Below are positions 1-64,000 of a DNA stretch of 64,000 nt, piece after piece. Made by a program: the position numbers and the translations under genes. Position 1 is the stretch's first letter. Each line of letters begins with the position of its first letter. The notes under the pieces were generated by a model that saw only the letters and a program-made list of their open reading frames with translations, did no database searches and was not told where the DNA came from. Source of the DNA: an uncultured Clostridia bacterium (GTDB taxonomy: Bacteria > Bacillota > Clostridia > UBA1381). The DNA lies in NCBI GenBank assembly GCA_947631235.1, contig CANRKO010000003.1, forward strand, positions 69,193 through 133,192, read 5' to 3'.

Positions 1-1467
1 TATATTGACCGCCTGGTAGTTGGCTTTGTACAAAAGGAACTGATGCTCGTGTACCATGCCGAGTCTGCCGTTTTTAAACAGTACCATTTTAACGGGTATA
101 TCCCAGTAAGCCATCGTACCCATTTCCGGCAGATCCATTTGGAAAGAGCCGTCGCCCATTACGGCAATCACGGGCTTTTCACCCTTCGCCGCCACGGACG
201 CGCCTATCGCGGCGGGAAGTCCGTAGCCCATCGTGCCGAAACCGCCCGACGTAAGGAACGCGCGGGGCGTTTTGAAGTTGTAGTTGTTCGCCGTCCAAAT
301 CTGGTTCTGACCGACCTCGGTCGAAACGTACGCGTCGGAATGTGTCTTTTCGGAAAGCACCGTCATAAAGTATTTCGGATTTACGAAACCGTTGTCCTCG
401 CTAAACGGCTCGTGAGTGAACCGTGCGCGCAATTCCTCGGCTTCGCGCACCCATTCCTTTTCGGCTTTGTAGCCGCTCATCAGCGGCGTAAGCTGTTCGA
501 GTACGTCCTTTATATCGCCGACAACGGGAATGTACGGCTGGACGTTCTTGCCTATTTCCGCGGGGTCGATGTCAATATGTATGAGCTTATTGCCATCTTC
601 AAGACCCTTGATGTGCGCGACCGTTCTGTCGCCGAGACGCGAACCCATTACGATAACGGTGTCCGCGCGGTTGAAAATCATATTGGCGCGCTTTACGCCG
701 TGCGAGCCAATCATGCCGTAGTAGGAATGGTGGTCGCACGGAAGTACGCCTATGCCCATCATTGTGGAAACGACGGGTATGTCAGTTTCTTTTACGAATT
801 TGCGCAGCTCGTTTACCGCGTCGGATATAACGATTCCGCCGCCCGCGAGTATTACGGGCTTTTTGGACGATTTTATCGCTTCCGCGACCTTCTTCACCTG
901 CGACTCGTTAGCCTTGCCGGTAAGCTTGTAGCCGCGTATGCTGACGTTATCGTCCTCGTCGGGGTAATCGTACTCCGCCTTAAGTAAATCCATGGGGAAG
1001 TCGATGAGTACGGGTCCCGGTCTGCCCGTCTCCGCGATGTGGAACGCTTCGTTTACGACTCTCGGTATATCGAGTCCGTCTTTAATAAGGTAGCTGTGCT
1101 TTGTGAAAGGCAGCGTCGCGCCGGTAATGTCTACCTCCTGGAACGCGTCCTTGCCTATGAGCGGCGTCGCCACCTGACCCGTAAGCGCCACCATCGGAAC
1201 GGAGTCCATGTAAGCCGTGGCGATACCCGTTATGAGGTTCGTCGCGCCCGGACCCGACGTGGCGGTGCATACGCCCGCTCTTTTCGTGACCCTCGCATAG
1301 CCCGACGCCATGTGCGCCGCGCCCTGCTCGTTTCGTGTCAAAATATGTTTTACGGAGGAAAGAGACAGCTTGTCTATTATGGGACAGTTGGCAGCGCCCG
1401 GGTAACCGAACACAACCTCGACGCCGTTCTTCTCCAAGGTTTTAACAACCATTTCAGCACCGGTCAT
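1..1467 (-). CDS. ilvB: Acetolactate synthase large subunit (3' end cut by window edge)
   Basis: Reverse-strand translation begins MTGAEMVVKTLEKNGVEVVFGYPGAANCPIIDKL...NEQGAAHMASGYARVTKRAGVCTATSGPGATNLITGIATAYMDSVP, typical of the ThDP-binding acetolactate synthase family; GGAGG upstream of the start. Open at the window start, so absent from the ORF track. Confidence 0.93.
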   Translation of the reverse strand, partial: MTGAEMVVKTLEKNGVEVVFGYPGAANCPIIDKLSLSSVKHILTRNEQGAAHMASGYARVTKRAGVCTATSGPGATNLITGIATAYMDSVPMVALTGQVATPLIGKDAFQEVDITGATLPFTKHSYLIKDGLDIPRVVNEAFHIAETGRPGPVLIDFPMDLLKAEYDYPDEDDNVSIRGYKLTGKANESQVKKVAEAIKSSKKPVILAGGGIVISDAVNELRKFVKETDIPVVSTMMGIGVLPCDHHSYYGMIGSHGVKRANMIFNRADTVIVMGSRLGDRTVAHIKGLEDGNKLIHIDIDPAEIGKNVQPYIPVVGDIKDVLEQLTPLMSGYKAEKEWVREAEELRARFTHEPFSEDNGFVNPKYFMTVLSEKTHSDAYVSTEVGQNQIWTANNYNFKTPRAFLTSGGFGTMGYGLPAAIGASVAAKGEKPVIAVMGDGSFQMDLPEMGTMAYWDIPVKMVLFKNGRLGMVHEHQFLLYKANYQAVNI

Positions 1468-1655
1468 TCTCAAAAAAATTCCTCCTTTTCATTATAAATA
1501 TAGTGTCCTCGGCGCGTTTGTTTGCCTTGCGCCGTAAAACCATCTCATTTGGTTAGTCTTGTGGAAAACCGAAATTTTTTCGATGGTGCTGCCGACAGCA
1601 TATGCTGTCCGCGCGGGTTTGCCGCGCACGCGCGACCTGCCGTTTCAGGTCGTAC
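1467..1655 (-). promoter_or_regulatory. Structured 5' leader of ilvB (several consecutive hairpins)
   Basis: On the minus strand between the promoter and ilvB start: stems at 1633-1652 (CGACCTG/CAGGTCG), 1611-1627 (GCGCGG/CCGCGC), 1594-1609 (perfect palindrome GACAGCATATGCTGTC), 1538-1554 (AACCA/TGGTT), 1511-1533 (GGCGC/GCGCC). Confidence 0.5.
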
Positions 1656-1661
1656 ATAGCT

Positions 1662-1690
1662 ATTTTATCAGCCTGCGGCGTAATTGTCAA
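1662..1690 (-). promoter_or_regulatory. Sigma-A type promoter for ilvB
   Basis: Minus strand TTGACA-17 nt-TAAAAT (plus-strand TGTCAA 1685-1690 and ATTTTA 1662-1667). Confidence 0.7.
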
Positions 1691-1761
1691 CAGCTTTTTG
1701 ATACCTGTATGCAAATTTGAACGAACGCGGTAAAAAATATGAACACAATTACCAAATATAA

Positions 1762-1790
1762 TTGACATTCGGGCGCGAATAATGTATAAT
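1762..1790 (+). promoter_or_regulatory. Sigma-A type promoter for the GH105-like gene
   Basis: TTGACA (1762-1767), 17 nt, TATAAT (1785-1790). Confidence 0.8.
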
Positions 1791-1828
1791 TAAACCAATG
1801 ACTAATTTTATGCAAAGGAGACAGAACA

Positions 1829-3976
1829 ATGGGCTATTATTTTGACGATTCCGTGAGCATAAACGCTTACGAAGGCACCGACCCGAAGGCGATATTGTCC
1901 TCGCTCGCGTACCGCTACATGGGACAGAATTTAAAGCACGGTCTTTATTACCGCGCGTATACGAATAACGGTATCGTCCGCACGACCGATTACCGCTACC
2001 TTGTGGATTTCAACAAGATTTTCCCCGAGGCGAAGAGCAAGGACTGCGTTTGGGCGTTCGCGACGACGTACAGCGACGGCGACGCGAATTTCGGTTTTGA
2101 CATTAACTGTTTCGGCCCGATGGAGATGTACGTGAACGGCGAGCAGGTGTACAAGTCGGATATTTTCAAGGAGAGATATTCCGAAACAGCGACGCGCATT
2201 TTCTTTGACGTGCATAAGGGCTGGAACGACATACGCATCAAGTTCAAGAAAACGACGGCGGGTTTCGGCTCGCAGTTCGGCACGTGGATAGGTAAGTGGG
2301 ATTTCTACACAATCATGCCGACGAAGGAGCGTATGGGCAGAGAGGGATTTGTGTTTACCGAGCTTGTTCCCGACGACTATGAACCGCAGTTCGAGGTGGG
2401 TATGAGCGAAAAGGATTTCGACAAAAAGCTTTACCCCGAAACGGAGTGGTCTGACGACGAGAAGAAAAAGGGCTGCCTTACGCGTATGTTCGGCACTCCC
2501 GAGGGTAAGTACGCGGTCGGCTACGCGAAGGTGTTCTTCGACGATATTAAGGACACAAAGCATAAAATCACGCTCGACACGCTCGGCGAGACGGTCGTTT
2601 ATTTAAATAAGAAAGAAGTGTTCAAAACAAGCGGCGGCAAGGGGACATTCGAGGTTGACGCGCCTTTGGGCGAATACGATTTGCACGTAAAGTGCGTGTG
2701 CGGCGGAGATTGGGGCTTTGCGCTCGAATGTCCGACGGGCGAGCTGAGAAACGCGGCGCGTGTTAAGGGTACGAACGATATTTGGATGTACATAGGCGCG
2801 TTCGACGCGGACTACGATTTCCCGTTCGATAAGGCGTCGGATATGCTCCATGTTGTCGGCGAGCCGAAAACGTATTGGCGGCTTGACGAGCCGGACACGT
2901 TCGTAAGACCGTACAACGAAAACACACTGTACGGAAGGTGGAATTATCCGCTGGGCGTTACGATGTACGGACTTTTGCACACGGCTATGCTTATCGGCTC
3001 GGAGGACATCAAAAATTACATAAGAGAGCATGTGCAGCTTTGCATTGACACGTTTGAGTACGCGATGTGGGATAAGGAGCAGTACGGCGGAGCGACGAGT
3101 ATTCACAATCTGCTCACGTCGATAGACAGCCTTGACGACTGCGGCTCGTTCGCGTCAACGATGCTGGAGGTTCATAAGTATCTCGGTTTGAAGGACGTGA
3201 AGGTCGTTGCGGATTACGTCGGCGATTACATATTCAATCATCAGGACAGGCTCGAGGACGGTACGTTCTGGCGTAAGGATATGATGCACCATTTCCACAA
3301 CCTTACGATGTGGGCTGACGACCTCTACATGAGCGTTCCGTTCCTGACGCGCTACTATGAGTTTACAGGCGACCAAAAGTACATCGACGACGCGGCGAAC
3401 CAGTTCTTCGGCTTCAAGAAGCGTCTGTTTATGCCGGAGCAGAGCATAATGTCGCACGTTTACGACTTCAAATACGACACAAAGACGAATGTTCCTTGGG
3501 GACGCGGCAACGGCTGGGTCGTATTCTCGATGACGGAGCTGCTCGAAAAGCTGCCTGAGGATCATCCGAAGAGAAATGATTTGATTGAGTTCCTCAACAC
3601 GCTGTGCGAGGGTTATCTCAAACTGCAGGACGGGGACGGTATGTGGCACCAGGTAATAACCGATTGGGACAGCTACCCCGAAACCTCCTGCACATCGATG
3701 TTTATTTACGCGTTCTCGCGCGGTATACGTTTCGGCTGGCTCAAAAACCCCGAAAAGTACGTGAAGGCTATCTACAAGGGCTGGGAGGCTATCTCAAAGA
3801 CGAGCGTTGACAGAGGCGGAAACGTTTACGGCGTGTGCCGCGGCTCGGAGTTCTCATTCATACCCGATTACTATAAGTATGAATTGGGCTGGAATTTGAA
3901 CGACACGCACGGCACGGGCATAGTAATGCTCGCGGGTATCGAGGTTATAAGACTCGGAGAATTTCTCGAAAAATAA
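1829..3976 (+). CDS. Glycoside hydrolase family 88/105-like (unsaturated rhamnogalacturonyl hydrolase) with extra N-terminal region
   Basis: C-terminal half resembles YteR/GH105: YGRWNYPLGVTMYGLLHTA, MWADDLYMSVPFLTRYYEFTGDQKYIDDAANQF, NVPWGRGNGWVVFSMTELLEKLPEDHP. Confidence 0.8.
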   Translation: MGYYFDDSVSINAYEGTDPKAILSSLAYRYMGQNLKHGLYYRAYTNNGIVRTTDYRYLVDFNKIFPEAKSKDCVWAFATTYSDGDANFGFDINCFGPMEMYVNGEQVYKSDIFKERYSETATRIFFDVHKGWNDIRIKFKKTTAGFGSQFGTWIGKWDFYTIMPTKERMGREGFVFTELVPDDYEPQFEVGMSEKDFDKKLYPETEWSDDEKKKGCLTRMFGTPEGKYAVGYAKVFFDDIKDTKHKITLDTLGETVVYLNKKEVFKTSGGKGTFEVDAPLGEYDLHVKCVCGGDWGFALECPTGELRNAARVKGTNDIWMYIGAFDADYDFPFDKASDMLHVVGEPKTYWRLDEPDTFVRPYNENTLYGRWNYPLGVTMYGLLHTAMLIGSEDIKNYIREHVQLCIDTFEYAMWDKEQYGGATSIHNLLTSIDSLDDCGSFASTMLEVHKYLGLKDVKVVADYVGDYIFNHQDRLEDGTFWRKDMMHHFHNLTMWADDLYMSVPFLTRYYEFTGDQKYIDDAANQFFGFKKRLFMPEQSIMSHVYDFKYDTKTNVPWGRGNGWVVFSMTELLEKLPEDHPKRNDLIEFLNTLCEGYLKLQDGDGMWHQVITDWDSYPETSCTSMFIYAFSRGIRFGWLKNPEKYVKAIYKGWEAISKTSVDRGGNVYGVCRGSEFSFIPDYYKYELGWNLNDTHGTGIVMLAGIEVIRLGEFLEK

Positions 3977-3998
3977 CGTTTGGTTAAATTAAACAAAG

Positions 3999-4030
3999 AA
4001 AAACGGCGGTCTGTAAGACCGCCGTTTTTT
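3999..4030 (+). terminator. Rho-independent terminator
   Basis: AAAACGGCGGTCTGTAAGACCGCCGTTTTTT. Confidence 0.85.
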
Positions 4031-4194
4031 ATCGTTAAATTTAACAATACACCTCCGGTTTTTTTATGGACTTTTTAGCCTATTTTATGGTAACATGAGT
4101 TACGTCACTTTAAATATGTTAAGGCTCGCGGTAGTTAATTTATACAAAACAACAAAATTTTTTAAAAAAAATTGCATTTTTTTCACAAAAACTA

Positions 4195-4223
4195 TTGCAA
4201 TCTTTACCGAAATGAGCTATAAT
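4195..4223 (+). promoter_or_regulatory. Promoter of the LplB-LplC-LipO operon
   Basis: TTGCAA (4195-4200), 17 nt, TATAAT (4218-4223). Confidence 0.6.
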
Positions 4224-4326
4224 ATATTTATTGAATTTATACCTTTGTGCAAATTGCGGACAAATTGCCCGATTTCCGCAGATTGCGCAAATGTTGTAAA
4301 CACACAAAATTTAGGGAGGGTATGCT

Positions 4327-5322
4327 ATGGCTAAAGCTCAAAAAATTGTGCTTACTCCCGAGGAGAAAGCACATCAAAAGGTGAGAAGACGGGCGCAGAT
4401 AAAGCGCGACAGATGGATATATCTGTTACTCTTGCCCGGATTTTTGTATTTTATAATCTTTAAAATCGTACCTATGTACGGCGTACTTATCGCATTTAAA
4501 GATTACTATGCGCCGAGCCAGTTCTTCGGACCGGGATTTTCCGAGTTCGGAAAGGATTGGGTAGGATTTGAGAACTTCAGACTGTTCCTTACGGACTCGT
4601 CCTTCTGGATGCTCCTGAGAAACACGCTGATAATCTCGGGAATGAATATTATATTCTTCTTCCCGCTCCCGATCATAATGGCGCTGCTTTTGAACGAAAT
4701 GAAGGTTCAGTGGTACAAGAAGGCTATCCAGACGCTTGTATACGTACCTCACTTCGTATCTATGGTAGTCGTATTCTCGATTACATACGTACTTTTGAGA
4801 GCGCCTGCGGCAAAGGAATCGGGCGGCGCTATCTACGAAATCGTTAAAACCTTAAACGGCGGCAACGGAGTCGATATAATGCAGGACAAGATTGCAATAT
4901 ATTGGGTTGTCCTTCTCCAGAATGTTTGGAAGGAAACAGGTTGGGGAACGATCATCTTCCTTGCGGCTCTGGCGGGTGTTGACGTAGAGCAGTATGAGGC
5001 GGCTATAGTTGACGGCGCTAACCGTTGGCAGCAGCTCATCTACATAACACTTCCGGCAATCACGGGCACGATTGTCACAATGTTAATCCTCAGAATGGGA
5101 AGCGTTCTTAACACAGGTTACGAACAGCTCATCCTGTTAAAGAACAGCGGTAACGCGGACTCTATCCAGACCTTCGACACATACGTATACTTCCAAGGTA
5201 TGCAAGGCGGTGAATACGGTTATACGACGGCGGTATCATTGTTCAAGTCAATTATCAGTATTATCTTCATCCAGTCGGCAAACGCTATCGCTAAGCATGC
5301 CGGTCAGGAAGGTCTTTATTAA
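4327..5322 (+). CDS. Carbohydrate ABC transporter permease, LplB family
   Basis: PGFLYFIIFKIVPMYGVLIAFKDY, EAAIVDGANRWQQLIYITLPAI (EAA loop); operon partner of an LplC-type permease and a solute-binding lipoprotein. Confidence 0.88.
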   Translation: MAKAQKIVLTPEEKAHQKVRRRAQIKRDRWIYLLLLPGFLYFIIFKIVPMYGVLIAFKDYYAPSQFFGPGFSEFGKDWVGFENFRLFLTDSSFWMLLRNTLIISGMNIIFFFPLPIIMALLLNEMKVQWYKKAIQTLVYVPHFVSMVVVFSITYVLLRAPAAKESGGAIYEIVKTLNGGNGVDIMQDKIAIYWVVLLQNVWKETGWGTIIFLAALAGVDVEQYEAAIVDGANRWQQLIYITLPAITGTIVTMLILRMGSVLNTGYEQLILLKNSGNADSIQTFDTYVYFQGMQGGEYGYTTAVSLFKSIISIIFIQSANAIAKHAGQEGLY

Positions 5323-5342
5323 AGAAGGGAGGACGAGAGAGT

Positions 5343-6221
5343 ATGATAAGTATAAAAAGAAGAAGTCTCGGCGACTTCATCGGAGATATTGTTATATACG
5401 CCGTAATGACCATTCTTGCATTGCTCATGGTCATTCCCTTCATCTATGTAATTGCGGCGTCCTTTGCTAAGGAGTCCGAAATTCAGACAAGACCGTTGTT
5501 CCTTTGGCCGGAGCAGCCTACGCTCGCGGCGTATAAAAAGGTATTTGATATGAATGACATGGGACCGACGGTATTCCGTTCACTTGGCGTTTCAATCGGC
5601 GTAACGCTCGTAGGTACGCTCGTAAACATGTTGTTCACAACGACAATGGCATACGGACTTTCGAGAAAAGATCTTGTAGGTAAGGGTCCGATACTTAAAA
5701 TGGTAATGTTCACCATGGTATTCAGCGGCGGTATGATTCCTACCTTCCTCGTTGTAAGAGCCTTGGGAATGTATGACACTTTTGCGGCGCTTATTCTTCC
5801 GGGCGCGATCAGTGCGTACAACATGCTGATTGTAAGAAACTTCTTTATGGGTCTCCCGATTGAGCTTGAAGAAGCCGCTGCGATAGACGGATGTTCCGAG
5901 ATAGGAATATTCTTTAAGATAGCGCTTCCGCTTTCGATGCCTGTAATTGCGACCTTCAGCCTGTTCTACGGCGTTGGTCACTGGAACGACTACATGGCAT
6001 CGCTCATCTACATAGACGATCAGAAGAAGTATCCGTTTACCCTGGTGCTCCGCAGCCTTGTAATGCAGAACGCCGAGGAAATGACGGAGGGTGAACTTCC
6101 CCCGTCGGATACGCTGAAGATGGCGGTTATCGTTATAGGTACAATTCCTATCCTCTGCGTATATCCGTTCCTGCAAAAGCACTTTGCGGCAGGTACGATG
6201 GTCGGCGCCGTTAAGGGTTAA
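5343..6221 (+). CDS. Carbohydrate ABC transporter permease, LplC/YtcP-type
   Basis: MISIKRRSLGDFIGDIVIYAVMTILALLMVIPFIYVIAASFA; EAAAIDGCSEIGIFFKIALPLSMPVIATFSLFYGVGHWNDY; C-terminus FLQKHFAAGTMVGAVKG. Confidence 0.9.
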   Translation: MISIKRRSLGDFIGDIVIYAVMTILALLMVIPFIYVIAASFAKESEIQTRPLFLWPEQPTLAAYKKVFDMNDMGPTVFRSLGVSIGVTLVGTLVNMLFTTTMAYGLSRKDLVGKGPILKMVMFTMVFSGGMIPTFLVVRALGMYDTFAALILPGAISAYNMLIVRNFFMGLPIELEEAAAIDGCSEIGIFFKIALPLSMPVIATFSLFYGVGHWNDYMASLIYIDDQKKYPFTLVLRSLVMQNAEEMTEGELPPSDTLKMAVIVIGTIPILCVYPFLQKHFAAGTMVGAVKG

Positions 6222-6271
6222 TCCCGTCGGTGAAATCGGAATTAGACTTTTATGTAGGGAGGAATTAAAAT

Positions 6272-7909
6272 ATGACAAAAACTTTGAAAAGAGTTGTCTG
6301 CGCATCCGTCGCGTCGCTGATGCTTATCGGCGCGCTTGCGGGCTGCGGCAAGCAGACACAGCCCATAGACGGTGAAAACCCGACGATAGATATTCTCTGC
6401 AAAGCGTTTAACGCGACGTCCGCGGGACAAAGCAGCCCCGTTGTACAGGAGCTTGAAAATTACCTTGCGGAGCAGATGGGTGTAAACAGCTTGACGCTGA
6501 ATCTGAAGTGGGCGCCGAGCGCCACATACAACGAAAAGACCGTTACGACAATGGGGTCGGGCGTTTACCCGCACGCAATGCTCGTAAGTACGAGAAATTC
6601 GAGCGTTATCGTTGCCGCGAGAAAGGGTATATTCTGGAATATTACGGACGCATTCGCGCCCGACAGCCCGTATGAAAACCTTAAGCAGTCGAGCGAGCTT
6701 ATAAACAGAAACATCTCAATTGACGGTGACAACTACGGCATTTACAGATCCAGAGAGCTTGGACGTGCCGGTATATCGATAAGAAAAGACTGGCTCGACA
6801 ATCTTGGCGAGCCTATCCCCGAGACGCTTGAAGACCTCGACAGAGTTATGAGACGTTTCACGGAGGAGGATCCGGACGGCAATGGTGTGGATGATACATA
6901 CGGTATGATTATTTCTACATACCTCCAGGGTCCGCTCGATAACCTCGCACTGTGGAACGGTGCGCCGAACGCCTGGGGTATCGACCCCGCGACAGGCAAG
7001 CTTGCTCCGTCGTTCATGTTTGACCAGTATATCGAGGCTATGGACATGATCCACGATTGGTACAGCAAGGGCTACATAAACCAGAACATGGCTTCGCTTC
7101 CGGACGGTAAGTGGAATGAGGACTTCCTCAACGGAAAAGCAGGCATAATCATTGACGTTGCCGACCGTTCAAGAAGACTCGCTCAGAATATCGTGGAAGT
7201 TGAGGGTCAGGAGAACGCGGTAGTTGATGTATTCGGTTATGTTAAGAAGGACGCCGAGTCGCCCAAGAGAACACTTCCGACAACCGGTTACGACAGTTTC
7301 TATGTACTGCCGACGCCCGCGCTTCCGACGGAGGAGCAGCGCAACTTCATGCTTGGCGTAATGGATCACCTGAACGACCTTGAAGCTGTAAACATGATGA
7401 ACTACGGTATTGAAGGCATTCACTATAATGTGGTTGACGGCAGCTATGCGGAGAAGGTTGACGACAGTGCGCTTCAGGCTCAAATCAACGACCTTAACCA
7501 GCTCTCAATGGGTATAGTATCGTTCGAGAACGGCTTTAAGACGAAGTACAACGATTCGGCTGCTGTTGTTGCCGAGAAGGTTGATGCGGTTTACGCCGAC
7601 AACAAGCTTTGGGCTGTTGCTAACCCGGCTGAGCCTTACGTATCGCCGACGCAGACCAGAAGAGGTACGACGCTTGACGATATTATGGCTAACGCGAAGG
7701 CTAAGTACTGCGTAGGTCAGATCAGTCTCGACGCTTACAAGACTGAAATTCAGAGATGGCTTGACATGGGCGGTTACGACGTTGTTGATGAAATTAACAG
7801 TTCATTCGATGTTGATACGGTTGCTCAGGAGACAAAGCAGAGCATGATCGACGATGCAAACCAGAGAGGCGTTAAGATTGCGGACGGTGTAAACTACAAC
7901 CGCGACTAA
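6272..7909 (+). CDS. Extracellular solute-binding lipoprotein (LipO/YtcQ-type)
   Basis: Lipobox MTKTLKRVVCASVASLMLIGALAGCGK; third gene after LplB/LplC-like permeases; GISIRKDWLDNLGEPIPETLEDLDRVMRRF. Confidence 0.88.
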   Translation: MTKTLKRVVCASVASLMLIGALAGCGKQTQPIDGENPTIDILCKAFNATSAGQSSPVVQELENYLAEQMGVNSLTLNLKWAPSATYNEKTVTTMGSGVYPHAMLVSTRNSSVIVAARKGIFWNITDAFAPDSPYENLKQSSELINRNISIDGDNYGIYRSRELGRAGISIRKDWLDNLGEPIPETLEDLDRVMRRFTEEDPDGNGVDDTYGMIISTYLQGPLDNLALWNGAPNAWGIDPATGKLAPSFMFDQYIEAMDMIHDWYSKGYINQNMASLPDGKWNEDFLNGKAGIIIDVADRSRRLAQNIVEVEGQENAVVDVFGYVKKDAESPKRTLPTTGYDSFYVLPTPALPTEEQRNFMLGVMDHLNDLEAVNMMNYGIEGIHYNVVDGSYAEKVDDSALQAQINDLNQLSMGIVSFENGFKTKYNDSAAVVAEKVDAVYADNKLWAVANPAEPYVSPTQTRRGTTLDDIMANAKAKYCVGQISLDAYKTEIQRWLDMGGYDVVDEINSSFDVDTVAQETKQSMIDDANQRGVKIADGVNYNRD

Positions 7910-7928
7910 TGCTTAAAAACAAAAATTA

Positions 7929-7954
7929 AAAGAGCGCTTAGGCGCTCTTTTTTG
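7929..7954 (+). terminator. Rho-independent terminator
   Basis: AGAGCGCTTAGGCGCTCTTTTTT. Confidence 0.85.
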
Positions 7955-8062
7955 CGTTTTCAAAACATTTTGACAACAAAATAAAAAAGTACTGTTTTTT
8001 TCGTGCGTTTTATTGTATAATAATATATATAATAGGCATATTTTGGACAAGGAGGTCTGCAA

Positions 8063-8566
8063 ATGTCCGTAAATAAGATAACCTTCACAATAAATTCGCG
8101 CAGCTACACGGTCGTTGCCGAGGAGACGACCGAGTACCTCGAAAAGCTGTGCGCGCACGTGAACGAAAAGGTGGAAAACGTTTTGCGGGGAGGACAGAAC
8201 ATAATGGGCGAGCGTCCGCTTGTTCTCGCCGCGCTCAACATCTGTGACGAGTACTATAAGCAGCTTGAAAACAACGACGCCCTGAAAGAAAGGGCTGCCG
8301 AGCTTAAAGAGAAAAACGGCAGGCTCGAACGTGAGGCGGAACACGCGCAGGAAGAGCTTGACATGGTTAAAAGCGGACAAGTTTCGATCGACGAGGCTGC
8401 CATGCGCGCCGAGGTGAGCGACGCGAACGAAAAACTGAGCGGCGCGAACAACAAAATTAAATTCCTCGAAGGACAGGTAAAGAGTTTAAGGGAAAAAATC
8501 GCGGAGCTTGAAGAGCGCGACAGAAAGCGCGAGCAGGACTTTCTCGATTTGATAGACAAGCAGTAA
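8063..8566 (+). CDS. zapA: Cell division protein ZapA with long C-terminal coiled coil
   Basis: N-terminus MSVNKITFTINSRSYTVVAEETTEYLEKLCAHVNEKV and PLVLAALNICDEYYK match ZapA; Glu/Lys-rich coiled-coil tail. Confidence 0.82.
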   Translation: MSVNKITFTINSRSYTVVAEETTEYLEKLCAHVNEKVENVLRGGQNIMGERPLVLAALNICDEYYKQLENNDALKERAAELKEKNGRLEREAEHAQEELDMVKSGQVSIDEAAMRAEVSDANEKLSGANNKIKFLEGQVKSLREKIAELEERDRKREQDFLDLIDKQ

Positions 8567-10506
8567 TGGCTATGGAATTACTCGCGCCGGCGGGAAACGG
8601 GGCGGCTGTACGTGCCGCGGTGCAGTCGGGCGCGGACGCGGTGTATATAGGCGGAAAAAGTTTCGGGGCAAGGCGCGCGGCGCAGAATTTTACCGCCGAC
8701 GAAATAAAAGAACAGACCGATTACTGCCACCTGTACGGCGTGGACGTGCATGTGACGGTCAACACGCTCGTAAAGCAGCGCGAAATCGGAGAACTGCAAA
8801 CGTTCGTGAAGGAACTTAACGACGCGCATGTGGACGCGCTTATCGTGCAGGATTTGGGCGCGGCGGAGATTATAAAAAATACCTGTCCCGACCTCACGCT
8901 CCACGCCAGCACGCAGATGTCCGTGACAACGGCTGACGAGGTAAAGGAGCTTGCGCGTCTCGGATTTTCGCGCGTGGTACTCGCGAGAGAATTAAGCTGC
9001 GATGAGATTGAGAATATATGCCGCATGTCGCCGATTGAGATAGAGGTGTTCGTACACGGCGCGATATGCCAGTGCTACAGCGGCAAGTGTCTTATGTCAA
9101 GCATACTCGGCGGCAGGAGCGGCAACAGAGGCGCGTGCGCACAGCCGTGCCGCCTTCCGTACGAACTTTGCGAGGGACACAAAAGTTTAAAAAACGGTTA
9201 TTTGCTCTCGCCGAAGGATATGGCTCTCATAGACGAATTGGGGACACTAAAACGTATGGGTGTTGCGTCGCTAAAAATCGAGGGGCGGTTAAAACGCGCC
9301 GAGTACGTGTCGGCTGTTGTGGGTGTGTACAGGAAGTATCTTGATTTACTTGAAGAGCATGGGGACACTAAAGTTACGAAAGAGGATATGCAAATTCTCA
9401 CAGACGCGTTTTCAAGGTCGGGCTTTACGGACGGTTACTTCAAAAATAAGCTTGGCGCGGATATGATGAGTTACGCGTCGCCGTCGGGCACGGGGGACAC
9501 TAAATATACGCGTGACGTTGAGGAACAGTGCGCCGAAAACGCGAATGTAAGGAAGATAGACGTTGACATAACGGGGACACTAAAACTCGGCTCGCCGCTT
9601 GAAGTGAATTTTTCCGACGGCGAGGGCAGGAGTGTACGCGCAGTGGGGACACTAAAATCCGAAAAAGCAGTAACCGCGCCGCTTGGTGCGGATAGGCTGA
9701 AAGCGCAGCTTTTAAAACTCGGTTCGACGCCGTTTGTATGCCGCAATATATCCGTAACCGCGGACGAGGGCGTTACGCTGCCGATTAAGGAGATAAACGC
9801 AGTTAGGCGCAAAGCGGCGGAAATGCTCGCGGATGCGAGGGTAAAGCGTGAAAAGGGGCGCGTGAACGATTGCGTCGTGCCGTTGAGCGAGCGCGAAACG
9901 CCCGATAAGATAGAGATTGCCGCGTATGTTACAACAGACGAGCAGCGGCGGGCGGCGGCGGAGGCGGGCATAAAGGTTGAGAGGTTCAGACCGTTTTCGG
10001 GGACACTAAACGCGTACAACTCGCTCACGGTCGATTACCTTTCGAAAGACGGCGTTGTCACGCTGTCGCCGGAACTTAATCTGCGTGAAATTGAGGAACT
10101 TTTACTTCACACAAACGCGGAGACGGAGATAATTGCTTACGGCTCTCTGCCGCTTATGGTGATGAAAAACTGCCCCGTAAACGCGCAGGGAAAATGTCAG
10201 AACGGGAAACAGGTATACAGTCTGCGCGACAGAAAAAGGCGCGTCATGCCGATTATTTGCGACGGCGAGAGGGGAAAGTGCAAAGCGGTTCTGTTAAATT
10301 CCGTGCCGATTTACATGGCTGATAAAGCCGAGGATATAAAAAGATTGAAAATAAATTGTGTGAGATTGTTATTTACTGTTGAAAATTTCTCACAATGTGT
10401 TAAAATAATAGATGAGTACAAACGCGCGTTCGCGGACGGGGAAAAGATCGACGCTCCGCCGGAAAACACCTTCACGAGAGGTCACTTCTACCGCGGCGTT
10501 ACGTGA
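8566..10506 (+). CDS. U32 family peptidase (with DUF3656-like C-terminal region)
   Basis: MELLAPAGNGAAVRAAVQSGADAVYIGGKSFGARRAAQNF; EVFVHGAICQCYSGKCLMSSILGGRSGNRGACAQPCRLPYEL; SLKIEGRLKRAEYV. Confidence 0.93.
   Translation: MAMELLAPAGNGAAVRAAVQSGADAVYIGGKSFGARRAAQNFTADEIKEQTDYCHLYGVDVHVTVNTLVKQREIGELQTFVKELNDAHVDALIVQDLGAAEIIKNTCPDLTLHASTQMSVTTADEVKELARLGFSRVVLARELSCDEIENICRMSPIEIEVFVHGAICQCYSGKCLMSSILGGRSGNRGACAQPCRLPYELCEGHKSLKNGYLLSPKDMALIDELGTLKRMGVASLKIEGRLKRAEYVSAVVGVYRKYLDLLEEHGDTKVTKEDMQILTDAFSRSGFTDGYFKNKLGADMMSYASPSGTGDTKYTRDVEEQCAENANVRKIDVDITGTLKLGSPLEVNFSDGEGRSVRAVGTLKSEKAVTAPLGADRLKAQLLKLGSTPFVCRNISVTADEGVTLPIKEINAVRRKAAEMLADARVKREKGRVNDCVVPLSERETPDKIEIAAYVTTDEQRRAAAEAGIKVERFRPFSGTLNAYNSLTVDYLSKDGVVTLSPELNLREIEELLLHTNAETEIIAYGSLPLMVMKNCPVNAQGKCQNGKQVYSLRDRKRRVMPIICDGERGKCKAVLLNSVPIYMADKAEDIKRLKINCVRLLFTVENFSQCVKIIDEYKRAFADGEKIDAPPENTFTRGHFYRGVT
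9240..10010 (+). repeat. Six exact copies of GGGGACACTAAA inside the U32 peptidase gene
   Basis: Copies at 9240-9251, 9361-9372, 9493-9504, 9573-9584, 9645-9656, 9999-10010. Confidence 0.95.
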
Positions 10507-10520
10507 CGAAAGGAAAAAGA

Positions 10521-11111
10521 ATGGCTGATTTTATACTGGCGTCCGCGTCGCCGAGACGCAGGGAACTTATGAATATTACGGGACTCGATTTCGAGGTGGT
10601 CGTGTCGGACGCGGACGAAAGCGTCGTGCCGAAGGATTTGCCGATAAAGCTGTACGTCCAGGAACTTGCGCTTTTGAAGGCGAGCGCGACGGCGAAACAG
10701 GTCTTAAAAAACAAAAAAGCGCACGTCATAGCCGCCGACACGGTGGTGACGCTTGACGGCAAGATACTCGGCAAGCCGAAGGACAAGGCGGACGCGGAGG
10801 CTATGCTCGCCGCGCTGTCGGGAAGGACGCACGAGGTGTACACGGGTATCTGCGTCATGCGCATGAGCGACGCGAAGTCGGTATGCAGGGCGGTATGCAC
10901 GTCCGTCACCTTCAAGGAACTGACGGACGACAAGATAAAAAAGTACGTCAAGACCAAAGAGCCGATGGACAAGGCGGGCGCGTACGGCATACAGGGGAAG
11001 GGGTCGCTGCTCATAGACAAAATAGAGGGCGATTACTTCAACGTCGTCGGTCTGCCGGTCGCGGCGCTGGCTGAACTTTTGGAAAACGAATTTAATATAA
11101 CTGTTTTATAA
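10521..11111 (+). CDS. maf: Maf family nucleotide pyrophosphatase
   Basis: MADFILASASPRRRELMNITGLDFEVVVSDADES; HVIAADTVVTLDGKILGKPKD; GRTHEVYTGICV. Confidence 0.93.
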   Translation: MADFILASASPRRRELMNITGLDFEVVVSDADESVVPKDLPIKLYVQELALLKASATAKQVLKNKKAHVIAADTVVTLDGKILGKPKDKADAEAMLAALSGRTHEVYTGICVMRMSDAKSVCRAVCTSVTFKELTDDKIKKYVKTKEPMDKAGAYGIQGKGSLLIDKIEGDYFNVVGLPVAALAELLENEFNITVL

Positions 11112-11124
11112 AGGAGAAAATAAA

Positions 11125-12126
11125 ATGGGATTTTTAACCAAAGATATAGGAATTGATCTCGGAACGGCAAACACGCTCGTATACGTGCAGGGAAAGGGCA
11201 TCGTCGTGCGCGAACCGTCGGTTGTCGCGATAGACAAGTACGAGGGCAAGGTGCTTGCCGTCGGAAACGCGGCTAACGAAATGATAGGCAGAACGCCGGA
11301 GAATATCGTTGCGGTGCGTCCGATAAAGGACGGCGTAATCGCCGACTTCGACATCACGCAGGCTATGATAAGAGCGTTTATAAAAGAGGCGAATGTCAGC
11401 AACGTATTTAAGCCCAGAGTAATCGTTTGTATTCCGTCGGGCATAACGGAGGTCGAGCGCCGCGCGGTCGAGGAAGCCGTTATACAGGCGGGCGCGAAGT
11501 CGGTGGCTCTCATAGACGAGCCGATGGCTGCCGCGATAGGCGCGTCGCTGCCGGTAAATGACGCGACAGGCTCGATGGTTGTCGACATCGGCGGCGGAAC
11601 GACGGAGGTAGCCGTTATTTCGCTTGGCGGAACGGTGTCGTCGCGCTCGATAAGAATAGCGGGTAACGCGCTCGACAGCGCGATAGTAAACTATCTCAAA
11701 AAAGAACATCAGATAAACATAGGCGACAAAATGGCAGAGGACATAAAGCTTACGATAGGGTCGGCTTACGAGGACGACGAGGAGGCTACGTGCGAGGTGC
11801 GCGGACGCGACGTGTCCACGGGACTGCCGAAAACGGTGCAGATAAAGGAAAGCGAGATAAGAGAGGCAATAAGCGAGAACATAAACGAGATGATCGAGGC
11901 TATAAAGCTGACGCTCGAAAACACACCGCCTGAACTTGCGGCGGACGTTATGGAGCGCGGCATAACGCTCACGGGCGGCGGCGCGCTGATAAAGGGATTG
12001 GACAAGCTTATAACGGAGGTCACGAAAATCCCGACGCACGTCGCGGAATACCCGCTTGACTGTGTTGTGATAGGAACGGGCAGGTCGCTCGAAAACATCA
12101 AGGAGCTTACGGACAAAGCGAAGTAA
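11125..12126 (+). CDS. mreB: Rod shape-determining protein MreB
   Basis: DIGIDLGTANTLVYVQGKGIVVREPSVVA; VDIGGGTTEVAVISLGG. Confidence 0.97.
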   Translation: MGFLTKDIGIDLGTANTLVYVQGKGIVVREPSVVAIDKYEGKVLAVGNAANEMIGRTPENIVAVRPIKDGVIADFDITQAMIRAFIKEANVSNVFKPRVIVCIPSGITEVERRAVEEAVIQAGAKSVALIDEPMAAAIGASLPVNDATGSMVVDIGGGTTEVAVISLGGTVSSRSIRIAGNALDSAIVNYLKKEHQINIGDKMAEDIKLTIGSAYEDDEEATCEVRGRDVSTGLPKTVQIKESEIREAISENINEMIEAIKLTLENTPPELAADVMERGITLTGGGALIKGLDKLITEVTKIPTHVAEYPLDCVVIGTGRSLENIKELTDKAK

Positions 12127-12144
12127 TACACACAAGTCTTATTT

Positions 12145-12987
12145 ATGGGGGCTTTAATAATGTTATCATCACTATTAAAGAAAAAAAGCGTAAGGATCGC
12201 GGCGATAGTCACGGCAATCGTGCTTTTGTGCGTCGCGATAGCGCATTTCGGCGGTTCAAATCCCGTTTCAAACGCGATAAGAAGTGTTTTCGCTCCGTTT
12301 CAGAGTGGGTTTGCGTATATAGCGAACAGCGTAAAAAGCACAGGCGATTTTTTGGCTGAGTCGGGAGCGTATAAGGAAGAGAACGAGCGTCTTGTCGCGG
12401 AGATTAACGAACTTAAAAAACAGAACCGCGACATTACGAATTACAGAGAAGAAAACGAAACTCTGAAGGAGCTTTTGGAGCTTAAGCAAAATATAAGCGA
12501 GTACACGACCGTCGCGGCGACCGTTATAGCGTATTCGCCCAACAACTGGTACGACATGATAGAAATAAGCAAAGGCTCGCTCTCGGGCATAAACGTCGGC
12601 AACGCGGTCATAACGCCGGACGGCGTGGTGGGCAAGGTCGTTGAAACGGGTCCGAACTGGTCGCTCGTATCGACGATTATAGGTCCCGATAATGCGCTCG
12701 GCGTTAAAATATCGAGAACGGGCGATGTCGCCGTCGTTGAGGGCGACAGGGAGATGTACCGCAGCAGCGTGTGCAGGATGACGTTTATAGATAAGGATTC
12801 AAACCTTATCGTGGGCGACATTCTCGAAACGACGGCAGCCGGCGGAGTGTACCCCGACGGTCTTACGGTGGGTTCGGTGAGAGAGGTAAACGCGGACGCG
12901 ATGGGTAATCTCAATTACGCGGTTGTGGAGCCGTCGGTTGATTTTTCGCGGCTGTACGGCGTGCTTGTGATAAACGGAATGAATTGA
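12145..12987 (+). CDS. mreC: Rod shape-determining protein MreC (start may be 12160)
   Basis: Follows mreB; signal anchor, coiled coil, then VIAYSPNNWYDMIEISKGSLSGINVGNAVITPDGVVGKV typical of MreC. Confidence 0.92.
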   Translation: MGALIMLSSLLKKKSVRIAAIVTAIVLLCVAIAHFGGSNPVSNAIRSVFAPFQSGFAYIANSVKSTGDFLAESGAYKEENERLVAEINELKKQNRDITNYREENETLKELLELKQNISEYTTVAATVIAYSPNNWYDMIEISKGSLSGINVGNAVITPDGVVGKVVETGPNWSLVSTIIGPDNALGVKISRTGDVAVVEGDREMYRSSVCRMTFIDKDSNLIVGDILETTAAGGVYPDGLTVGSVREVNADAMGNLNYAVVEPSVDFSRLYGVLVINGMN

Positions 12988-12991
12988 TTGG

Positions 12992-13507
12992 GTGACGGAT
13001 ATGCGAAACTTTAAATTCGGCGTGTGGATATTCTGTATATTTCTTGTGCAGACGGTGGTTCTTTCGGGAATACACGTTTTTAACGCCGTGCCGTTCATTG
13101 TGTTGCCGTTTGTCGTATGCGCCGCGCTGATGGAGGAGGACGGTGTTACCGCTGCCGCGGTAAGCGGAATATGCGCGTTTATCGCAGGAGCGTTTACCGG
13201 ACGCAGCTATATAGTGACGGCGCTTTATATTTTCTACGCGGGTATGGTCGTTTTCGCGGTTAAGGCAAAGCCGCTTTATATAAGCAAGGCGGTAAAGGCT
13301 TTCGCGCTGACGTTTATCATATCGGGAGTTATGGAAACCGTATTCCGATTTATCGACGCGGGAAGTATTACGGTAGATACGCTGATTTATTCCGTGCTGC
13401 CGTTTGCGGCGGTGAACACGGCGTTCGTAATACTCATTTATCCGCTTTTGAAACGCACAATGTATAAAGAAGATAAGAAAAAGCTGTTAATAGGAGATTT
13501 GGTGTAA
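12992..13507 (+). CDS. mreD: Rod shape-determining protein MreD
   Basis: Small multi-TM protein between mreC and PBP2. Confidence 0.85.
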   Translation: MTDMRNFKFGVWIFCIFLVQTVVLSGIHVFNAVPFIVLPFVVCAALMEEDGVTAAAVSGICAFIAGAFTGRSYIVTALYIFYAGMVVFAVKAKPLYISKAVKAFALTFIISGVMETVFRFIDAGSITVDTLIYSVLPFAAVNTAFVILIYPLLKRTMYKEDKKKLLIGDLV

Positions 13508-13508
13508 G

Positions 13509-15596
13509 ATGCCTAACAGTAAAGCGAGATTTTACGTTATAAGTACGATAATGGTTCTCATGTTCTGCGCGGTGATGTGGAAGTTGTTTGACTTGCAGCT
13601 TGTGAAGGGCGACCAGTACGTTACGGTCGCGAACGAGCGTCTTACGACTAACATAATCGCGAAAGCTCCGCGCGGGGAGATTTTGGACAGATACGGTACG
13701 CGCCTTGTTTCAAACAAGGTCGGGTACTCCGTTGTGATGCAGAAAACGGATTTGAAGGACGATGAGCTTAACGGTATAATAAAAGAACTTATCGACGTTC
13801 TTTACGCGAACAACTGCGAGTACTTCGACAATCTGCCGATAAGTTTCGCGCCGTATAGGTTTGAGTTTGAGGACGAGAACGAGGACGGCTCGGCAGACGA
13901 CGAGCGCACTGCGTGGTTTTCGTCAAACGCGTCGATGGGCATTAACGAGACAATGAGCGCGAGCGACGTCGTGCAGCTTTTAAAACGCCGCTACAACATA
14001 GGCGCTGAATTCAGCGAGGACGAGCAGCGCAGAATTGCGGGTATACGTTACTGCGCCGAGGTGAGCGGTCTGTCGCAGACGGTGCTTTTCACGATAGCCG
14101 AGGATATACCCGTCGAGGCGGTAATGCAGATAAAGGAGAGGCAGGACGAATTTAAGGGTATATCGGTTATAAACGACTATATACGAAATTACGATATGCC
14201 GGGGCTTGCGACGCACATACTCGGCAGGACGGGTAAGATAAGCGCGAAGGAGTACGAGGAAAACAAGGATCTCGGCTACGGCTACAACGATATAATAGGC
14301 AAGCAGGGCATAGAACTTTGGGGCGAAAAGTACCTGCGCGGCACTGACGGTACGAAGGGTACGACAAAAGAGGTCAACGGCAAGGATATAACGATTTTGA
14401 ACGACACCGAGCCTGTGCCGGGTGATTACATTGTTCTTACCATAGACTCCGATTTGCAGAAGGTTGCGGAGGAGTCGCTTGCAAACAATATACAGGCGAT
14501 ACGCGCCGCGAGTGGAGTAAAGCCTAAGGACGGCGCGGACTGCGACGCGGGCGCGGCGGTGGTGCTCGATATTAAAACGGGCGACACGCTCGCGATAGCG
14601 TCGTATCCGACGTATGATATGTCGCGGTTCGACGAGGATTACGGCTCGCTCGTGGAAAACGAGGCGCGTCCGATGTTTAACAGAGCCGTGTGCGGCACGT
14701 ACAGCCCGGGTTCGACGTTTAAGCCGCTTACGGCGATAGCGGGACTTGAAACGGGCAATATTACCACGAACGAGATAATTGTTGACGAAGGTGTTTACAG
14801 AGTTTACAACGACTACCAGCCCGCCTGCTGGATATGGAACGAGTACAGGCTGACGCACGGCAGACAGAATGTCACGGCAGCGCTTGAAAATTCCTGCAAC
14901 TACTTCTTCTACGAGGTGGGAAGGCGGTTGAATATAACGGTGCTGGGTGAGTACGCGAAGAAATTCGGTCTCGGCGAGCATACGGGTATAGAACTGCCGG
15001 AGGAAACGTCGGGTCACATGGCAAGCCCCGAATACAAGAAACAGGTCGTTACGAACGTCACAAGTCAGGACTGGTACGACGGCGACACGCTGCAGGCGGC
15101 TATCGGTCAGTCGTACAGTCTGTTTACGCCGGTGCAGCTTGCGAATTACGCGGCGACGATCGCGTCGGGCGGCACGAGGCTTAAAGTAAATCTTGTAAAG
15201 AGTATACGCTCGTCGGTGGACGGTTCGATCGTGAAGGAGTTTAATCCCGAAATCGTGGATCAAATCGACATGAAACCGGAGGATATAAACGCCGTAAAGC
15301 AGGGTATGAAGAAGGTTGCCGACGAGGGCAGTGCGGCGGAGGTGTTCGCGAATTACGGCATACAGGTCGGCGGCAAAACGGGTACGGCGCAGGTCGGCGA
15401 CGGCTCGAATAACGCGGTGTTTATCGCGTACGCGCCGTTTGACAATCCCGAAATAGCCGTTGCGGTCGTGCTTGAACACGGCGTCAGAGGCACGAACGCC
15501 GCGCTTGTCGCGAAGGATATTTTCGACGCGTATTTTAAGCTGCAGCCGACGAGTGCGCCGACACAGACGCCGCGGACAACAGATTATGAAGAATAA
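13509..15596 (+). CDS. mrdA: Penicillin-binding protein 2 (elongasome transpeptidase)
   Basis: APRGEILDRYGTRLVSNKVGYSV; SPGSTFKPLTA (SxxK), ENSCNYFFYEVG (SxN), VGGKTGTAQ (KTG). Confidence 0.95.
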   Translation: MPNSKARFYVISTIMVLMFCAVMWKLFDLQLVKGDQYVTVANERLTTNIIAKAPRGEILDRYGTRLVSNKVGYSVVMQKTDLKDDELNGIIKELIDVLYANNCEYFDNLPISFAPYRFEFEDENEDGSADDERTAWFSSNASMGINETMSASDVVQLLKRRYNIGAEFSEDEQRRIAGIRYCAEVSGLSQTVLFTIAEDIPVEAVMQIKERQDEFKGISVINDYIRNYDMPGLATHILGRTGKISAKEYEENKDLGYGYNDIIGKQGIELWGEKYLRGTDGTKGTTKEVNGKDITILNDTEPVPGDYIVLTIDSDLQKVAEESLANNIQAIRAASGVKPKDGADCDAGAAVVLDIKTGDTLAIASYPTYDMSRFDEDYGSLVENEARPMFNRAVCGTYSPGSTFKPLTAIAGLETGNITTNEIIVDEGVYRVYNDYQPACWIWNEYRLTHGRQNVTAALENSCNYFFYEVGRRLNITVLGEYAKKFGLGEHTGIELPEETSGHMASPEYKKQVVTNVTSQDWYDGDTLQAAIGQSYSLFTPVQLANYAATIASGGTRLKVNLVKSIRSSVDGSIVKEFNPEIVDQIDMKPEDINAVKQGMKKVADEGSAAEVFANYGIQVGGKTGTAQVGDGSNNAVFIAYAPFDNPEIAVAVVLEHGVRGTNAALVAKDIFDAYFKLQPTSAPTQTPRTTDYEE

Positions 15597-15616
15597 TAAA
15601 CAAAGGGGGCATTGTC

Positions 15617-16330
15617 ATGGAAAAGGAAATTATAAAGCTGAAGGGAACGGGTGACGGCGTTAAGATTTATCTCGACGAGAACAGTTCCGTTTCGGATATA
15701 ACAAATTCTCTCTATGACAAACTGCGCCAATTCCGCAGATTTTTCGGCGACGGTCACTGCAACATATATTTTGCCGGACGGCAGCTTACCGAAAGCGACA
15801 AGATGCGTCTTGAGGCGATAGTTAAGGCTATGCTGCCGGAAAGCACGGTAAATTACGGTGAACGCCGCAGAACGGAGGAGGACTTCGCGGAAAAGACGCT
15901 CGAACTGCCGGAGAATTTAAAAGAGGAAACAGCGTCCGACGACGACGCGCAGTTCCGCGAGATACGCGAGGTCGTTACGACGAATTTCAAGTCGAGCCGC
16001 GCCAGATTTTACGAGGGCGTGGTGCGCGGCGGCAGGAAGGTAGAGTCCGACGGGCATCTCGTGCTTGTCGGCGACGTTGAGGAGGACGGTAAGGTAGCGG
16101 CGGTCGGTAACGTGATCGTGCTGGGCAGGCTGCTCGGACAGGTCGAGGCGGGCTGCATGGGCAATAAAGCCGCATACGTTATCGCGCTCGACATGGCTCC
16201 GTCGGATATACGTGTATCGGGTACTCACAGCTATTACGACAAAAACGATTTTCGCGGCGGTATGAAAAAAGCGTATCTCCGTGACGACAGAATAGTGACC
16301 GAGGATTTTGATATACGCAAGACGGAATAG
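15617..16330 (+). CDS. minC: Septum site-determining protein MinC
   Basis: C-terminal beta-helix RGGRKVESDGHLVLVGDVEEDGKVAAVGNVIVLGRLLGQVEAGCMGNKAAYVIALDM; precedes minD. Confidence 0.92.
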   Translation: MEKEIIKLKGTGDGVKIYLDENSSVSDITNSLYDKLRQFRRFFGDGHCNIYFAGRQLTESDKMRLEAIVKAMLPESTVNYGERRRTEEDFAEKTLELPENLKEETASDDDAQFREIREVVTTNFKSSRARFYEGVVRGGRKVESDGHLVLVGDVEEDGKVAAVGNVIVLGRLLGQVEAGCMGNKAAYVIALDMAPSDIRVSGTHSYYDKNDFRGGMKKAYLRDDRIVTEDFDIRKTE

Positions 16331-16397
16331 CATACTCAACATATACAATTTTTGTATAGATATATTAAAAATATTTGTATAATTTTTCGTAAAAATA

Positions 16398-16426
16398 TGG
16401 ACAAACACAGGAAACCGTGGTATAAT
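16398..16426 (+). promoter_or_regulatory. Promoter for minD
   Basis: TGGACA, 17 nt, TATAAT. Confidence 0.55.
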
Positions 16427-16464
16427 TTGTATATATGCCGCAGTTGAAAGGAATAAGACAGGCT

Positions 16465-17256
16465 ATGGGAAAAATCATCATAACGGCGTCCGGCAAGGGC
16501 GGCACGGGTAAAACAACCACGACCGCGAACCTCGGCGCGGCGCTCGCTTTAAGAGGACATCTTACTGCGGTGGTGGATATGGATATGGGACTTCGCAATC
16601 TGGACATTGTTCTCGGTCTGGAGAGCGATATTGTATACGACATTTCGGACGTTATCGACGGCGGCTGCAGTCTTGACGACGCGGTTATAAAGGACAGGAA
16701 ATTTGAAAATCTCTATTTTATTCCCGCGCCGCAGACACGCGGCATATCGTTTTTGAGCGATGAGGCGGTAAAGAATGTGTGGGAACAGATAAGAGCGCGG
16801 TTTGAATACTGTATAGTTGACGTTCCCGCCGGGATAGAGGGCGGGTTTCTGTACGCCGCACCGGCGGCAGACGCCGCGCTTATCGTCACGATGCCCGAAC
16901 TTACCGCTTTGCGCGACGCGGACAGAACCGTGTCCGTGCTTGAAGATATGGGCGTTACGGATATAAAGGTCATAATAAACCGCATACGTCCCGATATGAT
17001 CGAGCGCGGAATTATGATAAATGTGGACGAGTGCGTGGACAGGCTGCAGGTGCCGGTGGCAGGGCTTATACCCGACGACGAGGAACTTGCAATATCCGCG
17101 CTGAAGGGTGAGATAGCGGTTACGAATACATATTCCCGCGCAGGTACGGCGTTTAAGAATATTGCCGCGCGTATAGACGGCGAGGAAGTACCCGTTATGG
17201 ATTTTGACGAGAAAAAGGGATTTTTAAGACGGTTATTTCAAAGGAGAAGGCAGTAA
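16465..17256 (+). CDS. minD: Septum site-determining protein MinD
   Basis: [32 protein letters not shown] (deviant Walker A), C-terminal amphipathic [14 protein letters not shown]. Confidence 0.95.
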
Positions 17257-17285
17257 GACACAGACGTGAAAGGACGGTAAATCTC

Positions 17286-17690
17286 ATGAACATTGCACTC
17301 ATTGCACACGACAAGAAGAAGGAGCTTATGATACAGTTCTGTATAGCATATTCGGGTATATTATCGCGCCACTCGCTCTTTGCGACGGGTACGACGGGTA
17401 AACTCGTAAGCGAGAGTACCGGGCTGAACATCTACCGCTTTCTTCCCGGACCGCAGGGCGGCGACCAGCAGATTGGCGCGAGAGTGGCGTACAACGAAAT
17501 AGACCTTGTGCTGTTTTTCCGCGACCCGCTGAACGCGGAGGGCTACGAGCCCGACGTGTTCTCGCTTTTGAGGCTGTGCGATATGCACAACATACCGATA
17601 GCGACAAACAGCGCGACCGCCGAGGTTCTTATACACGGACTTGAACGCGGAGACCTCGATTGGCGCGATATAGTCAATCCGAAAAATTAA
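17286..17690 (+). CDS. mgsA: Methylglyoxal synthase
   Basis: [77 protein letters not shown]. Confidence 0.96.
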
Positions 17691-17696
17691 AAAGAA

Positions 17697-17722
17697 AAGA
17701 CGCCCGAAGGCGTCTTTTTTTA
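17697..17722 (+). terminator. Rho-independent terminator
   Basis: AAGACGCCCGAAGGCGTCTTTTTTT. Confidence 0.8.
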
Positions 17723-17767
17723 TGCGGCAAAGTGCGGCATAAAAATTATCTTCTTATATAAATATGT

Positions 17768-18112
17768 TTATTCTTCAACGTGTATTACCATTTGCTCGAT
17801 GATTTTTTTCACGTGGTCGTCGTCAATGGAATAGAACGCGTTTTTGCCGTCGCGGCGGGATTTTATAAGGCGCGCCTGGCGGAGCGTTTTAAGCTGGTGG
17901 CTGATTGCCGACTGGCTCATGCTGAGTTTTTCGGCAATATCGTACACGCACATCTCTTTATCGAAAAGCGTCCACAAAATGCGTATTCTCGTATTGTCGC
18001 CGAATATCTTGAACATATCGGCAAGCTTTGTCGTAAGCTCGTTGTCCGGCACTTGATTTTTTATCTTCTCTATGACCTGCATGTTATATTGGCAGGACTC
18101 ACACATATCCAT
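17768..18112 (-). CDS. ArsR/SmtB family metal-sensing repressor (ORF extends to 18130; start at 18112 fits the RBS better)
   Basis: KLADMFKIFGDNTRIRILWTLFDKEMCVYDIAEKLSMSQSAISHQLKTLRQARLIKSRRDGKNAFYSIDDDHV; GGAG just upstream of the MDMCESC start. Confidence 0.92.
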   Translation of the reverse strand: MDMCESCQYNMQVIEKIKNQVPDNELTTKLADMFKIFGDNTRIRILWTLFDKEMCVYDIAEKLSMSQSAISHQLKTLRQARLIKSRRDGKNAFYSIDDDHVKKIIEQMVIHVEE

Positions 18113-18124
18113 TGTTACCACTCC

Positions 18125-18179
18125 ATTCATATGTTCATGTGTTCATATATATTATATACAATTTTGCCCGTTTTGTCAA
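18125..18179 (-). promoter_or_regulatory. Promoter and tandem 8-bp operator-like repeats of the ArsR gene
   Basis: Minus-strand TTGACA-17-TATAAT (18151-18179) followed directly by three tandem octamers, plus strand ATTCATAT GTTCATGT GTTCATAT (18125-18148). Confidence 0.65.
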
Positions 18180-18257
18180 ATTTGCTGTAATAATTTGTAA
18201 TTTTCGGCATATAAATATAACATACAGAAACAATACTTATCATAAAAATGTAATATT

Positions 18258-18310
18258 TGTAATAAAATTGTAACAAAACTATTGACAATGTAACAATTTT
18301 GTATTATACT
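18258..18310 (+). promoter_or_regulatory. Promoter with upstream WalR-type box
   Basis: TGTAAT-AAAAT-TGTAAC (18258-18274); TTGACA (18282-18287), 17 nt, TATACT (18305-18310). Confidence 0.6.
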
Positions 18311-18344
18311 GTGTGATAAGTAACGAAAGGAGTATTTACTTTTT

Positions 18345-19463
18345 ATGGTTACAAAGGAAAAAAGCAGAAATGAGATGCTTGCGGAAATACGCAGGCGACA
18401 GGATCTCAGGCAGCGGAAAAAGGTTCGCGTGAAATCGGGACGGCGCATTATTGCCGCGGTTGCTCTTATAACTGTCGTTTGCGTGACGCTCGGCATATTT
18501 TACAGCGTTTCGGCAAAGGAAATTACCATAACGGAGATTAACGAATTTACGGGTCTCAATGAGTCGCACAAAGTCAGAACAACGGGTGGCAGCGTCGAGG
18601 ACGTTTTGAGAGAACGCGGTCTTGAAGTGGGCGAGGACGACCGCCTTAACGTGCCGCCGGACAAGCCGGTGTGCGATAACGACGATATTATTCTTACACG
18701 CGGCAAGCGTGTAACGATAAAGGCGGGCGGTACGGAGAGCGTCGCCACCGTTACGAAAGCCGACGCGACGGACGCGCTCGTCGAGGCGGGGTACGCGCCC
18801 GGAATGTACGACAGCATTACGACCGACGGCGATACGATAGAGCTTGTGTCGGTAAGCCATATGGACGAAACTACGACAGAGCCTATCGAGCGCGGCGTTA
18901 CGTATGTGGACGATCCGGATTTGCCGCAGGGCAGAGAGGTTGTCATCGACGAGGGCGAGGACGGCGTAAAGGAGATACAGCATAAGGTTACATATTTAAA
19001 TGGTGAGGAGTCGGAGAGGATAATGCTCGGGGAGAGCATAACGGCAGAACCCAGAAGTAAGGTCATAGCGCGCGGAACGGCGAACTCCGACGCGCAAAGC
19101 GAGACGCGGCAGACGGAGGACTCATCGGTCAGCGACAGCGGCGGCACGATCAACGGATATAAATATAAGAAGAAATACACCATGACCGCCACGGCTTACA
19201 CCGATAGTCCGAGCGAAAACGCGGGTTATACGGTGAGCGCGATGGGTAATCCGTTAAGATACGGCGTTGCGGCGGTTGACCCGAACGTGATACCGCTGGG
19301 CTCAACCGTTTACGTTACCGCGCCGGACGGCTCGTGGGTATACGGCGTGGCAAGCGCGGAGGATACCGGCGGCGCGATAAAGGGTAACAGGATAGACTTG
19401 TGTTATCCGTCGGGTACGAACGGTTTCGGAAGAAGAAGTTGTATAGTGTATGTGCTGGAGTAA
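18345..19463 (+). CDS. YabE/Rpf-like cell wall protein: DUF348 + G5 + 3D domains
   Basis: KEITITEINEFTGLNESHKVRTTGGSVEDVLRERGL (DUF348), G5 region, C-terminal 3D: MTATAYTDSPSENAGYTVSAMGNPLRYGVAAVDPNVIPLGSTVYV...AEDTGGAIKGNRIDLCYPS. Confidence 0.9.
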   Translation: MVTKEKSRNEMLAEIRRRQDLRQRKKVRVKSGRRIIAAVALITVVCVTLGIFYSVSAKEITITEINEFTGLNESHKVRTTGGSVEDVLRERGLEVGEDDRLNVPPDKPVCDNDDIILTRGKRVTIKAGGTESVATVTKADATDALVEAGYAPGMYDSITTDGDTIELVSVSHMDETTTEPIERGVTYVDDPDLPQGREVVIDEGEDGVKEIQHKVTYLNGEESERIMLGESITAEPRSKVIARGTANSDAQSETRQTEDSSVSDSGGTINGYKYKKKYTMTATAYTDSPSENAGYTVSAMGNPLRYGVAAVDPNVIPLGSTVYVTAPDGSWVYGVASAEDTGGAIKGNRIDLCYPSGTNGFGRRSCIVYVLE

Positions 19464-19617
19464 ACGGGGGCGGTCAATGACCGCTCCTTGTTTGATGTTC
19501 GCTTACAGATAATTTTTGAAGAAAAATTGAATTATTTATGAATATTTGATATTTCACTTGATTTTCCGCTGCCGCTGTGGTAGTATATGTGTAATTTCAA
19601 ATGAAAGGAAGATTATT

Positions 19618-20154
19618 ATGAAAATAAAAAAGACAGCGGCATTGGTTCTCGCAATGCTTATGACGACCGCCGCGCTTGCGGGCTGCGGAGACGGCGGCAC
19701 GGGAAATTCGGAAAATAAGGATACGACGGACGTTACGAAGGCGGACGGTATACTTTTAAACTCCGACACGGCGGCGGAGGAGACGCACATGGAAATCGGC
19801 GACGTTGAGGTGTCGATAGGCGACGCAAAACTGATAAATTATGAGGGCGAGGACGTCGTGGTCGTGGAGTACACTCTTAAAAACAACGGCGACGCGGAAC
19901 AGAACTTTACAGGCGTTGTGCATGCGGACGGCTATCAGGACGACGAGAGACTGACTCCGACGGTCGTGACGGGCGTTGACGGAGTGGATATGATGACGCT
20001 TTCACAGAATATCGGCAAAGGACATCAGATTTCGGTGCAAAAGGCTTTCCGTTTGAAGAGTAAAGACGAAATTGTTGAAATTGATGTTACGGAAATAACA
20101 AGCGGTAAAGACGCTCCGCAATCCATTACAAAATACTATTCGATTTCCGAATAA
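19618..20154 (+). CDS. Lipoprotein with DUF5067/DUF4352-like domain
   Basis: Lipobox MKIKKTAALVLAMLMTTAALAGCG; VEYTLKNNGDAEQNFTGVVHADGYQDDERL. Confidence 0.7.
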   Translation: MKIKKTAALVLAMLMTTAALAGCGDGGTGNSENKDTTDVTKADGILLNSDTAAEETHMEIGDVEVSIGDAKLINYEGEDVVVVEYTLKNNGDAEQNFTGVVHADGYQDDERLTPTVVTGVDGVDMMTLSQNIGKGHQISVQKAFRLKSKDEIVEIDVTEITSGKDAPQSITKYYSISE

Positions 20155-20156
20155 AC

Positions 20157-20189
20157 AAAAACTCCGGCTGTTACAGCCGGAGTTTTTTT
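20157..20189 (+). terminator. Rho-independent terminator
   Basis: AAAACTCCGGCTGTTACAGCCGGAGTTTTTTT. Confidence 0.85.
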
Positions 20190-20275
20190 ATGTCGGTAAA
20201 ATTAACTATTGAAATATTACGTCATATATTATATAATTACTGTATGTATACAAATGTATAAAGGAGCAGAGAACA

Positions 20276-22024
20276 ATGAAACTGAAAAAATTATTATCCG
20301 TAATTGTCGCCGCGTCGCTTGCGGGAGCGTTTGCGATGCCGTGCGTATCGGCTGAAAAGTCTGAACTGTACAGCGAAACATTCGATATGACGAAAGTTAA
20401 AGCCGACAAGGAGGACGGCGTTGTAAAAGAGGTCGAAGTGCCGGACGGCGATTACAAGGTCACGGTCAAAACCGGCGGCAGCAAGGAAACGAAGGCTAAT
20501 ATTTACATAAACGGCGGCGAGCGCGTCCGCGCGTACACGCTGGAGGCGGGCAAGACGCAGGAGGACGAGCAGCCCGTTGTGCCGAAGGACGGTAAAATAA
20601 CCGTTCAGGTAATCGGCGATGCGCCGAATGTGACGGAAATAAAGATAGAGCAGCTCGAATCTCGCGAAGAACCGGCTGAAAAGCCCACCATATATTTGGC
20701 GGGCGACTCGACGGCTCAGACTTACGACTATACAAAGAATTATCCCCAGACGGGCTGGGGTCAGATGTTTGCGGACTGTTTCACCGACGAGGTTAAAATA
20801 GAGAACCGTTCGATGGCGGGCAGAAGTGCGAAAAGCTACAACAACGACGGCAGGCTCGACAAAATCCTGACCGAGATGCACCCGGGCGATTATGTGTTCA
20901 TTCAGTTCGGCATTAACGACGGCGACGTAAACAAGCCGGAGCGTTACATAAGCGTTGAGGACTACAAGAAACTCATAACCGAAAAGTATATCGGCGAGGT
21001 TGAAAAGCGCGGCGGCACGCCCGTGCTTATGACCGCGTCCGCCGCGTCTTGGTGGGACGACGAGAAGGGTAACTTCATGGAGTCGCGTCAGGACTACGCA
21101 GATCCGACGAGAGATTTGGCAAAGGAACTCGGCTGCAAATTTATCGACATAAACAGGGTTATGACCGATCTTTGGAACGGTATGGACAAGGACGATGTGC
21201 TTTCGGGCTACTTCATCTGTGAGCCGCTTGAAAGTAAGGCGTACCCGACGGGAACGGACGACCATACGCATTTGAAGGCTAAGGGCGCAAAGATAGTGGC
21301 GCGCCTTGTCGCGAATATGATTTTCGAAAGTGTGCCGGAGCTTGCGGAGTATCTGAAAGAGGACGAAACGTTTACCGATATTTCGGGTCACTGGGCTGAG
21401 GAGTATGTGACGGCGGCGTATCATGACGGACTTGTCGAGGGTGACGGAACGGGTAAGTTCAACCCCGACGGCAAGGTTACACGCGCGGAATTTTTGAAAA
21501 TGGCAATGGATGCGGCGGGTATCGTCGGTCACGCGTACCGTGAGGGCGAGTGCCTCGACGCGAAACAGGAGGATTGGTTCTGCTACTATGTTCAGGGCGC
21601 GGCTGATAAGGGACTTATTCCCGCGCAAATGGCGGGACTGACGGATATTGAGACCGTTACAAAGACGCTCGCCGAGGCGACGGACGATAAGGACGCAGTT
21701 ACAGCCGATGTGTACGATTACACGGACGGTAAGTTTGACGGTAATAAGGCGATAACGCGTGAGGAAATGGCGGTCATAGCGATGAATTGTCTGTCGTACG
21801 CGTCAAAGAACGCCGCGAGAACGATCGTGCTTGAAACGGCGGGCGGTGAAACGGCAAGCTTTACCGACGGCGATATACTTGCCGAATACGCGAACACGAT
21901 CGAGGCGGCTGTCGAGTACGGACTTGTAAAGGGCATGGGCGACGGTACGTTCAGACCGAAGGACACGCTCACACGCGCACAGGCTGTGACGGTAGCGGCA
22001 AAACTTGCGGAAATTTTAAAGTAG
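20276..22024 (+). CDS. SGNH rhamnogalacturonan acetylesterase-like enzyme with C-terminal SLH repeats
   Basis: Signal peptide; PTIYLAGDSTAQTYDYTKNYPQTGWGQMFADCF, NRSMAGRSAKSY, FIQFGINDGD, GTDDHTHLKAKGAKIVARLV; SLH: FTDISGHWAEEYVTAAYHDGLVEGDGTGKFNPDGKVTRAEFLKM. Confidence 0.88.
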   Translation: MKLKKLLSVIVAASLAGAFAMPCVSAEKSELYSETFDMTKVKADKEDGVVKEVEVPDGDYKVTVKTGGSKETKANIYINGGERVRAYTLEAGKTQEDEQPVVPKDGKITVQVIGDAPNVTEIKIEQLESREEPAEKPTIYLAGDSTAQTYDYTKNYPQTGWGQMFADCFTDEVKIENRSMAGRSAKSYNNDGRLDKILTEMHPGDYVFIQFGINDGDVNKPERYISVEDYKKLITEKYIGEVEKRGGTPVLMTASAASWWDDEKGNFMESRQDYADPTRDLAKELGCKFIDINRVMTDLWNGMDKDDVLSGYFICEPLESKAYPTGTDDHTHLKAKGAKIVARLVANMIFESVPELAEYLKEDETFTDISGHWAEEYVTAAYHDGLVEGDGTGKFNPDGKVTRAEFLKMAMDAAGIVGHAYREGECLDAKQEDWFCYYVQGAADKGLIPAQMAGLTDIETVTKTLAEATDDKDAVTADVYDYTDGKFDGNKAITREEMAVIAMNCLSYASKNAARTIVLETAGGETASFTDGDILAEYANTIEAAVEYGLVKGMGDGTFRPKDTLTRAQAVTVAAKLAEILK

Positions 22025-22034
22025 GAGAAGTAAT

Positions 22035-22715
22035 ATGAATATAAGAAGAATAATAACCGCGTCAATGCTCGCGGCGGCGGTAAGCGTTACGACCGTTATG
22101 GCTGCAAGCTTTACCGACACGCGCGGACACTGGGCGGAGAGCATCATAGACGAACTTGCGGACAAGGGTATTGTCAGCGGTATTTCAGCCGATAAGTTCA
22201 ACCCCGACGGCATGGTTACGCGCGCCGAGTTTTACAGAATGGCGTTCGGCGCGGCGGGTATAGAGTCGATACCGTACCGCGAGGGCGAGTGCCTGAACAT
22301 TAAAGAGTCGGCATGGTATGCCGACACGGTGCAGAGCGCACTTGACCGCGGTCTTATACCCGAGGCGATGATTGAGGATTATTCGGTCGAGGTCGTCACG
22401 GGCGAGGACGGTTCAAAAGCAGTGTACGGCGGTACGTTTGACGCGGAAAAGGCGATAACGCGCGAGGAAATGGCGTATGTCGCGCAGGCCGCGTATCAGT
22501 ACGGTCTCGGCGAGGGCGCTCTCGACGTTCTGCCCGCTCCGGAGGATCTTGAATTTACGGATACGCCGTCAATCTCGACATGGGCGGTGAAAGCGGTACA
22601 GCATGCTTACGCGAACGGCTTGATCACGGGTATGGGCGACGGCACGTTCGGGCCGCACAGTACCGCGACGCGCGCGCAGGCGGCGACGATTATTAAAAAT
22701 ATGATTGACAGATAG
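22035..22715 (+). CDS. SLH-domain protein (three SLH repeats, signal peptide)
   Basis: FTDTRGHWAESIIDELADKGIVSGISADKFNPDGMVTRAEFYRM; ITGMGDGTFGPHSTATRAQAATIIKNMI. Confidence 0.88.
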   Translation: MNIRRIITASMLAAAVSVTTVMAASFTDTRGHWAESIIDELADKGIVSGISADKFNPDGMVTRAEFYRMAFGAAGIESIPYREGECLNIKESAWYADTVQSALDRGLIPEAMIEDYSVEVVTGEDGSKAVYGGTFDAEKAITREEMAYVAQAAYQYGLGEGALDVLPAPEDLEFTDTPSISTWAVKAVQHAYANGLITGMGDGTFGPHSTATRAQAATIIKNMIDR

Positions 22716-22728
22716 GAGGCGGCGCCGT

Positions 22729-22830
22729 ATGTTCAGTAAAAAAACGTTGAGAATTATTTGTATTGTGGTAGCCGCCGCAATGCTTGTGCCGATATGCCTG
22801 GGCGTTCTGGCAATGTTCAATGTATTGTGA
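22729..22830 (+). CDS. Small hydrophobic peptide, 33 aa
   Basis: ATG preceded by GGAGG; MFSKKTLRIICIVVAAAMLVPICLGVLAMFNVL, stop TGA. Below the ORF-track size cutoff. Confidence 0.55.
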   Translation: MFSKKTLRIICIVVAAAMLVPICLGVLAMFNVL

Positions 22831-22866
22831 CGTAATTTTTGATTAAGACGAAAGGGAGGGATTTCG

Positions 22867-23508
22867 ATGTACACGGTTGACCTGCACAATCACACGGTTT
22901 TCAGTTACGACGGCTCGAATACGCCGGAGGAAATAATCGAAAACGCGATAAACTGCGGCGTGGACGTTATCGGAATTACCGACCACCAGTTCTCGATAGG
23001 CGGGAACCTACCAACATATTACAGTCATATACGTCATTGCCAATTAAAGTACGCCGATAAGATACGCGTGCTGTGCGGTCTCGAAATAGGAACGCGTCCC
23101 GCGCCTCCCGAAAGTCTGCCGAGCACGACGGCTGTGTTTGACTATGTGCTGTTTGAAAGCCTCGACGACGAACGCGCCATGGATTTTTACGAGTTTCTGG
23201 AGTGGCGCAGGCTGTTTAAGTGCAAGGTCGGACTGGCGCACACCGATATATTTAAGCTTGGCGAGCGTTACGGCGCGGATATATTAAAGGTGATGCGCGA
23301 CAACGACATATTCTGGGAGCTTAACACGTCGGGAAACTACATATATTATTATGATTTCCTTACGAACGAGAAAAAGCAGCGCGCCGTCAAGGAAAGCGGT
23401 ATACCCGTATCGGTGGGTTCGGACACCCATGCGGTTAACGAGTACCGAAAAAAGCAGGTGCGCCGCGCGAACGAGCTTTTGCAAAAACTCGGCATACCGC
23501 TACCGTAA
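22867..23508 (+). CDS. PHP domain metal-dependent phosphoesterase
   Basis: MYTVDLHNHTVFSYDGSNTPEEIIENAINCGVDVIGITDHQFS; VSVGSDTHAVNEYRKK. Confidence 0.88.
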   Translation: MYTVDLHNHTVFSYDGSNTPEEIIENAINCGVDVIGITDHQFSIGGNLPTYYSHIRHCQLKYADKIRVLCGLEIGTRPAPPESLPSTTAVFDYVLFESLDDERAMDFYEFLEWRRLFKCKVGLAHTDIFKLGERYGADILKVMRDNDIFWELNTSGNYIYYYDFLTNEKKQRAVKESGIPVSVGSDTHAVNEYRKKQVRRANELLQKLGIPLP

Positions 23509-23521
23509 TACCGATTTATAT

Positions 23522-23553
23522 GCTCCGCCGGCGAATTTCGCGGCGGAGCTTTT
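23522..23553 (+). terminator. Terminator-like hairpin
   Basis: GCTCCGCCG...CGGCGGAGC followed by TTTT. Confidence 0.55.
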
Positions 23554-23656
23554 AAATACGCGTCAATATATTTTTGAAAAATTTTTTGAAAAATATCTCT
23601 CAAAAGTCGCATTGTACAGCCAATCGTAGCATTTCCTTCACAACTTCTTAAAAAAA

Positions 23657-23673
23657 TGTAATAAATTTGTAAT
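23657..23673 (+). promoter_or_regulatory. WalR-type box
   Basis: TGTAAT-AAATT-TGTAAT. Confidence 0.45.
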
Positions 23674-23912
23674 ATCTTTTGCCGATTTCACCATAAATTT
23701 TCCAATATGTTGAGTTTTTTCAAAAAATTTGTCAAGATTTTGTGGACGTTAACTTTTTTATGTAAACAAGAACTGTAAAAAAATGTAAAATCGGTAAACA
23801 AAATATCGTAATATTTCAGTAAAATTACGCCAATATTTCAGATAAATTACACTCAAATGACAAAAATAATACGAAAATTTTAAGATTCTTAACATTTTTA
23901 AGTCAAAAAGGC

Positions 23913-23941
23913 TTGACAGCGTTTTTTTTAAGTGTTACAAT
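23913..23941 (+). promoter_or_regulatory. Promoter of the SLH-NlpC/P60 gene
   Basis: TTGACA (23913-23918), 17 nt, TACAAT (23936-23941). Confidence 0.75.
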
Positions 23942-24043
23942 ACAGTCAGCGTCAAGGAAAACGCTATGGAAAAACACACGGATAACCAAACACAATGCAA
24001 ACTGCGGAAAACATCTATAGGATTGTAAAGGAGAAATTTTATC

Positions 24044-25369
24044 TTGAATAGTATTACGAAAAAGATTATCTTACCTGTTGTCTCTTTGTCAGCAGTGCTT
24101 GGCACGTCGGCTCTGGCGGCTGATTTAAGCGGCTGGGCCATATCCGATTACCAGCAGGCTAACGAGGCGGGCCTCGTATCATACTCGGTTGTATCGAACA
24201 ATCTTCATGACAGTATAACGCGTGAAGAATTTTGCGAGCTTGCTGTAAATCTTTACGAAAAGCTTACGGGAGAAGATATGGTTGAACCGCCGGTATCACC
24301 GTTTACCGATACCGACTCGGTAGCGGTATCGCAGGCTTACGCCTACGGCATCGTTTCCGGCACGGGCGACGGAACGTTTACTCCCGACAGATTGGTAAGA
24401 AGAGAGGAAATGGCGACCATGCTCGTAAGCACGCTTACGGCGAGTGAAGTTTCCTTTAACCTTTCGGACGGATATGAGGACGCGTACGTAATCGACGCGT
24501 TTGCCGACTCGGACGAGGTCAGCGCCTGGGCTAAGCCTTCGGTCATTACAATGATAAACTACTCGTTGATGAACGGAGTTGACGGCGAGAATTTCGCGCC
24601 CCTCGGTTCGACGACAAGAGAACAGGCAATATCGAGTATCAACCGTTTGTACAATAAGTTCAGCGACACCGATTACACGCTCGACCTTCCCGAAATAACG
24701 CTGCCCGAGGACGGCGCGGAAATCGAGGAGGGCGACTTCTCGGTAGCGTGGACTCCGATAGACAGCGCGTGGGCGTATCACGTAATTATTAAAGACGCGG
24801 ACGCCGATTCGGTACTTCTTTCGGACGTATATGACGAGAACAGCGTTGTAATAGAAGGCGCGTCGCTTATAGTTGACAGAGATTATTCGATAACGGTAGG
24901 CGCGGTGCTTTCGGACGGCAGCGAGGTCTACAGCCTCCCCGTGGACTTCAGATACAAGTCTAAGGCTCCGATGGCAAACGATGAGTACATAGCCGAAAAT
25001 CCCGTTGCGGGCAGCTTAATAGATACAGCAGCCGATTATCTCGGTGTGCCGTACGTATGGGGCGGAACAAGTCCTTCGGGTTTTGACTGCTCGGGTCTTA
25101 TGCAGTATGTGTGCAACCTGAACGGTATCTCGATACCGAGAGTTGCCGACGACCAACTTCACGGACCGGGTACATACGTGTCGAGAAACCAGCTTGAACC
25201 GGGCGACCTCGTGTTCTTCGGCAGCGGCGACTATGCGTCGCACGTGGGTATGTATGTGGGCGACGGCATGATGATCCATGCTCCCCATACCGGCGACGTC
25301 GTTAAGTACACGTCAATCGACTCGTCCTACTATCAGTCGAGATTTATAGGCGGTAAAAGGGTAATTTGA
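24044..25369 (+). CDS. SLH-anchored NlpC/P60 cell wall endopeptidase
   Basis: N-terminal SLH repeats; C-terminal DTAADYLGVPYVWGGTSPSGFDCSGLMQYVCNLNGISIPRVADDQLHGPG...GDLVFFGSGDYASHVGMYVGDGMMIHAPHTG. TTG start with GGAG. Confidence 0.93.
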   Translation: MNSITKKIILPVVSLSAVLGTSALAADLSGWAISDYQQANEAGLVSYSVVSNNLHDSITREEFCELAVNLYEKLTGEDMVEPPVSPFTDTDSVAVSQAYAYGIVSGTGDGTFTPDRLVRREEMATMLVSTLTASEVSFNLSDGYEDAYVIDAFADSDEVSAWAKPSVITMINYSLMNGVDGENFAPLGSTTREQAISSINRLYNKFSDTDYTLDLPEITLPEDGAEIEEGDFSVAWTPIDSAWAYHVIIKDADADSVLLSDVYDENSVVIEGASLIVDRDYSITVGAVLSDGSEVYSLPVDFRYKSKAPMANDEYIAENPVAGSLIDTAADYLGVPYVWGGTSPSGFDCSGLMQYVCNLNGISIPRVADDQLHGPGTYVSRNQLEPGDLVFFGSGDYASHVGMYVGDGMMIHAPHTGDVVKYTSIDSSYYQSRFIGGKRVI

Positions 25370-25382
25370 TAAGTTATGTATA

Positions 25383-25421
25383 GAAAAAGAACGCTTGCTT
25401 TCATCGCAGGCGTTCTTTTTA
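25383..25421 (+). terminator. Rho-independent terminator (possibly bidirectional)
   Basis: AAAGAACGCTTGCTTTCATCGCAGGCGTTCTTTTTATT. Confidence 0.7.
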
Positions 25422-25619
25422 TTCGGAAATAAACTTTATTATATCACAAACGTCACAATCCAGAATTAAACATAAATCGTTTACGGTCACAGTGCTAATC
25501 GGCAAATTATGACGCAGCCTGTGGATAAGGCTGCTGCTTATGCCGTGTTTGTTTATCAGCGTATAAGTGGATATATTTTTTTCTTTCAGCGTGTTCCAAA
25601 AAGGTTCATAGCTTATCAC
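25419..25619 (-). CDS. XRE family HTH regulator, 66 aa (GTG start)
   Basis: SYEPFWNTLKEKNISTYTLINKHGISSSLIHRLRHNLPISTVTVNDLCLILDCDVCDIIKFI; RBS GGGAGG. Confidence 0.85.
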   Translation of the reverse strand: MISYEPFWNTLKEKNISTYTLINKHGISSSLIHRLRHNLPISTVTVNDLCLILDCDVCDIIKFISE

Positions 25620-25670
25620 TTATATTCCTCCCTATATTACTTGATTTTATTATAAAATGTAGTTTATATC

Positions 25671-25699
25671 TTGACAATGCTTTATAAAAAGACTATAAT
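25671..25699 (+). promoter_or_regulatory. Promoter of the CHAP gene
   Basis: TTGACA (25671-25676), 17 nt, TATAAT (25694-25699). Confidence 0.8.
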
Positions 25700-25737
25700 C
25701 TCTATATAGACTATATTATGGACTCGGGAGGATAAAT

Positions 25738-27150
25738 ATGAAAAAGAAAATTTTTATCACGTGGATGATTTTAATAAGTCTGATTATGTGTCCTGTAATA
25801 TGTTTTGCCGGAACAGACGATTATCCGGCAAAGTATAAAAACGCAGCACAGGACACTCTTGTAGACGAATGGAATTTTTTCAACAGAGAATGTACGTCGT
25901 TTGTTGCTTGGAGATTAAACAGCCGAAATAAAGTTAATTTTACAAACCAATACAAAGGAGCAAGCAAGTGGGGAAACGCGAAAACATGGGGTACGGTGGC
26001 GAAAAACCTTGGCATCACGGTAAATACAACTCCGGCTGTCGGGGCGGTTGCTTGGTGGGATACGGGAACATACGGTCATGTGGCGTGGGTAGAAGCGGTA
26101 AACGGCAACAATGTAACAATTGAGGAATATAATTGGGGAAAGGTTGGCGCATACGGAGAAAGAACGATTTCCAAATCAAATCCTACGGGTTATATCCATA
26201 TAAAGGATTTGTCAAATCCCGAACCGGCTCCGCTTCCGTCAAATGCATGGATTACAGCAAGCAGAACAGAAATAGAAAAGGGACAAAGTGTAACATTTAA
26301 TTTTGGAATATCCAACGTAAAACATTGCGGTATCGGTCTTGATAAAGACGGGAAACGATATTATACGATTGAAGCGACGGGAAAGAACACGGCAACCTAT
26401 ACGTTCAATGAAACAGGTACATATAATGTTGTGTGCGAAGGATACAATTCGGACGGCAAGATGGGATATAGTAATTGGCTTAAAATAACAGTATATGGCA
26501 CAGGGCAGGTACCGCTTCCTTCCGATGCGTGGATTACATCGGACAAAACAGTAATAACAAAAGGTTCTACAGTAAACTTCAACTTCGGAATATCTCACGT
26601 TGAACACAGCGGAATAGGAATAGATAAAGATGGACACAGGTATTATACGATTGAGGCAACAGGCAAAAGCAGTGCGTCATATACCTTTAATGAAAGCGGA
26701 ACGTACAGCATAGTATGTGAGGGCTATAATTCCAAAGGGAAAATGGGATACAGTAATTGGCTTAAAATAAGGGTTTACGATACGCTTGACGGTGTTGACG
26801 AAGGAAAATCCATTCCTCTGACGAGCAATATCAGTACCGGTACATCGACGGAAAATCTGCTTCTCAAAAACAACGTCAGTGCAGATATAACGAACACTCT
26901 TATTTTATCGGATTTATCGGGGACTGCGATTTTTGTATATAAAAGAGCGAACGGCACAATAGCGGAGATTCATATGTCGGATATAAATCTTCCCGCCGAC
27001 TCAAAAATTACAATAACGGACGGTGTTTCGACAAAGATTACTGAGCTTGATAATGAAAATCTTATTACCGAAGTTGATGTTTTTGTATGGACAAATACAT
27101 ATGAAATGCGACCGCTCTCGGAAAAAGCGACGAGTAATTTTTCATATTGA
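25738..27150 (+). CDS. Secreted CHAP-domain amidase with two tandem Ig-like repeats
   Basis: Signal peptide; CTSFVAWRLNSRNKVNFTNQYKGASKWGNAKTWGTVAKNLGITVNTTPAVGAVAWWDTGTYGHVAWVEAVNGNNVTIEEYNWG; two ~90-aa repeats ending EGYNSxGKMGYSNWLKI. Confidence 0.88.
   Translation: MKKKIFITWMILISLIMCPVICFAGTDDYPAKYKNAAQDTLVDEWNFFNRECTSFVAWRLNSRNKVNFTNQYKGASKWGNAKTWGTVAKNLGITVNTTPAVGAVAWWDTGTYGHVAWVEAVNGNNVTIEEYNWGKVGAYGERTISKSNPTGYIHIKDLSNPEPAPLPSNAWITASRTEIEKGQSVTFNFGISNVKHCGIGLDKDGKRYYTIEATGKNTATYTFNETGTYNVVCEGYNSDGKMGYSNWLKITVYGTGQVPLPSDAWITSDKTVITKGSTVNFNFGISHVEHSGIGIDKDGHRYYTIEATGKSSASYTFNESGTYSIVCEGYNSKGKMGYSNWLKIRVYDTLDGVDEGKSIPLTSNISTGTSTENLLLKNNVSADITNTLILSDLSGTAIFVYKRANGTIAEIHMSDINLPADSKITITDGVSTKITELDNENLITEVDVFVWTNTYEMRPLSEKATSNFSY
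26230..26781 (+). repeat. Two tandem imperfect ~275-bp coding repeats in the CHAP gene
   Basis: Repeat 1 ~26230-26505 and repeat 2 ~26512-26781: AWITASRTEIEKGQSVTFNFGISNVKHCGIGLDKDGKRYYTIEATGK vs AWITSDKTVITKGSTVNFNFGISHVEHSGIGIDKDGHRYYTIEATGK. Confidence 0.85.
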
Positions 27151-27170
27151 CTACATGCTTAACTTTTTAA

Positions 27171-27199
27171 GACAGCACCCGTGCGGTGCTGTTTTTTTT
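27171..27199 (+). terminator. Rho-independent terminator
   Basis: GACAGCACCCGTGCGGTGCTGTTTTTTTT. Confidence 0.85.
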
Positions 27200-27325
27200 G
27201 CATGCTTGTACTGTCGTACGCGGATAAAGTATAAAATATTTTAAGAAAAAGTAAAAAAACACTTTACTAATTTAACAGAATGAAGTATAATAGTTGAGTA
27301 ATTTAAAAAAAAGGAGACAAAACAC

Positions 27326-28165
27326 ATGAACAAAAAGATTTTATCAATAGGACTTGCGGCGGTTCTGAGTGTATCGCTGCTCGCGGGCTGCGGCAATCAG
27401 AATACCGGCAGCGACAACGCGGACACGGCGGTTACCGACGATTCGCTCCAAAAGATACAGGAGCAGGGTTATTTCACGCTCGGTCTTGACGCGGATTTCG
27501 CGCCTATGGGATTTAGAGACGACAACAATGAGATCGTCGGTTTCGACATTGACCTTGCGAACGCCGTTGCGGAAAAGATGGGCGTAGAACTTAAAGTACA
27601 GCCTATCAACTGGGATTCAAAGAATTTGGAACTTTCCTCGGGTTCGATCGACGTAATCTGGAACGGTTTCTCGATAAGCGACGAGAGACGCACAGAGGTT
27701 CTTTTCTCGAACCCGTACCTCTCGACAAAGCAGTCAATCATCGTAAGAGCAGACTCGGATATAGCGACAAAGGCTGACCTCGCGGGCAAGAAGGTTGCGC
27801 TCCAGGGCGGTTCGACTTCGGAAGAGGCTCTTAAAAAGGACGAGGCTACGTTCGCTACAATCGGCGAGGACAACCTTGTACGTTTCGACGAAAACTCGCT
27901 CGTGCTTATGGAAGTACAGGCGGGCAGAGCAGACGCTGCCGTTATAGACGAGGTGTTCGTAAGATATTACCTCGAACAGCACGGAATGTCCGACCAGTTC
28001 AAGGTTCTCGACGAAGGCTTTGACGAGGAGGATTACGGCGTAGGCGGCAGACTCGGCGACTACTCGTTTATGGAAGCGATAAACAAGGCTCTCGACGAAT
28101 GTAAGGCGGAGGGCATTACTTCCGAAATATCAAAGAAGTGGTTCGGCGAGGATCTTATAAAGTAA
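27326..28165 (+). CDS. Amino acid ABC transporter substrate-binding lipoprotein
   Basis: Lipobox SLLAGCGNQ; GYFTLGLDADFAPMGFRDDNNEIVGFDIDLANAVAEKMGVELKVQPINWDSKNLELSSGSIDVIWNGFSISDERR. Confidence 0.95.
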   Translation: MNKKILSIGLAAVLSVSLLAGCGNQNTGSDNADTAVTDDSLQKIQEQGYFTLGLDADFAPMGFRDDNNEIVGFDIDLANAVAEKMGVELKVQPINWDSKNLELSSGSIDVIWNGFSISDERRTEVLFSNPYLSTKQSIIVRADSDIATKADLAGKKVALQGGSTSEEALKKDEATFATIGEDNLVRFDENSLVLMEVQAGRADAAVIDEVFVRYYLEQHGMSDQFKVLDEGFDEEDYGVGGRLGDYSFMEAINKALDECKAEGITSEISKKWFGEDLIK

Positions 28166-28166
28166 A

Positions 28167-28973
28167 ATGACCGCGTTTATATCAGCCGTCTCCGGCTTTG
28201 CGGCATACATAGAGTCGCTTTTGCCGACGCTCGGCAGGGGCTTTCTCATCACGCTCAAGCTGTTCGTATGGACGCTTGCGCTGTCGCTGCCGCTGGGACT
28301 TATAGTTTCGCTCATAAGAGAGGGCGTGTCGGTAAAGCCGGCGGACAGAGGAATTGCAAGGATAGCAAAGGCGCCCGTGAGGTACCTCATAAGTATGTAC
28401 CTCTGGGTGTTCCGCGGTACGCCGCTGATGCTGCAGCTTTTCTTCTTCTACTTCGGACTGCCGTTTATACAACTGCCCGCGTCCGTCGTGCCGGTGCTGC
28501 AATTTCTGCACATAGCGGTGCGCGAAAGCGCCGCGGCGCAGGGTGCGTTCTGCATAGTACCGGACGCGTTCACCGCCGCGCTCGTCGCGTTCACGCTTAA
28601 CTACGCGGCATACTTCGCGGAGATATTCCGAGGCGGTATAATCGGCGTGAACAAGGGTCAGTACGAGGCGTCAAAGGCGTTGGGACTCGGCGGCATACAG
28701 ACAATGGTGTACATTGTAGTGCCGCAGATGATACGGACGGTAATACCGCCGATTGCGAACGAAACGATTGTTCTCGTAAAGGACACCGCGCTCGCGTACT
28801 CTATCTCGCTCGTGGACCTTATGACGGCGGCAAAACAAAACATGAACAAAACGATGAGAGTGGACGCGCTTATAATAGCGGCGATAGTGTATCTTCTGAT
28901 TACGCTTATCCTCACTCTTCTGTTCAACATGCTTGAAAAACGGCTTTCAATCTCGGTTGAAACCATACATTAA
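28167..28973 (+). CDS. Amino acid ABC transporter permease
   Basis: LPTLGRGFLITLKLFVWTLALSLPLGLIVSLIR; YLWVFRGTPLMLQLFFFYFGLP; EIFRGGIIGVNKGQYEASKALGL. Confidence 0.95.
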   Translation: MTAFISAVSGFAAYIESLLPTLGRGFLITLKLFVWTLALSLPLGLIVSLIREGVSVKPADRGIARIAKAPVRYLISMYLWVFRGTPLMLQLFFFYFGLPFIQLPASVVPVLQFLHIAVRESAAAQGAFCIVPDAFTAALVAFTLNYAAYFAEIFRGGIIGVNKGQYEASKALGLGGIQTMVYIVVPQMIRTVIPPIANETIVLVKDTALAYSISLVDLMTAAKQNMNKTMRVDALIIAAIVYLLITLILTLLFNMLEKRLSISVETIH

Positions 28974-28976
28974 CGT

Positions 28977-29018
28977 ATGTAATGACCTTCTCGCGCGAGG
29001 GGGTCATTACGTTTTTTT
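28977..29018 (+). terminator. Rho-independent terminator
   Basis: GTAATGACC...GGTCATTAC followed by GTTTTTTT. Confidence 0.8.
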
Positions 29019-29063
29019 GAACATTTATATCGGCTTTTTGTATATATTTTTTGTGCAAATTAG

Positions 29064-29080
29064 TGTAAAATATTTGTAAT
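29064..29080 (+). promoter_or_regulatory. WalR-type box (may overlap a -10 element)
   Basis: TGTAAA-ATATT-TGTAAT. Confidence 0.3.
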
Positions 29081-29122
29081 ATGATAAATCTGCTTAATAA
29101 GCATTGAAAGGAAGAGTGCGAT

Positions 29123-29923
29123 ATGACAAAAAAATTTATTTCAGTTATTGCGGCGGGAATATTGGCTGTTCAGGCTTTTGCAATCCCGATGGTAAGCGCT
29201 GAGGATACGGCTAAGTACGTTTCAAATTCGGACTTCACCGACTGCGCAATAGGCGGAGCGACGGGTCAGGGAATTTACGGTCTCGGAATTATCCTCGACG
29301 GTTCGCCCTGGCTTTCAAAGGGCAGCGCGAGCGTTCACTATCAGACATACAGCCATGACGATGCGAGAAACATAAATTACTGCCATATGTATTCAAACAG
29401 CGATAAGACGGGCGGCAACGACGGCGCGGGTTCGATGTATATGTATCAGAGAAACCTCACAGCCGTAAACCAGATCGACCCGTACGGTCTTGTTGAGTTT
29501 GAGGTACGCGTACATGAGGATTCGCAGAACTTCAACTTCATGATGGGTTGGTTCGAAGACCCGACAAGCGGCGGTTTCAACGGCGATACGGACGTATGCC
29601 TGAACCTTACGATAGGACCCAACGACATACAGGCAAACGACGGTAAGAGAATGGTATCGCTTGCTACAATCAAGCCGGAGCAGTGGTATAAGATAAGAGT
29701 TACGACAAACAACAAGTTTGAGGAATACAGCGCATCCGTTACCGACCTTGAAACGGGCAAGGTAATCGGCGCACTCGAAGACGTACCTTACAAAGCGTCA
29801 AAGCCGGCTGACATCAAGGGTATCAAGACCACCTGCTGGGGTTACATCAGAGGCAACACGTACAATTACGATTTAACAAACGTAACGATTGCGCGTGCCG
29901 ATGAAAAGTACCCGATGAACTGA
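29123..29923 (+). CDS. Secreted protein of unknown function
   Basis: Signal peptide MTKKFISVIAAGILAVQAFAIPMVSAED; no family recognised; RBS GAAAGGAAG. Confidence 0.75.
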   Translation: MTKKFISVIAAGILAVQAFAIPMVSAEDTAKYVSNSDFTDCAIGGATGQGIYGLGIILDGSPWLSKGSASVHYQTYSHDDARNINYCHMYSNSDKTGGNDGAGSMYMYQRNLTAVNQIDPYGLVEFEVRVHEDSQNFNFMMGWFEDPTSGGFNGDTDVCLNLTIGPNDIQANDGKRMVSLATIKPEQWYKIRVTTNNKFEEYSASVTDLETGKVIGALEDVPYKASKPADIKGIKTTCWGYIRGNTYNYDLTNVTIARADEKYPMN

Positions 29924-29936
29924 TGACAAAACAGAA

Positions 29937-29967
29937 ATTACCGCCGAACACGGCGGTAATTTTTTTG
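29937..29967 (+). terminator. Rho-independent terminator
   Basis: AATTACCGCCGAACACGGCGGTAATTTTTTT. Confidence 0.85.
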
Positions 29968-30133
29968 TCGTAAAGTACAAGATATTGTGGAAAAAAAGAC
30001 CATATAAAGAACTAAACCACAAAAATCAAAAATTCATTTATATTTAACAAAATTTAATACTTGAATTTGGTTAAAAAAACGTATATAATATAACATATAG
30101 TGTACGAGAGTGACTATAAAGGAGAGAAGAGCT

Positions 30134-31378
30134 ATGTATAATCAAAAAGATGTACATAGTCCTGACGGCGCACCGACCGGCAAGAGTTTTGCGAAACTCG
30201 TTGCAGCGGAGGCGGAGCGCATAAGACCGATGCTGAATGAACAGCTCATGCGTGAACTGCTCATCGGCGGCGGCGACACAAATGAAATCTTAAATACTTA
30301 CTGCGCGCTTTTCGAGCGCGATGTACGGCAGGCGGTAAGACTTATCATTTTAAAGCCTACCGGCGCGAAGGATTTGGAGGATTTCTTCTTTATTAAAAAC
30401 ACGGCACAGCAGTACATAGGAGAAGAAAATCTGATTTTTGCAACCGTAATAAGCGATTTTATCGTGCTTGCGGTATCGAACGACGGACGGGAAAAACTGT
30501 TGTCCGTTCTCGAAGAAATCCGATGCACGGTCAAGCGGTGCTACGGCTACAGTCTTATGTCGGTATGCAGCGTGAAAACACACCTTTACGACTTGCCCGA
30601 AACGTTTGAACGCCTCAGAACTTGTTTGGGATATTCATTTTATGCCGAAAACGACAGGACTTTGTGTGAAAGCGACATAACCATGAACAGCGGTGAAATG
30701 ACATTCAGACCCGACTACTCCGCGGTGGAACAGGCTGTGCGCTCGGGCGACGCGGAAAAGACAAAACAGTGTGTCGAGGTTTTCTTTAAGAAACTCAGAA
30801 AAACGGCTCCGCTGCCGGCAGTCGCGAAAATATACTGTCTGGAACTTTACATCAGCATAGCGCGCTGCTGCGGCGACGACAATCTCGACCGCTACATGAA
30901 GGGCGTCGTCGAGGTGCAGGAGGCAAAAACGCTGTCCGAAATACAGTCTTACATTTCGGAAAAAAGCCTTGAAATAGCCGAGAGCAACGTCTCCGAGACG
31001 AAAAAGGTTTACTCGTCACTCGTGCGCGACACTATAAACAGCATAAACAACAACATAGAAAACGAAAATCTCTCACTGCGCTGGCTTGCGGGGACGATCC
31101 TATTCACGAACGTGGACTACCTCGGCAAACTCTTTAAAAAGGAAACGGGCAAGAACTTTTCGCACTACGTTATGGAAAAACGTATGGAAATGGCGAAGGA
31201 ACTTTTGCGCGAGGGCAGGAAGGACAGGATATACGAGATAGCCGAGACCGTCGGCTACGGCAGCAACTCGCAGTATTTCAGCCAGGTATTCAAAAAATAC
31301 ACGGGCGTTTCGCCGCTGGAGTACAGAGAGCGCGTACATGCGCAGAACGAGAAAAATCAAAAAGCGAACAACTCTTAA
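30134..31378 (+). CDS. AraC family transcriptional regulator
   Basis: C-terminal DTINSINNNIENENLSLRWLAGTILFTNVDYLGKLFKKETGKNFSHYVMEKRMEMAKELLREGRKDRIYEIAETVGYGSNSQYFSQVFKKYTGVSPLEYRERV. ORF begins at 30110; RBS GGAGAG favours 30134. Confidence 0.9.
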   Translation: MYNQKDVHSPDGAPTGKSFAKLVAAEAERIRPMLNEQLMRELLIGGGDTNEILNTYCALFERDVRQAVRLIILKPTGAKDLEDFFFIKNTAQQYIGEENLIFATVISDFIVLAVSNDGREKLLSVLEEIRCTVKRCYGYSLMSVCSVKTHLYDLPETFERLRTCLGYSFYAENDRTLCESDITMNSGEMTFRPDYSAVEQAVRSGDAEKTKQCVEVFFKKLRKTAPLPAVAKIYCLELYISIARCCGDDNLDRYMKGVVEVQEAKTLSEIQSYISEKSLEIAESNVSETKKVYSSLVRDTINSINNNIENENLSLRWLAGTILFTNVDYLGKLFKKETGKNFSHYVMEKRMEMAKELLREGRKDRIYEIAETVGYGSNSQYFSQVFKKYTGVSPLEYRERVHAQNEKNQKANNS

Positions 31379-31530
31379 AATTACACAAACATGACGGTTT
31401 TTTGACTGTTACGGGGCGTGTCGTTAATATATAATTGAATTTAGCCCCAATGGCAAAATTTGTTAATAATACCGCATACGGCGGTTTTATTAAATGATAT
31501 AATGTAAAAAAACTTTATGGAGGTATTCAC

Positions 31531-34500
31531 ATGAGTAACAAGATTAAAAAACTAATCTGTTCACTTCTGGCTGCGACTATGGTTGTAAGTTCCGCAAGCA
31601 TGCTCGTGTTCGCCGACGGCGAGGACACTGCTGCGAGCGATCCCGCTGCAACTACGGAAACAGCGGAAGGAGCGGAGGCTGAGGCTACGGCTGAGCCCGA
31701 CGCTGACGCGACAGAGGCTCCCGATGCTGAGGAGACGGCTGCTCCCGAGGCGACAGAGGCTCCCGCTGCGACAGCTGCACCGACAGGCACAAGCTATGAC
31801 AGCGACAATTATTATCAGAAGTCACTTGCGCTTTGCTCATCGCTCGGCGTTATTTCGGGCTTTGAGGACGGCAGCGTAAAGCCTGACGAAAAGGTAACGA
31901 GAGCGCAGATGGCGTCTATAGTTCTTCGTTTGCTTAACCTCGGCGCATCGACCTACCAGAACATCTTTACGGATGTTGACGGCGGTCACTGGGCTGCGGG
32001 TCAAATTCAGGCGGCATACGAGGGCGGCATAGTAAACGGTATGGGCGACGGTACATTCGCTCCGGACGCGCAGGTTACATACGCGCAGGTTATCGTTATG
32101 CTCGTTAACGCTCTGAATTTCAAGACCGACGCTGAAATGGCGGGCGGCTGGCAGCAGGGCTACATAAAGATAGCGGGCGAAAAGGACATCCTTAAGAACG
32201 CGCAGAGCAGCGCAGACGAACCCGCAGACCGCGGACTTGTTATAAAGATGGTATATAACACTCTTCTCGCTGACTACAACAGAGCGTCCTCGTTCGAGAA
32301 CGGCAGCGTTCAGTACACTGCTGACAGAACTCTCGCGGAGGAAAAGTTTGACGTAATCGAGGGCAAGGGTACACTTCTCGGTACGGCAAAGACCTCGCTC
32401 AGAGGCGATATGCAGGAAGGCACTATCCTCATTCGACCCGACAAGGAAGAGAATGATGTTACTTACGACACAAATCTTACCGGTCTTGAGGATTACCTCG
32501 CTCAGAAGGTAACGTATTACTACAAGGAAACAACAGGTCTCGCTCCCGAGGTTGTAGCCGTAACATACGACGAAAAGAACTCGGAAGTATACACGATAGA
32601 CGACCTTGACGATATTGAAAATGTTGACGTAGACGGAACATCCGTTTCATACAAGCTTAACAAGGTAAGCAAGGCGAAGAAGACAATCGACGATCCTACG
32701 ATAGTATTCAACGGCAAACTCCTTGACCCGACGACTCTGGAGAGCGGCGATTCTCTTGAAACTCTTGCAAAGCCCGAGCAGGGAACTATAAGACTTGTAA
32801 AGAGCGACAAGAAGAGCGACGACTATGACACGTTGTTTATTGAGTCTTACGAGACGATTGTCGTTTCGAGCGCAACCGATACAAAGCTTATCGGTAAGGT
32901 TCAGAAGAAGGACGGCAAGGTAGGCGAAACAGAGCCTATAACCTACAGCCTTGACGATACCAAGGACAGAACAATAACGGCTAAGAAGGGCGGCGAAGAA
33001 GTTAGACTTCGCAACCTGAAGAAGAACGACGTAGCGTGCGTAAAGGCAAGCTATCCGACAAAGAACCCCGAGGTTATCGACGTTATCGTTACGGGCGAGA
33101 GCATCACCGGTTCGGCGTCGGGTATGTCGGTCAAGTTCGATAAGAGTTATGCGACAATCAACGGTGAAAAGTACGACGTTGCAAACGTAGCGGCGGGCGA
33201 CCTCCAGACCGGCGTTCAGTGTACTTTCTATCTTGATATGTTCGGCAAGATCGGTTATGTTGAAGGTACTTCCGGCAGCAGACTGCAGTCGGGTGAAAAG
33301 TACGGCTGGCTCATTGAAGGCTTTAAGGCTGACGACGGCAGCAGCTACATGATTAAGATGATCACACAGGACGGTAAGGAAGAAAGCTATAAGCTTGCAA
33401 GCAATGTTGACTTCTGGGCTCCGAACGCTCTTGTAGGCGACGAGGATGCAGGCGTAACTTTAAAGCAGGCTGACGCTCAGGCAAAGATAGCCGACATTGT
33501 AAAGAATGGAGGCGAAGGCTATGCTCATATGTGGTCAAGCGTGAGAAACGGAAGCGCCGGTCAATTGTCAGACGGCAGCAAGCCTTATGCATGGTCTAAA
33601 GCAAATCCGATCCAGCTCATAAAGTATAAGACAAACAGCAGCGGCAAGATTACAAGACTGTATTTTGCGGTTAACACCGGTAACGCTGAATCATATTACT
33701 ATGACGCAAGCGATCCTCACGTTGACGGAGGCAAGAATATAACCGATCCGTACGTATCGAGTGAGGATATTGACAAGCTGAACAATTCCGATGCTCTTCT
33801 CTTCAGCATGATAGGTAATTCGGGTAAGCTGCTTGTCGGCGGTATGGTAGCCGGTTATGTAATTACCGACGGTATCCCCGAGTTCGGCGTTCCGAATAAC
33901 CCTGATGATTACGGCGACGCTGCGGCTTACTCTGTAAAGCCGGTAGTAGCGGCTCAGTATAATCAGAGAGAGAACGGTCTTGCGGATACATGGCTCGTTG
34001 TGGATCCGGATGGTACGGCTCCGGGTGCAATCATCAGATTTGTACCGAACGCTACAAAGCCTGTTAACCCCGCAGACATTGATAACGTAGGCGGTCCTTC
34101 GCCGATGGTTGTTGATACGATTGACGTTGGCGTTGACAATGACGATCAGACGATTTACACTATCAACGGTTATGTAGCGGGCGGCGAAACGTCTGTACAG
34201 ACCAACAGTACGAGTGCTCTCGGTGTACTTGAAGGTTGGGATTCGACCGCTAAGAAGTATACTTTGAGCGATGAAGGTACAATCTGGGATGCGAACAGTT
34301 CAGATCCGTTGTCAAAATACATCCACAAGGGCGACATTATCATAACAGACGGTACGTACATTCTTATCTATGTACACGCTGAAGATGTATATGAGACCTT
34401 GAAGGCTGATCCTACGGCGTTGGCAAGCAAGTATGTAAGCACAACGGATACACGTAACTACTTCTGGTTCGACAGAGTAACCGACTCCGATATAGGCGAT

Positions 34501-34749
34501 ACGCCTTGGATGAAGATAGGCGGCAACGTACTCTCGGCTGACGCATCGGCATCGTTCGACGTTGTTGAGATCGACCTCGCGGCGAAAGACGCAGAGAGCG
34601 CTATAACCATCAGCGACGAGATGGCGTCTATCGCGGACGTATACTCTTACAGTGAGGGCGTTGACGAATACGACTACGCATTCGCGAGATTTGCGAATAA
34701 GGGCGGATTCCAGGGAGCCATCATTTACAGAATTAAGAACGCTGATTGA
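31531..34749 (+). CDS. Large SLH-domain surface protein (candidate S-layer protein)
   Basis: Signal peptide; acidic Ala/Glu/Thr/Pro linker; SLH motifs VISGFEDGSVKPDEKVTRAQMASIVLRLL and FTDVDGGHWAAGQIQAAYEGGIVNGMGDGTFAPDAQVTYAQVIVMLVNAL. Confidence 0.85.
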   Translation: MSNKIKKLICSLLAATMVVSSASMLVFADGEDTAASDPAATTETAEGAEAEATAEPDADATEAPDAEETAAPEATEAPAATAAPTGTSYDSDNYYQKSLALCSSLGVISGFEDGSVKPDEKVTRAQMASIVLRLLNLGASTYQNIFTDVDGGHWAAGQIQAAYEGGIVNGMGDGTFAPDAQVTYAQVIVMLVNALNFKTDAEMAGGWQQGYIKIAGEKDILKNAQSSADEPADRGLVIKMVYNTLLADYNRASSFENGSVQYTADRTLAEEKFDVIEGKGTLLGTAKTSLRGDMQEGTILIRPDKEENDVTYDTNLTGLEDYLAQKVTYYYKETTGLAPEVVAVTYDEKNSEVYTIDDLDDIENVDVDGTSVSYKLNKVSKAKKTIDDPTIVFNGKLLDPTTLESGDSLETLAKPEQGTIRLVKSDKKSDDYDTLFIESYETIVVSSATDTKLIGKVQKKDGKVGETEPITYSLDDTKDRTITAKKGGEEVRLRNLKKNDVACVKASYPTKNPEVIDVIVTGESITGSASGMSVKFDKSYATINGEKYDVANVAAGDLQTGVQCTFYLDMFGKIGYVEGTSGSRLQSGEKYGWLIEGFKADDGSSYMIKMITQDGKEESYKLASNVDFWAPNALVGDEDAGVTLKQADAQAKIADIVKNGGEGYAHMWSSVRNGSAGQLSDGSKPYAWSKANPIQLIKYKTNSSGKITRLYFAVNTGNAESYYYDASDPHVDGGKNITDPYVSSEDIDKLNNSDALLFSMIGNSGKLLVGGMVAGYVITDGIPEFGVPNNPDDYGDAAAYSVKPVVAAQYNQRENGLADTWLVVDPDGTAPGAIIRFVPNATKPVNPADIDNVGGPSPMVVDTIDVGVDNDDQTIYTINGYVAGGETSVQTNSTSALGVLEGWDSTAKKYTLSDEGTIWDANSSDPLSKYIHKGDIIITDGTYILIYVHAEDVYETLKADPTALASKYVSTTDTRNYFWFDRVTDSDIGDTPWMKIGGNVLSADASASFDVVEIDLAAKDAESAITISDEMASIADVYSYSEGVDEYDYAFARFANKGGFQGAIIYRIKNAD

Positions 34750-34786
34750 TTTGCGGATAAACCGTAAGTGATTACAATGCGAATAA

Positions 34787-34824
34787 AGGGACGTATATGC
34801 AGACGCATATGCGTCCTTTTTTTG
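34787..34824 (+). terminator. Rho-independent terminator
   Basis: AGGGACGTATATGCAGACGCATATGCGTCCTTTTTTT. Confidence 0.75.
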
Positions 34825-34909
34825 CGCGTCGCCGGAGCAAAATAAAACTGTTTACAAAACGCCCAAAATGTGGTATAATAGAGGCAATACCAAAACAGAG
34901 GTGAAAAGC

Positions 34910-35500
34910 ATGAATTTGTGCGTATTCGGCGCGTCGAGCAGCACGATTGACACGTCGTTTATAGATGAGACGACGCGGCTCGGCGGTATGATTGCAAAGC
35001 GCGGTCACTCGCTCATATACGGCGCGGGCGCGTCGGGGCTTATGGGCGCTGTCGCGCGCGGCGCACATGCCGAGGGCGGCGCTATCGTCGGCGTTGTGCC
35101 GGATTTTTTTATAGATGAGGATTTGGGCGTTGACGGACACCTTTACGAACACTGTACCGAACTTGTTACGACCGATACCATGCGCGAGCGCAAGCGCGTT
35201 ATGGAGGACAGAGCCGACGCGTTTATAGTTGTGCCGGGCGGTATAGGCACGTTTGAGGAGTTTTTCGAGGTGTTTACGTTAAAGCAGCTCCAAAGGCATA
35301 ATAAGGCGATTGCCGTGCTGAATTTGAACGGATATTACGACGCGATGCTCCGTATGCTTGACGAGGCGGAGCAGCTGCATTTTGTCGGTAAGTCGTGCCG
35401 CGGGCTTATAGAGGTTTTCACCGATATGGACGAAATGCTCGATTATGTTGAAAATTATGTACCCGAGAGGGTAGATATTTTTAAAACAAAGAACATTTAA
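34910..35500 (+). CDS. LOG family protein (TIGR00730-like; cytokinin riboside monophosphate phosphoribohydrolase fold)
   Basis: MNLCVFGASSSTIDTSFIDETTRLGGMIAKRGHSLIYGAGASGLMGAVARGA; PGGIGTFEEFFEVFTLKQL (PGGxGTxxE). Confidence 0.93.
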   Translation: MNLCVFGASSSTIDTSFIDETTRLGGMIAKRGHSLIYGAGASGLMGAVARGAHAEGGAIVGVVPDFFIDEDLGVDGHLYEHCTELVTTDTMRERKRVMEDRADAFIVVPGGIGTFEEFFEVFTLKQLQRHNKAIAVLNLNGYYDAMLRMLDEAEQLHFVGKSCRGLIEVFTDMDEMLDYVENYVPERVDIFKTKNI

Positions 35501-35520
35501 GTTTGAAGGGAGCGATTTTT

Positions 35521-36219
35521 ATGAAAATCCAAAAGGCTGCGGCTGAATTTATCGGCACAATGGTGCTTGTAATTCTGGGCTGCGGAACGGCGATGCTCGT
35601 CGGCTGCGACGTTGTGGGCGGCTATCTTATGACCGCGCTCGCGTTCGGTCTGTCGATTGTGGCTATGGCGTACTCGATAGGCAATGTGTCGGGCTGTCAC
35701 ATTAACCCCGCCGTTTCTTTGGCAATGCTTATGCGCGGAAAAATGAGCGTGTCGGAGTTTGTTCAGTACGTTATCGCGCAGTGTCTCGGCGCGCTTGCCG
35801 GTGCGGGCGTGCTCGCGCTGATATTTAAGCTTGGCGACGTGCCCGATCTCACGGGCGGATTCGGCTCGAACGGTCTTGCGGGCGTAGGCGGCAGCGCGGT
35901 TGCGGGTCTTATAGTCGAGATCGTGCTGACGTTCGTGTTTGTAACGGCTATCCTCGGCGTAACGTCGAATAAGGCAAAGCACGGCTCGTTCGGCGGACTT
36001 GTGATAGGCCTTACGCTTGCGCTTGTACATATTCTCGGTATCGGTCTGACCGGTACGTCGGTCAACCCCGCGAGAAGTATCGGTCCGGCTGTTGTTGCGG
36101 CGATTGCGGGTAATGCGGACGCAGTTACGAGTTTGTGGGTATTCATCGTTGGACCCCTTATCGGCGCGGCAGTCGCGGCAGTCGTTTACACGCTTATCGC
36201 GGGTAAGGATGAACAGTAA
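35521..36219 (+). CDS. MIP family aquaporin
   Basis: AAEFIGTMVLVILGCGTAML; SGCHINPAVSLAMLMRGKMS and GTSVNPARSIGPAVV (two NPA motifs). Confidence 0.95.
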   Translation: MKIQKAAAEFIGTMVLVILGCGTAMLVGCDVVGGYLMTALAFGLSIVAMAYSIGNVSGCHINPAVSLAMLMRGKMSVSEFVQYVIAQCLGALAGAGVLALIFKLGDVPDLTGGFGSNGLAGVGGSAVAGLIVEIVLTFVFVTAILGVTSNKAKHGSFGGLVIGLTLALVHILGIGLTGTSVNPARSIGPAVVAAIAGNADAVTSLWVFIVGPLIGAAVAAVVYTLIAGKDEQ

Positions 36220-36234
36220 TTTATCGCATTGTAC

Positions 36235-36265
36235 AAGAAACCGCCTAAATCGGGCGGTTTCTTTT
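36235..36265 (+). terminator. Rho-independent terminator
   Basis: AAGAAACCGCCTAAATCGGGCGGTTTCTTTTT. Confidence 0.85.
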
Positions 36266-36313
36266 TCGTGTATGGTATTGACTATTCATATGGTAGGGTG
36301 GTAAAATATATAT

Positions 36314-36416
36314 GACCCCCTCTATGAGGGGGTCAAAAGCCGTAGGCTTTTGGGGGGTGTTATTTGTACACACACCCCCCGAAATCAAAGATTTCGACCC
36401 CCTCGGAGATGGGGTC
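36314..36416. repeat. Composite palindromic element (five stem-loops as inverted half-elements)
   Basis: GACCCCCTC-TAT-GAGGGGGTC; AAAAGCC-GTA-GGCTTTT; GGGGGGTGT...ACACCCCCC; GAAATC-AAA-GATTTC; GACCCCCTCGGAGATGGGGTC. Confidence 0.85.
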
Positions 36417-36453
36417 ACACGGAGAGGTACGGGGGTCATGCAAAGATGGTGCA

Positions 36454-36525
36454 TCGTAGGGGCTGGCGCCCTCGACAGCCCGCAAATCACGTGCGATATT
36501 GTAGGGGCGAGCCGTGTTCGCCCGC
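36454..36525. repeat. Two GTAGGGGC...GCCCGC hairpin repeats
   Basis: GTAGGGGCTGGCGCCCTCGACAGCCCGC and GTAGGGGCGAGCCGTGTTCGCCCGC; same start as units at 42.5-42.8 kb. Confidence 0.7.
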
Positions 36526-36541
36526 AATACAGGAGAATATC

Positions 36542-37405
36542 ATGTGGACAAGTGACAAATGGACGGAGTACAGTCTCATAGACAGCGCGGACGGTGAAAA
36601 ACTCGAATACTGGGGCAAATACCTGCTCCGCCGTCCCGACCCGCAGGCTGTATGGAGTAAAAAAAGCGACAAAAACTGGAACAAAGCCGACGCGTGGTAC
36701 CACCGTTCAAAATCGGGCGGCGGCAGCTGGCAGTACCTCAACAAATGTCTGCCCGACCGCTGGACGGTCTCATACCGCAATCTCACGTTTAACATAAAGC
36801 CGATGGGATTTAAGCACACCGGTCTGTTCCCCGAGCAGGCGGTCAACTGGGATTGGTTCTCGGAACTTATACGCGGCGCGGACAAGCCTGTTCGCGTGCT
36901 TAACCTGTTCGCGTACACAGGCGGCGCGACCGTTGCCGCTCTCAAGGCGGGCGCGGAGGTCGTGCATGTTGACGCGTCTAAGGGCATGGTGACGTGGGCG
37001 AAGGAAAACGCCGCGTCGTCGGGACTTGGCGACGCGCCGGTGAGGTATATAGTGGACGACGTTAAAAAGTTCGTGCAGCGCGAGCAGCGGCGCGGCAGAG
37101 AGTACGACGCAGTTATAATGGATCCGCCGTCGTACGGCAGAGGTCCGTCGGGCGAGGTGTGGAAGATTGAAAACGAGCTTTATCCGCTCGTGCTGGACTG
37201 TATGAAAATATTGTCGCCGAACCCCTTGTTTTTTCTCATAAATTCGTACACGACGGGGCTTAGTGCGCAGGTGCTTGTAAATGTGCTGAGCATGTCGCTC
37301 GGCGAACGGTTCGGCGGTAAAATCACGGCTGACGAGATAGGTCTGCCGATGAAGTCAAACGGACTGGTGCTGCCGTGCGGTATCAGCGGAAGATGGGAGA
37401 GATAA
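36542..37405 (+). CDS. Class I SAM-dependent RNA methyltransferase (RlmI/COG1092-like)
   Basis: VLNLFAYTGGATVAALKAGAEVVHVDASKGMVTWAKENAASSGL; DAVIMDPPSYGRGPSGEVWKIE. RBS AGGAG before ATG at 36542. Confidence 0.9.
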   Translation: MWTSDKWTEYSLIDSADGEKLEYWGKYLLRRPDPQAVWSKKSDKNWNKADAWYHRSKSGGGSWQYLNKCLPDRWTVSYRNLTFNIKPMGFKHTGLFPEQAVNWDWFSELIRGADKPVRVLNLFAYTGGATVAALKAGAEVVHVDASKGMVTWAKENAASSGLGDAPVRYIVDDVKKFVQREQRRGREYDAVIMDPPSYGRGPSGEVWKIENELYPLVLDCMKILSPNPLFFLINSYTTGLSAQVLVNVLSMSLGERFGGKITADEIGLPMKSNGLVLPCGISGRWER

Positions 37406-37893
37406 CAGTGGATATAAAGGTAAGACGGTACGCGCCGTCGGACGCGGCGGCAGCGTCGGCGGTGTGGAACGAGGTTGTGGAGGAGGGTAACGCCTTCCCG
37501 CAGGACGAGCCGCTTGATGAAATTACGGGCGACGAGTTTTTTCGCTCGCAGTCGTACACGGGCGTGGCGTGTGACGGCAGAGAAATCGTCGGACTGTACA
37601 TACTTCATCCCAACAACGTCGGACGGTGCGGGCATATCTGTAACGCCAGCTACGCGGTTCGTTCCGATATGCGCGGTAAGCGTATCGGCGCGGCGCTTGT
37701 AAAGGATTGTATGGAAAAGGCGCGGGAACTCGGCTACGGTATTTTGCAGTTTAACGCCGTTGTCGCGACGAATACCGCCGCGCTCAAACTGTATAAAAGT
37801 CTCGGTTTTACGCCGCTCGGCGTGATACCGAAGGGCTTTCGCATGAAGGACGGCAGCTACGAGGATATTATTCCGCATTACATTTCGCTTTAA
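37393..37893 (+). CDS. GNAT family N-acetyltransferase
   Basis: VRRYAPSDAAAASAVWNEVVEEG; VRSDMRGKRIGAALVKDCMEKARELGYGILQFNAVVATNTAALKLYKSLGFTPLG. Confidence 0.92.
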   Translation: MGEITVDIKVRRYAPSDAAAASAVWNEVVEEGNAFPQDEPLDEITGDEFFRSQSYTGVACDGREIVGLYILHPNNVGRCGHICNASYAVRSDMRGKRIGAALVKDCMEKARELGYGILQFNAVVATNTAALKLYKSLGFTPLGVIPKGFRMKDGSYEDIIPHYISL

Positions 37894-37905
37894 AGGAATT
37901 TCGGT

Positions 37906-38868
37906 ATGGAAAGCTATTTGACTGACAAGGTGTGTATGGTTACGGGCGGCGGCGGCAGTATCGGCGGCGAGATCGTGCGCGCTCTTACGCGTCTTGATGC
38001 GGCGGAGGTGGTCGCGGTCGATATATCGGAGAACGGTCTGTATGACATTATAACCGACGTCGGCGGCGTGACAGCCGAAATCGCGTCCGTGCGCGACGCG
38101 GGTAAGATGGAGTATCTGTTTGACAAGTACCGCCCGAATATCGTGTTCCACGCCGCCGCGCACAAGCATGTGCCGTTTATGGAGCGTAACCCCGAGGAGG
38201 CTGTAAAGAACAACATAGTCGCTACGCGCGTAACGGCTGAACTTGCCGAAAAGTACGGTGCGGAACTGTTCGCGCTCATATCGACCGACAAGGCGGTCGA
38301 ACCGGTGAGCGTCATGGGCGCGACAAAGCGCGTGTGCGAAATGCTGATGTATGAAATGAGCAAAACGGCAAAAACTGTTTTCGGAACAGTGCGTTTCGGT
38401 AATGTGCTCGGCTCGAACGGCTCGGTCGTGCCGCTGTTTAAAAAGCAGATTGAAAAGGGCGTTGTGACCGTTACCGACAGAAACGTTGAGAGATACTTTA
38501 TGACCGTCGGGCGCGCGGCAAGTGTCGTAATATCGTGCGCCGAGCATATGAATGGCGGCGATGTGTTTGTGCCTGACATGGGCGGGAGCGTAAAAATAAT
38601 CGACCTCGCCGAAAAATTGATTGAGGAAAGCGGCAAAAGCGCCGAGATACGCGTCACGTCGTTAAGACAGGGCGACAAGCTTACGGAAAAGCTGTTCTAC
38701 GATTTTGAAACGCCCGAAAGCTGCGCCGTGCGCGGAGTGTACCGCGTGAACGGCAGCGGATTGGAAGGACTTTACGAATATACGGACAGGCTGCGGAAAA
38801 TGGCAGACGCGTGCGACCGTGACGGAATACGCGCCGTGCTGCGTGAAATGACTGCCGTGAAAGGATGA
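37906..38868 (+). CDS. Polysaccharide biosynthesis nucleotide-sugar dehydratase (CapD/FlaA1-like)
   Basis: KVCMVTGGGGSIGGEIVRALTRLD; VFHAAAHKHVPFMERNPEEAVKNNIVATRVTAELAEKYG; LISTDKAVEPVSVMGATKRVCEML. Confidence 0.92.
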   Translation: MESYLTDKVCMVTGGGGSIGGEIVRALTRLDAAEVVAVDISENGLYDIITDVGGVTAEIASVRDAGKMEYLFDKYRPNIVFHAAAHKHVPFMERNPEEAVKNNIVATRVTAELAEKYGAELFALISTDKAVEPVSVMGATKRVCEMLMYEMSKTAKTVFGTVRFGNVLGSNGSVVPLFKKQIEKGVVTVTDRNVERYFMTVGRAASVVISCAEHMNGGDVFVPDMGGSVKIIDLAEKLIEESGKSAEIRVTSLRQGDKLTEKLFYDFETPESCAVRGVYRVNGSGLEGLYEYTDRLRKMADACDRDGIRAVLREMTAVKG

Positions 38869-38874
38869 CACACA

Positions 38875-39330
38875 TTGGATATACACGTATTGTTTCAGTC
38901 CATGGGACAGGGACTTTACACAATGATAACTTCAATAGGAACGTGGCTCGGTAAAGCGTGGACAGCCGTGTGCGGTTGGTTTAATTCGATACCGTTCCCG
39001 AACGCGTTAAAGTTGTTCAGCAACACGACGGTCAACCAATACCTGTTTTACGGCATAATCGCGTACATTTTGCTGATGAACATATGGGCAATCGTGCTGT
39101 TCGGCGCAGACAAGGCAAGCGCGAAAAAGCAAGGTACGCGCGTAAGTGAGAAAAAGCTGTTCCGCGTTTGTTTCTGGGGCGGCGCGATAGGCGGTATGAT
39201 TGGTATGTACCTGTTCAGGCACAAGACGCTCAAAAAGAAATTTTCCGTCGGAGTGCCGGTGCTGTTCCTGATACAACTGCTTTTGGACAGCTTTATACTC
39301 GGTTTTCTCGGTTTTTGGACTTTTTTTTAA
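38875..39330 (+). CDS. DUF1294 membrane protein (TTG start)
   Basis: WAIVLFGADKASAKKQGTRVSEKKLFRVCFWGGAIGGMIGMYLFRHKTLKKKFSVGVPVLFLIQ. Confidence 0.82.
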   Translation: MDIHVLFQSMGQGLYTMITSIGTWLGKAWTAVCGWFNSIPFPNALKLFSNTTVNQYLFYGIIAYILLMNIWAIVLFGADKASAKKQGTRVSEKKLFRVCFWGGAIGGMIGMYLFRHKTLKKKFSVGVPVLFLIQLLLDSFILGFLGFWTFF

Positions 39331-39392
39331 AAACCTATGGAAAAACGCGTCGGGATGTGGTATAATGATAGGTACTGAAAGGAATGTTTCGT

Positions 39393-39770
39393 ATGGAGCT
39401 TAAAGATATATTGTCAACGGATGAAAAGCTGAGAATTATACAGGAACTCGTGCCGGGCAAGCAGATTACGCTTTCGCACGTAATCGCAAGCCCCGACCCC
39501 ATACTGTACACAAAGCTCGGCTTAAATCCCGAAATAGACTACGATAAAAGCGCGATAGGCATACTGACGGTAAGCCCCGCCGAGACTGCCGTGATTTGCG
39601 CCGACATTGCGACAAAGACGGCGAACGTCGATTTGAGTTTTGTCGACCGTTTCAGCGGCACGCTCATAATAACGGGCATGGTAGCCGATGTCGAAACGGC
39701 TCTGCGCTCGATTATGGAGTACGCCGAAAAGACGCTCGGCTATAGCTGCTGCAAGGTAACGAAAACATGA
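39393..39770 (+). CDS. eutS: EutS/PduU-like bacterial microcompartment shell protein
   Basis: EKLRIIQELVPGKQITLSHVIASPDPILYTKLGL...IGILTVSPAETAVICADIATKTANVDLSFVDRFSGTLIITGMVADVETALRSIMEYAEKTLGYSCCKVTKT, strongly EutS-like; TATAAT at 39361. Confidence 0.88.
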   Translation: MELKDILSTDEKLRIIQELVPGKQITLSHVIASPDPILYTKLGLNPEIDYDKSAIGILTVSPAETAVICADIATKTANVDLSFVDRFSGTLIITGMVADVETALRSIMEYAEKTLGYSCCKVTKT

Positions 39771-40219
39771 AAAAGATAATACTCGTCGGCAGGAGCGAAT
39801 GTGGTAAAACGACGCTCACACAGGCGTTAAAGGGCGAGAAAATACATTATCACAAGACGCAGTACGTGAACCGTTTCGACGTGATAATAGACACGCCCGG
39901 GGAATACATACAGACGAAAAACCTCGGCAACGCTATCGCGATGTACACGTTTGAGGCGGACGTCGTGGGTATGCTCATAAGCGCGAGAGAGCCGTACTCA
40001 TTGTACCCGCCCGCGGTTACGCCGGTAGCGAACAGACCGGTTATAGGAATAGTGACGCAGATAAACGAGCCGGACGCGCACGTGGAACTTGCGGAGCATT
40101 GGCTTAAACTTGCGGGCTGCGAGAAGGTGTTCCGTGTCGATTCCAAAACGGGCGAGGGCGTGTGGCAAATTATAGACTATCTCCGCGAGGACGGCGACGT
40201 TATGCCGTGGGAGGAATAA
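39767..40219 (+). CDS. eutP: EutP/PduV-like GTPase
   Basis: MKKIILVGRSECGKTTLTQALKGEKIHYHKTQYVNRFDVIIDTPGEYIQTKNLGNAIAMYTFEADVVGMLISAREP; 4-bp overlap (ATGA) with the EutS-like gene. Confidence 0.9.
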   Translation: MKKIILVGRSECGKTTLTQALKGEKIHYHKTQYVNRFDVIIDTPGEYIQTKNLGNAIAMYTFEADVVGMLISAREPYSLYPPAVTPVANRPVIGIVTQINEPDAHVELAEHWLKLAGCEKVFRVDSKTGEGVWQIIDYLREDGDVMPWEE

Positions 40220-40222
40220 GAC

Positions 40223-40248
40223 AGGACGGTTTTACGCCGTCTTTTTTA
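40223..40248 (+). terminator. Rho-independent terminator
   Basis: GACAGGACGGTTTTACGCCGTCTTTTTT. Confidence 0.65.
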
Positions 40249-40327
40249 TTGCTTAAACTATTTACAACGGGATAAAAATATGGTAAAATAAATCTATTAA
40301 GATATTTTATGCAAAGGAGAGAGAGAC

Positions 40328-42469
40328 ATGGCAAAAACAACAGGCGGTTTCACACTTCCGGGCGAGAGCGGATACGAGGAGCTTACGCTCCAAATGGCTG
40401 AAAAATGGGGCGCTGACGTAATACGCGACTCCGACGGCACGGAGCTTTCACCCGAGATAATCAACGCGGGCTACGGCATTTACTCGACTATCTGCATTAT
40501 CCGCGACCATAACGAGTGGGCGAAGGCTAATCCGGACAAGCTGCAGCAGACATTCCTTATGACAAACCCGATCGTCGCGACGGACACGAGCCTTACGATA
40601 GATCTTATGAAGGACTTTTTCGCGGATCAGTTCAGGCTGAACGACAGCGAGGAGTCGAAGGAGTACTGGCAGGTGTTCGACCGCACGACGAACGAGGAAA
40701 TCAAGGACTGGTCGTATGCGGACGGCAAGGTCACAATCAATAACATCACGCCGTTCCACAAATACACTGTAAACTTCCTCGCGTGGCGTATATGGGAGGA
40801 AATCTCGATGTACAACCACACGACGAACAACTGGGACAAGGAGCATCTCATGCAGATCGATCCGCGCTATCCCGAAACGCAGAAATTCATGCTCGACTGG
40901 CTCAAAAACTGGTGCGAGACGCACCCCGCGACGACCGTTGTGCGCTTTACGTCCATGTTCTACAACTTTGTATGGATTTGGGGTTCAAACCCGCGCAATC
41001 AACAGCTTTTCTCCGACTGGGGTTCGTACGACTTTACCGTGTCGCCGCTTGCTCTCAAGGAGTTTGAGAAGAAGTACGGCTACAGAATTACGTCCGAGGA
41101 TTTCATAAACAAGGGCAACCTCCACGCGACGCACATGACCGCGCCGAAATCGAAGATTGACTGGATGGAGTTTGTGAACGATTTTGTCGTTGACTTCGGT
41201 AAGCAGCTTGTTGACCTCGTTCACGATTACGGCAAAAAGGCTTACGTGTTCTACGACGATTCGTGGGTAGGCGTTGAGCCGTGGGGCAAGAGATTTAAGG
41301 ACTTCGGCTTTGACGGACTTATAAAGTGCGTGTTCAATGGCTTTGAGACGCGCCTGTGCGCGGGCGTTGACGCGGTAGAAACGCATGAGATCAGACTTCA
41401 TCCGTACCTGTTTCCCGTGGGTCTCGGCGGCGCACCGACATTCATGGAGGGCGGCAACCCGACGAAGGAGGCGCAGGGCTACTGGAAAAACGTGCGCCGC
41501 GCTCTTCTCCGCGACAAGATAGACAGAATAGGTTTGGGCGGCTACCTGTCGCTGACGCTGCCGTTCCCCGACTTCAACGATTATATAGAAAAAATATCGG
41601 ACGAGTTCCGCGAGATACGCGAGCTGCACACCGAGGGCAAGCCGTATGTGTTAAAGCCGAGAATAGCGGTGCTGCACTTTTGGGGCAAGCTACGTTCGTG
41701 GACATGCTCCGGTCATTATCACGAGCATCCCGAGGTTGACCTCATAAACGTGAACGAGGCGCTTTCCGGTCTGCCGTTCGACGTTGAGTTTATAAGTTTT
41801 GAGGACGTGAAGGCGGGCAAACTCGAAAACTTCGACGTTGTCATAAACGCCGGTAAGGCGGGCAGCGCGTGGTCGGGCGGCGAGTGCTGGAACGACGAGA
41901 AGGTGGTTTCGACGCTCACGAAATGGGTTTACGACGGCGGTGTGTTCATCGGCGTAAACGAGCCTTCGGCTGTCGGCGGCAGCGACACGTACTTCAAGAT
42001 GGCTCACGTACTCGGCGTTGACGAGGACACGGGCGCGAGAATTTGTCACGGACGCTACACCTTTGAGCCGACAAACTGCGCGTGCGTGCAGGATAAGGAC
42101 TCGTTTAAGGTGAACAAGGGCATTTACCTTATTGACGCGGACACGGTTGTCGCGGCGGAAAAGGACGGCGTACCCGTTGTGGCGCGTCACGCGTTCGGCA
42201 AGGGCGCGGGCGTGTACCTTGCAAGCTTTACCGTGAATGAGAAGAACACGCGTATGCTTATGAGCCTTATCCTCAAAAACACAGGCGAGGGTATGGATCA
42301 GAATTATATCACCGATAATCTTTGGTGCGAATGCGCGTACTATCCCAGCAGTAAGGAACTTGTTGTGATAAATAACAGCGACGCCGAGCAGACAACGACC
42401 ATAAAAACCGAGTTCGGCGACAAGACCGTCACCCTCGGCGCGTTCGATACAAAGATTTTAAAGCTGTAA
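40328..42469 (+). CDS. GH112 phosphorylase (galacto-N-biose/lacto-N-biose or D-galactosyl-1,4-L-rhamnose phosphorylase)
   Basis: TTNNWDKEHLMQIDPRYPETQKFMLDWLKNWCETHPATTVVRFTSMFYNFVWIWG; KAYVFYDDSWVGVEPWGKRFKDFGFDGLIKCVFNGFETRLCAGVDAVETHEIRLHPYLFPVGL. Confidence 0.88.
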   Translation: MAKTTGGFTLPGESGYEELTLQMAEKWGADVIRDSDGTELSPEIINAGYGIYSTICIIRDHNEWAKANPDKLQQTFLMTNPIVATDTSLTIDLMKDFFADQFRLNDSEESKEYWQVFDRTTNEEIKDWSYADGKVTINNITPFHKYTVNFLAWRIWEEISMYNHTTNNWDKEHLMQIDPRYPETQKFMLDWLKNWCETHPATTVVRFTSMFYNFVWIWGSNPRNQQLFSDWGSYDFTVSPLALKEFEKKYGYRITSEDFINKGNLHATHMTAPKSKIDWMEFVNDFVVDFGKQLVDLVHDYGKKAYVFYDDSWVGVEPWGKRFKDFGFDGLIKCVFNGFETRLCAGVDAVETHEIRLHPYLFPVGLGGAPTFMEGGNPTKEAQGYWKNVRRALLRDKIDRIGLGGYLSLTLPFPDFNDYIEKISDEFREIRELHTEGKPYVLKPRIAVLHFWGKLRSWTCSGHYHEHPEVDLINVNEALSGLPFDVEFISFEDVKAGKLENFDVVINAGKAGSAWSGGECWNDEKVVSTLTKWVYDGGVFIGVNEPSAVGGSDTYFKMAHVLGVDEDTGARICHGRYTFEPTNCACVQDKDSFKVNKGIYLIDADTVVAAEKDGVPVVARHAFGKGAGVYLASFTVNEKNTRMLMSLILKNTGEGMDQNYITDNLWCECAYYPSSKELVVINNSDAEQTTTIKTEFGDKTVTLGAFDTKILKL

Positions 42470-42778
42470 TAATGCGTTGTAGGGGCGAACTTTTTGCTAC
42501 AGCGTTTGCCAAAGCGCAACACGCCTACCACACGCAAGCGTGTGGTTCACATGTTCACCCGTTAGTCTCCCCTGTGATTGTAAAAGAGAAACGAGCTAAA
42601 AGGGGTTTTATTCGGGCGGATAATATCCGCCCCTACAATATATAGTTGACGTTGAGTTATCGTGGACGGGCGACCGTAAAGGTCGCCCCTACGACAAAGG
42701 GACGTCGGGGCGCCGTCCCCTACGGTTTGTGTTTTATAATAATGCGTTGTAGGGGCGACCCCTTGCGGTCGCCCGTTA
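42467..42778. repeat. Cluster of GTAGGGGCG...CGCCC(CTAC) hairpin repeats with a 22-bp direct repeat
   Basis: TAATAATGCGTTGTAGGGGCGA at 42467-42488 and 42737-42758; GGGCGGATAATATCCGCCCCTAC; GGGCGACCGTAAAGGTCGCCCCTAC; GTAGGGGCGACCCCTTGCGGTCGCCCG. Confidence 0.8.
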
Positions 42779-42893
42779 GCCTCCCTTGTCAAAGGGAGGG
42801 GGACCGCCGTAGGCGGTGGAGGGATTCATTATAAAATATAAAAGGAATCCCCCAGTCACGCTGCGCGTGACAGCCCCCTTTAACAAGGGGGCC
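42779..42893. repeat. Composite palindromic element, inverted half-elements
   Basis: CCTCCCTTGTCAAAGGGAGG + ACCGCCGTAGGCGGT + GGAGGGATTC ... GGAATCCCCC + GTCACGCTGCGCGTGAC + CCCCCTTTAACAAGGGGG. Confidence 0.85.
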
Positions 42894-42954
42894 TTCCGTA
42901 TGAGTGAGCCATATTCACCCTATAACATGAATGAGCATCTACAACCCAAACCAA

Positions 42955-42982
42955 AAAGAGCGTATCGTATGATACGCTCTTA
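42955..42982 (-). terminator. Rho-independent terminator of ilvD
   Basis: Minus strand AAGAGCGTATCATACGATACGCTCTTTTT. Confidence 0.8.
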
Positions 42983-43002
42983 ATGTTTCTATTCGATTTT
43001 CA

Positions 43003-44667
43003 TCAATCATCAATCATAACCGCGCCCTGCATACCCGACGCGACGTGCTTTGAGTAGCGTCTGAGGTAGCCGGTCTTGATTTTCGGCTCCTGCGGCGTCC
43101 ATTCCGCCCTGCGCTTTGCGATTTCCTCATCGGAAAGCTTAACTTCAAGCTTGCAGTTGTCTATATCAATGGAAATTATATCGCCGTCCTTCAAAAGTCC
43201 GATAGTGCCGCCCGCGAGAGCCTCCGGAGAAACGTGACCTATCGCCGCGCCGCGCGTCGCGCCGCTGAAACGTCCGTCGGTAATAAGCGCAACGTCCTTG
43301 TCAAGCCCCATACCGCAGATAGCGGAAGTGGGGGAGAGCATTTCACGCATACCCGGACCGCCCTTCGGACCTTCGTAGCGTATAACCACAACGTCGCCCT
43401 TGACGATCTTGCCAGTGTAAATAGCCTCGATAGCCTCTTCCTCGCTGTTGTATACCTTCGCGGGGCCTTCGTGTTTAAGCATTTCGGGAGCGACCGCGCT
43501 GCGCTTAACGACCGAGCCGTCGGGCGCGAGATTACCTTTAAGCACCGCGATACCGCCCGTCTCGCTGTACGGGTTGTCAATGGGACGGATAACCGAGTAA
43601 TCCTTAACGGTGCAGCCCTTTATGTTTTCGCCGAGCGTCTTGCCCGTAACGGTCATTGTGTCAAGCTTTAAAAGGTTCTTCTTTGACAGCTCGTTCATCA
43701 ACGCCTGAACGCCGCCTGCCGCGTACAAATCCTGTATGTGATGCTCGCCCGCGGGCGCGAGGTGGCAGAGGTTCGGCGTTTCCTTGCTAATCTCGTTCGC
43801 GTAGTCGAGCGTGATCGGCGCTTTCGCCTCATAGGCGATAGCGGGGAGGTGGAGCATCGAGTTTGTCGAGCAGCCGAGAGCCATATCAACTCTAAGCGCA
43901 TTGTATATCGAGTCGGGAGTAATGATGTCGCGGGGTCTGATGTTCTTTTCCAAAAGTTCCATAACCTTCATACCCGCGTGTTTCGCGAGACGTATTCTCT
44001 CGGAGTACACCGCCGGAATTGTGCCGTTGCCGGGAAGAGCCATACCGAGTACCTCGCTTAAACAGTTCATCGAGTTTGCCGTGAACATACCCGAACACGA
44101 ACCGCATGAAGGACACGCCGCGTTTTCAAGGTTTTCAAGTTCCGTTTCGTCGATCGTACCCGCTTTAAACGCGCCGACTGCCTCAAACGCGGTGTTGAGG
44201 TCGCGGTACTTGCCGCCGTAATTCATGGAGAGCATCGCGCCGCCGCTTACGACTATTGAAGGAATGTTAAGTCTCGCGGCGGCTATAAGCATACCCGGCA
44301 CGATTTTGTCGCAGTTGGGTATCAAAACGAGCGCGTCGAGACCGTGAGCAAGAGCCATTGACTCAATGGAGTCGGCGATAAGCTCACGTGACGCGAGCGA
44401 GTATTTCATGCCGATATGTCCCATGGCGATACCGTCGCACACGCCGATTGACGGGAACTCCAGCGGAGTGCCGCCCGCCATTCTAACGCCCGCCTTAACA
44501 GCCTCGGCAATTTTGTCGAGGTTTATGTGTCCCGGGATGATCTCGTTTTTCGAACTTACCACGCCGACCAAGGGACGCTCGATCTCCTCGTCCGTCAGAC
44601 CCGACGCCTTGAAAAGCGAGCGGTGCGGAGTTTTTTCAAGTCCTTTTTTTACCAAGTCACTGTACAT
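43003..44667 (-). CDS. ilvD: Dihydroxy-acid dehydratase
   Basis: [98 protein letters not shown]. Confidence 0.97.
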
Positions 44668-44682
44668 TTCTTTTTCCTCCTG

Positions 44683-45333
44683 TTATCTAATAAATAATTT
44701 TAGCAGTATATTGTTGTTATATAAAAATTTGACCAGATAAGAGTTGTTTATAATCTCGTACAAGCCGCTGTCGGACGGCGCGTACATCGCGAGCAGCATA
44801 AGCGCGAGAAATACGATAAACAGCATATTTATAACGCCCAGAAGTCCGCCGAGGAACTTGTTCGCTCCCTTAAGGACGGGGAGCTTGACAAGGCTGTCGA
44901 CTATTATGTACACGACCATGAGAATAAGCCGTATAAGTATGAACAGCACGACGCTCACGCCTATATTTATAACCGCGCCTGTAAGAGCGTTCGCCGCTGC
45001 GTTTTTAATCGCGTCGGCGGTGGAGAGCGAGCTGTCGATGCCTATTTGCAGCTTATCCTGTATGACCTCCGGCAGATTGAGATTTTCCGCTATATTCACC
45101 CCGCCGCCGGGCGGAATGGTTATTACCTGCGAGAGCGAATTGTTTATATTTTCCGCGACCTTCGTCTGCCCTATATAATCCGCTACGGGTTCTTTCAAGA
45201 GCATAACGAGAATTATTGTCGCCGCGAGAGCGGCTATTTTCCACACGGATTTTATAAGTCCTTTGTTATGCCAATACACAAACGCGGCGATAAATATTGC
45301 CGCGAGACATATATCCGCGATAATGCTCATCAT
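44683..45333 (-). CDS. CvpA family membrane protein
   Basis: Four-TM protein IADICLAAIFIAAFVYWHNKGLIKSVWKIAALAATIILVMLLKEPVADYIGQT...GANKFLGGLLGVINMLFIVFLAL. Confidence 0.82.
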   Translation of the reverse strand: MMSIIADICLAAIFIAAFVYWHNKGLIKSVWKIAALAATIILVMLLKEPVADYIGQTKVAENINNSLSQVITIPPGGGVNIAENLNLPEVIQDKLQIGIDSSLSTADAIKNAAANALTGAVINIGVSVVLFILIRLILMVVYIIVDSLVKLPVLKGANKFLGGLLGVINMLFIVFLALMLLAMYAPSDSGLYEIINNSYLVKFLYNNNILLKLFIR

Positions 45334-45345
45334 ATTACCCTCCCA

Positions 45346-46791
45346 TCAAATTTTGACAAGCTCGATACTGTTTGAATACACTATCGCGAACGTGTTTTGC
45401 GATATGAGTATCAGCTTTTGAATATCCATTGCGGCGGTGTATTTTGTCAGCTTGCCGCCCGCCTTGCCGCAGAAAACATCGCGTCCTATATTGTAAAGAA
45501 CCGTATTTTCGTTTATATCCACAAAATCCGGCATACCGTCTGTTGTGACGCTCGTCAGTTCCTTGCCTTTTTTGTTGTACAAATTCAGTTTCGGAACGGA
45601 GTCGTCATATAGTGTGAGCGCAGTGTTGCCGCCGTCGTCAACGGCGGAATGGGTGAGGCGGAAATTCGTCAAATCGTTGTCGGATATGACGCCGCCCTTG
45701 TCGGAAAGCGCCGCGAGACGGTTGTCGCCGAACGCGGTAAGCGTATCGCCGTTAAAGCATAAATCGAATATAACGGTATTTTCGGCGTTCACCTGCGCAT
45801 AGCTTTGCTCCTCTTTTATGTTGAAAAACTGTATGACGCTCGTTGCCGTCGTTTCCGTATTCAGGAGCGACACGGCGACGTTCCGCGACGTGGGGGATAT
45901 GTCCGCGCTTATGACCGCACCGCTGCCCGACGCCCACGAATATATCTGTTCTCCGAACTTGTTGTACACCGATATACCGCCCTTGTACGCCGCCTTGCTT
46001 GTGATAAGCACCGCGTCGCCCGCCGACGAAACCTTGACCGCCGCTATACTGTCGGGGTCGTCGGCATCGTACAGCATCTTGCTGTCGCTGTACAGGCACA
46101 GCTTACCGCCGCCCTTTTCGGCAATCAATATATATCCGCCCCGTACTGAAACAAGCGGATCCACTATGAGTGTATTTTCGCTCCACACCGTGTTGCCGGA
46201 CGCGTCTATGTACATGAGATGATTTGACGAGGCGCAGACGATACCGTCCTTGTACGGCAGCACCTCCGAGCCGTACACGTCGTCGGACACGATCACACTT
46301 TCGCGGACATTCGTTTTGTAGTTTTCGTTTTGTGTGTTCTCCTCGCTAATGCCGCTGTCAGCCGTTTTCATCGTGAACACGCCGAATATTTTTGAAAAAT
46401 TATTCGCGAAATTCTTTTTGTACGTCGCCATTATTCCCGTGTCGGTACTCAAAAGAGCCGCTATACCCGTAAGCACGGCAAGAATAATCGCGGCTGCGAC
46501 GATTATCTTTATCTTCTTTTTACCGCCGCCGTTGTGGTTATCGTTGTGTTCGGTATAATCGTCGTACTCGGCGTAATCGTCATATTCTCCGATTTCGTCG
46601 GGCGGCGGTTCGCTGTCCGCGTCGTTTTCGGTATCGGCGTAATCTGCGTCGCCCGTATCGTCCTCGTCGGGGAGGGGAGAACCGTCAAAATCGTCCTCAT
46701 CGGGAATGTCGGGTGTATTATCATCGGTATTTTCGGCATACGTAATGAGGTCGTCAATAGGACTTCCGTTTGCCTTGTCGTCATTCATCAT
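45346..46791 (-). CDS. DUF5711-like membrane-anchored beta-propeller protein
   Basis: Acidic N-terminus, one TM, then repeated blades (YKTNVRESVIVSDDVYGSEVLPYKDGIVCASSNHLMYIDASGNTVWSEN). Confidence 0.65.
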   Translation of the reverse strand: MMNDDKANGSPIDDLITYAENTDDNTPDIPDEDDFDGSPLPDEDDTGDADYADTENDADSEPPPDEIGEYDDYAEYDDYTEHNDNHNGGGKKKIKIIVAAAIILAVLTGIAALLSTDTGIMATYKKNFANNFSKIFGVFTMKTADSGISEENTQNENYKTNVRESVIVSDDVYGSEVLPYKDGIVCASSNHLMYIDASGNTVWSENTLIVDPLVSVRGGYILIAEKGGGKLCLYSDSKMLYDADDPDSIAAVKVSSAGDAVLITSKAAYKGGISVYNKFGEQIYSWASGSGAVISADISPTSRNVAVSLLNTETTATSVIQFFNIKEEQSYAQVNAENTVIFDLCFNGDTLTAFGDNRLAALSDKGGVISDNDLTNFRLTHSAVDDGGNTALTLYDDSVPKLNLYNKKGKELTSVTTDGMPDFVDINENTVLYNIGRDVFCGKAGGKLTKYTAAMDIQKLILISQNTFAIVYSNSIELVKI

Positions 46792-47518
46792 AATACACCT
46801 CCTTTAAGCACAATCCCTCCGCCGGAGCGGTAATACCCGCTCTTTCACGGTCGTGTGACGCTATTATACCGGTCATGTCGGCGGGATTTATCTTTCCGCC
46901 GCCGACTGATACGAGCGTGCCTGTGATTATCCTCACCATATTATACAAAAAACCGTTTCCGTGTATGTCTACGGTTATTATATCACCGTTGCGCACCACG
47001 TCAAGCGAATATATTGTTCTTACGGTCGTTTTGACCGAAAAACCGCTGGACGCAAACCCTATAAAATCATGCTCGCCCAAAAACGCCGTTGCCGCCTCGC
47101 GCATTTTCCCGACATCGAGCGGGTACCTGTAATGCCACGCGTAACGCCTCATTACCGCGTCGGGGAACTCTCTGTTTAATATTCTGTACACATACCGCTT
47201 TGATTTTGCGCTTTTGTTCGCGTGAAAATCACCGCTCACTTGCGCCGCGCCGAAACACACTATATCGCTCGGCAGTACGGAGTTTAAGGCGTACGGGTAC
47301 TTGTCGGGCGGTATGTTTGCGCCCGTGCGGAAATTGCAGACGTAATTTTCCGCGTGAACTCCCGCGTCGGTACGTCCGCAGCCGATGAGCGCGACCGTTT
47401 CGCCCGTGATTTTTTCCAGTGCGCGCGCCACCGTTTCCTGCACAGTCGGCGCGTTTTTCTGTATCTGCCAGCCGTGATATTCCGTGCCGTCGTATTGTAA
47501 ATTCAATTTAATGTTCAT
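46781..47518 (-). CDS. truA: tRNA pseudouridine(38-40) synthase
   Basis: MNIKLNLQYDGTEYHGWQIQKNAPTVQETVARALEKITGETVALIGCGRTDAGVHAENYVCNF. Confidence 0.97.
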   Translation of the reverse strand: MNIKLNLQYDGTEYHGWQIQKNAPTVQETVARALEKITGETVALIGCGRTDAGVHAENYVCNFRTGANIPPDKYPYALNSVLPSDIVCFGAAQVSGDFHANKSAKSKRYVYRILNREFPDAVMRRYAWHYRYPLDVGKMREAATAFLGEHDFIGFASSGFSVKTTVRTIYSLDVVRNGDIITVDIHGNGFLYNMVRIITGTLVSVGGGKINPADMTGIIASHDRERAGITAPAEGLCLKEVYYDE

Positions 47519-47564
47519 TTTATCACACATACGCTTTAATTTCAATCGGTTTTTTAAGGTAAGA

Positions 47565-48392
47565 TTATATTTTAAGGGCGTATTCAAGAACCGCCAGAAT
47601 GCCGCAGCACAGCAGAAATACAGCTATTGCCGCCGCGTCGAGCTTTTTCATACGCGTTTCCTTCATTCTTGTTCGCTTGCCGCCGCCGTTGTAGCAGCGC
47701 GCTTCCATAGCCGTCGCAAGCTCGTCGGCGCGCCTGAACGCGCTCACGAAAAGCGGTACGAGTATGGGTACCATAGCTTTTGCGCGTCTCAAAATATTAC
47801 CCGTCTCAAAATCCGCGCCGCGCGCCGTCTGCGCCTTGATGATTTTGTCCGTTTCCTCCGCGAGCGTCGGTATAAAGCGTATCGCTATCGTCATCATCAT
47901 CGCTATCTCATACGACGGCACCTTCAGCGGACGCAATGGTTTAAGCAGCTTTTCAATACCGTCCGTAAGCTGCAGCGGCGAGGTCGTGAGCGTTAGCAGC
48001 GACGCGCCGACGATAAGGAACAAAAGCCGTACTGTCATTGTCGCCGCGAGAACGATACCCTCGCGCGATATGTTTATCGAGAACGCCCACAGCGGTATCG
48101 AAAACACCGTTTCACCCTGCGTCATAAACAGGTTTATAAGCGCGGTGAATATCAAAATCCACAGCATGGGGCGTATACCCTTCAGTATTATCTTGACGCT
48201 TACGCCGCTAATAAGAATAAGCGCGGCGGTAAACACGAAAAACGCGGCGTAGGAAAGCGGCTTGTGCAAAAAGAACAGCACTACTATATACGCTATCGTG
48301 AGTATTATCTTAAGCGCCGGATACATTTTGTGCAGCGGCGACGAGCCGGGTATGTATTGCCCTATCGTAATATCCTTAAACATCGCCGTCAC
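47565..48392 (-). CDS. ecfT: ECF transporter transmembrane protein EcfT (start possibly 48383)
   Basis: [75 protein letters not shown]; next to two ECF ATPases. Confidence 0.95.
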   Translation of the reverse strand: MTAMFKDITIGQYIPGSSPLHKMYPALKIILTIAYIVVLFFLHKPLSYAAFFVFTAALILISGVSVKIILKGIRPMLWILIFTALINLFMTQGETVFSIPLWAFSINISREGIVLAATMTVRLLFLIVGASLLTLTTSPLQLTDGIEKLLKPLRPLKVPSYEIAMMMTIAIRFIPTLAEETDKIIKAQTARGADFETGNILRRAKAMVPILVPLFVSAFRRADELATAMEARCYNGGGKRTRMKETRMKKLDAAAIAVFLLCCGILAVLEYALKI

Positions 48393-49239
48393 CGCCCTTC
48401 ACAAGACCGGCAATCGCTTTCGCGGCGTAATCCACCGTGTATATATGCTCCGGCAGCTTTATGCCCGCACTTCTCAGCCTGTCGGTCAAAAGCGTTATCT
48501 GCGGCACGTTGAGACCTATTTCCTGCAGTCTCTCCGCGTGCGTGAACGCCTCCGCGACGGAGCAGTGCATTTCCACGCCGCCGTCGTTCATCACGATGAC
48601 GTTTTCAGCCGTTTTCGCCACGTCCTCCATCGAGTGCGACACGAATATGATTATCATGTCGGAGCGCATTTTGTGGAGCGTTTTTATTATGCCGAGTATG
48701 TCGTCTCTGCCCTTCGGGTCGAGACCCGCTGTCGGCTCGTCGAGTATCAGCACTTTCGGGTTCATCGCGAGAACGCCCGCGATTGCCGCGCGGCGTTTCT
48801 GTCCGCCCGAAAGGTCGAACGGCGAGCGGTCGAGGTGCTTTTCTTTAAGTCCCACAACTCTCGCGCTCTCTCTTACGCGCTCGTCGATTTCTTTTTCATC
48901 AAGCCCCATATTTTTAGGACCGAACGCTATGTCCTTGTACACGGTGTCCTCGAAAAGCTGATGCTCGGGGTACTGGAACACAAGCCCCACCTTGCGGTGA
49001 ACCGCCCGAAGATCCGCGCCTTTAGCCGTTATATCCTCGCCGTCTATGAGTATTCTGCCGCTCGTGGGCTTTAACAGCGCGCACATAAGCTGTATGAGCG
49101 TCGATTTGCCGCTGCCCGTGTGACCGATTACGGCGGTGAGCGAGCCGTCCTCTATTTCAAGGCTCGCGCCTTTGAGCGCGGCGCTCTCAAACGGCGTGGA
49201 CGGCTGGTACACGTAGCTGACGTTTTCCGTTTTAATCAC
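48376..49239 (-). CDS. ecfA2: ECF transporter ATPase EcfA2 (GTG start at 49239; ORF extends to 49275)
   Basis: [73 protein letters not shown]. Confidence 0.94.
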
Positions 49240-50071
49240 GCGTCTCACCCCCAAGCGCGGAAACGAGCGCGTCAAACGCCTCGTCTACCGTGAGAGTGTC
49301 GCGCGGTATGTTTACGCCGAGCGCGCGGAGTTCGTGCGCGAGCAGCGTAACCTGCGGAACGTCAAGCCCGAGCGACTTCATTTTTTCCACTTCCGAAAAG
49401 ACCTCTCTCGGCGTGCCGTCGGTCACGATTTTACCGTCGTCTATGACGATAACCCTGTCCGCCTCGGCTGCCTCGTCCATGTAGTGTGTTATAAGCACGA
49501 CCGTTATACCCTGCTCCTTGTTTAGACGCTTAACGGTACGCATAACTTCTTTTCTGCCCATCGGGTCGAGCATAGCTGTCGGCTCGTCGAGTATGAGTAT
49601 TTCGGGGTTCATAGCCAGCACCGACGCTATCGCGACGCGCTGTTTCTGACCGCCCGACAGCTTTGACGGCGCACTTTGCGCGTACTTCGTCATGCCGACC
49701 GCACTAAGACACTCGTCCACACGTGCGCGTATTTCCTTCGGTTCTACGCCGAGATTTTCGGGCGCGAACGCGACCTCGTCCTCAACGACCGCCGCGACCA
49801 TCTGATTGTCGGGGTTCTGGAACACCATACCCGCGCTGCGCCGTATATCGAACACGCGTTTTTCGTCGGACGTGTCGATACCGTTCACGTACGCCTTGCC
49901 GCCCGACGGCAGGAGTATGGCGTTAAACATCTTCGCAAGCGTCGATTTGCCGCTGCCGTTGTGACCGAGAACTGCCGTGAACGAGCCTTTTTCTATATTC
50001 AGATTTATATTTGACAATACCTCGTCCGCGCTGTCTTCATACGCAAAGACAAGGTTTTCTGTTTTTATCAT
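49232..50071 (-). CDS. ecfA1: ECF transporter ATPase EcfA1
   Basis: [73 protein letters not shown]. Confidence 0.94.
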
Positions 50072-50085
50072 ATTACTTCACAATC

Positions 50086-51408
50086 CTATGAATTTTTCCA
50101 TTCAAGAATTTTTTCGAGGCGTTCGCCTATTTTCTGCTCGCGCCCCTGATTTGTCGGGCGGTAGTAACGCTTGCCCGCGAGCGAGTCGGGCAGACACTGC
50201 ATTTTTGTAAGCTTTTCCTCGGTGTCGTGCGCGTATTGGTAGCCCTTTCCGTAGTCAAGTTCCTTCATAAGCTTTGTCGGCGCGTTGCGTATCTGCAGCG
50301 GCACAGGTTCGGCGGGGGAGTCGTGAATGTCGCGTTTCGCCGCGCCGACAGCCATGTAAACCGCGTTCGATTTCGGGGCCATCGACAGGTACACCACAGC
50401 ATGCGCCAGATGTACGTCGCACTCCGGCATACCGAGAAAATGACACGCCTGATACGCAGCGACGGCTATAAGGAGCGCGTTGCTGTCCGCAAGCCCGACG
50501 TCCTCGCTCGCGAAACGCACGAGCCGCCGCGCAATGTAAAGCGGCTCCTCGCCGCCGTCAAGCATACGGCAGAGCCAGTACACCGCTGCGTCGGGGTCGC
50601 TGTTGCGCATTGACTTATGGAGCGCGGAAATCAAATTGTAATGCTCTTCGCCCGTCTTGTCGTAGAGGAGCGAGCGTCGGTTCATGCACTGCGCGAGTGT
50701 CTCGTCGTCGACAGTAACGCCGTCCTCCGTCATTTTGCCGTTAAATACAGCCATTTCAATCGTATTGAGAGCCGTGCGTGCGTCGCCGTTCGCGAACCGC
50801 GCAATAAGCGCAAGCTGCTCGTCGTCAACCTTTACATTCATGTTGCCGAGACCTTTTTCGCTCGTCACGGCTCGGCGGAGCATTTCAACCAAATCATCCT
50901 CTTCGAGCGCCTTTAAGATGAACACCTTGCAGCGCGACAAAAGAGCCGAGTTGATCTCAAACGACGGGTTTTCGGTCGTCGCTCCGACGAGTATGATACT
51001 GCCCTTCTCGACATACGGCAGAAACGCGTCCTGCTGCGCCTTGTTGAAACGGTGTATCTCGTCGGTAAACAGGAGCGTGCGTATACCCATTTTCCGCGCG
51101 TTTTCGGCGCGGTTCATAATGTCTTTAAGCTCCTTGACGCCGCTTGACGTCGCGCTGACCTCGACGAAGTCAGCCTTTGTCTGCTTTGCGATTATCCGCG
51201 CAAGCGTCGTTTTTCCGACGCCCGGAGGTCCCCAGAAAATCATTGAGGATATATTGTCGTTCTCAATCATCTGACGGAGGATTTTACCCTTGCCGACAAG
51301 ATGCTTTTGACCGACGTACTCGTCGAGCGTTTCCGGTCTCAGGCGGCTCGCAAGCGGCGCGCCCGTTTCGCGGTCGTCAAACATGTTAATCTGTTCCATA
51401 CCTCGCAC
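50086..51408 (-). CDS. rarA: Replication-associated recombination protein RarA/MgsA (AAA+)
   Basis: PLASRLRPETLDEYVGQKHLVGKGKILRQMIENDNISSMIFWGPPGVGKTTLARIIAKQT; TDEIHRFNKAQQDAFLPYVEKGSIILVGATTENPSFEINSALLSRC. Confidence 0.96.
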   Translation of the reverse strand: MRGMEQINMFDDRETGAPLASRLRPETLDEYVGQKHLVGKGKILRQMIENDNISSMIFWGPPGVGKTTLARIIAKQTKADFVEVSATSSGVKELKDIMNRAENARKMGIRTLLFTDEIHRFNKAQQDAFLPYVEKGSIILVGATTENPSFEINSALLSRCKVFILKALEEDDLVEMLRRAVTSEKGLGNMNVKVDDEQLALIARFANGDARTALNTIEMAVFNGKMTEDGVTVDDETLAQCMNRRSLLYDKTGEEHYNLISALHKSMRNSDPDAAVYWLCRMLDGGEEPLYIARRLVRFASEDVGLADSNALLIAVAAYQACHFLGMPECDVHLAHAVVYLSMAPKSNAVYMAVGAAKRDIHDSPAEPVPLQIRNAPTKLMKELDYGKGYQYAHDTEEKLTKMQCLPDSLAGKRYYRPTNQGREQKIGERLEKILEWKNS

Positions 51409-51412
51409 CTCT

Positions 51413-51449
51413 AAAAAGGCTGCCGGCGAATGTTACGCCGGAAGCCTGA
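51413..51449 (-). terminator. Terminator-like hairpin downstream of the TM/coiled-coil gene
   Basis: Minus strand AGGCTTCCGGCGTAACATTCGCCGGCAGCCTTTTT. Confidence 0.65.
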
Positions 51450-51454
51450 TTAAA

Positions 51455-52246
51455 TCATTCGTCCTTAAACGGGAAAATATCCCCGAGAATTTCCTTAGCC
51501 TTATTTTTAACGCTTTCGCCCATCGGCTTTATAACCTTGGTTTCGCCGAGGTCGTCGGATTTGTTCTCTGCGGAAACGGGTTCTTCGCGGCGGGGCTTGT
51601 AGTCCTTTTTGCTTGGCGTTTTAACGTCGTCAAAATCCTCTTCGAGCTCTTCGCGTATCGTGGGTCTCGCTGTGCGCGCGCGTTCCGTTTTCGGCTTTGA
51701 CTGCGCCTCTTCCCAGCGGCGGAAACGTTCCTCCTCCTCGGGAGACAACTCTTTTACCGTGTTCTTTTTCGTTTTTTCAGCCGCGATGATGTTTATGCCG
51801 AGACTTTCGTTGAGGTTTTCTATATCTATTTCCTGCTCCGCGATACCGTCTACGCTCTTTACGAATTTATCATCTATATCGCGTCTTAACGCGCGTATTT
51901 CCGCGCTTACGTGGTTATCCTTTTTTGCGAGGCGGTAGAAACGGTTGCCCACCCAAAAGCTGAACGCGCCGTTCGCGAGAAGGATAAGTATGAACCATAT
52001 GGCTGCGCCGCCTTTGGTAAGATATTTGCTGTTTGTAAATTCGGTCGTCTGCGCCGTCTGCGTCTGTATGGGCTGCTGCACGGGCGCGGCGGTTTCCGTT
52101 ACCTGCGCGTCGCTCTGACCCTCGTCCGTTTCGGGTTCCGCAAGCGCCATGGGAGCGATCGAGAACATCATAATACCTGCCGCAATCAATACCATAAGTT
52201 TCTTTTTCAAATTCATTTTCTTCACCATAAATCCTTTCTCACGCAA
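51455..52246 (-). CDS. Membrane protein with signal sequence, one TM and charged cytoplasmic-type tail (function unknown; start may be 52228)
   Basis: MVKKMNLKKKLMVLIAAGIMMFSIAPMALAEPETDEG...GGAAIWFILILLANGAFSFWVGNRFYRLAKKDN then coiled-coil/disordered tail; 5' end overlaps the stop of the upstream GAP1-like gene. Confidence 0.75.
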   Translation of the reverse strand: MREKGFMVKKMNLKKKLMVLIAAGIMMFSIAPMALAEPETDEGQSDAQVTETAAPVQQPIQTQTAQTTEFTNSKYLTKGGAAIWFILILLANGAFSFWVGNRFYRLAKKDNHVSAEIRALRRDIDDKFVKSVDGIAEQEIDIENLNESLGINIIAAEKTKKNTVKELSPEEEERFRRWEEAQSKPKTERARTARPTIREELEEDFDDVKTPSKKDYKPRREEPVSAENKSDDLGETKVIKPMGESVKNKAKEILGDIFPFKDE

Positions 52247-54380
52247 TATCGTTAAATATGTTCAGCATTTTCTTTTTTGCCGGAACGTTCGGGAGCGTAT
52301 TCCTGCTCGCGGTGTACACGCGTGTGTACGAGAGCAGCTTGTCCTCGTCGTTTCTGCTGCGGTAATAGCCTATCAAAAACCATTCCCAAAAGCTTGGCGG
52401 CATAGTTTTTGAGTTAACCATAATCTCGTGGTAATGCCCGGGTGATTCGATAATTTCAAGAGCAAGCTTGGGTATCATAAAGTTGTAACACGAACGCTGC
52501 GTTTTCCGCAGTTCCACAAGCAGCCCGCATACTGCCGCCGCGCTCTTTTCCGCCTCTATCTGATTGCCGTAAGTGCTTTTCCACCTGTATACCGCGTACA
52601 GCAGCCGTGAGACGAGGAGCGGAGCGTTGTTCGTGTAAATGTCGTTCATGACCTCCTCGCGCAAATCCGAATACGAGCCGCGCTGGTAAGGTATATACCC
52701 GACGCGACCGAACATACGCCGGATTTTTTGTATGTCCTTTTTTTGATTTTCCTCTGACTTCACGCTTTTTGTAATCTTTATCCCGTACTTGTCCCAGTTT
52801 TCGTCCTGATTGGAGCAAATAAACTTTGCACAGCTTTTTTTCAGCGCGTTGTCGTCGGTCGAAACGTCGAAGTACGCCACAAGTTCGGCGAGGTCGGCGT
52901 TTGTCCAGCCCTCGATATTCGCGAACGGGTTTACGTCGCTGCCGGTTATGACAATACGCGCCGCCGCCTCGGTAAACGTGCACAGATTTTCCTTTGAACC
53001 GAGCCATTCCTTCCAGGTGTCCGTACCCGACGTGTGTTTAATATCGGCGAACAGCCTTAATATATCAGCCGTGTTTTTCTCGGGCATGGTGCCGCGGTTC
53101 TGCCGCATAAGTTCCATGTATCTGTCCAAATGCCCTTTAACGATTGCCGCCATACTTTCGGACGACTCGCCGCCGAACGGATTTGTTTCTATGGTAACAT
53201 TTTCCCCCGTGCACAGCTTTTCAATGTATTGGTCTATGTATATTTCCGTAATTTTTTCTTTTTCGCTTTCAAAAAGCTCCATATTGTCGAACATTATTTT
53301 TGAAAGTTCGTACCGCACCGCAGCCATGTTGATGTCGTTTATCGCGGGGTAAAGTTCCATCGTCCGCAGCCTGAACGCCTCGTCGCCCGCCGTCTTTTTG
53401 AGACGGATAAGCTTGCCGGCTATGCCGCTTTTCGTGGTGTTTTCACACGTCGCCTGCCACGCGAGAAACTGCTGCGGCGAGGTAAATTTGTATTTGTCGT
53501 ATATTTCCCGAAGTTCCTTGACGGAAAATCGGAAAAGCATGGAGCGCGTGTCGCGCTCGAAACGCGTGTTTTCAACGTCTATGTAAATGCAGTTCTTACG
53601 GACGTCAATCGCCTGCTGCGTAATATTGTTCTGACCCTTGACCGTTCCGTGGAACACGATTTGTTTCTGCTTGTCGGAGGGGAGATACACGTTGTACGTG
53701 GAAATACCGAGGTTTTCCGAACAGTCGCGCGGCAAGAGCCATTTGAGCGCGAGCAGGTACATACGCGTAAGTTCCGGCTCGTTTGTCGCGATACAGAGAT
53801 TTTTAATGTCGTTCGACATGAGTACCTGCATCGCCTTGTCGAGAATATATGTAAGTTCGTTTTTGTGTCCGTCTATAAACTCCGTGACCGTTTCTTCAAG
53901 ACCTTCGGTGGGTTTAATATCGTCGAGAGGTTTTAAGTAATGCACGATCTGTCCCGACAAATCCTTTTCGGTGAGATGTGTGCGGTACTTGGGATGGCTG
54001 CAATACTTTTCCGGCATGAAGTCGTCGCCGACGTCGTCAAAGACAAACGCGTGCGCGAATACGTTCCCCGGCTGACCTTCGAAGTCGTAGCCCGCGTAGG
54101 AAATCTGTATCGCGGCGTATCTGCCGTCAGACAGTCTAATCGTCCGAAAAATCTTCGGGAACATTTCCGGCACGGCGGGGTCGCACGGAGTGTTGCCGTA
54201 TATGACGCCGTTGTTTTTCGGCAGACGGTAGGTGGCGAAACGTATTATTTCGTCGATATTGCGCTTTGTAATTCCCTGCGTACAGGAAAACACCCGAAGT
54301 CCCGACTGGTTTGCAAGACCTATTTCAGCGTCGGACAGGCTGCATTTTACCGAGGTATATATCATCTGGTATACCTTCAT
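52239..54380 (-). CDS. GTPase-associated protein 1 (GAP1-N2)-like large protein
   Basis: N-terminus MKVYQMIYTSVKCSLSDAEIGLANQSGLRVFSCTQGIT...IQISYAGYDFEGQPGNVFAHAFVFD resembles GAP1-N; remainder helical with no recognised catalytic motif. Confidence 0.6.
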   Translation of the reverse strand: MKVYQMIYTSVKCSLSDAEIGLANQSGLRVFSCTQGITKRNIDEIIRFATYRLPKNNGVIYGNTPCDPAVPEMFPKIFRTIRLSDGRYAAIQISYAGYDFEGQPGNVFAHAFVFDDVGDDFMPEKYCSHPKYRTHLTEKDLSGQIVHYLKPLDDIKPTEGLEETVTEFIDGHKNELTYILDKAMQVLMSNDIKNLCIATNEPELTRMYLLALKWLLPRDCSENLGISTYNVYLPSDKQKQIVFHGTVKGQNNITQQAIDVRKNCIYIDVENTRFERDTRSMLFRFSVKELREIYDKYKFTSPQQFLAWQATCENTTKSGIAGKLIRLKKTAGDEAFRLRTMELYPAINDINMAAVRYELSKIMFDNMELFESEKEKITEIYIDQYIEKLCTGENVTIETNPFGGESSESMAAIVKGHLDRYMELMRQNRGTMPEKNTADILRLFADIKHTSGTDTWKEWLGSKENLCTFTEAAARIVITGSDVNPFANIEGWTNADLAELVAYFDVSTDDNALKKSCAKFICSNQDENWDKYGIKITKSVKSEENQKKDIQKIRRMFGRVGYIPYQRGSYSDLREEVMNDIYTNNAPLLVSRLLYAVYRWKSTYGNQIEAEKSAAAVCGLLVELRKTQRSCYNFMIPKLALEIIESPGHYHEIMVNSKTMPPSFWEWFLIGYYRSRNDEDKLLSYTRVYTASRNTLPNVPAKKKMLNIFNDIA

Positions 54381-54412
54381 TTGTTTACCATCCCTTTCTG
54401 TGTTTTATGCGC

Positions 54413-56242
54413 TTAGTCCAATTCCTTGATGCCCATGTACAGTTCGTAATATCTGCCCTTCTTTTCGAGCAACTCCTCATGTGAGCCGCGCTCTATGATC
54501 TCGCCGTTTTCAAGCACCATTATCGCGTCGGCGTTGCGTATCGTGGACAGGCGGTGCGCTATGACGAACGTTGTTCTGTTCTCCATAAGCGCGTCCATAG
54601 CCTTATTTATCTTCTGCTCCGTGCGCGTATCGACCGACGAGGTAGCCTCGTCGAGAACGAGTATCGGCGCTTTTGAAAGAGCCGCGCGGGCTATGTTTAA
54701 AAGCTGTCTCTGACCCTGCGACAGATTTGAGCCGTCGCCGCGCAGCATGGTGTCGTAATCGTCCGTCATGTTGCGGATAAAGCTGTGCGCCGACGACGCC
54801 TGCGCAGCCATTCTAACCTCCGCGTCCGTAGCGTCAAGTCTGCCGTAACGGATATTTTCCATGATCGTGCCGGTAAACAAATGCGTGTCCTGCAAGACCA
54901 TGGCGATATTCTCGCGCAGGCTTTCCAGGCTTATATCGCGTATGTCGATACCGTCAATCGTGATTTTACCTTCCTGTATATCGTAAAACCTCGTCATAAG
55001 GTTTGTAATCGTCGTTTTGCCCGCGCCCGTTGAACCCACTAGCGCGATTTTCTGACCCGGATGCGCGTAGATTGATATATTTTTAAGTATCGTCTTGTCG
55101 GGGTTGTAGCCGAAGGTTACGTTTTCAAGCACAACGTCGCCCTTAACGTCTTTAAGCTCCAGTCTCTTGCCCTCGTCAAGCTCGGGCGCTTGATCCATAA
55201 CGTCAAACACTCTTTCCGCGCCCGCGAGCGCCGACATGACGTTTGTAAGCTGCTGTGACAGCTCGTTTATCGGACGCGAGAACTGACGCGAAAAGTTTAC
55301 GAACACGCCCAGACCGCCTATATCGAGCGACGCAAGCGGTATGCCGCCGCCCCACTGCGAGATAAACGCTATAACCGAGCCGACGCACGCGGTAAGCGTG
55401 TAGTTTACCTGACCCATCGCGTTCATGCACGGACCCATGATACCGCCTATGAACTGCGCCTTTGACTGCGCGGTGCGAAGGTTGTCGTTTAGGTGCGAGA
55501 AACTGTCAACGACCTCGTCCTCGTGGTTAAACACCTTGACGACCTTCTGACCCGTAACGATTTCCTCTATATATCCGTTCACCTTGCCGAGAGCGGACTG
55601 CTGCGCGCTGAAGTGCTTGTGCGACTTGTTCGCGATAGTCGTTCCGACAAGCGCCATAAGCGGAGAGAACAAAATCGTCACGAGCGCCAAAATCCAGTTT
55701 GTGTAAATCATAAGCGCGAGCGTGCCTATGAGCGTAATGCTGCCCGAAAAAATCTGTATAATCGTGGAGTTGAGCATTTCGCCTATAATATCTACGTCGT
55801 TTGTGAAACGGCTCATTATGTCGCCGGTCGTGTTTCTGTCGAAATACCGTACCGGCAGCTTTTGCAGTTTCATAAACAAATCGCTTCTTATCTTGTTCAG
55901 CGTACCCTGCGAAATGCCTATCATTATGCGCGACTGAATATAAGTCGCGGCAACGCCCAAAAAGTAGATAACAGCCATTATGACAAGGTTTACCGCAAGC
56001 TCCGCTATTCTTTCCTCCGCGCTTTTGGCGGTTATGAGGTTGTTTATTATCGGCTTTAACATATAAGTCGCCGAAAGCGTAGCCGCGCTTGAAATCATAA
56101 CGCACAGCACCGCGCCGCCGAGTTTGAGTTTCTGCGTTTTCAAATACTGCGCGATACGTTTAATAGTCGCTTTGGCGTTTTTCGGCTTTGACCTTTTGCC
56201 GAAACGCTTTTCCTGCGACTGTCTCGGTCCCATCGGAGGCAT
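54413..56242 (-). CDS. ABC exporter subunit, fused TM-NBD (heterodimer partner)
   Basis: KIALVGSTGAGKTTITNLMTRFYDIQEGKITIDGIDIRDIS; LSQGQRQLLNIARAALSKAPILVLDEATSSVDTRTEQKI. ORF extends to 56302; MPPMGPRQ start at 56242. Confidence 0.94.
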   Translation of the reverse strand: MPPMGPRQSQEKRFGKRSKPKNAKATIKRIAQYLKTQKLKLGGAVLCVMISSAATLSATYMLKPIINNLITAKSAEERIAELAVNLVIMAVIYFLGVAATYIQSRIMIGISQGTLNKIRSDLFMKLQKLPVRYFDRNTTGDIMSRFTNDVDIIGEMLNSTIIQIFSGSITLIGTLALMIYTNWILALVTILFSPLMALVGTTIANKSHKHFSAQQSALGKVNGYIEEIVTGQKVVKVFNHEDEVVDSFSHLNDNLRTAQSKAQFIGGIMGPCMNAMGQVNYTLTACVGSVIAFISQWGGGIPLASLDIGGLGVFVNFSRQFSRPINELSQQLTNVMSALAGAERVFDVMDQAPELDEGKRLELKDVKGDVVLENVTFGYNPDKTILKNISIYAHPGQKIALVGSTGAGKTTITNLMTRFYDIQEGKITIDGIDIRDISLESLRENIAMVLQDTHLFTGTIMENIRYGRLDATDAEVRMAAQASSAHSFIRNMTDDYDTMLRGDGSNLSQGQRQLLNIARAALSKAPILVLDEATSSVDTRTEQKINKAMDALMENRTTFVIAHRLSTIRNADAIMVLENGEIIERGSHEELLEKKGRYYELYMGIKELD

Positions 56243-56243
56243 A

Positions 56244-57992
56244 TCAACCAACCTCCTTTTCTCTGTCCATCTGCGAATAGTAAATCTCGCGATACTCCTC
56301 ACAGTCGCGCATAAGCTCGTCGTGTCTGCCGATACCCGAAATTTTACCGTCGTCGAGGACGATTATTTTATCCGCGTCTATTACCGAGGAAATCCTCTGC
56401 GCGATTAAAATCTTTGTTGAGTCTTTGAGCGACGTGTAGAACGCGGCGCGGATTTTCGCCTCCGTGGCGGTATCCACCGCGCTCGTGCTGTCGTCGAGTA
56501 TGAGTATTTTCGGTTTCTTTAAAAGCGCGCGGGCGATACACAGACGCTGTTTCTGTCCGCCCGACACGTTTACGCCGCCCTGACCGAGTTCCATGCCGTA
56601 GCCCTCGGTGAAGTTCGAGATAAAGCTGTCCGCCTGCGCCGTTTCCGCCGCTGCGCGCATTTCCTCGTCTGTGGCGTTCTTGTCGCCCCATCTTAAATTC
56701 TCCGCGATAGAGCCGGAGAACAGCACATTTTTCTGCAGTACCATGCCCACGCCGTCACGCAGGTGGCGGAGACTGTAATCCTTTACGTTTACGCCGTCAA
56801 CGAGAACCTCGCCCGCAGTAACGTCGTAAAGGCGGGGGATAAGCTGCACGAGCGACGATTTGCCCGAACCCGTCATACCGATTATGCCCACGACCTCGCC
56901 GGGTTCGGCTGTAAACGATATGTTGTCGAGTATGTTTTCTTTTCGGTCGGCATAATACTTAAAGCTGACGTTACGGAACTCAATCTTGCCGCGCTTTACC
57001 GTCAAATCCTTGTTTGCCGCGCTGTCGTCGGTCAAATCGACTTCGGTCGCGAACACCTCTTTAATTCTCGACGAGGACGCGAGCGCACGGGAAAGCTGCA
57101 AAAACAGCATCGAAACCATCATCAGCGACATGAGTATCTGCGTTATGTACGTCGTGAACGCGACAAGCTCCGCCGCGTTCATCGTGCCGTTTACGACGAA
57201 ATGACCGCCCGTCCATACCATGACGAGCGTCGTTATATTCATCGCGAGCGTGACGACCGGCATCGTCGTTATGACGATACGCATTGCGCGCAGCGTCGTG
57301 TCCATGAGGTCGTTGTTCGCGTCGGTAAATTTCTTCGTTTCAAAATCCTGTCTCACGAACGACTTTATAACGCGCACGTTCGTGATGTTTTCCTGTATGC
57401 CGGAATTAAGCTTGTCGAGTTTTTTCTGCATTGACTGGAAACGCGGAAACGCCGTTCTCAAAAGCAGGAATATTGTGACGGCAAGCAGCGGTATGATAAC
57501 GACGAGTATCGTCGCGAGCCGCGCGTTTATGGAGCAAGCCATAATTATGCCGCCTATGAGCATACCCGGGGAGCGCATAGCCATGATAAGCAACATTCTC
57601 ACCATGTTCTGCATCTGCGTAATATCGTTCGTAAGACGCGTTACGAGTGAGCCGGTCGAAAAACCGTCTATATTCTTAAAGGAGAACGTCTGAACCTTTT
57701 CAAAAAGTCCTTTTCTCAAATCGGAACTGAAACACACTGACGCCTTGATTGAAAAATAGTGACCGCCTATGCCGCCCATGATCTGTATCGCGATAAAGCC
57801 GAGCATCATAAGACCGCGCGTGATAATGAAATTTATTCCGTAACCCGCGGACATTTCGCCGACGCCGTTCGCGACCATTATACTCATCATTTTCGGCAGC
57901 ACGATTTCGCCCGCGACCTCCGTGAGCATGAGCACGGGGCCGAGCAGGAAAAACAGCGTGTAAGGCTTTATGTACTTCCAATAATACTTCAA
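56244..57992 (-). CDS. ABC exporter subunit, fused TM-NBD (heterodimer partner)
   Basis: VVGIIGMTGSGKSSLVQLIPRLYDVTAGEVLVDGVNVKDYS; VSGGQKQRLCIARALLKKPKILILDDSTSAVDTATEAKI. Confidence 0.94.
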   Translation of the reverse strand: MKYYWKYIKPYTLFFLLGPVLMLTEVAGEIVLPKMMSIMVANGVGEMSAGYGINFIITRGLMMLGFIAIQIMGGIGGHYFSIKASVCFSSDLRKGLFEKVQTFSFKNIDGFSTGSLVTRLTNDITQMQNMVRMLLIMAMRSPGMLIGGIIMACSINARLATILVVIIPLLAVTIFLLLRTAFPRFQSMQKKLDKLNSGIQENITNVRVIKSFVRQDFETKKFTDANNDLMDTTLRAMRIVITTMPVVTLAMNITTLVMVWTGGHFVVNGTMNAAELVAFTTYITQILMSLMMVSMLFLQLSRALASSSRIKEVFATEVDLTDDSAANKDLTVKRGKIEFRNVSFKYYADRKENILDNISFTAEPGEVVGIIGMTGSGKSSLVQLIPRLYDVTAGEVLVDGVNVKDYSLRHLRDGVGMVLQKNVLFSGSIAENLRWGDKNATDEEMRAAAETAQADSFISNFTEGYGMELGQGGVNVSGGQKQRLCIARALLKKPKILILDDSTSAVDTATEAKIRAAFYTSLKDSTKILIAQRISSVIDADKIIVLDDGKISGIGRHDELMRDCEEYREIYYSQMDREKEVG

Positions 57993-58032
57993 ACCGATTA
58001 CTTCCTTCCGTATTACTTCATATTACTTTTAA

Positions 58033-59673
<1,641 letters not shown>

Positions 59674-59685
59674 TCACCTGATAAA

Positions 59686-60864
59686 TTACTTACGCGTATG
59701 TCTTTGTACAAATTTTTCTATGCGCCTGAGCGCCTCCTGTATGTTTTCTATCGAGTAAGCGTACGAGCAGCGTATAAATCCCTCGCCGCTTTCGCCGAAC
59801 GCGCTGCCCGGCACAACCGCGACCTTTTCTTCTTCCAACAGCTTTTGACAGAACTCGTCGCTCGTCATGCCCGTGGATTTAATGCACGGGAACACGTAGA
59901 ACGCGCCCAAAGGCTCAAAGCAGCTCAGCCCCATCGCTCTGAAACCGTCCACGATATAACGCCGTCGGTAATTGTATTCCTGGCGCATTTCCTCAACGTC
60001 GTCATCGCAGTTTTTGAGCGCCTCGATTGCCGCGCACTGCGCCGTTGTGGGCGCGGACATTATGCCGTACTGGTGGATTTTCGTCATAAGCTTTATTATC
60101 CGTTCGGGCCCCAAAGCGTAGCCGAGTCTCCAGCCCGTCATGGCGTACGTCTTTGAAAATCCGTTCACGACGACCGTTCGTTCCTTCATGCCGTCTATCG
60201 CCGAAAACGGCGTGTGTTTCTCGTCGCCGTAGCGCAGTTCGCCGTAAATCTCATCGGACAGTACGAGTATATCCGTACCCCGCAGCACATCGGCGACAGC
60301 CTGCAAATCGGATTTCGACATAACGCCGCCGGTCGGGTTGTTGGGGTAGGGGAGTATCAACAGTTTTGTTTTGTCGGTTATTTTAGCTTTAAGCTGTGAC
60401 GGGAGAAGTCTGAAATCGTCCTCCTCCTTCGTCTCGATAGGCACGGGTACGCCGCCCGCCATAACGGTACACGGCTTGTAGCACACAAAGCACGGCTCGG
60501 GTATGAGCACCTCGTCGCCGGGGTTTACGAGCGTCCTTATCATAAGGTCGATCGCCTCGCTGCCGCCGACCGTCACTATGACTTCCTTTTTCGGGTCGTA
60601 AGTTACGCCGTACTTACGCTCGTTGTATTCGCATATCGCCTCGCGCAGTTCCATAAGTCCGGCGTTCGCGGTGTAGTGCGTCTGACCCTTTTCGAGCGAG
60701 TAAATACCCGCCTCGCGCACCGACCACGGCGTTGTGAAGTCCGGCTCGCCCACGCCGAGCGAGATCGCGTCCTTCATCTCAGCCACTATGTCAAAAAATT
60801 TTCGTATCCCCGACGGCGGCAGATTTGCCACGACGGGAGAAATAAGCTTTTCGTAATCTATCAT
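59686..60864 (-). CDS. Class I/II PLP-dependent aminotransferase
   Basis: AISLGVGEPDFTTPWSVREAGIYSLEKGQTHYTANAGLMELREAI; VVNGFSKTYAMTGWRLGYA. Confidence 0.95.
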   Translation of the reverse strand: MIDYEKLISPVVANLPPSGIRKFFDIVAEMKDAISLGVGEPDFTTPWSVREAGIYSLEKGQTHYTANAGLMELREAICEYNERKYGVTYDPKKEVIVTVGGSEAIDLMIRTLVNPGDEVLIPEPCFVCYKPCTVMAGGVPVPIETKEEDDFRLLPSQLKAKITDKTKLLILPYPNNPTGGVMSKSDLQAVADVLRGTDILVLSDEIYGELRYGDEKHTPFSAIDGMKERTVVVNGFSKTYAMTGWRLGYALGPERIIKLMTKIHQYGIMSAPTTAQCAAIEALKNCDDDVEEMRQEYNYRRRYIVDGFRAMGLSCFEPLGAFYVFPCIKSTGMTSDEFCQKLLEEEKVAVVPGSAFGESGEGFIRCSYAYSIENIQEALRRIEKFVQRHTRK

Positions 60865-61343
60865 AAAGTAATCACCTGTCTCGTATCTTTTTCGTCGTCC
60901 TCGAATATAATGCCCTCGTCCTTATACTTTTTGAGTACGAAGTGCGTCGCCGTCGAGATAACGGAGTCCATCGGCGCAAGTTTCTGCGCGACGAACAGCG
61001 CGACCTCCTTCATGCTCTTGCCCTCTATCGTAACGGCGAGGTCGTAAGCCCCCGACATGAGGTAGAGCGACTTGACCTGCGGGTACTTGTAAATCCTCTC
61101 CGCGACCTTGTCAAAGCCCTCGCCCCTCTGCGGCGTTATGCGCAGTTCTATAAGAGCCGTCACAACCTCGCGGTCGGTTTTGTCCCAGTTGACTATCGTC
61201 TTGTAGCCGACGATAACGTTATCCTTTTCGAGCTTTTCTATCGCGTCCGCGACCTCCTGCTTGTCCGTGCCGAGCATTTGAGCGATCTTGGCTCGTGATA
61301 TGTTGCTTTTTTCCTTATCGAGAATTTTGAGTATTTCGTCCAT
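60861..61343 (-). CDS. Lrp/AsnC family regulator (ORF extends to 61394)
   Basis: MDEILKILDKEKSNISRAKIAQMLGTDKQEVADAIEKLEKDNVIVGYKTIVNWDK; 4-bp overlap with the aminotransferase. Confidence 0.92.
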   Translation of the reverse strand: MDEILKILDKEKSNISRAKIAQMLGTDKQEVADAIEKLEKDNVIVGYKTIVNWDKTDREVVTALIELRITPQRGEGFDKVAERIYKYPQVKSLYLMSGAYDLAVTIEGKSMKEVALFVAQKLAPMDSVISTATHFVLKKYKDEGIIFEDDEKDTRQVITL

Positions 61344-61556
61344 AAAAATCAGCACCTTTCCGCGCTTTTTAGAAAGCCGCGCATAAATAGTCATTCTATC
61401 TTATCATTATATAATATTTTCAATTAAAAATCTATACTTTTTGAAAAATAATCGGATTTTTTCCTAAATATTTTGTAATTTCACCAAAAACACCTGCCTC
61501 ACAAAACGATGTCGGGCGCATATAATACAATAAAAATGTGTATCGGGGGTAATTTT

Positions 61557-63407
61557 ATGTGCGGAATATGCGGATTTATAAACTACAGAACCAATCTTGT
61601 GAAAAACGAGGCGGAAAATAAAGCCGTGGCGTACGCCATGGCGAAAAAAATACGCCATCGCGGGCCCGACTCATGGGGCGAATGGGTGGGCGAGCACGCC
61701 GCCTTCTCGCACAGCCGTCTCGCGGTAATCGACGTTGAGAGGGGCTTGCAGCCGATGAAACGCACCGTCGCGGGACACGAGTTTGTGATAACGTATAACG
61801 GCGAGCTTTACAACACCAAGGAAATTCGCGACGACCTTCTGTCTTACGGCTATGAATTTGAGACGACATCCGACACCGAGGTTCTTCTTACGGCTTACAT
61901 ACATTACGGCGAACGCGTCGCCGAGCGTCTTAACGGAATATACGCGTTCGCGATATGGGACAGTATGCGCCAGAGAGTGTACGCCTGCCGCGACCGTTTC
62001 GGAGTAAAACCGTTTTTTTACACGCAAAAGGGCGATACGACCGTTTTCGCGTCGGAGATAAAGGCGCTTTTCGAGTACCCCGGCATAAGGAGAGAACTTG
62101 ACAAAACGGGACTTTGCGAACTTTTGGCGTTAAGTCCGGCGCGCACGCAGGGTAACGGCGTGTTTAAGAACATCATGGAACTCAGACCCGCGCGGTACAT
62201 GATAATAGACCGGCGCGGCATACGTATAAAGCGTTACTGGGAGTTTAAAAGCCATGAGCATACCGACAGCTATGAGGAAACTATCGCACGCACGCGCTCT
62301 CTTGTGTACGACGCGGTAAGGCGGCAGCTTGTTTCGGATGTGCCTATTGCGACGTTCCTTTCGGGCGGACTCGATTCGAGCGTGATAACGGCGATAGGCG
62401 CGATTGAGATGCAGCGAAACGGCGGACGGCTCTCGACTTATTCGTTCGACTACGAGGGCAACTCGAAGTATTTTAAAGCGTCGCATTTCCAGCCCGACAG
62501 CGACACAAAATGGGTGCCGCGCATGGTTGAGGAATTTTATACCGACCACACTTACCTCGTCTGCCCGAACAGTGCGCTCACGGAGCTTTTGGAGGAGGCT
62601 CTCACGGCTAAGGATTTGCCGGGCATGGCTGACGTTGACGCGTCTCTTCTCTACTTCTGCCGCGAGGTCAAGAAAAATCACACCGTCGTGCTGTCGGGCG
62701 AGTGCAGCGACGAGATTTTCGGCGGCTACCCGTGGTTTAGAGAGAAAAAGGCGTTTGAAACGGCTGCGTTTCCGTGGTGCTACGACCTGTCTCTAAGGAA
62801 CAATATCCTCAAAGACGATGTGCGTGACGCGCTTGACCTCGAAGGTTATTCGAGTATGCGCTACGAGGAAAGCATAGCCGAAACGCCGACGTTCGACGGC
62901 GACAGCGCGGAGGAAAAACGCCGCCGTGAAATATCGTACCTCAACATCAACTGGTTTATGACAAACCTGCTCGACCGCAAGGACAGAATGAGCATGGCAA
63001 GCGGTTTGGAGGTGCGCGTACCGTTCTGCGACCACCGCCTTGCCGAGTACGTCTGGAACATCCCTTGGGAGATGAAGAACAAGGACAACGTGTCAAAAAA
63101 CGTGCTGCGCGAAGCGGCAAAGGGCATACTGCCCGAGGACGTCAGACTGCGCAGAAAAAGTCCGTACCCGAAAACGCACAACCCGCATTACGAGACGGCT
63201 GTTAAAGAGCTTTTGGACGGCATAATCTCCGACCCGAACGCGCCCGTGCTTACGCTCTGTGACAAGGAAAAACTCGACGCCGTGTTAAACGGCTCGTCCG
63301 ACTACGGCAAACCGTTTTTCGGTCAGCTTATGGCAGGCCCGCAGTTTATCGGCTATATTGTACAGCTTAACTATCTTTTAAAGGACTGCGCCGTAACGCT
63401 CTCTTAA
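61557..63407 (+). CDS. asnB: Asparagine synthase (glutamine-hydrolysing)
   Basis: MCGICGFINYRTN (Ntn Cys2); RHRGPDSWGEWV; FLSGGLDSSVITAIG (PP-loop). Confidence 0.96.
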   Translation: MCGICGFINYRTNLVKNEAENKAVAYAMAKKIRHRGPDSWGEWVGEHAAFSHSRLAVIDVERGLQPMKRTVAGHEFVITYNGELYNTKEIRDDLLSYGYEFETTSDTEVLLTAYIHYGERVAERLNGIYAFAIWDSMRQRVYACRDRFGVKPFFYTQKGDTTVFASEIKALFEYPGIRRELDKTGLCELLALSPARTQGNGVFKNIMELRPARYMIIDRRGIRIKRYWEFKSHEHTDSYEETIARTRSLVYDAVRRQLVSDVPIATFLSGGLDSSVITAIGAIEMQRNGGRLSTYSFDYEGNSKYFKASHFQPDSDTKWVPRMVEEFYTDHTYLVCPNSALTELLEEALTAKDLPGMADVDASLLYFCREVKKNHTVVLSGECSDEIFGGYPWFREKKAFETAAFPWCYDLSLRNNILKDDVRDALDLEGYSSMRYEESIAETPTFDGDSAEEKRRREISYLNINWFMTNLLDRKDRMSMASGLEVRVPFCDHRLAEYVWNIPWEMKNKDNVSKNVLREAAKGILPEDVRLRRKSPYPKTHNPHYETAVKELLDGIISDPNAPVLTLCDKEKLDAVLNGSSDYGKPFFGQLMAGPQFIGYIVQLNYLLKDCAVTLS

Positions 63408-63430
63408 CGGACGGCATACGACAATATTTG

Positions 63431-63459
63431 TTGACATTTTCCCGATAATAGTGTACAAT
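63431..63459 (+). promoter_or_regulatory. Promoter of the MBOAT gene
   Basis: TTGACA (63431-63436), 17 nt, TACAAT (63454-63459). Confidence 0.75.
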
Positions 63460-63548
63460 TTATCATGGCTCTTTACGCGCCGCTGATTTTATATATCGGC
63501 GGCGCACTGCTGCCGAAATTGCACTGCGCGACGGAAGGGGAGATAATC

Positions 63549-64000
63549 TTGGTATTTTCGAGCCTTATTTTTGTGTGCGTATTCCTGCCCGCCGTGCTTT
63601 TGCTGTACAATTTGTCAAAGAACATTACATACAAAAACGTTGTCCTTGCCGTAACGTCGCTCATTTTCTACGCGTGGGGCGAGCCGGTGTGGGTGCTGCT
63701 CCTTATTTTCAGCACTGTAGCGGACTACATAAACGGCAGAATAATAGATAAATACTACGCCCGACCGCAGGCGACCGCAGCTCTTGCCGCATCGCTCGTG
63801 TTAAATCTCGGTATTCTTTTTGTGTTCAAATATTCGGGCTTTCTTATAGGCAGCATCAACGCGGCAGTTCATCTTTCGATCCCGAACCCAAGCCCCGCGC
63901 TGCCGATAGGCATATCGTTCTACACCTTCCAGACGCTGTCGTACACGATTGATATGTACCGCGGCAAAACGAAGGTGCAGAAGTCATACCTCAACTACCT
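63549..64000 (+). CDS. MBOAT family O-acyltransferase (AlgI/DltB-like), truncated by window end
   Basis: MVFSSLIFVCVFLPAVLLLYNLSKNITYKNVVLAVTSLIFYAWGEPVWVLLLIFSTVADYINGRII...PIGISFYTFQTLSYTIDMYRGK; GGGGAG RBS and TTG start. Confidence 0.92.
   Translation, partial: MVFSSLIFVCVFLPAVLLLYNLSKNITYKNVVLAVTSLIFYAWGEPVWVLLLIFSTVADYINGRIIDKYYARPQATAALAASLVLNLGILFVFKYSGFLIGSINAAVHLSIPNPSPALPIGISFYTFQTLSYTIDMYRGKTKVQKSYLNY

Follow-up and report, generated by a model that had tools for sequence, protein, structure and literature searches.

REPs are found downstream of genes, between convergent genes and within repair genes (PMC3733652). RAYTs bind REP hairpins in single-stranded form (PMC8266576); they are inherited vertically as single-copy genes, and their function, once domesticated, has been described as unknown (PMC8049555). 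DNA uptake sequences are short repeated words of another kind, and they are orientation-biased in genes, at about 2:1 in Neisseria (PMC2346458). Here we describe a 12-nt word, GGGGACACTAAA, and a RAYT-descended gene that accompanies it, and compare the pair with these systems.

The starting point was a window of 64,000 nucleotides from an uncultured Clostridia bacterium, in which the initial annotation had reported six exact copies of GGGGACACTAAA inside one U32 peptidase gene. All six are present, on the + strand and within a single open reading frame:

8566 to 10506, + strand: U32 peptidase gene (Peptidase_U32 and DUF3656), the reading frame carrying all six GGGGACACTAAA words
9240 to 9251, + strand: word 1, phase GTLK, in residues ...DELGTLKRM...
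9361 to 9372, + strand: word 2, phase GDTK
9493 to 9504, + strand: word 3, phase GDTK
9573 to 9584, + strand: word 4, phase GTLK, an old site retained in other genera
9645 to 9656, + strand: word 5, phase GTLK, an old site retained in other genera
9999 to 10010, + strand: word 6, phase GTLN, bordering an in-frame deletion of ~50 residues

The gene matches PF01136 (E 7.9e-87) and PF12392 (E 1.3e-20), and homologues are present in all 61 relatives searched. As had also been noticed, the words are read in two phases (9240, 9573, 9645 and 9999 as GTLK/N, 9361 and 9493 as GDTK) and in off-style codons, GGG, ACA and CTA making up 5%, 20% and 2% of their synonymous families (CTA is 1.7% of Leu codons). 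The window holds no seventh exact copy on either strand and no one-mismatch copy, and 100 dinucleotide shuffles of it produced none; the initial annotation was therefore right that the window has no further copy. The word is not limited to the U32 gene: there are 113 copies genome-wide.

These 113 exact copies (63 and 50 on the two strands, against none of the reversed-word control) make GGGGACACTAAA the genome-wide repeat family that the initial annotation had proposed to look for; the source genome, G000, is a 2.09-Mb Clostridia MAG, 86% complete. Ranking of 12-mers and counts of flanks, clusters and orientation were made on 1.24 Mb of G000 read as stretches, with ~100 copies, and there GGGGACACTAAA is the commonest 12-mer (100 observed, 0.13 expected from 6-mers). 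The same 1.24 Mb contains 100 exact, 28 one-mismatch and 43 two-mismatch copies; since exact copies far outnumber those with one mismatch, and those with two are at chance level, the copies are kept exact, without free decay. Their edges, first described as sharp, are so only in part, with the flanks of 100 genomic copies A-rich and usually ending in C before the word and showing R then Y after it; among copies in coding sequence the first G varies most, leaving GGGACACTAAA as the core.

The word occurs in 16 of 16 genus genomes (8-151 copies each) and in several sister genera (7-53 copies), with 0-5 copies in others of the family and one stray copy in 40 genomes outside it; reversed-word controls are near zero across 101 genomes. 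The relatives identified by name are Lachnospiraceae bacterium MD329 and gut Clostridia, uncultured, of rabbit and other hosts. One contig binned in another genus (L266, G033:C59:4400-7500) has the word layout of G000:C1:62973-64496 and a gene 98% identical, and is either misbinned or a recent transfer. Virus-borne copies were considered and rejected, as hairpin and tandem forms of the word are absent from 2.9 million viral contigs, and no published mention of GGGGACACTAAA was found in the open-access papers searched. We also note that contigs C1-C5 and C7 of G000 contain other short repeat families of ~20-40 copies that resemble MITE ends, for example GGTCGCCCCTAC, AAACCCCTCAGTC and CCTAGTAGGGGA.

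The word is maintained at the nucleotide level. When G000 is compared with its close relatives G005 and G008, substitutions affect 0.4-1.9% of word positions compared with 6-13% of flanking positions. The initial argument that amino-acid selection is insufficient holds when all called genes are considered: GDTK is word-encoded in 26 of 33 occurrences, where codon usage predicts 0.04, and GTLK in 10 of 14, where it predicts 0.001.

How the copies in the U32 gene came about can be read from a codon alignment of orthologues. Words 2 and 3 are common to a five-genome subclade (G000, G005, G008, G010 and G011), and G004 encodes the same GDTK at the word 3 site through GGGGACACAAAA, one base off. 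The word 1 site is found also in G005, G010, G011, G004, G003, G014 and G007, with AGGGACACTAAA retained in G008. Word 4 is exact in G003, G004, G007, G001, G015 and G034, its core is read as ggg-aca-cta-aaa in G018 and G020 and as ggg-aca-cta-aat in G014 and G033, and the site has the ordinary codons gga-acg-ctc-aaa in G013. Word 5 is exact in G004, G003, G007, G006, G018 and G033, and in G061 in a separate alignment. Two U32 sites are retained in other genera at 55-60% protein identity, again with the first G loosest, and GTLK is ancestral at two U32 positions; the remaining sites have been gained and lost within the gene. Because the sites align without indels to orthologues with the same or similar residues in ordinary codons, the U32 copies were made by substitution, and neither the insertion nor the gene conversion first suggested is supported for this gene.

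A segment of ~50 residues of the U32 protein is missing from G000, G005, G008, G010, G011 and G004 relative to other genus members. Comparison of window positions 9940-10020 with orthologues L038 and L040-L043 places the end of this deletion at word 6, and in G014, G007, G002, G015 and G001 a word lies at the matching distance downstream of a conserved EQ, on the upstream edge of the segment missing in G000, which follows it; the deletion junction is therefore at or next to a word.

More generally, in-gene copies mostly arose by substitution, and most word sites are common to multiple species. Insertion does occur elsewhere, as net gains of word-bearing units in loops and 3' regions. Arrays gain or lose complete units of 13-19 nt, and GDTK arrays specific to a lineage have been inserted in a rhamnosidase gene and in the U32 gene of G061. 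Taken with the U32 substitutions, these show that substitution and local unit duplication both take place.

The placement of the word follows transcription. In G000, 46 of 100 copies lie in coding sequences and 54 are intergenic, the latter densest in convergent gaps (1.84 per kb, against 0.32 in tandem and 0.08 in divergent gaps) and mostly 0-50 nt past a same-strand stop codon. Sense copies outnumber antisense copies in coding sequences by 43:3 in G000, 21:6 in G061, 9:2 in G067 and 22:4 in G033, and tandem gaps contain either sense-only arrays (six gaps) or hairpins with the word on both strands (four gaps), none being antisense-only. Adjacent pairs are FF (20), FR (14) or RR (14), never RF; the FR pairs are hairpins, 14 among the 100 copies, a form common in G000 and rare in G061 and G067. 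Copies are tightly clustered: 96 of 99 have a neighbour within 1 kb (15 expected) and 71 of 99 within 60 nt, forming 30 clusters with two singletons in the 1.24 Mb. The word overlaps the stop codon of two genes (C4 100228-102807 and C5b 14840-15544) and supplies that of the second, whose protein ends in RGH as read from GG-GGA-CAC-TAA.

Carriers recurring between genera, partly with identical sites, are U32, mutL, uxaA, rhamnosidase, trpF and the 3' end of fhs. A single regulon was rejected, as the carriers, though recurrent, are enzymes and repair proteins with no relation to one another. In G033 and G018, what appears to be a cobalamin biosynthesis operon (L260, G033:C16; L277, G018:C5), its genes named from their sequences, has ~16 words over 13 kb, in most genes and mainly sense. 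Exceptions to the sense rule are four antisense words in one cbiA-like gene (L241, G061:C1:28000-32000) and an antisense copy in trpA conserved in G000 and G033. An antisense small RNA as the reader of the word was rejected, the sole conserved non-hairpin intergenic anti-word being that in the promoter of the RAYT-descended gene, to which we now turn.

The initial annotation had raised the prospect of a linked Y1/RAYT-type gene, and such a gene was found: it encodes a RAYT-descended protein, bears a copy of the word at the 5' end and follows the word's distribution across genomes.

G000:C2:180626-181162, outside the window: sRAYT gene, a RAYT-like word carrier beginning MKGDTKMARQAREVSKSGNYYV

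All 16 genus genomes have sRAYT, as do 10 of the 11 genomes outside the genus that contain seven or more words, hence 26 of 27 word-bearing genomes, a co-occurrence nested in one clade that does not amount to many independent events; the single genome without a detected sRAYT is an incomplete MAG. The short form lacking HuH occurs in none of the 74 remaining genomes; a related short form occurs in genus g15, and other genera have a longer version. With one copy in each of the 16 genus genomes (G002 has a second, weak full-length match) and a downstream flank similar among genomes, sRAYT is, as judged from this distribution, single-copy and vertically inherited.

The protein matches RAYT-like relatives of 240-300 aa in sequence, and Pfam PF01797 is detected in 4 of 27 members (best E 0.001). 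Its AlphaFold model has a confident core (pLDDT ~87), which Foldseek matches with probability 1.0 to the IS200/IS605 TnpA structures 2a6m and 2xm3 and to REP-bound RAYT 4er8 (for the last, TMq 0.52 and rmsd 3.4), so that the predicted fold is that of a Y1/HuH transposase. The HuH motif is absent from all genus members and from the word-bearing genera, with EIR, EID and similar triplets instead, and within the RAYT-descended family HVH occurs only in the G029 and G016 forms; no family member examined has a Y-x-x-x-NP catalytic motif. The Collinsella RAYTs L304 and L305 retain HVH and YIHDNP, and a GGGGACG...CGTCCCC hairpin lies on the 3' side of L304. As sRAYT lacks these catalytic residues, it is unlikely to copy the word actively. 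An active Y1 transposase as the driver was likewise rejected, PF01797 matches not tracking with the word.

The sRAYT tail is rich in K, E and P and terminates in LPSWLL, and the relatives of 234-277 aa in other genera of the family, with motifs partly lost, end mostly in SVWLL. This near-invariant C-terminal WLL tail (LPSWLL, LSVWLL), which follows a variable linker (L181-L207, L312-L331), resembles a docking peptide for a partner protein.

Upstream of most sRAYT genes there is a conserved TTTAGTGTCCC (or TTTTTGTGTCCC) followed by a -10-like sequence similar to TGTGNTANAAT, and the word lies antisense upstream of that -10-like sequence; this antisense promoter word is conserved across genera. 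In many sRAYT genes a sense word or near-word, GGGGACACTAAA or GGGACAGTAAA, abuts the start codon and overlaps the ribosome-binding site, in the place expected of a Shine-Dalgarno sequence, most clearly as aaggaGGGACACTAAATG in G009. This 5' anatomy is what one would expect of a self-repressing protein that reads the word. Alternative dialects predicted from promoters of the RAYT gene in other genera, GGGGACACAAAA and GGGACATAAAA, were tried and showed only mild family-wide enrichment, with no strongly enriched genome-wide word in those genera.

The word-sRAYT pair resembles REP/RAYT systems (TnpA-REP, 'REPtrons') in having a single-copy, vertically inherited gene of RAYT lineage with its own repeat at the 5' end, and repeats of high copy number that are extragenic in 54 of 100 copies, lie mainly downstream of genes and in convergent gaps, enter some repair genes and in some cases supply a stop codon. 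It differs in that sRAYT has lost HuH and the catalytic Tyr helix, and in that the coding copies are substitution-made and held exact across genera. The repeat itself is a linear 12-mer and not an obligate hairpin with GTAG/CGTC: it is not the 20-40 bp palindrome with a 5' GTAG/CGTC tag that characterizes REPs, and no such tag appears in the word or in the flank consensus of 100 G000 copies. The pair is best filed with REP-RAYT systems, without counting the words as REPs. Rickettsia palindromic elements are also tolerated inside reading frames; those are long insertions, whereas here 12-nt substitutions occur in two phases. Regulators of the CsrA/RsmA type and the 12-nt ops element of RfaH provide examples of motifs acting at the transcript level. 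The word resembles these in lying on the transcript strand, with several sites per message and one at the regulator's own ribosome-binding site, but it is found mainly in coding sequence and 3' ends and not in leaders, and we know of no CsrA/RsmA- or RfaH-type family related to RAYTs.

The link between gene and word is drawn from co-occurrence and gene anatomy, and we put at slightly less than even the chance that GGGGACACTAAA is the cognate motif of a domesticated, catalytically dead sRAYT and acts at the transcript level. The broader reading, that a transposase lineage stripped of DNA cleavage became a cell-wide regulator reading a 12-nt word that dozens of unrelated mRNAs carry in their coding sequences and 3' ends, in two reading phases and at its own ribosome-binding site, is offered more tentatively. 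sRAYT would keep the hairpin or single-strand binding surface of RAYTs and recognize the word either in mRNA or in the non-template strand while transcription leaves it exposed; that it may bind RNA or single strands is suggested by the binding of RAYTs to single-stranded REP hairpins (PMC8266576). With several sites per message, binding could be cooperative and control the stability, termination or translation of that message, and the same word might let sRAYT repress its own synthesis. Point mutation would create new sites wherever GTLK/N or GDTK is tolerated in the protein, small duplications of the unit would add others in loops and 3' regions, and selection would then retain them. Sense bias alone is no proof of a role in RNA, as uptake sequences are also orientation-biased in genes (PMC2346458), and the conserved antisense copies, the mild enrichment of dialects and the lack of a common pathway among carriers count against the explanation by sRAYT.

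A rival reading is a double-stranded DNA site, bound by sRAYT or another protein in chromosome organization or as a transcription factor site. The antisense word that overlaps the sRAYT promoter across genera, and the occurrence of both orientations in genes, are in keeping with it. Such a site would hardly be expected to nearly avoid divergent promoter gaps, to be so strongly oriented with transcription or never to form adjacent RF pairs, and we regard this explanation as unlikely.

It is rather improbable that GGGGACACTAAA serves as a signal for DNA uptake in the manner of the DUS of Neisseria or the USS of Haemophilus (Pasteurellaceae), with competence machinery preferring DNA that carries it and copies accumulated and refreshed by recombination of taken-up fragments. 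We know of no uptake signal in Gram-positives. An exact, short, lineage-limited 12-mer made by substitution at permissive coding positions, with inverted pairs after genes, would nevertheless fit, as would an orientation bias within genes (PMC2346458), although the bias of the word exceeds the ~2:1 quoted for Neisseria in the same source. ComEC was found in the word-bearing genus, but is equally present in relatives without the word. Uptake sequences run to hundreds or thousands of dispersed copies, ~1,500 spread through a genome, whereas the word has just ~113, roughly an order of magnitude fewer, and is tied to a RAYT-descended gene; this reading is weakened by the small number of copies, by their tight clustering and by how nearly they avoid promoter gaps, with divergent gaps almost word-free.

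A similarly low probability attaches to the words being a mobile, REP-like family that a RAYT continues to copy, with tiny insertions spread by transposition. The RAYT-descended gene has flanking words, arrays gain and lose 13-19 nt units, GDTK arrays are inserted in the rhamnosidase and U32 genes of other lineages, and the word shares with REPs a position after genes, between convergent genes and within repair genes (PMC3733652), here mutL. However, sRAYT has neither HuH nor the Tyr helix, Y1_Tnp proteins are absent from many word-rich genomes (e.g. G011, G006 and G004), the U32 words replaced residues without an indel, most sites are common to several species, and the unit is a linear word, with hairpins common in G000 and rare in G061 and G067. 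Finally, chance, protein-level selection for GTLK/GDTK or an assembly artefact, the last having been raised at the outset, can be dismissed almost entirely: nothing beyond the ancestral GTLK at two U32 positions favours them, the codon-level excess is hundreds-fold, reversed-word controls are near zero in 101 genomes, and independent assemblies from different projects carry the word.

To return to sRAYT, the proposed reader of GGGGACACTAAA: the protein has lost its cutting function, yet across genera the word is conserved much more tightly than the sequence around it. Together these imply a host-serving function separated from transposition, in which any retained role must lie in word binding; the candidate target would be GGGGACACUAAA as RNA or GGGGACACTAAA as single-stranded DNA. 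If true, this would be an unusual case of nucleotide-level selection in coding DNA that dictates amino acids such as GDTK across unrelated proteins, and it suggests that a transposon relic has turned into a cell-wide, probably RNA-level, regulatory code.
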